Source of the DNA: Treponema sp. UBA792
GTDB taxonomy: Bacteria; Spirochaetota; Spirochaetia; Treponematales; Treponemataceae
Length of the DNA: 33,602 nt
Assembly (NCBI GenBank): GCA_002296965.1
Contig: DBIW01000018.1
Span: 1 to 33,602 of the forward strand
Direction of reading: 5' to 3'
Positions 1-33,602 of this stretch are shown here, one piece after another. The position numbers and the translations under genes were made by a program. Each line of letters starts with the position of its first letter. The first letter of the stretch is position 1. The notes under the pieces were generated by a model. It did not search any database and was not told the origin of the DNA. It saw only the letters and a list, made by a program, of their open reading frames with translations.

Positions 1-419
1 AAATCGACGAGTTCTTTGGCTATAAGTTTGGAAAGCTTGAGTACCGCACAGTCCGTTTTGAGACAGAAACACTCGGTTTGCAGAATTTCCAGGGAAATGC
101 GGTTGTGAACTACACAAGCCACGACGAGCCGTTCACAAGAATCATAGAGCACAAACATTTTGAGCCGGAAAATCCTGCATATTCACAAAATAAAACGGTA
201 ATCTCAAAGGAATACTCAACCGAATGGCACGAAGGACTTGAGCCATTCTACCCCGTGAACGACGCGAAAAACGCGGAAGTCTACAAAAAATACAGGGAGC
301 TTGCAGAAACACAGAGCAAGGTGATTTTCGGCGGCCGCCTTGCGGAATACAAATACTACGACATGGACGACGTGATTGAAAAATGTATAAAAGACTGGGA
401 TGAAGAGAATGAAAGATAA
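1..419 (+). CDS. glf: UDP-galactopyranose mutase, 3' end only (partial)
   Basis: The reading frame is open from base 3 and runs off the left edge, so only the last 138 or so residues are visible. The flavoenzyme family interconverts UDP-galactopyranose and UDP-galactofuranose in the cytoplasm, supplying galactofuranose for surface glycans. Family features in this C-terminal part are the segment GKLEYRTVRFETE, the QGNAVVNYT block, the FTRIIEHKHF block and the late GRLAEYKYYDMDDVI block, which contributes to the FAD/substrate site. The TTG at 78 lies inside the protein and is not the start. The stop at 417-419 overlaps the start of the next gene, so the two are probably translated together. The assignment is confident. 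What precedes it cannot be seen. Confidence 0.92.
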   Translation, partial: IDEFFGYKFGKLEYRTVRFETETLGLQNFQGNAVVNYTSHDEPFTRIIEHKHFEPENPAYSQNKTVISKEYSTEWHEGLEPFYPVNDAKNAEVYKKYRELAETQSKVIFGGRLAEYKYYDMDDVIEKCIKDWDEENER

Positions 420-1338
420 AATAACTCTGAACAAAGACAACTGCAAGATTCTGATATGTTGCCACAAGCCTTGCGAGCTTCCGCCAAATCCGGACGAACT
501 GTTTCTGCCTATTCAAGTTGGAGCGGCAATTAGCGATGTTGATTTGGGAATGCAGCGTGATGATCAGGTGAACGGCGAGCCTTGTGACAACATCAGCGCA
601 AAGAACAAAAGCTACTGCGAGCTTACGGCTCTTTACTGGGCATGGAAGAATATTAAGAAACTTTATCCTAATCTTGAATATATCGGTCTGAACCATTACA
701 GAAGATATTTCAGTTTTGACAAGAAGAATTGTTTTGATGATGCAGTAGTTCTTCCTGAAGACGAAGTGAAGAATTACAGTTTTGACAAGACGAAATTGGA
801 GAAAATCCTCTCAAAATATGATGTGATGATGGCAAAGTCGAGAGTCTATCCTTATTCATTGGAAGTTGACTATTCGGTATGCCATGTTTCAGAAGATTTA
901 CGCACTTTAAAAAAGATAATACATGAGAAATATCCTGAATACGACAAGGATGTTTATAGTGTGATGACCTGCGGATGTAGGTTATCACCCTATAACATGA
1001 CTGTCATAGGGTGGAATGATTTTGACGCGTACTGCACATGGCTGTTCAATATACTTTTTGAGGCTGAAAGAAAAATTGACATATCAAAATATAATGCTGT
1101 TCAGGGACGCATTTTTGGATACATGGCGGAACGGCTTTTTAATGTGTGGGTACTACATAATTTGAAAAGAGTAAAACTGCTAAATATCTTGAAATTTGTT
1201 GATGCAAAAATTCATTCAGGATTGTGGCAATTTGCTTATCTTTTGAGAAATAAATTCTTGGGAAACATTTCTTTGATTGGAATGACGAAATTTTCTGAGG
1301 AATATTATGTAAAACGAGTATTAAACATTTTGAAATAA
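400..1338 (+). CDS. DUF4422-family protein of surface-glycan loci (probable glycosyltransferase)
   Basis: This 312-residue protein matches the DUF4422 pattern: a short N-terminal strand ILICCHKP, a DNISAKNKSYCELTALYWAW segment and the hallmark LNHYRRYF motif (about residue 97-104), followed by a segment on DVMMAKSRVYP. DUF4422 proteins occur almost only in capsule, exopolysaccharide or O-antigen clusters and are thought to be glycosyltransferase-like. The acceptor and donor here are unknown. Two in-frame ATG codons compete (400 and 409). Both overlap the end of glf, and the purine-rich AAGAG at 403-407 lies just before the second. Its codons are AT-richer than those of the housekeeping genes further right. 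The family call is good and the biochemical role is inferred. Confidence 0.85.
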   Translation: MKRMKDKITLNKDNCKILICCHKPCELPPNPDELFLPIQVGAAISDVDLGMQRDDQVNGEPCDNISAKNKSYCELTALYWAWKNIKKLYPNLEYIGLNHYRRYFSFDKKNCFDDAVVLPEDEVKNYSFDKTKLEKILSKYDVMMAKSRVYPYSLEVDYSVCHVSEDLRTLKKIIHEKYPEYDKDVYSVMTCGCRLSPYNMTVIGWNDFDAYCTWLFNILFEAERKIDISKYNAVQGRIFGYMAERLFNVWVLHNLKRVKLLNILKFVDAKIHSGLWQFAYLLRNKFLGNISLIGMTKFSEEYYVKRVLNILK

Positions 1339-1353
1339 AATGATTGACTTAAT

Positions 1354-2508
1354 ATGAAAAAGATTTATTCAGTATCTTTAACTACAGTAAGCTATATCCT
1401 ATTTACTCTGCTCGTTATAAGCTATTTTCTCCAAGTGCCGTTCAGACCGCTTGCGAAATTTATTTCAATATTCGCCTTGCTTTTTGCGCTAGCAAATTGC
1501 AGAAACTGGCTGAAACTGTTTAAGCGGCCGTTATTTTGTTTGTATTGTCTGTATATATCAATATGTGTATTTGTTGTCGCATTTAATTCAAATACTGCCA
1601 TTGGAAAAATCATTCGATTTTCGGAAATTTTTCTGATGATTCCGCTGTTCTTTTGCATGGATGAATCCAAAAACGGCAATTTTTATTCAAAGGCATTTGT
1701 AAGAATCGCATTCTTGAAAGCTATTGTGCTGTTTGCTATTTACGGAATCATTGTAAAAACAGGGAGCTATTCTGCCATAAGGGCTTACGGACATCTAAAT
1801 GACTGGGGCGATATTTATTCGTTCGGCTCAATGTTTATGACAAGAGTTCAGGTTCAAGGGAATGCGCTGCTTGTTATGGCGTTTTTTACAGCCTGTTATA
1901 AAAAAGATAAGGTGTTCTATAGGATTGCTTTGTTTTTAGCGTGCCTTATTGCGGGAAACAAGGCTTTTCTTATAGGAATATTCCTGTTTGTCTTATATTT
2001 CTTTGTCTCTTGGCTTTTTAAAACAAAGCGAAACTATAATTTTGATTTCAAAGTATGTTTTCTTCTGCTTGGCGCAATGCTGAGTTTCCCTGTAATTATA
2101 AACAAGGCTAATTCCATTCTTGAGGAAAAATCCGGGTATAGCAACGCAGTCAGAAAGGATCAGGCGGAAGTTCTGCTGTCTGGGAATATAATTACTGGAA
2201 ACGGGGTCGGTAACACAATAACTGCAAAAACTAAGTATCGAGACTATTCTGGTTCGGATTATTTTGAAGTTCAGACTCTTTATGTGATAAATCAGATTGG
2301 AATTATCGGATACTTTTTGTTTTTGATTTTGACTTTCGGGCTTCTTTTAAATCGGAAAAATAGCATTGCTCTCGTTTTTATTTATTTTGCATATCTGGCT
2401 TATACATTCTTTAATCCGTATTGCTTCGATACAACTCACATGATTACAGGATTTTTGCTCTGTTCTGTATTTTCATCACCTTCAAAAAAAGAGGCTTGCA
2501 TAAAATGA
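1354..2508 (+). CDS. Wzy-like polysaccharide polymerase / O-antigen ligase family membrane protein
   Basis: The protein has 384 residues, most of them in hydrophobic segments. I count about ten membrane helices, beginning at residue 8-30, with a long non-membrane loop around residues 255-310 that contains LEEKSGYSNAVRKDQ and SGNIITGNGVGN. This layout, with a large periplasmic loop late in the protein and a G-N/G-rich stretch, is typical of Wzy polymerases and O-antigen ligases, which join lipid-linked repeat units on the outer face of the inner membrane. Sequence in this family is poorly conserved, so the call rests on topology and neighbours. It starts 15 bases after the DUF4422 gene without a clear ribosome binding site. 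Its stop overlaps the next start as ATGA. It is one of the most AT-rich genes in the window. Confidence 0.75.
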   Translation: MKKIYSVSLTTVSYILFTLLVISYFLQVPFRPLAKFISIFALLFALANCRNWLKLFKRPLFCLYCLYISICVFVVAFNSNTAIGKIIRFSEIFLMIPLFFCMDESKNGNFYSKAFVRIAFLKAIVLFAIYGIIVKTGSYSAIRAYGHLNDWGDIYSFGSMFMTRVQVQGNALLVMAFFTACYKKDKVFYRIALFLACLIAGNKAFLIGIFLFVLYFFVSWLFKTKRNYNFDFKVCFLLLGAMLSFPVIINKANSILEEKSGYSNAVRKDQAEVLLSGNIITGNGVGNTITAKTKYRDYSGSDYFEVQTLYVINQIGIIGYFLFLILTFGLLLNRKNSIALVFIYFAYLAYTFFNPYCFDTTHMITGFLLCSVFSSPSKKEACIK

Positions 2509-3365
2509 AAACAATCTCGCTTGTAACATTATATTTTCCAGATGAAAACGTGAAAAAGAATATCAGTCAGCTTTCGCATTTTGTTGACAATGTTGTATTG
2601 CTTGATAACACGCCAGATTCTGACAATTCGGGTTTGTTCGCCGGACTGGAAAAAACAGAGTACATTGCCTATAAGGAAAATCTAGGACTTTCAGAAGCCT
2701 TTAACCGTTATCTGAAGTCTTTAAAAGAAAACAGCTACATAATCTTTTTTGACCAGGATTCATTCTGTCCTGAAAATTTTATTGAACAGTTGAAAAATGA
2801 CTATTCATTTTGCTGCAGAAAATTAGGCAAGAAAGGCATTATCGGACCAGCTTATTTTGAGAAAAATGCGAATCAGCTGATGATTCCAAAACAAAAAAAA
2901 GAGATTTCAGAAGGAATCTATCAGGTAAAGTCAATAATCACATCCGGAATGTTTACTGAACTGGAAGTCCTGCAAAAAATCGGTTTTTGGAATGAAGAAA
3001 TTTTCCTTGATATGGCTGACTGGGATTTATGCTGGCGGGTTTTGAAAAACAATTTTTTCTGCTGTCTTACAAGAAATGTTGTTCTTGCTCATCGGCTTGG
3101 AAAAGGTGTCCGTCATGTTGCAGGAATAAAAGTAAAAGAAGGTGCTCCGTTCCGTGTTTATTATCAGACACGAGATTGTCTGTATTTACTACGAAGAAAT
3201 TATGTCCCATTAAAATTCCGAATCAGATTAATTCAGAATCTTACAGTTCGTTCGTTACTTCACCTTATTGTTCTGCCAGATAAAATAATGCGTATTCATT
3301 ATTACATAAAGGGAATAATGGATTTTAAAAATAAAATTCATGGAGTTTTGTCTGAAAATATTTAA
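2505..3365 (+). CDS. Family 2 glycosyltransferase, rhamnosyltransferase-like
   Basis: I place the start at the ATG at 2505, which overlaps the previous stop (ATGA). The open frame extends further upstream but only inside the polymerase gene. The 286-residue product opens with MKTISLVTLYFPDE and shows a GT2 fold signature: a nucleotide-binding segment near VVLLDNTPDS, the ENLGLSEAFN block, a metal/nucleotide DxD-like FFDQDS (about residue 82-87) and the acceptor-side motif MADWDLCWR. The FxDQDS plus D-x-x-WR arrangement resembles bacterial rhamnosyltransferases. It would add a sugar to a lipid-linked intermediate at the cytoplasmic face. Sugar specificity cannot be read from sequence. It is followed by tagD 15 bases downstream. 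Confidence 0.85.
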   Translation: MKTISLVTLYFPDENVKKNISQLSHFVDNVVLLDNTPDSDNSGLFAGLEKTEYIAYKENLGLSEAFNRYLKSLKENSYIIFFDQDSFCPENFIEQLKNDYSFCCRKLGKKGIIGPAYFEKNANQLMIPKQKKEISEGIYQVKSIITSGMFTELEVLQKIGFWNEEIFLDMADWDLCWRVLKNNFFCCLTRNVVLAHRLGKGVRHVAGIKVKEGAPFRVYYQTRDCLYLLRRNYVPLKFRIRLIQNLTVRSLLHLIVLPDKIMRIHYYIKGIMDFKNKIHGVLSENI

Positions 3366-3380
3366 TAGGAGAACTAACAA

Positions 3381-3779
3381 ATGAAACGAATAATAACATA
3401 CGGAACATTTGACCTGCTCCATTATGGGCACATAAATCTTCTAAAAAGGGCTAAGGCATTAGGAGATTACCTGATTGTCGCACTTTCAACTGATGAATTC
3501 AACTGGAATGAGAAACGTAAAAAATGTTATTTCCCTTATGAAAAACGCAAGCAGCTTCTTGAAGCAATACGTTATGTAGACCTTGTGATTCCTGAGGAAA
3601 AGTGGGAACAGAAATCTTATGATATTGATGAGTATCATATTGACACTTTTGTGATGGGCGATGATTGGAAAGGAAAATTTGATTTTCTGAAAGACAAATG
3701 TGAAGTCGTATATCTTCCAAGAACGCCTGAAATCAGTACTACAAAAATAAAGGAGAATCTAAGTGGAAAAAATGACTGA
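3381..3779 (+). CDS. tagD: Glycerol-3-phosphate cytidylyltransferase (TagD type)
   Basis: The 132-residue protein is a complete small nucleotidyltransferase. It contains the [14 protein letters not shown] segment, whose HxGH (residues 15-18, HYGH) binds CTP, and ends with the [14 protein letters not shown] block corresponding to the RTxGISTT signature. Length and motifs fit TagD, which makes CDP-glycerol from CTP and glycerol-3-phosphate; closely related enzymes make CDP-choline, CDP-ethanolamine or CDP-ribitol. An AGGAG at 3367-3371 precedes the ATG by nine bases. The gene overlaps the LicD-like gene by 17 bases in another frame. I infer that this enzyme supplies the activated phospho-alcohol that the LicD protein transfers to the glycan. 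The substrate (glycerol versus choline) is not settled by sequence. Confidence 0.9.
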
Positions 3780-4524
3780 AATCAGGAAAATGCAGCTTGA
3801 GATTGTCCGTATGATGGCGGATGTTGATAGTCTCTTTAATAAAAACAACATAAAATACACTCTTTTAGGTGGAAGCGTTCTTGGTGCAGTTCGGCACAGT
3901 GGTTTTATTCCGTGGGATGATGACATGGATATCGGTGTTTTCCGTAGCGATTTTGAACGTGCGGAAAAACTGCTTTCTTCCATGGGAAAATACGTTTATG
4001 AACCGGCTGAACATCATATTATTCCTGATGCCCCGATTGGACATATTCATGTTGTGAATGATATTTATAAAATCGATAATTCGCCGACGATTGATGTGTT
4101 TGCGTTAGATTATGTTCCTAATGACAAAAAAAATCAGAAAAATTTGCGCTTACATGCGGATATACATCATCTTGCTGTTCTTCGGCGTGCTCCAAAAAAC
4201 AGAGGTAAGATAAAAAAAATTCTGATTCAGTTGCTGTTAAACATTTTTTCAGAAAAAATTTGGGATAAAATCCAGCAGGCAAGTTTTCAAAGAATAATGG
4301 AAATCTGTGGAAAACAGACAAACTGGATAGGAAATATTTGGGGATTCTGGACAGAAAAAGAATACTTTCCGAAAGAAATTTACGAAAATATTACATTACA
4401 TGATTTTGAAGGAATGCGGCTTCCTATTCCTGCTGATTACAACAAATACTTGTCGCAAATGTACGGAAATTATATGGAACTTCCACCCGAAGAAAAAAGA
4501 GTTCCTAAACATAGGGAAATATAA
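3763..4524 (+). CDS. LicD-family phosphotransferase
   Basis: The 253-residue protein has the LicD nucleotidyltransferase-fold core: [20 protein letters not shown] followed by DDDMDIGVF, where the aspartates (about residues 52-56) bind metal. It ends with the usual [18 protein letters not shown] block. LicD proteins transfer phosphocholine or another phospho-alditol from its CDP form to a sugar on a surface glycan. I choose the GTG at 3763 because AGGAG at 3750-3754 lies eight bases before it; an ATG at 3772 is the alternative. The start lies inside tagD, which suggests translational coupling. The stop is two bases before the next glycosyltransferase. No membrane segment is obvious, so it probably acts at the cytoplasmic face. 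Confidence 0.9.
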
Positions 4525-4526
4525 CT

Positions 4527-5564
4527 ATGACCTTCACAGTTCTCCAGTCCGTATACAAAAAAGACAATCCTGTATTTCTCTCTCAATCCTTGCAGAGCAT
4601 TGCGGAAAATACTGTGCAGCCTTCTTCAGTTGTTCTTGTAAAGGACGGCGTTCTGACTCATGAACTGGAAGCTGTTATTTCCGAATGGCAAAGTAAGCTT
4701 CCGCTGAAAGTTGTGGGCTATGAAAAGAACCAGGGGCTTGCATATGCGCTGAACTATGGTCTGCAATTCGTGGAAACTGAGCTTGTCGCAAGAATGGACA
4801 GCGATGACATCTGTTTTCCAGACAGATTTGGAAAACAGATTGCCCAGTTTGAAGTAGATTCTTCAATTGAGATTCTAGGCGGTGGAATTGAGGAGTTCTA
4901 TATAGAAGAAAACGGAACTGAATTCCGAAGAGTCCGTCTCTATCCGAAATGGACAGACTCAAAATCAAGAACGCTTTACCGGGGAACTCCTGTTGCGCAT
5001 CCGACTTTGATGATGAGGACTGCCGTGCTGAAAGAATTTGGATATAGCGAAAGCACAAAATGCAACGAGGATATTGACTTGTGGTTCAGGCTTCTTTCCG
5101 TTGGCCACAGGATAAAAACACTGCAGGAACCGATTCTTCATTTCAGGATTACAGACGGAACTTTTCGCCGGCGTTCAGTTTCAAAGGCTTTAGATGAATA
5201 TTCAATTTATACAAAAAACCTACGGCATTTCAACGGAATGACAAAGAACGACATAATTCCATTGATGCGCCTTGCCGCCAGATTTCTTCCAGGAAATCTT
5301 AATAAAAAGGCGTACCTTTCGCAGAAACGCCAAAAACTTTTCAAGGAGAATCTTATGAACATAAAATCATTGAACAATCAGGTTTTTATGAAAAACGGAC
5401 ATATTTTTGAGGCAGTTATCCAGTTTGAGGAGAACGGAATTCAGATGATAAAGGCAGTTCAGCTGGACAGCCAGTCAAAATATTTGGTGGAAGTTCCTGC
5501 ATCCGAAGTCGAACTTTTTAGAACAAGTGAAAGTGTGGATGTGAAGTTGGAAGTGAAAGATTAA
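4527..5564 (+). CDS. Family 2 glycosyltransferase (WcaA/AmsE-like)
   Basis: The 345-residue product carries clear GT2 elements: an N-terminal MTFTVLQSVYKKDNP strand, the VVLVKDG segment, the EKNQGLAYALNYGL block, the metal-binding DSDD (about residue 89-92, within ARMDSDDICFPDRF), the acceptor loop GTPVAHPTLMMR and the catalytic-base region NEDIDLWFRL. This matches exopolysaccharide GT2 enzymes such as AmsE/WcaA. The last 90 residues form an additional domain after the catalytic core, rich in hydrophobic and charged residues. An AGGGA at 4513-4517 sits nine bases ahead of the ATG. It is the last intact gene of the glycan cluster, and the decayed epimerase follows directly. Confidence 0.87.
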   Translation: MTFTVLQSVYKKDNPVFLSQSLQSIAENTVQPSSVVLVKDGVLTHELEAVISEWQSKLPLKVVGYEKNQGLAYALNYGLQFVETELVARMDSDDICFPDRFGKQIAQFEVDSSIEILGGGIEEFYIEENGTEFRRVRLYPKWTDSKSRTLYRGTPVAHPTLMMRTAVLKEFGYSESTKCNEDIDLWFRLLSVGHRIKTLQEPILHFRITDGTFRRRSVSKALDEYSIYTKNLRHFNGMTKNDIIPLMRLAARFLPGNLNKKAYLSQKRQKLFKENLMNIKSLNNQVFMKNGHIFEAVIQFEENGIQMIKAVQLDSQSKYLVEVPASEVELFRTSESVDVKLEVKD

Positions 5565-5567
5565 GGC

Positions 5568-6002
5568 TTGTATAAAAATAGTATGTTCATGTTGTCGAAT
5601 TGCGCCACAATAATCCGCCCCACGGTGATTTTCGGCGAGCAGAACCGCGGCAACGTGTACAACGTTCTGCGCCAGATTGCAGGCGGAAACTTCCCGACTG
5701 GCTTGCGTATCTCGGCGGAAAATGTTTTGACCTGCTTGCGTTCATCCTGCACAAAAAGTTTGCAATCAATTCAATCCGTGTAAAGAAATTCTGCAGGCAA
5801 ACTTGTTTGCACGAACACTTACTTCAAGTCATCAAGAGTTCCAATGACAGGCTTTGTAGCTCCAGTTGAGTTTGAGGAAGTCTTGCGCCGCACAATTGGC
5901 TATGAGTTTGTGAAGAAAGTGCAGGGGGGATACTTTCACCTGCGAGTAATTGGGCTGAAATTCCCAAAAGGCCCGCCGTCTTGTTTTTCCGTGAAATGTT
6001 AA
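5568..6002 (+). pseudogene. Decayed NAD-dependent NDP-sugar epimerase/dehydratase
   Basis: Three pieces of a nucleoside-diphosphate-sugar epimerase can be read in order. In one frame (5568 to about 5690) there is TIIRPTVIFGEQNRGNVYN followed by LRQIAGGNF. Shifted (about 5690-5800) comes PDWLAYLGGKCFDLLAFIL and INSIRVKKFC. Then, back in the first frame from about 5811 to the TAA at 6000-6002, comes TNTYFKSSRVPMTGFVAPVE and RRTIGYEFVKKV. In intact relatives TIIRPTVIFG lies in the middle of the protein, so the Rossmann N-terminal half is gone. A block between GGNF and PDWL is also missing, and at least two frame changes are present. No functional product is expected. It shows that the glycan cluster once encoded another sugar-nucleotide step. 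It fills most of the otherwise gene-free stretch 5565-6121. Confidence 0.85.
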
Positions 6003-6029
6003 AAATTCTCGTATTCATACGAAATTTTT
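6002..6029. promoter_or_regulatory. AT-rich dyad: operator or weak terminator
   Basis: A perfect inverted repeat TCGTAT-TC-ATACGA lies at 6009-6022, flanked by partly symmetric A-rich and T-rich arms (AAAA at 6002-6005, TTTTT at 6025-6029). It sits about five bases before a promoter -35 box that reads towards the GH3 gene, a place where a repressor or activator could bind. The T-rich right arm also allows it to be a weak terminator for the glycan cluster. The sequence alone does not decide between the two. Confidence 0.45.
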
Positions 6030-6033
6030 CCGA

Positions 6034-6062
6034 TTGAAAATGGCTTTTCCGCGTGGTAGATT
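6034..6062 (+). promoter_or_regulatory. Probable sigma-70 promoter of the GH3-GH59-SDR operon
   Basis: TTGAAA at 6034-6039, a 17-base spacer and TAGATT at 6057-6062 give five of six and four of six consensus matches. Transcription would start near 6069, leaving a leader of about 53 bases. That leader contains GGGAGG at 6075-6080, too far from the start codon to serve it, and a small hairpin GCGGA-ATTC-TCCGC near 6096-6109. Confidence 0.55.
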
Positions 6063-6121
6063 AGCCTGTCGGACGGGAGGAATTCTGAAAGAAATGCGGA
6101 ATTCTCCGCGCGGATGGTTTT

Positions 6122-8950
6122 ATGAACAGAAAGATTGTTCTTGACTGGAAAAAATATCTTGACAAGGCGGAGGAGACTGTCGCGGAAGGCTGCGTCCTGC
6201 TCCGGAACGAGGCGGAGACGCTTCCTCTTCCTTTTTGTGCGCGTGTCTCGGTTTTCGGCAGAATTCAGCTTCATTATTACAAATCAGGAACCGGATCTGG
6301 CGGCATGGTGAATGTCCATTCCGTCACGGGAATTCTTGACGCTCTGGAACAGTCTGATTCCGTGGTGATAAACCGGAATCTTCTCGAAATTTATAAAAAA
6401 TGGGACTCGGAAAATCCGTTTTTCAGGAGTATGCAGTGGGGCGACGAGCCTTGGTCACAGAAGGAGATGCCGCTTTCGGACGATGTGGTAAAATCGGCCG
6501 CGGATGAGTCGGATTACGCTGTCGTCATAATCGGGCGGACCGCCGGCGAGGACAAGGACTCAAGCAACGAGAAAGGCTCGTATCTCCTGACCGACACGGA
6601 GGAGGATATGCTCGCCAAGGTCACAAAATATTTCTCCAGAGTGGTTGTCCTTCTGAATACGGGCGGAATCATCGACATGAAATTTGTTGACAGGTACAGA
6701 CCTTCCGCCGTCATGTATGTGTGGCAGGGAGGAATGAACGGAGGCTGCGGCGTCGCGGATCTTCTTACAGGAAAGGCGGTTCCGTCCGGCAAGCTGACCG
6801 ATACAATCGCATATAATATAGAAGATTATCCTTCGGACAGGAATTTCGGCGGCACGGAGCGCAATTTCTACTGCGAGGATATTTACGTCGGGTACAGATA
6901 CTTTGAGACATTCGCTCCGGAAAAAGTCATGTTTCCCTTCGGATTCGGACTGAGCTACACGGAATTCGGAATTAGACCGGGACATCTTCCGGAAAAATTT
7001 CCTTATGTTGACGGAAACGGCGGAAATTTCAGGATTGAATTCAGCATTGACGTGATGAACCGGGGAAAATTTCCCGGAAAGGAGGTTGTCCAGATTTATG
7101 CGCAGTGTCCGCAGGGAAAGCTCGGAAAGCCGGTGCGCTCTCTCTGTGCTTTCGCGAAAACCGTTGCGCTGGAGCCGGGGAAAAGCGTCTCCGTTCCGTT
7201 CAGTATCTGCGCCGCTGATTTTGCCTCCTACGATGACAGCGGAGTTTCGGGTCATAAGTCGTGTTTCGTGCTTGAGGCCGGAGAATATGTCTTTTTCGCC
7301 GGAAGTGATGTGCGTTCCGCTGAGAGAATTTTCTCCTTCGTCCTGCCGGAAACATCCGTGGTCGTGGAGCTTGCCGAGGCGCTCGCTCCGAATCTGGAAT
7401 TCAGCCGTCTCCGTCCTGTCATTGAGTCCGGGAAATTTGCCGAGGGAACGGAACCTGTTCCGCTTTGCACGTTCGACATGGACAGAAAGCGCGCCATGAA
7501 TATTCCGGCGGAAATTCCTTTTACGGGCGGCCGCGGAATTCTTCTTCGTGATGTCCGCGAGGGAAGGAACACAATGGATGAATTCATAGCGCAGCTGTCT
7601 GATGAGGATCTTGCGTGCATCGTGCGCGGCGAGGGCATGGGAAGCCTGAAGGTCACGCTCGGAACGGCCGCGGCTTTCGGCGGCGTCTCGGATAATCTGC
7701 GCAAATTCGGAATTCCCTGCGGATGCTGCGATGACGGTCCTTCCGGGATGCGGCTTGACAGCGGAGCAAAGGCGTTCAATATGCCGAACGGAACACTGAT
7801 GGCCTGCACGTTCAATCCTGCGCTGATGACGGAGCTTTTCACTTTTACCGGACAGGAGATGGTCCACAACAAAATAGAATGTCTTCTCGGTCCAGGCATG
7901 AACATCCACCGCCATCCGCTGAACGGACGGAATTTCGAGTATTTTTCGGAGGATCCGCTTGTGACCGGAAAAATTGCGTCCGGGCAGCTTGCCGGTCTTG
8001 AAAAATCCGGCGTTACCGGAACGATAAAGCATTTCTGTGCGAACAATCAGGAGACGAGGCGGCACTTTATCGACAGCGTTGTCTCCGAGCGCGCCCTGCG
8101 CGAGATTTATCTGAAGGGATTCGAGATTGCCGTAAAGGAGGGAAAAGCCACTTCCGTGATGACGACTTACGGCGCGCTTAACGGACGCTGGACCGCCGGA
8201 AGCTACGACCTGAGCACGACAGTTCTGCGCGGTGAATGGGGATTTGGTGGAATCGTTATGACCGACTGGTTCGCCTCGATAAATGAACTGGGTAAAAAGC
8301 AGGACAGAAAGAATTTTGCCGCCATGATCCGTAGCCAGAACGACATATACATGGTCTGCCCGGACGGTTCATACGCATCCACCGGCGACAACACGCTTGA
8401 GTCGCTTGCCGACGGAAGGCTTGCACGCTCGGAGCTTCAGCGCAGCGCGGCCAACATCTGCTCTTTCCTTATGAATTCCAACGCGATGGACAGGCTTATG
8501 GGCTGCGCCGATGTCGTCTCCGTGATAAACATGCCGTCAGACGAGTCATCCGACATAAAATCCGATGATCTTGAGATAATCCGTCTGAAGGACAAGGCTG
8601 TTGTCCGCCTGTCGGACAAGGAATCAAAGGACGGAACTGATTACGCGTTTGCCGCCGAATTTGAACGGAAAGGAATGTATTCTGTCCGTCTGCGCGGTTC
8701 AAGCCGTGCCTCCGAGCTTGCGCAGATTCCGTGCACGCTCTTTGTCGGAGGAATTCCGTCGCTTTCGTTTGTTTTTACCGGAACTGGCGGAAATCCTGTC
8801 TCGATTGAGAGAGAAATGCCTGTTCAGAACGATTATGCGGTTCTCAGGCTGAATGTAGGCGCGGACGGCGCTGAGCTTGAGGCTCTGGAGATTGAATTCC
8901 TGAGGGAATTCACTGAGGACGACAGGAAACAGTTTTTCTGGATGAGCTGA
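6122..8950 (+). CDS. Glycoside hydrolase family 3 (beta-glucosidase type), domain-permuted
   Basis: The 942-residue protein contains all GH3 parts in reversed order. Residues about 15-290 are the alpha/beta sandwich domain that normally comes second: an EGCVLLRNEAETLPL start, and a GRTAGEDKDSSNEKGSY segment where the acid/base glutamate region is expected. Residues about 305-400 look like the fibronectin-III-like domain. Residues about 480-765 are the TIM-barrel domain that normally comes first, with GPGMNIHRHPLNGRNFEYF, KHFCANNQE and the nucleophile motif GGIVMTDW (Asp about residue 715). A beta-rich tail of about 180 residues follows. This inverted order is known from rumen Ruminococcus and Butyrivibrio beta-glucosidases. 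There is no signal peptide, so it is probably cytoplasmic. The upstream SD is weak (GGA at 6111-6113). Substrate unknown beyond a beta-glycoside. Confidence 0.9.
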   Translation: MNRKIVLDWKKYLDKAEETVAEGCVLLRNEAETLPLPFCARVSVFGRIQLHYYKSGTGSGGMVNVHSVTGILDALEQSDSVVINRNLLEIYKKWDSENPFFRSMQWGDEPWSQKEMPLSDDVVKSAADESDYAVVIIGRTAGEDKDSSNEKGSYLLTDTEEDMLAKVTKYFSRVVVLLNTGGIIDMKFVDRYRPSAVMYVWQGGMNGGCGVADLLTGKAVPSGKLTDTIAYNIEDYPSDRNFGGTERNFYCEDIYVGYRYFETFAPEKVMFPFGFGLSYTEFGIRPGHLPEKFPYVDGNGGNFRIEFSIDVMNRGKFPGKEVVQIYAQCPQGKLGKPVRSLCAFAKTVALEPGKSVSVPFSICAADFASYDDSGVSGHKSCFVLEAGEYVFFAGSDVRSAERIFSFVLPETSVVVELAEALAPNLEFSRLRPVIESGKFAEGTEPVPLCTFDMDRKRAMNIPAEIPFTGGRGILLRDVREGRNTMDEFIAQLSDEDLACIVRGEGMGSLKVTLGTAAAFGGVSDNLRKFGIPCGCCDDGPSGMRLDSGAKAFNMPNGTLMACTFNPALMTELFTFTGQEMVHNKIECLLGPGMNIHRHPLNGRNFEYFSEDPLVTGKIASGQLAGLEKSGVTGTIKHFCANNQETRRHFIDSVVSERALREIYLKGFEIAVKEGKATSVMTTYGALNGRWTAGSYDLSTTVLRGEWGFGGIVMTDWFASINELGKKQDRKNFAAMIRSQNDIYMVCPDGSYASTGDNTLESLADGRLARSELQRSAANICSFLMNSNAMDRLMGCADVVSVINMPSDESSDIKSDDLEIIRLKDKAVVRLSDKESKDGTDYAFAAEFERKGMYSVRLRGSSRASELAQIPCTLFVGGIPSLSFVFTGTGGNPVSIEREMPVQNDYAVLRLNVGADGAELEALEIEFLREFTEDDRKQFFWMS

Positions 8951-8983
8951 GTCGTCCTGAGAACTGCTCGCAAGGAACGGAAA

Positions 8984-11386
8984 ATGGAAATAAATATTGA
9001 CGGAAAAAAGGCGGAGCGGCGGCGGAATTTTCTTTACCGCGGACCTGGGATGGTCAGCGGCAACAATTCGTCGCGTCTGCTCCTTGACTACAAGGCTGTC
9101 TCTCCGGAGTCCTATTGGAAAATTCTGGAGCTTCTTTTTACGGACCGCGGTCTTGCCCTGAACCATCTGAAAATCGAGATGGGCTCCGATGCGAATTCAA
9201 CATCCGGCACGGAGCCGTGCGTGATGCGTTCCGCTGACGAAGAACCGGATCTGACACGGGGAGCCGGTTTTATTCTTGCCGCGGACGCAAAAAAGCTGAA
9301 TCCGCAGCTTACGCTGGATATGCTGTGGTGGAGCGAGCCGGCATGGGTTTCCGCCTCGGAAGATGTGTTCGCCGCGCGGTGGCTCTGGTACAGGAAAATT
9401 CTTGAGGCGGCATGGCGGAAATTCGGGCTTGAATTTGATTTTGTCAGCGCGAACCGCAACGAGCGCGCGCTGGAGCCGGAATGGATAATCTATCTTTCTG
9501 ACAGGCTGAAATCATGTCCGGACGCGCCATATAATTTTTCCAGGATAAAAGTTGTGGCTGCGGATGAGGACTGCGCCTGGAACATCGCATGGCAGATGAC
9601 GGACAATCCGCGCCTGCGTGACGCTGTGGACATAATCGGAAGTCATTACACGAGCTGGTCGTCCGACATGGCGCGGAATCTTGCGGAAAAATACGGAAAG
9701 GAGCTGTGGTTCAGCGAGGGCAGTCCTGCGATGAAATTTACGGCCGGCGCATTCAGGTTTGAGCCGGAAAGTTCAGCTTTCGCCGGGCGGAACGGAATTC
9801 TTGATATTGCGGCGCGTTTTATGACCGCCTGGTACGGTGGAAAGATGACGATGTATCAGTTTCAGCCTGCGGTCGCGGCGTATTATGACGGTGTCTGTTT
9901 CTGCCGTAAGCAGCTGATTTCCGCGGCCTCACCATGGAGCGGGCATTTTGAGCTGGATCCGTCATTCTTCATGATGCTGCATTTCTCAAAATTCATCCGG
10001 AAAGGCTGGAGCTTTGTTGACGGAGCCTGTTTTGCGGACGGAAAGCCCGGCCCGGACGGACATTCTGTTGATGACACAGAGAGCTGTTTTGTGACGCTTG
10101 CGGATCCGGAGCTTGAGAATTTCTCCACCGTGCTGATAAATCCGTCTCCGTCGCCGCGTCCCGCCGTTTTTGATGTGGCAGGAATCTCCGGTGCCGGCAG
10201 GGGAGTCAATGTGTTCGTGACGTGCGGAAACGGCCCGGAGCGTGACTACAGCGGGAACTACTTCAGAAAGACAGATTCATTTGTTCCGGAGAATACGGCC
10301 GGACGCTGCTCGTTCACCGTGACTCTGCCTCCGTTTTCCGTGGTGACGGTCTCCACGCTGTCGGCGGAGTTTTCCGTCGGTATGGAAATTCCGCATGATT
10401 CTGTCATGTCTCTTCCATATAATGATGATTTTTCTTATGCGGACTTCGGGGCTGATTTTCTAGCCGGACGTGGGAATGCCCCGCTGTTCACGACGGATCA
10501 GGGCGGCGCATTCGAGGTGGAGCATTCCGCGGACGGAAATGTTCTCGCGCAGAAAATAACGGATGATATGCGCCCAAAGGAATGGGGATATACGCCCGAA
10601 CCTGTCACGTGTTTTGGAGACGACCGCTGGTTCAACTGCTCGTTCTCCGCGCAGGTTAAATTCGCGGACTGCGGTGACGGAGCCTATGCCGGAATCGGAA
10701 TAAGATATGTTCTTGCCGCGGACGCGAAAAGCGGATATGCGCTGCTCGTCCATGCTGACGGCCGGTGGGAATTTCTTGCGGACGGACAGACTGTTCTTGA
10801 CGGAAAGGCTGAATTTCCGGCCGCAGGCTCTTCTTCCTGGATTACGCTCGGAATTTCGGCGGAGGATTCCGTGGTAAGGCTTGAGCTTGACGGAACCGTG
10901 CTTGCCGAAAAGGACATGAGCGGACTGAAATTCCGCGGCGGCGGCCGGTGCGCGCTTTATTCGTCTTATCACCGCAATCTGTTCCGCCGCCTTTCCGTAA
11001 AGCCGACCAGCCGGGGAGGCGGATTCTCTGTCATCAGAAAGGACGATACTGATTTCTGCTTCAGCTATGAAGGTCCGTGGCGTCATGACTGCATGAGCTC
11101 ATTCAAGAATTATATGAGGACGGTCTCGTCGGGATCGGAAGGCGCGCGTCTTTTCCTTGATTTTGACGGAACGGGATTCCTGATTTTCGGCGGTTCGGAG
11201 GAGGAGCCGCTCGTGGAGATTTCTGTCGACGGGAAGCTTGTCTGTCCTGAATTCACGGTAAAAAAGACTTCCGGAAGGGAAATCTCCTGTCCGGTCATGA
11301 ATCTTGAGCGCGGACATCACCGTGCCGAAATCCGTGTTCTTTCCGGAGAATTCCGGGTTGACGGCGTGGATATATGCTATAATTGA
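8984..11386 (+). CDS. Glycoside hydrolase family 59-like (galactocerebrosidase/beta-galactosidase family)
   Basis: The 800-residue protein follows the architecture of animal galactocerebrosidase. A TIM barrel spans about residues 18-330 with the acid/base in SANRNER (Glu160) and the nucleophile in LWFSEGSP (Glu245). The IIGSHYTSW and SAASPWSGHF blocks match the IGAHYPG and EPWSGHY blocks of that family. A beta-sandwich follows to about 455, then a lectin-like domain starting near 475 (SLPYNDDFSYADF, later DDRWFNCSFSAQVKF), and an extra C-terminal beta-rich domain from about 665. The family hydrolyses beta-galactosides, classically galactosylceramide. No signal peptide is seen, so the enzyme is probably cytoplasmic and would act on imported or endogenous substrate. 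AAGGA at 8972-8976 sits seven bases before the ATG. It follows GH3 by 33 bases and is followed by the dehydrogenase after three. The exact substrate is not known. Confidence 0.82.
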   Translation: MEINIDGKKAERRRNFLYRGPGMVSGNNSSRLLLDYKAVSPESYWKILELLFTDRGLALNHLKIEMGSDANSTSGTEPCVMRSADEEPDLTRGAGFILAADAKKLNPQLTLDMLWWSEPAWVSASEDVFAARWLWYRKILEAAWRKFGLEFDFVSANRNERALEPEWIIYLSDRLKSCPDAPYNFSRIKVVAADEDCAWNIAWQMTDNPRLRDAVDIIGSHYTSWSSDMARNLAEKYGKELWFSEGSPAMKFTAGAFRFEPESSAFAGRNGILDIAARFMTAWYGGKMTMYQFQPAVAAYYDGVCFCRKQLISAASPWSGHFELDPSFFMMLHFSKFIRKGWSFVDGACFADGKPGPDGHSVDDTESCFVTLADPELENFSTVLINPSPSPRPAVFDVAGISGAGRGVNVFVTCGNGPERDYSGNYFRKTDSFVPENTAGRCSFTVTLPPFSVVTVSTLSAEFSVGMEIPHDSVMSLPYNDDFSYADFGADFLAGRGNAPLFTTDQGGAFEVEHSADGNVLAQKITDDMRPKEWGYTPEPVTCFGDDRWFNCSFSAQVKFADCGDGAYAGIGIRYVLAADAKSGYALLVHADGRWEFLADGQTVLDGKAEFPAAGSSSWITLGISAEDSVVRLELDGTVLAEKDMSGLKFRGGGRCALYSSYHRNLFRRLSVKPTSRGGGFSVIRKDDTDFCFSYEGPWRHDCMSSFKNYMRTVSSGSEGARLFLDFDGTGFLIFGGSEEEPLVEISVDGKLVCPEFTVKKTSGREISCPVMNLERGHHRAEIRVLSGEFRVDGVDICYN

Positions 11387-11389
11387 AGA

Positions 11390-12202
11390 ATGTTGAGAAT
11401 TGCGGTTGTGACCGGAGCCAGTTCCGGAATGGGAAAGGAATTTGCCGTGCAGCTTGCGGCGCGCGGAATTTACGATGAGATTTGGATGATAGCGCGGCGC
11501 GCTGACAGACTTGGGCGTATTGCGGATGAGATTAATGCGCTTCATGGGTGCGGCGCGGCAAAACCGGTCTGTCTTGACATTTCGGGAAAAGCCGGAGCCG
11601 GAAAATTCGCGGCCATGTTGGACTCGTACAACGCGGAGCTGGAGCGGAGCGGCACAGGGCTTGAGATTGCCGTGATGGTGAACAACGCCGGTTTCGGCAC
11701 TTATGGTCCTTTTGAGGAGACGGACACCGGGCGCGAGATGGAAATGGTTGAGCTTAACTGTACGGCTCTTACGGGAATCTGTTCCGCCGCCCTGCGCTAC
11801 ATGAATTCTGGTTCAATCCTGATAAATACCGCCAGTCTCGCGTCATTTCTTCCGCTCGGAAATTTCGCGGTTTACGGGGCGACAAAGGCTTTCGTTCTCA
11901 GTCTGTCGATGGCGCTTGCCGCGGAGCTTAAGGACAGGGGAATAAAAGTGTGCGCCCTCTGTCCCGGTCCTGTCAGCACGGAATTCGCCGATGTCGCGTC
12001 AAACGGTGCAAGGAAAAAAGTCCGCCATGGACTTGATGCGGCCGATGTTGTCGCGCACTGCCTCAGGAAGGCGGAGAAGGGACGGCACACGGCGATAATG
12101 GCCTTCAAGTGGAAATTCAAGGCGGCGGCCAGCCGTTTTGTCGGACGTTATGCGGGAGCCAGATTCACGTATAAATTCTGTCCTCGTCCGCATAATCCGT
12201 GA
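11390..12202 (+). CDS. Short-chain dehydrogenase/reductase
   Basis: The 270-residue protein is a classical SDR. The cofactor site VVTGASSGMG lies at residues 6-15 (TGxxxGxG), NNAG is near residue 99-102, the catalytic serine is in NTASLASF and the YGATK motif (Tyr-x-x-x-Lys) follows, with LCPGPVSTEF after that. It uses NAD(P)H to oxidise or reduce an alcohol/ketone. The substrate cannot be inferred, although relatives of this type often act on lipids or sugars. Its ATG lies three bases after the GH59 stop, which places it in the same transcript. The last 35 residues are basic (FKWKFKAAASRFVGRY), a possible membrane-association tail. A new promoter begins immediately after the stop. Confidence 0.88.
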   Translation: MLRIAVVTGASSGMGKEFAVQLAARGIYDEIWMIARRADRLGRIADEINALHGCGAAKPVCLDISGKAGAGKFAAMLDSYNAELERSGTGLEIAVMVNNAGFGTYGPFEETDTGREMEMVELNCTALTGICSAALRYMNSGSILINTASLASFLPLGNFAVYGATKAFVLSLSMALAAELKDRGIKVCALCPGPVSTEFADVASNGARKKVRHGLDAADVVAHCLRKAEKGRHTAIMAFKWKFKAAASRFVGRYAGARFTYKFCPRPHNP

Positions 12203-12212
12203 ACTTGCTTTT

Positions 12213-12241
12213 TTGACACTGCACGATAAAAAGTATATATT
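12213..12241 (+). promoter_or_regulatory. Sigma-70 promoter upstream of pncB
   Basis: A perfect -35 TTGACA (12213-12218), a 17-base spacer and TATATT (12236-12241) make a near-consensus promoter. Transcription should start close to 12248, giving a leader of about 70 bases with GGAG at 12309-12312. Confidence 0.75.
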
Positions 12242-12320
12242 TAAGAAATCCCCAAAATGGTTTTATGGAAAACGGCGGATTTAAGGATGTTTCCGCACTA
12301 ATTCTTACGGAGTTTTGTGA

Positions 12321-13784
12321 ATGAATGAGATTGTTGAAAACACCGCGATAAACAGCGCTCTCTTTACCGATTTTTATGAGCTGACAATGGCGCAGGGATA
12401 TTGGAAGGAGAACATGAACCAGAAAGTCGTGTTCGATATGTTCTTCCGCAGGAATCCTTTTAACGGAGGATTTTCTGTTCTGGCCGGAAACGAGACGCTG
12501 ATAGATGTGCTTACTTCGTTCCGGTTCAGCGGCAGCGACATCGAATATCTTGCCGCGCAGAAAATATTCGAGCCGGGATTCCTTGAGTATCTGCGTAATT
12601 TCCGTTTTACAGGCGACCTCTATTCCATGGACGAGGGGACGGTGATTTTTCCGCAGGAGCCGCTTGTAAGAATTCATGCGGATCTTATTGAGGCTCAGAT
12701 AATCGAGGGACTTATCCTGAACCACATAAATTTCCAGAGTCTGATTGCGACAAAAACGGCGCGTGTCTGGCTGGCCTCAAAAAAGGCTCCGATAATGGAA
12801 TTCGGTCTGCGCCGCGCGCAGGGGCCGGACGGTGCGATGAGCGCGACAAGGGCGGCTTATATCGGAGGTGCGGCCGGAACATCCAACACCCTCGGCGGAA
12901 AACTTTACGGAATTCCGGTGATGGGAACGATGGCACATTCCTGGATAATGTCTCATTCCTCGGAGCTTGAGGCGTTCCGCGCCTATGCCGAGATTTATCC
13001 GCAGAATTCGGTGTTTCTTATAGACACTTACGACACGCTCAAATCAGGAATCAAGAATGCGATTATCGCGGGCGGCGAGCTTGTCGAGAAAGGCTGGAAT
13101 TTCGGTGTCAGGCTTGATTCCGGCGACATCTCGTATCTTACAAGGGAAGTCAGAAAGGAGCTTGACCGGGCCGGCTATCCTCAGGCCAAAATTTCCGTCT
13201 CAAACGAGCTTACCGAGGAGATAATATCCACGCTTGTCGCGGGCGGCGCTCCGATTGACAGCTGGGGAGTGGGAACACACATGGTGACCGGCGGAAACGA
13301 GTCCTCGTTTACCGGAGTGTACAAACTTGCCGCCCGTCATGACAGGAACTCTGATTCGATGGTTCCGGCGATGAAATTCTCCGATAATCCGGCCAAGACT
13401 ACCAATCCCGGAATAAAGAACGTGTTCCGCCTTTATGATCAGGAGGGAATGGCCTGCGCCGACATCCTCGCGCTGGAGCACGAGAGCATAGCCGAGAACC
13501 TGGAGCACCGTTTTTATCATCCTATGGTTGACTACAGGCAGTTCTCGTGCACACCGGCAAAGGTTGTTCCGCTTCTTTCAAAAAAAGTGGCTGCCGGAGA
13601 ACGCGTCTCGCCGAGGCTTCCTGACAGCGAGCAGCTTAAGCTCAGCCGGAAAAATATGCAGAGCCAGCTTGAGATGTTCGACGCTTCGTACAAGCGCATA
13701 CTCAATCCGCATATTTACAAGGTGTCGATAACAGAGGAACTGAAAAATCTGAAATTAAAATTCATCGAGGAAAACATAAAATGA
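12321..13784 (+). CDS. pncB: Nicotinate phosphoribosyltransferase
   Basis: The 487-residue protein begins with the family's TDFYELTMAQGYW block (about residues 14-26), continues with MEFGLRRAQGPDGAMSATRA, and has the phosphate/substrate loop VRLDSGDI and the SNELTEE and GVGTHMVTGG segments. The enzyme converts nicotinate, PRPP and ATP to nicotinate mononucleotide in the Preiss-Handler route of NAD salvage. GGAG at 12309-12312 lies eight bases before the ATG, and a strong promoter lies upstream. The stop overlaps the next gene as ATGA, so the aminopeptidase is translationally coupled. Length is normal for the family, and I see no defects. Confidence 0.95.
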   Translation: MNEIVENTAINSALFTDFYELTMAQGYWKENMNQKVVFDMFFRRNPFNGGFSVLAGNETLIDVLTSFRFSGSDIEYLAAQKIFEPGFLEYLRNFRFTGDLYSMDEGTVIFPQEPLVRIHADLIEAQIIEGLILNHINFQSLIATKTARVWLASKKAPIMEFGLRRAQGPDGAMSATRAAYIGGAAGTSNTLGGKLYGIPVMGTMAHSWIMSHSSELEAFRAYAEIYPQNSVFLIDTYDTLKSGIKNAIIAGGELVEKGWNFGVRLDSGDISYLTREVRKELDRAGYPQAKISVSNELTEEIISTLVAGGAPIDSWGVGTHMVTGGNESSFTGVYKLAARHDRNSDSMVPAMKFSDNPAKTTNPGIKNVFRLYDQEGMACADILALEHESIAENLEHRFYHPMVDYRQFSCTPAKVVPLLSKKVAAGERVSPRLPDSEQLKLSRKNMQSQLEMFDASYKRILNPHIYKVSITEELKNLKLKFIEENIK

Positions 13785-15130
13785 ACGAGGAACTTATATC
13801 CGCCTACAAGAATTTTCTGGACGGCGGCAAGACTGAACGTGAGTGTGTCTCAAGAATCATTGAGATTGCCGAAAAGAACGGATACAGGGACATCGCTTCC
13901 TGCGGAAAGCTGAATCCCGGCGACAGGGTTTATATCACAAAAATGAAAAAAGCTGTCGCTCTTTTTGAGATCGGAACCGGAGATATTTCTGAAGGAATGA
14001 ACATTCTCGGCGCGCACATTGATTCTCCGCGGCTTGACGCCAAGCAGAATCCGCTTTATGAGAAGGAGTCGGTCACCTATCTGAACACCCACTATTACGG
14101 CGGAATAAAGAAGTACCAGTGGACGGCGCTTCCGCTCGCGCTTCATGGTGTTGTCTGCCTGAAGGACGGAACTGTGCGTGACATTGTTGTCGGCGAGGAC
14201 GAGTCGGATCCTGTCTTCTGCATCGCCGACATTCTGCCCCACCTTGCGCAGGAACAGATGAAGGACAAGGCGTCCGAATTCATAAAGGGCGAGGACCTTG
14301 ATGTGATAATCGGTTCCGTAAAACCGTCCCAGCCGCAATCCGGAGCGTCAAGGGAGGCGAAAGAGCGGAGCAAGAAGGCGGTTCTGGCTCTTCTGAAAGA
14401 AAAATACGGAATGGAGGAGGAGGATTTCCGTTCCGCGGAAATCGAGATAGTTCCGGCGGGAAGGGCGCGCGATCTTGGTCTTGATCGTTCCCTGATTCTT
14501 GCCTACGGTCAGGATGACAGGTCCTGCGCATTCACCTCTGTCGCCGCAATGATGGACTCAAAGGCCGGAAAGAGGACAAACTGCTGTCTCTGCGTTGACA
14601 AGGAGGAAATCGGCAGTGTCGGTGCCACCGGAATGGCGTCGAATCTTTTTGAGAATATGGTTGCCGAAATTGTCGCGAGAACGGAGAATTCCTATTCCGA
14701 ACTTACGCTGAGGCGCTGCCTTGCCAGCAGCAATATGCTTTCGAGCGATGTGAACGCGGCTTTTGATCCGATGAACACAAATCTTTTTGACAAGGAGAAC
14801 GCATCTCTTCTCGGCGGCGGCGTCGCATTTCAGAAATACACGGGTTCCCGCGGAAAGTCCGGCGCGAATGACGCGAATCCGGAATTTATCGCAAAAATAA
14901 GGAATGTGATGGATTCGGCCGGTGTCGCCTATCAGCTTGCGGAGCTTGGGAAGGTGGATCAGGGCGGCGGCGGAACAATTGCCTATCATGCCGCAAGATA
15001 CGGAATGAATGTGATAGATGCCGGTGTCGCGGTTCTGAGTATGCACGCCCCGTGGGAGATAACGTCCAAGGAGGATATTGTGCAGATTTACGGATGCAAC
15101 CGCGCATTCCTCGGAATGGATCAGGACTAG
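13781..15130 (+). CDS. M18 family zinc aminopeptidase (aspartyl aminopeptidase type)
   Basis: The 449-residue protein has M18 metallopeptidase signatures: GAHIDSPRLDAKQNPLYE with the first metal histidine and aspartate, the THYYGGIKKYQW block, GQDDRSCAF with a bridging aspartate, the catalytic DKEEIGSVGATG, and the late metal histidine in VLSMHAPWEITSKED. The enzyme removes N-terminal, usually acidic, residues from peptides in the cytoplasm and forms large tetrahedral assemblies in known relatives. Its ATG overlaps the pncB stop (ATGA). Coupling an aminopeptidase to NAD salvage has no obvious functional logic and may only reflect gene packing. Full length and intact. Confidence 0.92.
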   Translation: MNEELISAYKNFLDGGKTERECVSRIIEIAEKNGYRDIASCGKLNPGDRVYITKMKKAVALFEIGTGDISEGMNILGAHIDSPRLDAKQNPLYEKESVTYLNTHYYGGIKKYQWTALPLALHGVVCLKDGTVRDIVVGEDESDPVFCIADILPHLAQEQMKDKASEFIKGEDLDVIIGSVKPSQPQSGASREAKERSKKAVLALLKEKYGMEEEDFRSAEIEIVPAGRARDLGLDRSLILAYGQDDRSCAFTSVAAMMDSKAGKRTNCCLCVDKEEIGSVGATGMASNLFENMVAEIVARTENSYSELTLRRCLASSNMLSSDVNAAFDPMNTNLFDKENASLLGGGVAFQKYTGSRGKSGANDANPEFIAKIRNVMDSAGVAYQLAELGKVDQGGGGTIAYHAARYGMNVIDAGVAVLSMHAPWEITSKEDIVQIYGCNRAFLGMDQD

Positions 15131-15187
15131 TCCGGGGCGTGGCAGCTTTATTCATCATTTTAAATTTATTTTGCAGAGGTCTATATT

Positions 15188-16765
15188 ATGGAAAACAATG
15201 AAGTCAGAGTCCGTTATGCGCCGTCACCGACTGGAATGCAGCATATAGGCGGTGTGCGTACCGCGCTTTTCAATTATCTGTTCGCGCGTTCAAAGGGAGG
15301 AAAATTCATTCTCCGGCTTGAGGACACGGACCGTACCCGCTACGACGAGAAATATGTGCGTAATCTTTATGACACTATGGCATGGCTCGGCATTGAGTGG
15401 GATGAGGGCGGCGACAAAGGCGGCCCGTACGGTCCTTATGTGCAGTCCGAGCGGTTTGAGCTTTACAAAAAATATGCGTTTGAGCTTGTGGAGAAGGGCG
15501 AGGCCTATTACTGTTTCTGCGATTCGGAGCGGCTTGAGCGCATAAGGAAAATTCAGACTGAGAACAAGATGGCTCCCGGTTACGACAGAAACTGCCGTCA
15601 TCTGACTCCGGAGGAGGTCAAGGCGAATCTTGACGCCGGAAAGCCCTATGTGATCCGCCTGAAAGTTCCGATGGAAGGCGTGACGAAATTTCATGACCAT
15701 CTTCTTGGTGACATAGAATGGAAGAACGAGGACATTTCTCCGGATCCGGTTCTGCTCAAGAGTGACGGATTCCCGACCTATCACCTTGCGAACATCGTTG
15801 ATGATCATTTCATGAAAATCAGCCATGTGATGCGCGCCCAGGAATGGATTCCGTCAACTCCGCTTCATGTCCAGATGTACCGCGCCTTCGGATGGGAGCA
15901 TCCCGAATTCTGCCATCTTCCGATGGTGAACGGAAAGGACGGTCAGAAGCTTTCAAAGCGTCACGGAGCCACAAGTGTGAACGAATTCAGGGCGCGCGGT
16001 TATCTTCCCAAGGCCATAATCAATTACGTCGCGATGCTCGGATGCTCATACATCGAAGGACAGGATATGTACACTCTGGACGAGCTTGCGGCGAATTTCC
16101 GCCTCGACCACCTGAACAAATCGCCGGCTGTTTTTGACTACAAGAAGCTTGAGTGGTACAACGGTCAGTATATCCGCATGATGAGCGACGAAGAGCTTTA
16201 CAATGCCGTTCTTCCGTTCATAACAAAGACCGGAGACGCCGCGCTTGACATAAATGTGAGCGAGGAATTTCCGGCTCCCCATGTCGGTCCTGAATATTCG
16301 GGAATAATGATGGGTGATGACGGTGAGCCGGTCTGTGTGGACAGGACAATGAATATGACATCCGCGGATGTGAGGAAGGCGCTGCTTGAGCTGATGCCGC
16401 TTATCCGCGAGAGGCTCAAATATCTTACCGACGCGGCCGAAATGGTTCACTTTATGTTCACGGAGCCTGCGGTATCACCGGTTGAGCAGATTGTTCCAAA
16501 AAAGCTCGATGCGGCGAAGACCAAGGAGATTCTTGAGGCTTCAAAGGAATTTGTCGCTGGAATTTTCGGAAAGTCACATGATGAGGCGGAGGCGATGGCA
16601 AAGGCCGCCGCGGAAAGTCTCGGAATAAAGCTCGGTGACTTTATGATGCCGCTCCGCATGGCCGTAACCGGAAGCCGTGTGTCGCCGCCGCTCATCGGTT
16701 CAATCTGGATTCTTGGAAAGGAACGGGCGCTGGCCAGAATCGGCCGCACGCTTGCCGCGTTCTGA
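15188..16765 (+). CDS. gltX: Glutamyl-tRNA synthetase
   Basis: The 525-residue class I synthetase opens with VRYAPSPTGMQHIGGVRTAL, in which HIGG (residues 19-22) is the HIGH signature. LRLEDTDRTRY follows, and KLSKRHGATS (around residue 253-262) is the KMSKS loop. The C-terminal part carries the helical anticodon-binding domain. It charges tRNA-Glu, and in bacteria lacking GlnRS also tRNA-Gln. Which applies here cannot be seen. AGAGG at 15175-15179 lies eight bases before the ATG. The gene is 57 bases after the aminopeptidase and is closed by a strong terminator. Length is typical. Confidence 0.97.
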   Translation: MENNEVRVRYAPSPTGMQHIGGVRTALFNYLFARSKGGKFILRLEDTDRTRYDEKYVRNLYDTMAWLGIEWDEGGDKGGPYGPYVQSERFELYKKYAFELVEKGEAYYCFCDSERLERIRKIQTENKMAPGYDRNCRHLTPEEVKANLDAGKPYVIRLKVPMEGVTKFHDHLLGDIEWKNEDISPDPVLLKSDGFPTYHLANIVDDHFMKISHVMRAQEWIPSTPLHVQMYRAFGWEHPEFCHLPMVNGKDGQKLSKRHGATSVNEFRARGYLPKAIINYVAMLGCSYIEGQDMYTLDELAANFRLDHLNKSPAVFDYKKLEWYNGQYIRMMSDEELYNAVLPFITKTGDAALDINVSEEFPAPHVGPEYSGIMMGDDGEPVCVDRTMNMTSADVRKALLELMPLIRERLKYLTDAAEMVHFMFTEPAVSPVEQIVPKKLDAAKTKEILEASKEFVAGIFGKSHDEAEAMAKAAAESLGIKLGDFMMPLRMAVTGSRVSPPLIGSIWILGKERALARIGRTLAAF

Positions 16766-16793
16766 ACTGTTTGTTGCTGAATGTAAAACGGAC

Positions 16794-16867
16794 GGCGGGA
16801 CTGTCCTGCCGCAGACGGCTGCCTTTGTAAAGTTCACAGGAACTTCAGAGGCAGCCTTGTTTTTTTG
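16794..16867 (+). terminator. Tandem hairpins with T-tract after gltX
   Basis: A first small hairpin (GGCGGGA-CTG-TCCTGCC, 16794-16810) is followed by a longer one. Its outer arms GGCTGCCT and AGGCAGCC (16817-16824 and 16849-16856) enclose an inner AAGTTC/GAACTT stem. The run TTGTTTTTTTG ends it at 16867. This is a convincing intrinsic terminator for the plus strand. Confidence 0.85.
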
Positions 16868-16873
16868 ATGTCA

Positions 16874-16904
16874 TTCAGACCGGACGGACAGTCCGCCGGC
16901 TGAA
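16874..16904. repeat. Stem-loop at the 3' end of the minus-strand operon
   Basis: TTCAG at 16874-16878 pairs with CTGAA at 16900-16904, and CCGG and CGGA segments pair inside with single bulges around a CAG loop. No T-run follows on either strand, so it is better seen as an mRNA 3'-end or protecting hairpin for the CmpB-type gene than as a textbook terminator. Confidence 0.45.
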
Positions 16905-16913
16905 ATTGTGTTC

Positions 16914-17735
16914 CTATTTTTTGTGTTCCTTCATGCGCTGTCTGAGGTATGCGAGACCGTCCTTGTACTGGCGGCTTTTCAGGGTCGGGAAGCGGGCGAG
17001 GAAGCCTTCCTCATTCTTATGGGTTCCCTGAATCTTTTCCAGACGCTCAAGGAATGAACGGCTGAATTTGCTCTTTTCCTGCTCCGAACGTGCTTTGACG
17101 GCGGCAAGCATCTCTCCGAGCGTCTCGCCGTGGAACCATTCCTCGTTCTCGTAGCGTTCCCTGAGGCTGTCGCCGAATTCGCGCAGCTTGACCATGGTCG
17201 CATTGAAGTCAACAAGCCTTCTGAGCGTTATCATCAGATCTATGGCCATCGTCGCCGCAATCATCTCGGAGGATACCGTCATCCAGAAATCTCCGAGCCA
17301 GGCAAGCAGGCTCAGAATGTGTGGCTGGACAAAATGGACGACAAGAAGCCCCATCACCCCGAACAGGATTGAGTTTTCAAGGCAGATGCGTCCGTTCAGA
17401 TTTATCTTGTGGTCGGAATAATCCCACCAGAGCGTGTGGAACAGTTTTTCCAGCAGCCAGCTGACAAAGTACTCCACGGCCGTGCAAAGAATCATCGACG
17501 AGAAGAAAAGCGGAATCCATGAGTCAAGAATCTGCTTGGGCAGCAGCAGAATCACCAGGCCTCCGAATCCGTAGATGGGACAGAGCGGACCGTAGAGGAA
17601 TCCTCTGTTCACGAATTTGTGTTCTGAGAAAATTCCTACGAACAGAACCTCGCTGCACCAGCCGATTACACTGAAGATTATGAATACAAGAAAAATCTCC
17701 TTGACCGGCATGTAATAAAGCGGCATGACTTCCAT
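16914..17735 (-). CDS. CmpB-type (putative ABC-transporter type IV) membrane protein
   Basis: The 273-residue protein has a membrane N-terminal half of about five helices. It contains the pattern FSVIGWCSEVLF, a NRGFLYGPLCPIYGFGGL block and EYFVSWLLEKLFHTLWWDYS, the hallmarks of the ABC_trans_CmpB family (PF06541). The C-terminal 110 residues are charged and probably coiled-coil-like and cytoplasmic. Function in the family is not established. I start at the ATG at 17735 because its AGGAGG (complement of 17744-17749) is spaced eight bases away. A start at 17756 would place that ribosome site inside the coding region. It follows the GT26 gene by 40 bases and is the last gene of the minus-strand group. 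Confidence 0.8.
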   Translation of the reverse strand: MEVMPLYYMPVKEIFLVFIIFSVIGWCSEVLFVGIFSEHKFVNRGFLYGPLCPIYGFGGLVILLLPKQILDSWIPLFFSSMILCTAVEYFVSWLLEKLFHTLWWDYSDHKINLNGRICLENSILFGVMGLLVVHFVQPHILSLLAWLGDFWMTVSSEMIAATMAIDLMITLRRLVDFNATMVKLREFGDSLRERYENEEWFHGETLGEMLAAVKARSEQEKSKFSRSFLERLEKIQGTHKNEEGFLARFPTLKSRQYKDGLAYLRQRMKEHKK

Positions 17736-17775
17736 AAAAAGCACCTCCTGCGGCATATTGCCGGAAATCTTCCGG

Positions 17776-18519
17776 TTACGCCTGTTTCTTGAATATTTTG
17801 TACCAGAGCAGCACGGTTCTGTACCACAGATACGGAAAAATCAGGAAAATCTTGAACGGATTGTGAAGAATGTCGATGTAGACTTCGTGTCCTTTGTCAA
17901 ACGTCCTTCCGCTTACGCGTTTTATTCTTTCCGAGAAAATTCCGAGCGCGTCCCTGTAATATATGAATATGCTTGACGAGAACCGGTTCCGCCTCCTGTA
18001 CGGCCAGCAGTTCTTTTCCCTGATTCCCTCGCTCAGCAGGACAAGAGAGGGCTGAGCCTTGAAAATCGCCTGAACGATGTCGTCCTCCACGCTCTTCGGA
18101 TAATATCCGACGCAGCGTCCGACAATTTTCAGGGAAGTGAATGTGTCGCGCAGATTGTGCTCGGCCTTCTGCAGTGTCTTTTTGTGGGAACCGAACAGAT
18201 ATATTGACTTGAAGTGCGCGTCCAGAATCGACAGGATTCTTATGACCGTGTCGAACGGGTTGTATCTGACCGGAATCTCCTTTTTCAGGAATTTTGCGCC
18301 TTTCAGTATGCTTTTGGAGATTGGAATCACAAGGTCCGCGTTTTTTACACATTCCGCAAAATCTCCCTTTCTGCGCGCCCTGAGCAGATCCCAGACCGAC
18401 AGAAAAATAATCTGTTTTGTTCCGGGCTTTGCGAGAAGCTCAAGCATTTCGTTCTCAAGATCTTCCGGGCGGCATATATCCACCGGGACTCCTATTACTG
18501 ATATTCTTTCGACTGACAT
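17776..18519 (-). CDS. Divergent WecG/TagA/CpsF (GT26) family protein
   Basis: The 247-residue protein matches GT26 along its length: the VIGVPVDICRPEDLENEM start, a middle segment KSIYLFGSHKKTLQKAEHNL and the helix-strand GRCVGYYPKSVEDDIVQAI. GT26 enzymes transfer N-acetylmannosaminuronate, ManNAc or glucose-type sugars onto lipid-linked acceptors. The usual DG with the proposed catalytic aspartate is replaced: after NADLVIP comes ISKSI (residues 67-71). The PkQE-type motif also reads SEGIREKNC. The C-terminus is rich in aromatic and basic residues (PYLWYRTVLLWYKIF), suiting membrane association. It overlaps rsmE by one base. The family call is fairly firm, but classical transferase activity is doubtful. 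Confidence 0.75.
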   Translation of the reverse strand: MSVERISVIGVPVDICRPEDLENEMLELLAKPGTKQIIFLSVWDLLRARRKGDFAECVKNADLVIPISKSILKGAKFLKKEIPVRYNPFDTVIRILSILDAHFKSIYLFGSHKKTLQKAEHNLRDTFTSLKIVGRCVGYYPKSVEDDIVQAIFKAQPSLVLLSEGIREKNCWPYRRRNRFSSSIFIYYRDALGIFSERIKRVSGRTFDKGHEVYIDILHNPFKIFLIFPYLWYRTVLLWYKIFKKQA

Positions 18520-19349
18520 TACAGATCTCCCATCCGGTCAGCCTCCTCTACCGCTGACTGGATTGCCGCCGTTCCGTACAGCGCGGCGGTTTCACATCTT
18601 AATATATTTACGGAAAAATGAACCGGCATGAAAAGCCCTTTCGTCATCATGAATGAAATTTCCGCCGGGCTGATTCCGCCCTCGCTGCCTACGGCGATGC
18701 AGACCAGATCCGGGCGTCGGCCCTTTTCCTTGAGGACTGCGTGCAGGGGACGGCAGAAGTCGCTCCTTTCGGAAAGCACGAACGCCGCCGGATTTCTGCC
18801 GGCTGCCAGAGAATTCCATTCTCCGACAGCCTGTTCAAGCGTCACCGGTTCCGTGACTTCCGTTTCTACAGGCGAGCCGCTCTGCTGCCTGGCTTCTGTT
18901 ATTATCCGCTCAAGACGCTCCTTTTTTGAATTTCTGAGCGCGGAGATGCTGCCCTTTTCGGAATATTCTCCTGTGACGGGAATTATCCTTTTTATTCCAC
19001 ATTCCGTCGCCTGGCGTACAATCAGTTCGAATTTCTGCGGACGCGGGACAAACTGCATCAGCCAGAATTCAGTCCTTTTTCCGTTCCGCTCAAGCTGGTA
19101 TGCCTGTACACCTCTCGTTATCGTGTCCGGGGAATCCGCCGTGTCTCCGCAGAGCTGCATTATTATGGTTTTTTCCCTGTCGTCCACGGATGCCGCCGTC
19201 GCCTGGGCAAGCATTCCGTCCGGAAGCCTGAGGCTCACCATGTCTCCGTTTTTTATCCGGAGAACCTGCCTCAGATAGCGGAAATTTCTGCCCTTTATCG
19301 TGACAAGCCCGGAACTGTCGGGAAATACGTCAAGAATCAGCTGTCGCAT
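18519..19349 (-). CDS. rsmE: 16S rRNA (uracil-1498-N3)-methyltransferase
   Basis: The 276-residue protein has a PUA-like N-terminal domain (FRYLRQVLRIKNGD about residues 24-37) and a SPOUT knot at the C-terminus with AVGSEGGISPAEI and NILRCETAALYG. These correspond to the GPEGG and RILRxETA motifs that form the SAM pocket. It methylates U1498 of 16S rRNA in the assembled 30S subunit. The first glycine-proline is changed to glycine-serine, a minor variation. The start codon directly follows the ctpA stop, and the stop overlaps the GT26 start, so these three genes form one transcription unit. Confidence 0.92.
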   Translation of the reverse strand: MRQLILDVFPDSSGLVTIKGRNFRYLRQVLRIKNGDMVSLRLPDGMLAQATAASVDDREKTIIMQLCGDTADSPDTITRGVQAYQLERNGKRTEFWLMQFVPRPQKFELIVRQATECGIKRIIPVTGEYSEKGSISALRNSKKERLERIITEARQQSGSPVETEVTEPVTLEQAVGEWNSLAAGRNPAAFVLSERSDFCRPLHAVLKEKGRRPDLVCIAVGSEGGISPAEISFMMTKGLFMPVHFSVNILRCETAALYGTAAIQSAVEEADRMGDL

Positions 19350-20846
19350 TTATTCTGCGGCATCCGTCTGTTCCGCCGCGGAGCTGTTCACCTCATCCTG
19401 AAGTTCTTTCAGCGTCTTTGTGTTCTTCATAAGCGTGCTGAATTTTCCCTCATTGATGATTCGTATCGCCTCGTTCAGCTGAAGATCGTAGTCGAGGTCA
19501 TAAAGCGGAGTTTCCCTGTTTTTTAGCAGCTGAATTCTTATGAGCCGGCGCAGAAAGCGTTTGTCAAGCGGATATTCGAGCGCGATTTCCTCTGCCGCCG
19601 CCGCAATTCCAGCCTCGTTCATCGAGGGATTTTCTCTCACCTTTTTTGAGATGATGTCGGCGTTGTAAAGATTCATGTAGATTTCTTCCTGCTCCGGCGT
19701 TATGTCCAGATTGGATATTTCAAGATCCGGCGGAATTCCCGTCTTGTCGATGTTCGTGTCGCTTGGCGTGTAGTATCTGGCCATTGTCAGCTTGATTCCG
19801 TCCGAACTGCTTAGAGGCACGACTTGCTGGACCGAGCCTTTGCCGTAAGTCCGCTGTCCGACAAGGTATGCAAGATGGTAGTCCTTGAGCGCGCCCGACA
19901 GAATTTCCGAGGCGCTGGCCGAACCTCTGTTTATCAGCACGATGATGGGGATTCCTTTTTTTACGGTTGTCTTTTCTTTTGCGGCCGAAAACGAGCGGTT
20001 CTCAAAAAGAAGCCGGCTTTTTGTTGATACGATTACGCCGCTGTCGATGAATTTGTCCGCGGTGTCCACCGCGCTTGTTATCAGCCCGCCCGGATTGTCG
20101 CGCAGGTCTATTATCAGGGCGGTGTAGCCGTTTTTCTCAAATGAATTCAGGGCATCCTGGACACGGAGCGGAGTGTCCGGAGTGAATTCAATCAGCCTCA
20201 TGTAGCCGGTTTTTGAGCCTTCAATCATTCCGTGTTTTACCGTGGGAACTTCAATCATCGCCCGGATCAGCGTCACGTCGAATTTTATGCTTGTTCCCCG
20301 CTGGACCGATATTGTCACCGGAGAGCCGACTTCTCCGCGAAGAACCGCCAGGACTTCGTTCATCGTCATGTCCGCCGTCGGTCTGCCTTCTATCGCGGTG
20401 ATGAGGTCTCCGGACTGGATTCCGGCTTTTGCTCCGGGGGAGTCCTCTATCGGAGATGCGACCTCGACATAGGCGGGGCTGTCCGGTTTTGATTCAAGCG
20501 GCTTGGAGATTGACAGCCCGACTCCGCCGAAGCTTCCGGTCGTCGTGTCGGAAAGGTCGCGCATCGCATCGGGATCCAGATAAAGAGTGTACGGGTCTCC
20601 GATCGCGTCCATCATCCCCTTGAGCGCGCCCTCGTAAAGGATTTTGGGGTCTATCTCGTCAACGTAATTCTGCTGGACAAAGTCAAATACAGAATTCAGC
20701 TTTTTCATGTATTGGAAACTTGATATTTTCGTGTCGCCGCTTACAGAAGATTCGGCGAAACACTGCGCCGTGAAGAAGAGAACCGTCGCCGCGCATACGG
20801 CCGTAGTCACCGTCTTCAGAATCCTGGTTTTTCCGTTTTCATTCAT
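19350..20846 (-). CDS. ctpA: Carboxy-terminal processing protease, S41 family
   Basis: The 498-residue protein starts with a basic then hydrophobic export signal (residues about 8-31, ending TAQCFAES), so it is periplasmic or membrane-anchored. A PDZ domain spans about 105-190 (SFGGVGLSI, GDLITAIEGRP). The S41 core includes LIDLRDNPGG, the serine in GSASASEILSGAL and the general-base lysine in GQRTYGKGSVQ. The family trims C-termini of envelope proteins. The last 100 residues form a helical extension with many charged residues. Its ATG lies only six bases after a candidate -10 box (minus strand), with no ribosome binding site. It heads the minus-strand operon. Confidence 0.93.
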   Translation of the reverse strand: MNENGKTRILKTVTTAVCAATVLFFTAQCFAESSVSGDTKISSFQYMKKLNSVFDFVQQNYVDEIDPKILYEGALKGMMDAIGDPYTLYLDPDAMRDLSDTTTGSFGGVGLSISKPLESKPDSPAYVEVASPIEDSPGAKAGIQSGDLITAIEGRPTADMTMNEVLAVLRGEVGSPVTISVQRGTSIKFDVTLIRAMIEVPTVKHGMIEGSKTGYMRLIEFTPDTPLRVQDALNSFEKNGYTALIIDLRDNPGGLITSAVDTADKFIDSGVIVSTKSRLLFENRSFSAAKEKTTVKKGIPIIVLINRGSASASEILSGALKDYHLAYLVGQRTYGKGSVQQVVPLSSSDGIKLTMARYYTPSDTNIDKTGIPPDLEISNLDITPEQEEIYMNLYNADIISKKVRENPSMNEAGIAAAAEEIALEYPLDKRFLRRLIRIQLLKNRETPLYDLDYDLQLNEAIRIINEGKFSTLMKNTKTLKELQDEVNSSAAEQTDAAE

Positions 20847-20852
20847 TCCGGT

Positions 20853-20881
20853 ATTCTACGTTACGGAAACAAAAAAAGCAA
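20853..20881 (-). promoter_or_regulatory. Candidate ctpA promoter (near-leaderless)
   Basis: Read on the minus strand, TTGCTT (20881-20876), a 17-base spacer and TAGAAT (20858-20853) lie just before the ctpA ATG at 20846. The predicted transcription start falls on or next to the start codon. Confidence 0.5.
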
Positions 20882-20925
20882 TAATGAGCCGTTTTCTATA
20901 GAAAGAACCGCTGTGCCGCCACCGA

Positions 20926-20954
20926 TTTACTTTAAAATCCGCATGATGTATAAT
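20926..20954 (+). promoter_or_regulatory. Candidate cheR promoter (near-leaderless)
   Basis: TTTACT (20926-20931), a 17-base spacer and a perfect TATAAT (20949-20954) precede the cheR ATG at 20965 by ten bases. The expected leader is about four bases, and no Shine-Dalgarno sequence is present. Confidence 0.6.
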
Positions 20955-20964
20955 CCACCACGTT

Positions 20965-21783
20965 ATGTTAGATGTTCTTAGTGATGCGGACTTTGAGCTC
21001 TTCCGCAAGGTTATTTATGATGAGAGCGGAATCACTTTCTCTGCGACTAACCGTTCAATACTTGACAGCAGAATAAAGGAACTTCTGAGAAAGAAGAATA
21101 TTTCTACTCCGAGGGAATACTACACGCTTGTGGTCAGCAATCCTGAGGAAATGAAGGTCATGCTTGATGCCGTCACGACGAACCTGACGCGTTTTTTCAG
21201 AAACCAGCCGCATTTTGACGCTTTCATAAATTATGTCATTCCGCATATAATCGAGGCGAAAAAAGCTTCTGGAATAGACCGCGTGATCAGAATCTGGAGC
21301 GCTGGCTGCTCAACCGGTGAGGAGCCTTTTACAATCGCGATGATTCTGAAGGACATTCTTCCTCCTCCGTTCACGTTCCAGATAACCGCATCCGATATTT
21401 CGCTGCGTTCCCTTATGGTGGGGCAGAAGGGATTTTATGCTGATTCCCGCGTTGACGGAATTCCTGCGAACTATCTGGCTAAGTATTTTACAAAAATGGA
21501 AGGCGGCTATCAGATTAAGAAGGAAATCCTTGATACCGTCCGTTTTGACTACCATAATCTCAAGAATGATTCAGGCATGAGAAATCTTGACGTGGTTTTC
21601 TGCCGTAATGTGCTTATCTATTTTGACGAGCCGGCGCAGCTTGCCGTTATAAACCGTTTCTGGAATTCAATGTCGCCTCATTCCTACCTGTTCATCGGAC
21701 ATTCGGAATCGCTTTTCGGAATGAACACGAAATTCGAATTCCTGAAGACCCAGTGGGCCTGCCTTTACCAGAAAAACGTATAA
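20965..21783 (+). CDS. cheR: Chemotaxis protein methyltransferase CheR
   Basis: The 272-residue protein has the CheR N-terminal helical domain (FELFRKVIYDESGI about residues 10-23), the TTNLTRFFRNQPHF segment that contacts the receptor and SAM, and the SAM-binding WSAGCSTGEEPFTIA near residue 111. DVVFCRNVLIYFD and FIGHSESLFG follow further on. It methylates glutamates on chemoreceptors for adaptation. Length and motifs are typical. The ATG is preceded by a consensus -10 box with almost no room for a leader. A terminator separates it from cheB, so the pair may be transcribed unequally. Confidence 0.96.
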   Translation: MLDVLSDADFELFRKVIYDESGITFSATNRSILDSRIKELLRKKNISTPREYYTLVVSNPEEMKVMLDAVTTNLTRFFRNQPHFDAFINYVIPHIIEAKKASGIDRVIRIWSAGCSTGEEPFTIAMILKDILPPPFTFQITASDISLRSLMVGQKGFYADSRVDGIPANYLAKYFTKMEGGYQIKKEILDTVRFDYHNLKNDSGMRNLDVVFCRNVLIYFDEPAQLAVINRFWNSMSPHSYLFIGHSESLFGMNTKFEFLKTQWACLYQKNV

Positions 21784-21804
21784 GGTGCGTATATGTATTC
21801 ATGG

Positions 21805-21832
21805 GGCTGCGGAAAGTCCGCGGCCTTTTTTT
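21805..21832 (+). terminator. Intrinsic terminator between cheR and cheB
   Basis: A nine-base-pair stem GGCTGCGGA / TCCGCGGCC (one G-U pair) with a three-base AAG loop is followed directly by seven T residues. Confidence 0.85.
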
Positions 21833-21863
21833 CAGATAGAATTTCCAGCGGAGACGGATTGCT

Positions 21864-23054
21864 ATGGATGATATTTCGGTGATGATTTGTGATGATTCCG
21901 CGCTTATGCGGAATCTTATCGGACGTATAATAGATGATACGGAAGGAATGAAAGTCGTCGGCAAGGCGGAGAACGGGCTAGATCTTCTTTCGAAGATTCC
22001 CGCCGCAAAGCCGGACGTGATTCTGCTTGACATAGAGATGCCTCAGATGAACGGAGTGGAATTCCTCAAGCGCCGCAGGGAGGAGTTCATCACTGTTCCT
22101 GTTATAATCCTTTCGAGCGTGGCTACGGAAGGGGCCGCCGTTACAATCCAGTGTCTTGATCTTGGAGCCAGCGATTTTATCACGAAACCGGGCGGTTCTT
22201 CGGTGACGCTGAAAATAACGGATGTCACCAATGATATTATCGAATACGTCGCCTCCTACGGTGGAACTTATGCCCGCCGCCACGGAAAAACGGTTCATGA
22301 TCCAGAATATTTCAACCATCAGATAAAACTCAAGGAAGCCGAGCGTTTTGTCATCCAGAAAAAGGGTGAGGAAGGCGCGAAGAACATTTCTATAAAGACT
22401 TCGGAGATAATGGCATCCTGGACTCCTCCCAAGAACAAGGAGCCTGTGGTCATAACTCCTGAACGCGAGGGCGGAAGAATAGAACTTATCGCCATAGGAA
22501 TTTCAACCGGCGGACCGAATGCCCTGCGGGATGTGTTCAAGGGAATAGATCCGAACCTCAGGCAGCCGATTCTCGTTGTCCAGCACATGCCGGCCGGTTT
22601 TACGGCGGAATTCGCCGACAGCCTTGATCATATATGTCCGCTCAAGGTTACTGAGGCTCGTGACGGAGAGCCGATTATGGGCGGCCATGTCTATATCGCT
22701 CCTGGAAATTACCACATGATGGTGGAGCACCGTGCGATCGGAAATGTGATAAGGCTTTCTCAGGATCCCCAGCGGAACGGACACAGACCGTCCGCGGATG
22801 TCCTTTTCGAGTCGGTGGCCAAGGTTTTCCAGAACCGGGCGCTCGGCGTGATAATGACGGGCATGGGTCGCGACGGGGCTGCGGAGCTTGCCGAGATGCG
22901 TAAAAAAGGCGCCTGGACATTGGGACAGGATCAGGCGACAGCGATCGTCTACGGAATGCCCAAGGTCGCATGGGAGCTTGGCGGTGTGCAGAAACAGGTT
23001 CCGCTTGATAAGATGGCGGATGAGATAAGCGCGCTGGCCCGCGAGCATCAGTAG
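21864..23054 (+). CDS. cheB: Chemotaxis protein-glutamate methylesterase CheB
   Basis: The 396-residue protein has an N-terminal receiver with acidic pocket ICDDSALMR (Asp10, Asp11) and phospho-acceptor LLDIEMPQMNG (Asp56). A linker of about 85 residues, longer than usual, spans roughly 120-205. The methylesterase domain follows with the catalytic serine in GISTGGPNAL (Ser214), the histidine in VVQHMPAGF and the aspartate in GMGRDGA. It removes methyl groups from, and deamidates, chemoreceptors. GGAG at 21850-21853 lies ten bases before the ATG. It is followed 12 bases later by a small membrane protein. The call is firm. The long linker might alter domain coupling. Confidence 0.96.
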   Translation: MDDISVMICDDSALMRNLIGRIIDDTEGMKVVGKAENGLDLLSKIPAAKPDVILLDIEMPQMNGVEFLKRRREEFITVPVIILSSVATEGAAVTIQCLDLGASDFITKPGGSSVTLKITDVTNDIIEYVASYGGTYARRHGKTVHDPEYFNHQIKLKEAERFVIQKKGEEGAKNISIKTSEIMASWTPPKNKEPVVITPEREGGRIELIAIGISTGGPNALRDVFKGIDPNLRQPILVVQHMPAGFTAEFADSLDHICPLKVTEARDGEPIMGGHVYIAPGNYHMMVEHRAIGNVIRLSQDPQRNGHRPSADVLFESVAKVFQNRALGVIMTGMGRDGAAELAEMRKKGAWTLGQDQATAIVYGMPKVAWELGGVQKQVPLDKMADEISALAREHQ

Positions 23055-23066
23055 GGATTTCCTGAG

Positions 23067-23642
23067 ATGGATTTTGTCAAGAGATGCCTTTCTGTCCGCA
23101 GCAGGATTCATTTTGGTGAGGAGAAATTCGTGATTCCTGTGAGAATCGAGTCCATGGAGTCGCTGTTCGATCCGTTTGATCCGTCTCCGCCCGCCGGCAA
23201 AAAACTGAATCCGCAGCTGGAGGAGTATCTTCTTGAGGCGATAGAGCCTGTGGATCCGGGCATTCCTCTGAGAATTCAGGTTGTGGCGGACAGGAATTCC
23301 GGCGTGGATGTCGATGTGAATGCGCTTATTTCCGGTCATTTTATGAGAAAGGCAAAATCCGCGATGGCGGAGAACCGGCGTGTGTTCCGTAAGTGGCGGT
23401 TAAATCTGGTTATAGGCGTGCTTTTTCTTGCCGTGTGCATGTCGATAAGCCAGTTCTTTTCAATGCCGTTTTTCGCTGAGCATCAGATTGCGGATACGCT
23501 CCGCGAGAGTTTCGGAATAATCGGCTGGGTCGCGTTGTGGGATCCGGCATCGTTCATACTTTACGGCTGGCATGACAGCGCGGCCAAGGTGAACAGCTAC
23601 ATCCGTCTTTATCTGGCTGAATCCGTTTCCGCCGGGAAATGA
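23067..23642 (+). CDS. Unknown membrane protein downstream of cheB
   Basis: I do not recognise this 191-residue protein. Residues 1-105 are soluble, with a proline-rich acidic patch (SLFDPFDPSPPAGKK about 32-46), and residues about 80-100 are basic. Two hydrophobic segments follow near residues 112-132 and 148-165, and the tail is short. It looks like a cytoplasmic domain anchored by a C-terminal hairpin. It starts 12 bases after cheB and ends before the flaB promoter, so it is probably cotranscribed with cheB. A link to chemotaxis is inferred only from position. Confidence 0.65.
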   Translation: MDFVKRCLSVRSRIHFGEEKFVIPVRIESMESLFDPFDPSPPAGKKLNPQLEEYLLEAIEPVDPGIPLRIQVVADRNSGVDVDVNALISGHFMRKAKSAMAENRRVFRKWRLNLVIGVLFLAVCMSISQFFSMPFFAEHQIADTLRESFGIIGWVALWDPASFILYGWHDSAAKVNSYIRLYLAESVSAGK

Positions 23643-23665
23643 CGGAATATTTTTGAATTTTTTTC

Positions 23666-23692
23666 TAAACATTTTTTTTACGGCTCCGATAG
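23666..23692 (+). promoter_or_regulatory. Sigma-28 (FliA) promoter of flaB
   Basis: TAAA at 23666-23669, exactly 15 bases, then TCCGATAG at 23685-23692 matches the flagellar consensus TAAA-N15-GCCGATAA in ten of twelve positions. This agrees with known class-III control of spirochaete flagellin. The transcript would start near 23699. Confidence 0.8.
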
Positions 23693-23698
23693 ATAATG

Positions 23699-23786
23699 TA
23701 TAGGGTGGTGGAAACCCGTGAGATGATTCACGGTAAGGTAAAATGCCGCCGCTGTGAATTATCGTTATAAACCAAAGGAGTTTTGT
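23699..23786 (+). promoter_or_regulatory. Structured flaB mRNA leader with tiny ORF
   Basis: The leader can fold into an outer stem (23704-23711 with 23746-23753, eight pairs including three G-U) enclosing a hairpin CCGTGA-GATGAT-TCACGG (23716-23733). Inside it an AAGG at 23735-23738 precedes ATG CCG CCG CTG TGA (23743-23757), a possible four-codon peptide MPPL. The flaB ribosome site AAAGGAG at 23774-23780 follows, unpaired in this fold. Folding was done by eye. Confidence 0.45.
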
Positions 23787-24647
23787 ATGGTTATTAATCA
23801 CAATATGAGCGCTATGTTCGCTCAGCGTTCCCAGGGAATCCAGGATCTTAATGCCCAGAAGAGTATGGAGAAACTTTCTTCAGGCCTTAAAATCAACCGT
23901 GCCGGCGACGATGCTTCAGGCCTCGCTGTTTCTGAGAAAATGCGTGCTCAGATCCGTGGTCTGAATCAGGCTTCAGAAAACGCACAGAACGGTATTTCCT
24001 TTATCCAGACAACGGAAGGTTATCTCCAGGAGACAACTGACATCATCCAGAGAATACGTGAGCTTGCGGTTCAGTCTTCAAACGGAATCTACAGCGCCGA
24101 GGACCGTATGCAGATTCAGGTCGAGGTTTCATCGCTTATCGCTGAAGTTGACCGCATCGCTTCTACAGCCCAGTTCAACGGTATGAATATGCTTACAGGC
24201 CGCTTCGCACGTCCTACAGGTGAGAACACTGTCACAGGTTCAATGTGGTTCCATATCGGCGCCAACATGGACCAGAGGACTCAGGTTTACATCGGAACAA
24301 TGTCAGCCTCAGCTCTCGGACTCCGCAATGTCGGTGACGAGTCAATCATGACTCTTGAGACTCCGGATGATGCCAACCGCGCCATCGGAACTCTTGACGA
24401 GGCTCTCAAGAAAATCAACAAGCAGCGCGCTGATCTCGGTGCGTACCAGAACCGCCTTGAGAAGACAGTCACCGGTCTTGACATCGGCGCCGAGAATCTT
24501 CAGGCTTCAGAGTCACGCATCCGCGATACAGATATGGCCGCCGAGATGGTCGAATTCACGAAGGATCAGGTTCTTTCTCAGGCCGGTACAGCTATGCTGG
24601 CTCAGGCGAACCAGTCAAGCCAGAATGTTCTTTCTCTTCTCCGCTAG
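23787..24647 (+). CDS. flaB: Periplasmic flagellar filament core protein FlaB
   Basis: The 286-residue flagellin has the spirochaete core length. It contains the conserved N-terminal D0/D1 ([37 protein letters not shown]) and C-terminal D1/D0 domains ([24 protein letters not shown] block, ending [11 protein letters not shown]), with almost no variable middle domain. It polymerises into the periplasmic flagellum. I start at ATG 23787, six bases after AAAGGAG. Codon use differs from the neighbours (more CGT/CTC/ACA), as expected of a very highly expressed gene. It is monocistronic: a sigma-28 promoter lies upstream and a 12-bp-stem terminator downstream. Treponemes usually carry several flaB paralogues, and which one this is cannot be told. 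Confidence 0.96.
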
Positions 24648-24672
24648 TCGGAAATCAGCATAGAACTTACGG

Positions 24673-24711
24673 ACACCCCGGAAAACCGCGTGCTTTCCGG
24701 GGTGTTTTTTT
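24673..24711 (+). terminator. Strong intrinsic terminator of flaB
   Basis: A perfect 12-base-pair stem ACACCCCGGAAA / TTTCCGGGGTGT with a nine-base loop is followed by a seven-T run. Confidence 0.93.
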
Positions 24712-24713
24712 GT

Positions 24714-24742
24714 TTGTATATTATTTGTCTTCGTGATATTAT
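24714..24742 (+). promoter_or_regulatory. Candidate promoter of the chemoreceptor gene (near-leaderless)
   Basis: TTGTAT (24714-24719), a 17-base spacer and TATTAT (24737-24742) lie six bases before the ATG at 24749. No ribosome binding site is visible. Confidence 0.45.
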
Positions 24743-24748
24743 GCGCGC

Positions 24749-26650
24749 ATGTCATTATTTGCAGGTTTTATTTCAGTATTTGTTTCGTCAACCTATCTTG
24801 GAGTTCTTTTTCTCAGATGGTTCGCCCTGGAATTTATCTACAATGATCCGGGGGTGATGTGGAGCGGCTCGTTCGTCACAATCGCGGTGACTACGGTGCT
24901 TCTGCTCGTCGTGTCGGTCGCGATTTACTTCGTAAGCAGGCCGTTCGAGCGGATTCTTCATCTTATCCGCGCTGAATCATATATTCCCACCAACGAGGAG
25001 AAAAAACTCTGCCTCGGGTGCTACAACAAGATTATAGCGCTTACGATAGTCGCCAATCTGATAGGTTTTTTTATAGGACAGATTGTGATTGTGGTGCTCG
25101 GTTTCGTCATGGACAAGACGGAATTCATAGCGTCGCGCGTGTTCATGATAGTCGCCCAGTCGGTAGGATTCGGCATGATAACCGCCGCCTGTACGATTCT
25201 CGGAATAAACAATCATCTTGTGGGAATGAGACGCTATCTGAACATCCATTATCTTGACAATATGGACGGTGTCCGCACGATAAAAATCTCCACGCAGATT
25301 GCGATTGTCACGTTCGCTGTGATTTATTTTACCGGAATAAACATGCTTTCCGTCTGTTACGGATATTTTCTCAAGGTGGAGAGCGGAACGGTTCCGTCTG
25401 ACTGCATAAAATTCCTCATGACAAAAGGAATGCTCGGACTTTTCTGGAATTTTGTCCTGTGTTTCTATCCTGTTTTTCTTCTTATAAAGAGCATTTCGGA
25501 GCGTGTCAGAAAAACCTCCAAACTGATTTCGGATATTGCGGAAAAGGGCGATCTCCGTTCCAGGCTTAACATAACGATGCTTGACGATTTCGGCGAGCTG
25601 GTCGCCGCGTCAAACAGGCTTATGGACAAGCTTTCCGGCATGATTTCAAAAATTCAGGACGGAACAAAAACAGTCGCCGTATCCGCCCATACGATTTCTG
25701 GTTCGGCGGACGAGGCTTCTTCTGTGCTTTCCGCGATGCATGGGTGTTTTGACAGGATCCGGGAGAATTCGCGGCAGCAGACGGAGCTGATAAATCAGGC
25801 GGATGAGAGCATCAGAAAACTTTCCGCCAGTTCCGATGACGTTAAGGGCCATGTCCGCGATCAGACTGATTCCGTCGAGCAGGTTTCCGCCGCGATTGTC
25901 ACGATGACAGGAGGAATCGCTTCTGTGGCCGAGACCGCAAAGAGCGCGGCCGAGCTTTCGGAGAAACTTTCCGCCGCAAGCGAGGAGGGAAATGCTTCTG
26001 TCGCCAATCTGATAAAGTGCATGAATGACATACAGACTTCTTCGCAGCAGGTTCAGGATATGGTCAAGGTGATTCAGCAGATTGCCTCACAGACGAATCT
26101 TCTTTCGATGAACGCCGCGATTGAGGCCGCCCATGCCGGTGAATTCGGCGCGGGTTTTGCGGTTGTCGCCGGAGAGGTCCGGGAGCTTGCCGCGTCATCA
26201 TCCGAGAGCGCGAAAAAAATCCAGCTTTGCATAAAGGAGATGGTCTCAAAGATAGAGGCTGGAGTCAAGGCCATCGGCAGCGCGGGAAACTCATTCAGGG
26301 CGATAGATTCCCATGTCGCGGAGAACCGGCGGCTTGCAGACACAATATCAGCCACGATGGAAGGCCAGCGCGATGGTGCCGAGAAGACAAGAAAATCCAC
26401 GGAGGAGATGGTCAGCGCGATTCAGGCGGTTCAGGCTCTCTCGGAGCAGGAGTCAAGGAATGCAGGACAGCTTCTTGAATTCATGGCGAGCGTCGTTTCC
26501 GCCGTCAGGACGACGGACGATGCTGTTTCCGAAAGCATTTCCGCCGCCGAGGATATGCGCAGTTCAATGGAGAAGGTGTCTTCCGCCGTCAGCCAGAACA
26601 GGATTGCAGTGGAGCGCATGGAGAAGGAAGTCAGCGATTTCCTTGTCTAG
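24749..26650 (+). CDS. Methyl-accepting chemotaxis protein with multi-TM N-terminus
   Basis: The 633-residue protein has about six membrane helices in its first 245 residues (near 5-27, 38-62, 90-113, 125-147, 174-197 and 220-245), with only short loops. It therefore lacks the usual large periplasmic ligand domain. A HAMP-like segment follows around 250-305, then a long helical signalling domain. The conserved tip is [20 protein letters not shown] (about 442-461) and continues [13 protein letters not shown]. It should relay a signal to CheA/CheW. The polytopic input resembles membrane-embedded sensor domains, so the ligand may be lipid, ion gradient or energy state (inference). It starts directly behind the flaB terminator from its own promoter. 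Confidence 0.93.
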
Positions 26651-26667
26651 CTAACGCCGTATGTGTT

Positions 26668-26703
26668 TTCCGGGGAAAATCAGAATGTGCTTCTTCCCCG
26701 GAA
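26668..26703. terminator. Hairpin between convergent mcp and recR
   Basis: A perfect ten-base inverted repeat, TTCCGGGGAA (26668-26677) and TTCCCCGGAA (26694-26703), spans the end of recR on the minus strand. Neither side has a long T-run, so it may be a weak bidirectional terminator or a 3'-end protecting hairpin. Confidence 0.45.
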
Positions 26704-27270
26704 GCTGAGGGAGAGGGTCCGTCTGTCAATGTATTCCAGGTCTCCGCCGACAGGAATGCCCGTCGCCAGTCTGGTCACTTTTACGTCGGACTGCTCCGAG
26801 ATTATTTTGTTCAGATAAAGGGCCGTCGTGTCGCCTTCTACCGTCGGATTGGTCGCGATTATTATTTCGGTTATGTTTCCGTTCTTTATGCGGTTTATGA
26901 GCGGATGTATTGACAGCTGTGCCGGTCCGATTCCCTCAAGCGGTTTTATCACGCCTCCGAGCACATGATACAATCCTTTGTATTCGCCGTATGCCTCTAT
27001 TGTTGACACGTCCTGAGGCTGTTCCACGACGCAGATTGTTCCCGTGTCGCGCATCGGGTTTGAGCATATCGGACACGGATCTGTTTCTGTCCAGGTTCCG
27101 CATACCGAGCATGGTTTTATTTTGTCGGGAAGAGCCGAAAGCGTGCGCGCGAAATTCTTTATGAACAGGCTGTCCTGCCGCAGCAGCCAGTTGACGATTC
27201 TGACCGCGCTTTTTTTTCCTATGCCCGGAAGCCTGGAGAACGAGCCTGTCAGCTCATCAAAAGTGTTCAT
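26680..27270 (-). CDS. recR: Recombination mediator protein RecR
   Basis: The 196-residue protein has the helix-hairpin-helix LPGIGKKSAVRI (residues 14-25), a zinc finger CSVC-x8-CPIC (Cys54, 57, 66, 69) and a Toprim domain beginning TICVVEQPQDV, with GVIKPLEGIGP. The Walker-like TNPTVEGDTTALYL block follows. With RecF/RecO it loads RecA onto SSB-coated single-stranded DNA. It starts two bases after the ybaB stop, so the two genes are cotranscribed. Length and motifs are standard. Confidence 0.97.
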   Translation of the reverse strand: MNTFDELTGSFSRLPGIGKKSAVRIVNWLLRQDSLFIKNFARTLSALPDKIKPCSVCGTWTETDPCPICSNPMRDTGTICVVEQPQDVSTIEAYGEYKGLYHVLGGVIKPLEGIGPAQLSIHPLINRIKNGNITEIIIATNPTVEGDTTALYLNKIISEQSDVKVTRLATGIPVGGDLEYIDRRTLSLSFRGRSTF

Positions 27271-27272
27271 TT

Positions 27273-27584
27273 CTACAGTCCGAGTCCCGGAATGTTCAGG
27301 CTGGACAGAAGAGATGAGCTTTCTTCCTTTATTTTTTCCCGGATGTTTTCCATGGCATTTTTATGGGCGGCCACGATAAGATCCTCAAGCATCTTGACGT
27401 CCCTGTTGTCAACGCAGATTGGATCCAGCTTTATCTCCTGCATCTCGAATCTTCCGTTGACCGTAACTGTGACCATCTTTCCGCCGGATGAGCCTTCGGC
27501 GCGGAGTTCCGCCAGCTCGCCCTGAATTTTCTCGGACTGTTCCTTGAGCTGCTGCGTGTTCTTGAATAATTCAAATGGATTCAT
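27273..27584 (-). CDS. ybaB: YbaB/EbfC nucleoid-associated protein
   Basis: The 103-residue protein has the YbaB pattern: an N-terminal helix NPFELFKNTQQLKEQSEKIQ, a central beta sheet with KMVTVTVNGRFEMQEIKLDP and a C-terminal helix with LEDLIVAAHKNAMENIREK. The protein dimerises and binds DNA; in Borrelia the homologue EbfC binds specific sites. ybaB-recR is often preceded by dnaX, but here the upstream neighbour is a divergent membrane-protein gene. On the minus strand TATAGT (27597-27592) lies seven bases before the ATG, and a GGAGG sits only one base from it, too close for normal use. Confidence 0.94.
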   Translation of the reverse strand: MNPFELFKNTQQLKEQSEKIQGELAELRAEGSSGGKMVTVTVNGRFEMQEIKLDPICVDNRDVKMLEDLIVAAHKNAMENIREKIKEESSSLLSSLNIPGLGL

Positions 27585-27707
27585 GCCTCCGACTATACAT
27601 GATTTGGCACAAAAATGGAAGAAGAGGAATTCCGGGGCGGACGATTATGAATCCTTCTCCGGGCCGATGCCTTGTCCGCCTCCGGAAATGAGTTTTTCCG
27701 TATGTTC

Positions 27708-27736
27708 TTAACATAATCCGATTTTTATACGATAAT
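27708..27736 (+). promoter_or_regulatory. Promoter of the 3+3 TM membrane-protein pair
   Basis: TTAACA (27708-27713), a 17-base spacer and GATAAT (27731-27736) match consensus at five of six each. Apart from this and the ybaB -10 box, the intergenic stretch 27585-27800 shows no gene. Confidence 0.6.
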
Positions 27737-27800
27737 CAGTTATGCGGAGTTGTGGCCTGCTGCTGAAAATTTCCGTGCTTGCTAACCGTAAGGATTTCTG

Positions 27801-28766
27801 ATGAAAAAAGCGCTCAGACTTGTTTTTGTTTATTTTGCCTTTCTTGTTGCTGGAATTGTTCTGTGGACGTTCCTTCATTCCCTGTTCATGGGAATTCTTG
27901 CCATGACTGCCGGAGAACGGGTTCCTGTTCTCAGCATCAGACGGATTCCGGACTCGTTCATGTTCTGTGCCCCGTCGGTCATATTCCTGTCGGGGACATT
28001 CATGTCCTATTACAAGATACGCCGTCCCGGTGGAATTCCTCAGTTTCTGGTTTTTGCCGTGCTGTCGCTTGTGTCCTGGTGTTTTATCCTGCCTTCATTT
28101 GTTCTGCTCGGAAAATCCTGGTATGCGACGCATGAGATTTACGGGAATTCCGCGTCTGAGCTGAGCGCCGGATATTTCAGGCGCTACGGTGATGATGTGT
28201 ATTTTTTCACAAGAGAAGTTGAGGCGGCAGGTGAGGACGGAATTCCTTCTGTCGTGATAGACACGTCATCGGAGGGCGGGGCGGTTTTCCGCAATGTTCG
28301 CGCGGGTGAGAAGGCATTCATATATAATTCCGCGCGTCCTTACAGCGATGTCCTTGTAAAACAGGCTTTCAGCAGCGGCGTCACGTTCAGAAATATGCTG
28401 GATTTCAGGGCACTGATACGGCGGACACAGCGGGCTATGAATGCCGGATTTTCGTTCTGGCTTGGATTTCTCTCCCTGGGATTTGTCCTGAGCTCGGTGT
28501 ATGGAATCGCGGGCGTATTCAGGTGGCGCATAATGAATGTTACCGCTGTTCTTTTCGCCACGGCCGCAATCCTTGTTGTGAATTCAGCGTATTTTCTTCC
28601 GTCGTCTGTTCCTGTTTGGCGGAATTCAATTGCGACCGGCAGGCTTTTTGTGTTCCTGTCCGGATTTGTCGAAGCTCCGTTTCTGACCGTTGTCAATGTC
28701 GTTTTCGGAATTCTGTTCTCCGTTATTGGAGCCGCGGTGTTTTTCACCAGAAAAAATGAGTTTTAG
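27801..28766 (+). CDS. Six-TM membrane protein with central loop domain, LptF/LptG-like topology
   Basis: I do not recognise this 321-residue protein by sequence. Three membrane helices (about 7-34, 52-70, 80-104) are followed by a beta-rich hydrophilic domain (about 105-212, with DDVYFFTREVEAA and IPSVVIDTSSEGGAVF). Three more helices follow (about 215-240, 245-266, 281-315). A 3+3 arrangement around a central periplasmic beta domain, followed by RALIRRTQRAMNAG before TM4, resembles LptF/LptG permeases. AAGGA at 27790-27794 precedes the ATG by six bases. It is followed eight bases later by a second 3+3 protein, as expected of a heterodimer. Similarity to Lpt permeases is inferred from topology. 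Confidence 0.7.
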   Translation: MKKALRLVFVYFAFLVAGIVLWTFLHSLFMGILAMTAGERVPVLSIRRIPDSFMFCAPSVIFLSGTFMSYYKIRRPGGIPQFLVFAVLSLVSWCFILPSFVLLGKSWYATHEIYGNSASELSAGYFRRYGDDVYFFTREVEAAGEDGIPSVVIDTSSEGGAVFRNVRAGEKAFIYNSARPYSDVLVKQAFSSGVTFRNMLDFRALIRRTQRAMNAGFSFWLGFLSLGFVLSSVYGIAGVFRWRIMNVTAVLFATAAILVVNSAYFLPSSVPVWRNSIATGRLFVFLSGFVEAPFLTVVNVVFGILFSVIGAAVFFTRKNEF

Positions 28767-28774
28767 GTGATGTG

Positions 28775-30607
28775 ATGAAAAAGATTCTTGTGGTGCTTGC
28801 GTCTCTGCTTGTGGCCGGATTTGTCCTGTGTTCCGGAATCGCTTTTTTCAGGGCGGTTCCGGCGGAAATTCCGCAGTCCATGGTATTCCAGTACAAAATT
28901 CTTTCGGGGCTGTCGGTATTTTTGGATATTCTTCCTGTTCTTGTCCTTTCCGGATTTGCCGCCGGATGCTCCGTGTTTTTCGGACGGAATTCAGAGGGAA
29001 GCCTGAGCCGTTTTTCCGCCGCGATGTTCCGCAGATACAAAACCGTGATGATTCTTTCAATAATATGCGTTTTTCTGCTGACCGTCGTCGCGGAGATTGC
29101 CTCTCCTGCCGTAAACGGAAAGCGCGGCTCAATCAGGAACAGGCGCGGGCTTATAGATGAATATCTGCGCGTCGGAAACAGCCTTTACGAAAACGGATTC
29201 TATGCGCGCGCCGGAAACTATGCCAGAGCCGTGCTTGCTCTTGATCCTGATTCCTCCGAGGCCGAGAATCTGGAATTTCTTGCGGAGGAAAAACAGAATT
29301 CCTCCGTTTCTTCAGGAGGCGCCGCGTCCGTAATCGAAAAAAAATCCGCCGGCCATGACACGTCCGTGGACAGGGCTGATGTTGACGGCGGAAGAATTCT
29401 TGAGGCTTACGGATGCTTTGTAAAGGCTCAGGAGGCTTTTGACAGGGGCAGCTGGTTCAACGCGCATTATTTTGCCGAGAACGGAATCATGCTGTCATCT
29501 TCCAAAGATCCCAATCTCGGACGGCTCAAGGAAATTTCGGCGGAGGCCTGGAACAACCTTACGGAAAGGCAGAATACGGAAAAATCTGACAGCCAGAAAA
29601 TCTTCGCGCGGAAATATGAGGGGTATAAGGCGCTTATCGGTCATGATGATTTGAAGGCATATTATATCTTCAAGGAATTGTCCCGGATTTCGGATGAGAT
29701 GAGCCGGGATCCTGATGTGGTTTTCTATCTGGATATAGCTTCCGCCAGGATAAATGACAGGTATTTTTTTACGGATGAGACTCTGGGGCTTGACAGTCTT
29801 GAATCAGCATCGGACGTTTATTTTGCCTGCACCTACCCGGACGGCTCCAGGGATATTTTCTATATAAAAGGCGTTACATCCGTAGCCGCTACAGGAAATT
29901 CCATACAGTATCTCCGGGGGCTTGCGGTGGAATCGGTCGACTCGAATGGAAATTTCGTCAGGGAGATGAAAGTGCCTTACGCGAAAGTGCTGCCGGTCTC
30001 CGTTGACTATATTGATGCCGGAACAAGAAAATCCTACGGAATAGAAGACGGAACGGACGAGGTTCCTTTTGTCATGCTCAAGTCAATCGGCAGGGACAGC
30101 GATACCGGTCATCTGCCTGAATATAAGTATGCGGACGGTTCCGTCGGAGGCGGAGATGAATATATGCTTCTTCCGCTTCCGTTTGAGGATCTTGTCATGA
30201 TAGAAAAATCATCCGTGAATTTTGGAGAGATGCCGTTGCCGTCACTGTTCGGTTTTATCCGTTCGGCTGAAAAATATGGCTATCAACAGCAGCTCTGTGT
30301 CCAGATATTCATGAACAGGATTTTGTATCCGCTTTTCATGCTCTGGATTCTGGTTTTTGCCGCGGCATTCGCCTGGAACAGCAGAATCGGTCTGGAGCAG
30401 GTGTTCCGTTTCTCCTGGATATTCCTTTTTCCGTTCTTTTTCGGACTTGTGTTCGTGTTCTTTTCCGCAATGCAGTTCGTGTTCAGAATGATGAATTATA
30501 TAATCTCATGCGATGTGGTCTATCCGTTTTCGCTTGCCGCCGGACTCGCCGTGAATGTCGCGCTTTTTGCCGTCAGTTCCGTTATGTTCCTGTCAAGAAA
30601 AGTGTAG
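28775..30607 (+). CDS. Large 3+3 TM protein with TPR-like insertion, LptG-like
   Basis: This protein has 610 residues from the ATG at 28775; a GTG at 28772 is the alternative, and AGGTGA at 28765-28770 supports either. Three N-terminal helices (about 4-28, 42-70, 86-112) include FLDILPVLVLSGF and FGRNSEGSLSRFSAAMFRRY. These recall the LP and coupling-helix region of LptF/LptG. A 400-residue hydrophilic middle follows. Its first part has TPR-like repeats (YENGFYARAGNYARAVLALD about 142-161, AQEAFDRGSWFNAHYFAENG about 217-236). Its second part is beta-rich. It ends with LPSLFGFIRSAEKYGYQQQL just before TM4 (about 513-533), TM5 and TM6. That last block closely echoes the segment preceding TM4 in LptF/LptG. 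The likely role is one half of a two-subunit envelope permease (inference). Confidence 0.68.
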   Translation: MKKILVVLASLLVAGFVLCSGIAFFRAVPAEIPQSMVFQYKILSGLSVFLDILPVLVLSGFAAGCSVFFGRNSEGSLSRFSAAMFRRYKTVMILSIICVFLLTVVAEIASPAVNGKRGSIRNRRGLIDEYLRVGNSLYENGFYARAGNYARAVLALDPDSSEAENLEFLAEEKQNSSVSSGGAASVIEKKSAGHDTSVDRADVDGGRILEAYGCFVKAQEAFDRGSWFNAHYFAENGIMLSSSKDPNLGRLKEISAEAWNNLTERQNTEKSDSQKIFARKYEGYKALIGHDDLKAYYIFKELSRISDEMSRDPDVVFYLDIASARINDRYFFTDETLGLDSLESASDVYFACTYPDGSRDIFYIKGVTSVAATGNSIQYLRGLAVESVDSNGNFVREMKVPYAKVLPVSVDYIDAGTRKSYGIEDGTDEVPFVMLKSIGRDSDTGHLPEYKYADGSVGGGDEYMLLPLPFEDLVMIEKSSVNFGEMPLPSLFGFIRSAEKYGYQQQLCVQIFMNRILYPLFMLWILVFAAAFAWNSRIGLEQVFRFSWIFLFPFFFGLVFVFFSAMQFVFRMMNYIISCDVVYPFSLAAGLAVNVALFAVSSVMFLSRKV

Positions 30608-30665
30608 AGCCATCCGCTGTTCTGTCCGGATAATCCTCTTGCCCTAACTGGAAAGGAGTATTAAA

Positions 30666-30689
30666 ATGGAGCATTATGATGAATCTTGA
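30666..30689 (+). other. Leader ORF (MEHYDES) overlapping the apt start
   Basis: The best ribosome binding site here, AAAGGAG at 30652-30658, is spaced seven bases from the ATG at 30666, not from apt. That ATG opens seven codons, MEHYDES, closing with TGA at 30687-30689 inside apt in another frame. It may couple or restrain apt translation, or it may reflect a start region that has shifted. Confidence 0.45.
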
Positions 30690-31209
30690 CTTATTGGATA
30701 AGGCGGTGCGCCGAGTTCCTGATTTTCCCAAGCCGGGAATTCTTTTCTATGACATCACCGGTGTGCTTGTGGATACCGAGGCGTTCAGATTCTGCATAGA
30801 CAGAATGCATGAGCTTTACAGGAATTCCGGAATAGATGCCGTGGCCGGTGTTGAGTCCCGCGGATTCCTTTTTGCGGCTCCGTTGGCGGAGAGACTCGGA
30901 CTTCCGCTTGTTCTTATCAGAAAAAAAGGAAAACTTCCCGGAGATACATACAGATGCAGCTATTCGCTTGAATACGGAACTGCCGAGATAGAGGTTCATA
31001 AGTCGGATGTGAGGAAAGGCCAGAAATTTCTTGTCATTGACGACCTTATCGCCACCGGGGGAACTCTTTCCGCGGCGAGGAATCTGATAAACCAGGGCGG
31101 AGCTGAGGTCTCTGAATTTTTCGGTGTGATCGGTCTTCCGGATTTGAACTACGAGAAGGCGCTGGCTCCTGTAAAAGTGACGACACTGATAAATTACCAC
31201 GGAGAATAA
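30679..31209 (+). CDS. apt: Adenine phosphoribosyltransferase
   Basis: The protein has 176 residues from the ATG at 30679; an adjacent ATG at 30676 is equally in frame. It shows the APRT blocks FPKPGILFYDIT, AGVESRGFLFAAPLAERLGL, RKKGKLPGDTYRCSY and the PRPP-binding loop FLVIDDLIATGGTL. It converts adenine and PRPP to AMP and pyrophosphate. GGAG at 30668-30671 is seven bases from the 30679 ATG. A stronger ribosome site upstream serves a short out-of-frame leader ORF. Its stop is one base before the asnA ATG, so the two genes form an operon. The call is firm. Confidence 0.95.
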   Translation: MNLDLLDKAVRRVPDFPKPGILFYDITGVLVDTEAFRFCIDRMHELYRNSGIDAVAGVESRGFLFAAPLAERLGLPLVLIRKKGKLPGDTYRCSYSLEYGTAEIEVHKSDVRKGQKFLVIDDLIATGGTLSAARNLINQGGAEVSEFFGVIGLPDLNYEKALAPVKVTTLINYHGE

Positions 31210-31210
31210 T

Positions 31211-32242
31211 ATGATTAAGCTTCCAATGAGATACAAGTCCGTTCTTAATGAAAAGGAGACGGAACATGCGATTGTCGGAATAAAGGATTTTTTTCAGACC
31301 GCGCTTTCCACGGAGATGAATCTTACCCGTGTGACAGCTCCGCTTTTTGTCGGTTCAGGCACAGGCATAAATGACGACCTGAACGGCGTGGAACGCCCGG
31401 TTTCTTTTCCGGTGAAGGCATTGGACGACCGGAATATGGAGATTGTCCAGTCGCTTGCAAAATGGAAGAGGCTCAAGGTGACGGAGATGGGGCTTGCTCC
31501 GGGGTTCGGAATTTACACCGACATGAATGCAATCCGTCCCGATGAGGCTCTTGACGCGATTCATTCCATTTATGTTGACCAATGGGACTGGGAGATGGCG
31601 ATTGATGAAAAGGACAGGACTGTTTTCTATCTTCATGATGTGGTGAAAAAAATCTACCGCTGCATAAAACGCTGCGAATTCTTCCTTTATGACCGTTATC
31701 CGGCTCTGAAACCGGTTCTCCCGGAAGATATAAAGATTCTTTTTTCGGAGGACCTTCAGAAACAGTATCCTGAACTTTCGCCGAAGGAACGCGAGGACAA
31801 GGCCGCAAGGCAGTATGGGGCCGTATTCGTCACAGGTATTGGAGGAAAACTGCCGGACGGAACAATTCATGACGGCCGCGCCCCTGATTATGATGACTGG
31901 ATTTCCGAGACTGGCGACGGACACCGCGGACTGAACGGAGACGTCCTCGTGTGGAACAGCGTCCTGAATTCCGCGTTTGAGCTTTCGTCAATGGGAATCC
32001 GTGTCTCACCGGACTCAATGAGAGCACAGCTGAAGGAGCGCAACTGCATGGAGCGCGCCTCGCTCGAATTCCATTCAAAGCTTCTTGCCGGCGGACTTAC
32101 GCAGACTCTCGGCGGAGGAATCGGGCAGTCGCGTCTGTGTATGTTCCTTCTCCGCAAGGCGCATATCGGCGAGACTCAGGTCAGTGTATGGACAGATGAG
32201 ATAATCCATGATTGCCATAAGCGCGGAATAAAACTTCTATAA
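31211..32242 (+). CDS. asnA: Aspartate-ammonia ligase (asparagine synthetase A)
   Basis: The 343-residue protein has the AsnA signature: VTAPLFVGSGTGINDDLNGV, RPVSFPVKALDD, KWKRLKVTEMGLAPGFGIYT and MNAIRPDEALDAIHSIYVDQ. The C-terminal half carries LGGGIGQSRLCMFLLRKAHI, a class-II-synthetase-like motif 3. It makes asparagine from aspartate, ammonia and ATP in the cytoplasm. GGAG at 31201-31204 lies six bases before the ATG. It is probably cotranscribed with apt and closed by the hairpin downstream. Length is normal for the family. Confidence 0.97.
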   Translation: MIKLPMRYKSVLNEKETEHAIVGIKDFFQTALSTEMNLTRVTAPLFVGSGTGINDDLNGVERPVSFPVKALDDRNMEIVQSLAKWKRLKVTEMGLAPGFGIYTDMNAIRPDEALDAIHSIYVDQWDWEMAIDEKDRTVFYLHDVVKKIYRCIKRCEFFLYDRYPALKPVLPEDIKILFSEDLQKQYPELSPKEREDKAARQYGAVFVTGIGGKLPDGTIHDGRAPDYDDWISETGDGHRGLNGDVLVWNSVLNSAFELSSMGIRVSPDSMRAQLKERNCMERASLEFHSKLLAGGLTQTLGGGIGQSRLCMFLLRKAHIGETQVSVWTDEIIHDCHKRGIKLL

Positions 32243-32260
32243 AGGCAGAAATTCCGGAAG

Positions 32261-32297
32261 AACGGCCGTTTTCTTGAGTTGGAGACGGCCGTTTTTT
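32261..32297 (+). terminator. Intrinsic terminator after asnA
   Basis: AACGGCCG (32261-32268) pairs with CGGCCGTT (32286-32293) around a 17-base loop, followed by a T run to 32297. Confidence 0.8.
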
Positions 32298-32335
32298 ATT
32301 CTTCCCATGCAGATTATTTGTTTTGGAGCCAGAAT

Positions 32336-33346
32336 TTGAGAAAAATATCAAAGAATGAATATAAATTCTCCGCCACTGAGCTGGAGGCAAGGATTCCGGA
32401 ATTCGCATCTCTTGGAATAACCGAAATTTTCGTGAACGACGCCGCGCTTTCCCGTGACCGCAGCCGGATCAAGTCCATGCTCTCATGTATTGCGGATTCT
32501 TTTCCGGAGCTGTTCGTCTCGGTTCTGGTCAGAGCGTCCTGCATAGACATGGATCTGTGCGCCGCCGCATCGGAGCTGTGCTGCTCGTTGGAAATTCCGT
32601 TAGACATATCATCCGTCAACGGAAAATTACTTTTTGACAAGAAGCTTTATTCACGCAAGGCCTCAATGTTGAATTCCATTGGAAATGTGTTCGGATTTCA
32701 GCTTGAATATTCAAGGATGCCGGGCGACACCCTGAAGCTTTTTTTTGACAGGCTGGATTTTGCTGTCGGGCTTTATCCGAACCATATTGATTTTCCCCAG
32801 CTTGATTCCGGACTCAACGGAACGGATGCGGATGTCACGGGTGTTTTTTCTGCGGGCGATGTGCGTTATGCGCGGGATGTCGCCTTTGCCTGCAGGACAT
32901 TTTATTCTGCGGGCCGTGCTGTTCCGTGGATGAATTCCATCCTGAAGCCGCTGCGGATTCATCCGTCCAGATTTTTTGCTGATTTTGCCGAATGGCAGAG
33001 ATGCGGAAGCTGTGATTTCAAGAGCGGTTTTGAGCCGGAAGCGGAACCTCATGTCTCACTTGAAAAAATGCAGATTCTTTTTATTGATGAGAAGTATGAG
33101 GAGAAGGGCTGCGGCGCGCTTCTTCCGCTTGTCCATGATATTGTCAGACTGAATGGAGCCATGTCCAGGTGTTCCGGTGAGGGGGAGGAGTCTGTGCTGG
33201 AACTTTCATACAGCCCGGATGATTTGCTGGGACCTGAGTCAGCGGAGCTTGCTTTGTTTCATGATAATGTCTGTATGGAAAATTGCCGGATAAGGATTTT
33301 CGCTTCTGCTGAAGGTCCTGACTATGAGATTCTTGCGGATATGTGA
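32336..33346 (+). CDS. Degenerate radical-SAM/B12-type barrel protein, cluster motif absent
   Basis: The protein has 336 residues from a TTG at 32336, chosen because GGAG at 32325-32328 lies seven bases upstream. A TTG at 32279 would start inside the asnA terminator with no ribosome site, but it cannot be excluded. The chain resembles the barrel of cobalamin-dependent radical SAM enzymes: SLGITEIFVNDAALSRDRSR, CCSLEIPLDI, FGFQLEYSRMPGDTLKLFFD and AVGLYPNHIDFPQLD. This matches the usual G-x-PG-x-T...L.P.H...F.L pattern. The N-terminal CxxxCxxC for the iron-sulfur cluster is not present, and no B12-binding domain is visible. A late WQRCGSCDF offers one CxxC. No function can be assigned. Homology is inferred from pattern only. 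Confidence 0.55.
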   Translation: MRKISKNEYKFSATELEARIPEFASLGITEIFVNDAALSRDRSRIKSMLSCIADSFPELFVSVLVRASCIDMDLCAAASELCCSLEIPLDISSVNGKLLFDKKLYSRKASMLNSIGNVFGFQLEYSRMPGDTLKLFFDRLDFAVGLYPNHIDFPQLDSGLNGTDADVTGVFSAGDVRYARDVAFACRTFYSAGRAVPWMNSILKPLRIHPSRFFADFAEWQRCGSCDFKSGFEPEAEPHVSLEKMQILFIDEKYEEKGCGALLPLVHDIVRLNGAMSRCSGEGEESVLELSYSPDDLLGPESAELALFHDNVCMENCRIRIFASAEGPDYEILADM

Positions 33347-33441
33347 GCGTTTCCGCGCGTTTTCACCTTCTTCCGGCGGATTTGCCGTCCAGTTCCGGGC
33401 GCGTTGGAGGCAGCGGGGCGGGAGAGACGGAGGGGAGGCTG

Positions 33442-33489
33442 AAAAAAAATGAAAAAAGCAGAAAAAAAAGCGAAAAAAAGCAGAAAAAA
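33442..33489. promoter_or_regulatory. Five helically phased A-tracts (predicted curved DNA)
   Basis: A-runs of 6-8 bases at 33442-33449, 33452-33457, 33462-33469, 33473-33479 and 33484-33489 have centres 9 to 11 bases apart, close to one helical turn. They lie in a longer purine-only-rich tract (about 33400-33502) just ahead of a consensus promoter. Such phasing bends DNA and can act like an UP element. Confidence 0.7.
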
Positions 33490-33502
33490 GGGAGGCGGAG
33501 GG

Positions 33503-33531
33503 TTGACACAGGGCGCGTGAAGGTGTATATT
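33503..33531 (+). promoter_or_regulatory. Near-consensus sigma-70 promoter reading out of the window
   Basis: Perfect TTGACA (33503-33508), a 17-base spacer and TATATT (33526-33531). The start would be near 33538. Confidence 0.8.
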
Positions 33532-33541
33532 CACTATCACC

Positions 33542-33571
33542 GTCGCACGGAAGCAGTGCGGCACGCTTTTT
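33542..33571 (+). terminator. Small hairpin plus T5 at the start of the outgoing transcript
   Basis: GTCGCAC (33542-33548) pairs with GTGCGGC (33556-33562), and TTTTT follows at 33567-33571. It could act as an early attenuator or simply shape the 5' leader. Purine-rich GGAAAGGGAAGG downstream looks like the ribosome site of a gene beyond the window. Confidence 0.35.
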
Positions 33572-33602
33572 GACAGGAAAGGGAAGGAAAGAAAGACGAG
33601 AA

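Follow-up and report, generated by a model that had tools for sequence, protein, structure and literature searches.

LptB2FG, a drug target, is atypical among ABC transporters. The coupling helices located between TM2 and TM3 occupy the groove of LptB and, in excerpts of the two reports, the residues E84 of LptF and E88 of LptG from E. coli are described as strictly conserved, including in distant homologues; the complex in which both glutamates are replaced by alanine displays about 0.15% of the wild-type ATPase activity (PMC5082905, PMC5548808). In spirochaetes, passages of PMC10353723 and PMC8407342 propose a glycolipid as the cargo of the canonical Lpt system. This system comprises BB0464-0466, BB0807/0808 and BB0838, or TP0784-0786, TP0883/0884 and TP0515; the two genes described here belong to the same phylum and are separate from these genes. 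No earlier description of this pair was found in the open-licence literature.

The window analysed is a stretch of 33,602 nucleotides (contig DBIW01000018.1 of the assembly GCA_002296965.1, Treponema sp. UBA792). It contains two adjacent genes, named here ORF1 and ORF2, which are separated by 8 bases exactly as the original prediction had it. The following features were localized:

27708 to 27736, forward strand: sigma70-like promoter box TTAACA-17-GATAAT (consensus scan, 10 of 12 matches; function not implied)
27801 to 28766, forward strand: ORF1, LptF-like 3+3 TM protein of 321 amino acids (stop codon TAG)
28023 to 28034, forward strand: TM2-TM3 turn of ORF1, residues 75-78, at the site of the coupling helix of LptF (DSSP of the model and count of acidic residues)
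28134 to 28400, forward strand: periplasmic part of ORF1 with a reduced beta domain, residues 112-200 (model, strands within 126-166)
28775 to 30607, forward strand: ORF2, LptG-like 3+3 TM protein of 610 amino acids with a TPR insert (ATG at 28775)
28988 to 29017, forward strand: TM2-TM3 loop of ORF2, residues 72-81, whose last three are the conserved R79-F80-S81 (coil in the model)
29135 to 29782, forward strand: TPR domain of ORF2, residues 121-336 (family profile, model, structural matches and conservation)
29807 to 30169, forward strand: beta (jellyroll-like) domain of ORF2, residues 345-465 (strands of the model, inside the LptG structural alignment)
30236 to 30295, forward strand: block LPSLFGFIRSAEKYGYQQQL of ORF2, residues 488-507, before TM4 (weak LptG profile alignment and TIGR04408)
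30287 to 30592, forward strand: TM4-TM6 of ORF2, residues 505-606 (model; PF03739 matches the same half in orthologues)

A GTG at 28772 is in frame with ORF2, whose stop codon ends at 30607. Homologues of ORF2 and ORF1 were detected in 139 and 99, respectively, of the 145 genomes of the Treponema family, and both frames therefore represent conserved proteins. The promoter that had been attributed to the pair corresponds to the sigma70-like box; it is only plausible, because the consensus scan gives 7 promoter-like sites in the region versus 3.1 +/- 1.9 in shuffled sequence.

The AlphaFold2 models of both proteins agree with the predicted layout of three helices, a middle part and three helices, and the two halves form one six-helix unit. 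In ORF1, the N-terminal helices (2-36, 46-74 and 79-111) are followed by a small beta domain of four strands and by the C-terminal helices 202-215, 217-236, 243-263 and 293-320; its cytoplasmic loops measure 4 and about 6 residues. ORF1 is shorter (228-264 amino acids) in seven of 40 further loci, where the space between TM3 and TM4 is small. In ORF2, the N-terminal helices are 2-25, 34-71 and 82-139, the last one (TM3) continuing into TPR helices that extend to about residue 336; beta strands (345-465) and the C-terminal helices 505-535, 547-580 and 585-606 come next. By comparison with the PDB structures, both models have the LptF/LptG-type fold, in which TM3 and TM4 flank a beta domain in the periplasm, that of ORF1 being reduced. 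The structural alignment of ORF2 with LptG is near full-length (332 of 354 LptG residues).

At the sequence level, PF03739 was not detected in ORF1 or ORF2 of the window at E <= 10; neither protein reaches the gathering cut-off of this family nor displays any other Pfam match above cut-off. The NCBIfam model TIGR04408 (LptG) recognizes ORF2 with an E-value of 0.00098 and 17.8 bits, versus a cut-off of 240, the best stretch being 476-570. PF03739 is above cut-off in the ORF2 orthologues of five verified genomes and in one of 16 orthologues outside the order, and no LptF/G match is present in the 78 rows of the ORF1 alignment. Single profile comparisons of ORF1 or ORF2 with small LptF and LptG alignments are weak (0.5, 9.1, 4.4, 2.3, 0.8 and 42.2%). 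The pooled LptF/G profile, in seven comparisons with shared rows, gives 4.8 to 84.2% in the forward direction versus 0.1 to 2.4% for the reversed controls. Between the ORF1 and ORF2 profiles, we observe 60.4% for A7/A8 (reversed 4.6%), 74.0% for A2/A1 (reversed 2.9%) and 87.5% in a second A2/A1 comparison, where part of the alignment enters the TPR domain and is meaningless there; the comparison A9/A10 reveals no paralogy (1.4%, reversed 0.2%). The search of the ORF1 profile against PDB sequences gave no convincing match (best E-value 0.5).

The lack of PF03739 in the window proteins, the weak single-profile matches and the low Foldseek TM-scores of both models versus PDB structures would suit two six-helix proteins that have no relation to LptF/LptG and share the 3+3 layout with them only by chance. 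This explanation is already disfavoured, and we consider it very improbable in view of the orthologue Pfam matches, the near full-length fold match of ORF2 and the reversed-profile controls. The relation to the LptF/G fold and family, as originally predicted, is well supported for ORF2 and reasonably supported for ORF1. We use the label "LptF/LptG-like" rather than LptF and LptG because ORF1 lacks the coupling helix and the window proteins stay below the Pfam cut-off. Compared to LptF (TIGR04407 / PF03739), ORF1 lacks a PF03739 match and, in its model, the coupling helix; its beta domain is reduced or nearly absent.

Compared to LptG (TIGR04408 / PF03739), ORF2 contains a TPR domain of about 215 residues between TM3 and the beta domain. 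The original prediction of a TPR-like middle of about 400 residues holds for its nature, seen with the family profile and in the model, but the middle measures about 375 residues and the match of the window protein taken alone is weak (TPR_2, E-value 0.0044, below the Pfam cut-off). When the ORF2 family profile was compared with PDB sequences, TPR and TPR-like designed proteins led among the best 60 of 159 matches, consensus TPR chains being recognized with E-values down to 1.8e-47. TPR folds are also found among the structural matches of residues ~121-330, and TPR Pfam matches are present in some orthologues; ORF2 thus carries tandem helix-turn-helix repeats that match TPR profiles. Of all regions of ORF2, the C-terminal part of the TPR domain (206-340) shows the highest conservation, with a mean of 2.24 bits and 29 of 131 columns above 3 bits; the mean is 1.97 bits in TM4-6, 1.92 in the beta domain and 1.83 in TM1-3. 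Seven columns are invariant in 107 rows (W259, K280, D312, F331, F332, E335 and G502), six of which are located in this C-terminal TPR part. The N-terminal repeats (121-180) are not conserved to the same degree (1.67 bits). Alignment A1, which is smaller, gives the C-terminal part no more than a slight lead (2.28 versus 2.24 bits for the block before TM4). The two sequence marks first noticed in ORF2 were both recovered: the LPSLFGFIRSAEKYGYQQQL block, which includes the invariant G502 and aligns with the pre-TM4 segment of LptG in the weak profile match (9.1%), and the LP motif of TM2, whose proline is P54 (4.0 bits).

The genome also encodes a canonical Lpt set. Canonical LptF and LptG are localized at C22:22369-24512 (E-values 4.6e-72 and 6.4e-68). 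The search for an unlinked LptB-like ATPase, proposed with the original prediction, detected one LptB gene above cut-off (C4:31518-32231), situated apart from the pair; a gene matching the LptD_N domain (LptA-type) is found 264 bases from it (C4:32496-32789). All the genomes checked contain canonical PF03739 genes (21 of 21 and 14 of 14), and a single LptB is above cut-off in 20 of 21 genomes, with none in G195. A single-contig genome of 1.1 Mb from the Treponema family (G020), which we take to be T. pallidum-like, keeps canonical LptFG and LptB, and ORF2 was undetected in it. ORF1-ORF2 is an extra system beside the canonical Lpt set, ORF2 coexisting with a canonical LptG. Its fold and pair arrangement would fit the ordinary Lpt permease of the treponeme, merely diverged; this alternative has hardly any credit left, as the canonical pair on C22 and the LptB and LptD_N genes on C4 are in the same genome, and the C22 pair refutes it unless that contig is a contamination (estimated genome contamination 0.21%). 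The pair is therefore not supported as a substitute for LptF/LptG. Glycolipid export by it is likewise unsupported, since the published proposals give that cargo to the canonical spirochaetal system.

The neighbourhood was surveyed in 51 loci laid out from 53 chosen, with ten representatives scanned against Pfam. A gene with a STAS domain is found within five genes of the pair in 36 loci, and MurA and PspA are near it in 25 and seven loci, respectively; a TM-DnaJ gene is directly downstream in ten, and a CesT/YbjN-like gene is near the pair in eight (e.g. loci L167 and L186). The window has other neighbours in their place, RecR/YbaB and Apt/AsnA, where Apt is the name that we presume for a protein given by Pfam as phosphoribosyltransferase. 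No functional conclusion is drawn from the neighbourhood because the window does not keep the recurring neighbours. No ABC ATPase is present among the recurring neighbours that were identified; several clusters (e.g. c7, 12 loci) are not identified, and a loose cluster with a member judged by eye to be ABC-ATPase-like occurs within five genes in five of the 51 loci.

Concerning the contact with the motor, the glutamate is present in all canonical rows from the same genome and its relatives (6 of 6 for LptG and 17 of 17 for LptF). The model of ORF1 joins TM2 to TM3 by a turn of four residues (75-78), and an acidic residue occurs anywhere in the stretch 66-84 in only three of 78 rows; the coupling helix with its conserved glutamate is absent both in the model and in the family. 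In ORF2, the model has a coil of 10 residues where LptG has the coupling helix. Of the 107 rows, 37 have an acidic residue in the column of E74 and 55 have a gap there, but a glutamate is present somewhere in residues 69-79 in 86 of 107 rows, versus 15 of 107 for the TM4-TM5 loop. F80 and S81 are each conserved in 101 of 106 rows, and R79 in 75 of 106. On account of these loop counts and models, the coupling arm of ORF1 looks lost and ORF2 may keep an altered one, so that a normally powered transporter is not supported.

The main rival is a second working ABC exporter, in which the pair would share the single LptB with canonical LptFG and export another amphiphile, such as a glycolipid, a lipooligosaccharide or a lipoprotein, the TPR domain being an acceptor-docking module. 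The LptG-like fold and beta domain of ORF2 and the glutamate of its TM2-TM3 loop (86 of 107 rows; the window protein has E74) point this way, and one LptB gene could supply both pairs; the missing coupling helix of ORF1, the near absence of acids at this site and the fact that no recurring neighbour was identified as an ABC ATPase make it a plausible but distinctly less probable reading. That the pair is powered by a different ABC ATPase, encoded elsewhere and recruited through other loops, is unlikely: the cytoplasmic loops of ORF1 are very short in the model, and the identified recurring neighbours, some clusters being left aside, include no such ATPase.

We rather favour, with close to an even chance, an LptF/LptG-type pair acting beside the canonical permease as an asymmetric complex in which the normal LptB power stroke, with its two arms, would not take place. 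From their fold and pairing, ORF1 and ORF2 would form an inner-membrane heterodimer of the LptF/LptG type. ORF2 would be the LptG-like half, an LptG fold into which a TPR domain is inserted after TM3 and ahead of the periplasmic beta domain. ORF1 would be a reduced LptF-like half that lacks the coupling helix and whose beta domain is small or missing. The complex would retain the LptFG membrane fold and the beta domain, and its coupling would be altered. A one-armed mechanism is the most likely because the ORF1 arm for LptB is gone whereas ORF2 keeps an acidic, altered TM2-TM3 loop; a wholly uncoupled complex with no working arm is a bolder and less likely form of the same reading. The TPR platform would dock a periplasmic partner, for example in regulating or feeding the canonical Lpt bridge or in another step of envelope assembly. 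If true, this means that the LptB2FG fold is usable outside its normal motor cycle, by deletion of one arm and addition of a docking domain, and it gives a concrete entry to outer-membrane building in spirochaetes without LPS.

The distribution supports the predicted conserved pairing. None of the three outcomes named beforehand as refuting the original prediction was obtained, since the fold is of LptF/G type, the halves of the models make up a single six-helix unit and the two genes occur together. ORF1, detected by single-sequence search, is always accompanied by ORF2 (99 of 99 genomes) and is found in none of the six family genomes without ORF2. It is directly upstream of ORF2 in 56 of 57 named loci, the exception being a contig that starts 26 bases before ORF2. 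In 38 of 40 further loci (except L047 and L183), an ORF with at least five hydrophobic segments occupies this position. The ORF2 family profile has reported matches in 96 of the 116 genomes of the order of Treponema, although in G192, G237 and G248 at least they concern the TPR repeats only; ORF2 was undetected in the other 20, 18 of which belong to one family. In the phylum, ORF2 was found in 46 of 149 genomes at E <= 1e-8, with some partial matches, and not at this threshold in 103, where loss or divergence is possible. Sixteen loci were sampled outside the order from 32 matching genomes, and 13 have an adjacent ORF1-like gene (313-387 amino acids). The profiles from outside the order match those of the Treponema family with an E-value of 6e-56 over 552 columns for ORF2 and with 97.3% over 86 columns for ORF1.

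Three genomes that are Borrelia-like in size and GC contain genes of 313 and 600-601 amino acids in the same arrangement as the pair. We presume that their counterparts in B. burgdorferi are BB0354/BB0353, numbers deduced from the gene order beside a gene taken by eye for carD (LtpA/BB0355). The proteins are very divergent: in the profile alignment, the L207 protein and P0002 share 13% identity. BB_0353 is entered as hypothetical in the part of PMC6711536 concerned. The named matches are mostly annotated as "hypothetical protein" or "tetratricopeptide repeat protein", and the expression "spirochaete-specific" used in the original prediction fits the named matches taken by themselves. A few orthologues are already assigned by automatic annotation: P0146 and P0177 are named "LptF/LptG family permease" and P0155 carries the LptF name. 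More tentatively than the reading given above, we propose that these proteins may constitute a widespread spirochaetal pseudo-ABC permease derived from LptF/LptG, with one arm or none, whose periplasmic TPR platform would be the conserved working part beside the Lpt bridge.

In three genomes that we take to be Brachyspira-like (L210, L211 and L220; GC 0.25-0.27), ORF2 has no adjacent ORF1 and is directly preceded by a protein of 144-148 amino acids with a lipoprotein-like N-terminus, as judged by eye. At locus L051 (G018:C1:1358421-1360165), ORF2 is broken into fragments of 328 and 234 amino acids, with a reported in-frame TAG. Apart from the pair, weak PF03739 matches (profile positions ~49-160) were obtained for ORFs of about 447-463 amino acids at G126:C120, G157:C26, G112:C26, G015:C1:740780, G033:C1:1765344 and G115:C1:1029266; these multi-TM proteins possibly match by chance. 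Finally, the window contains at 6122-8950 a GH3 protein in which the order of the domains is reversed, the C-terminal domain (25-279) being ahead of the N-terminal catalytic domain (486-780), and directly 3' of this gene, at 8984-11386, a protein of 800 amino acids with a glycosyl hydrolase family 59 domain (E-value 2.8e-90).
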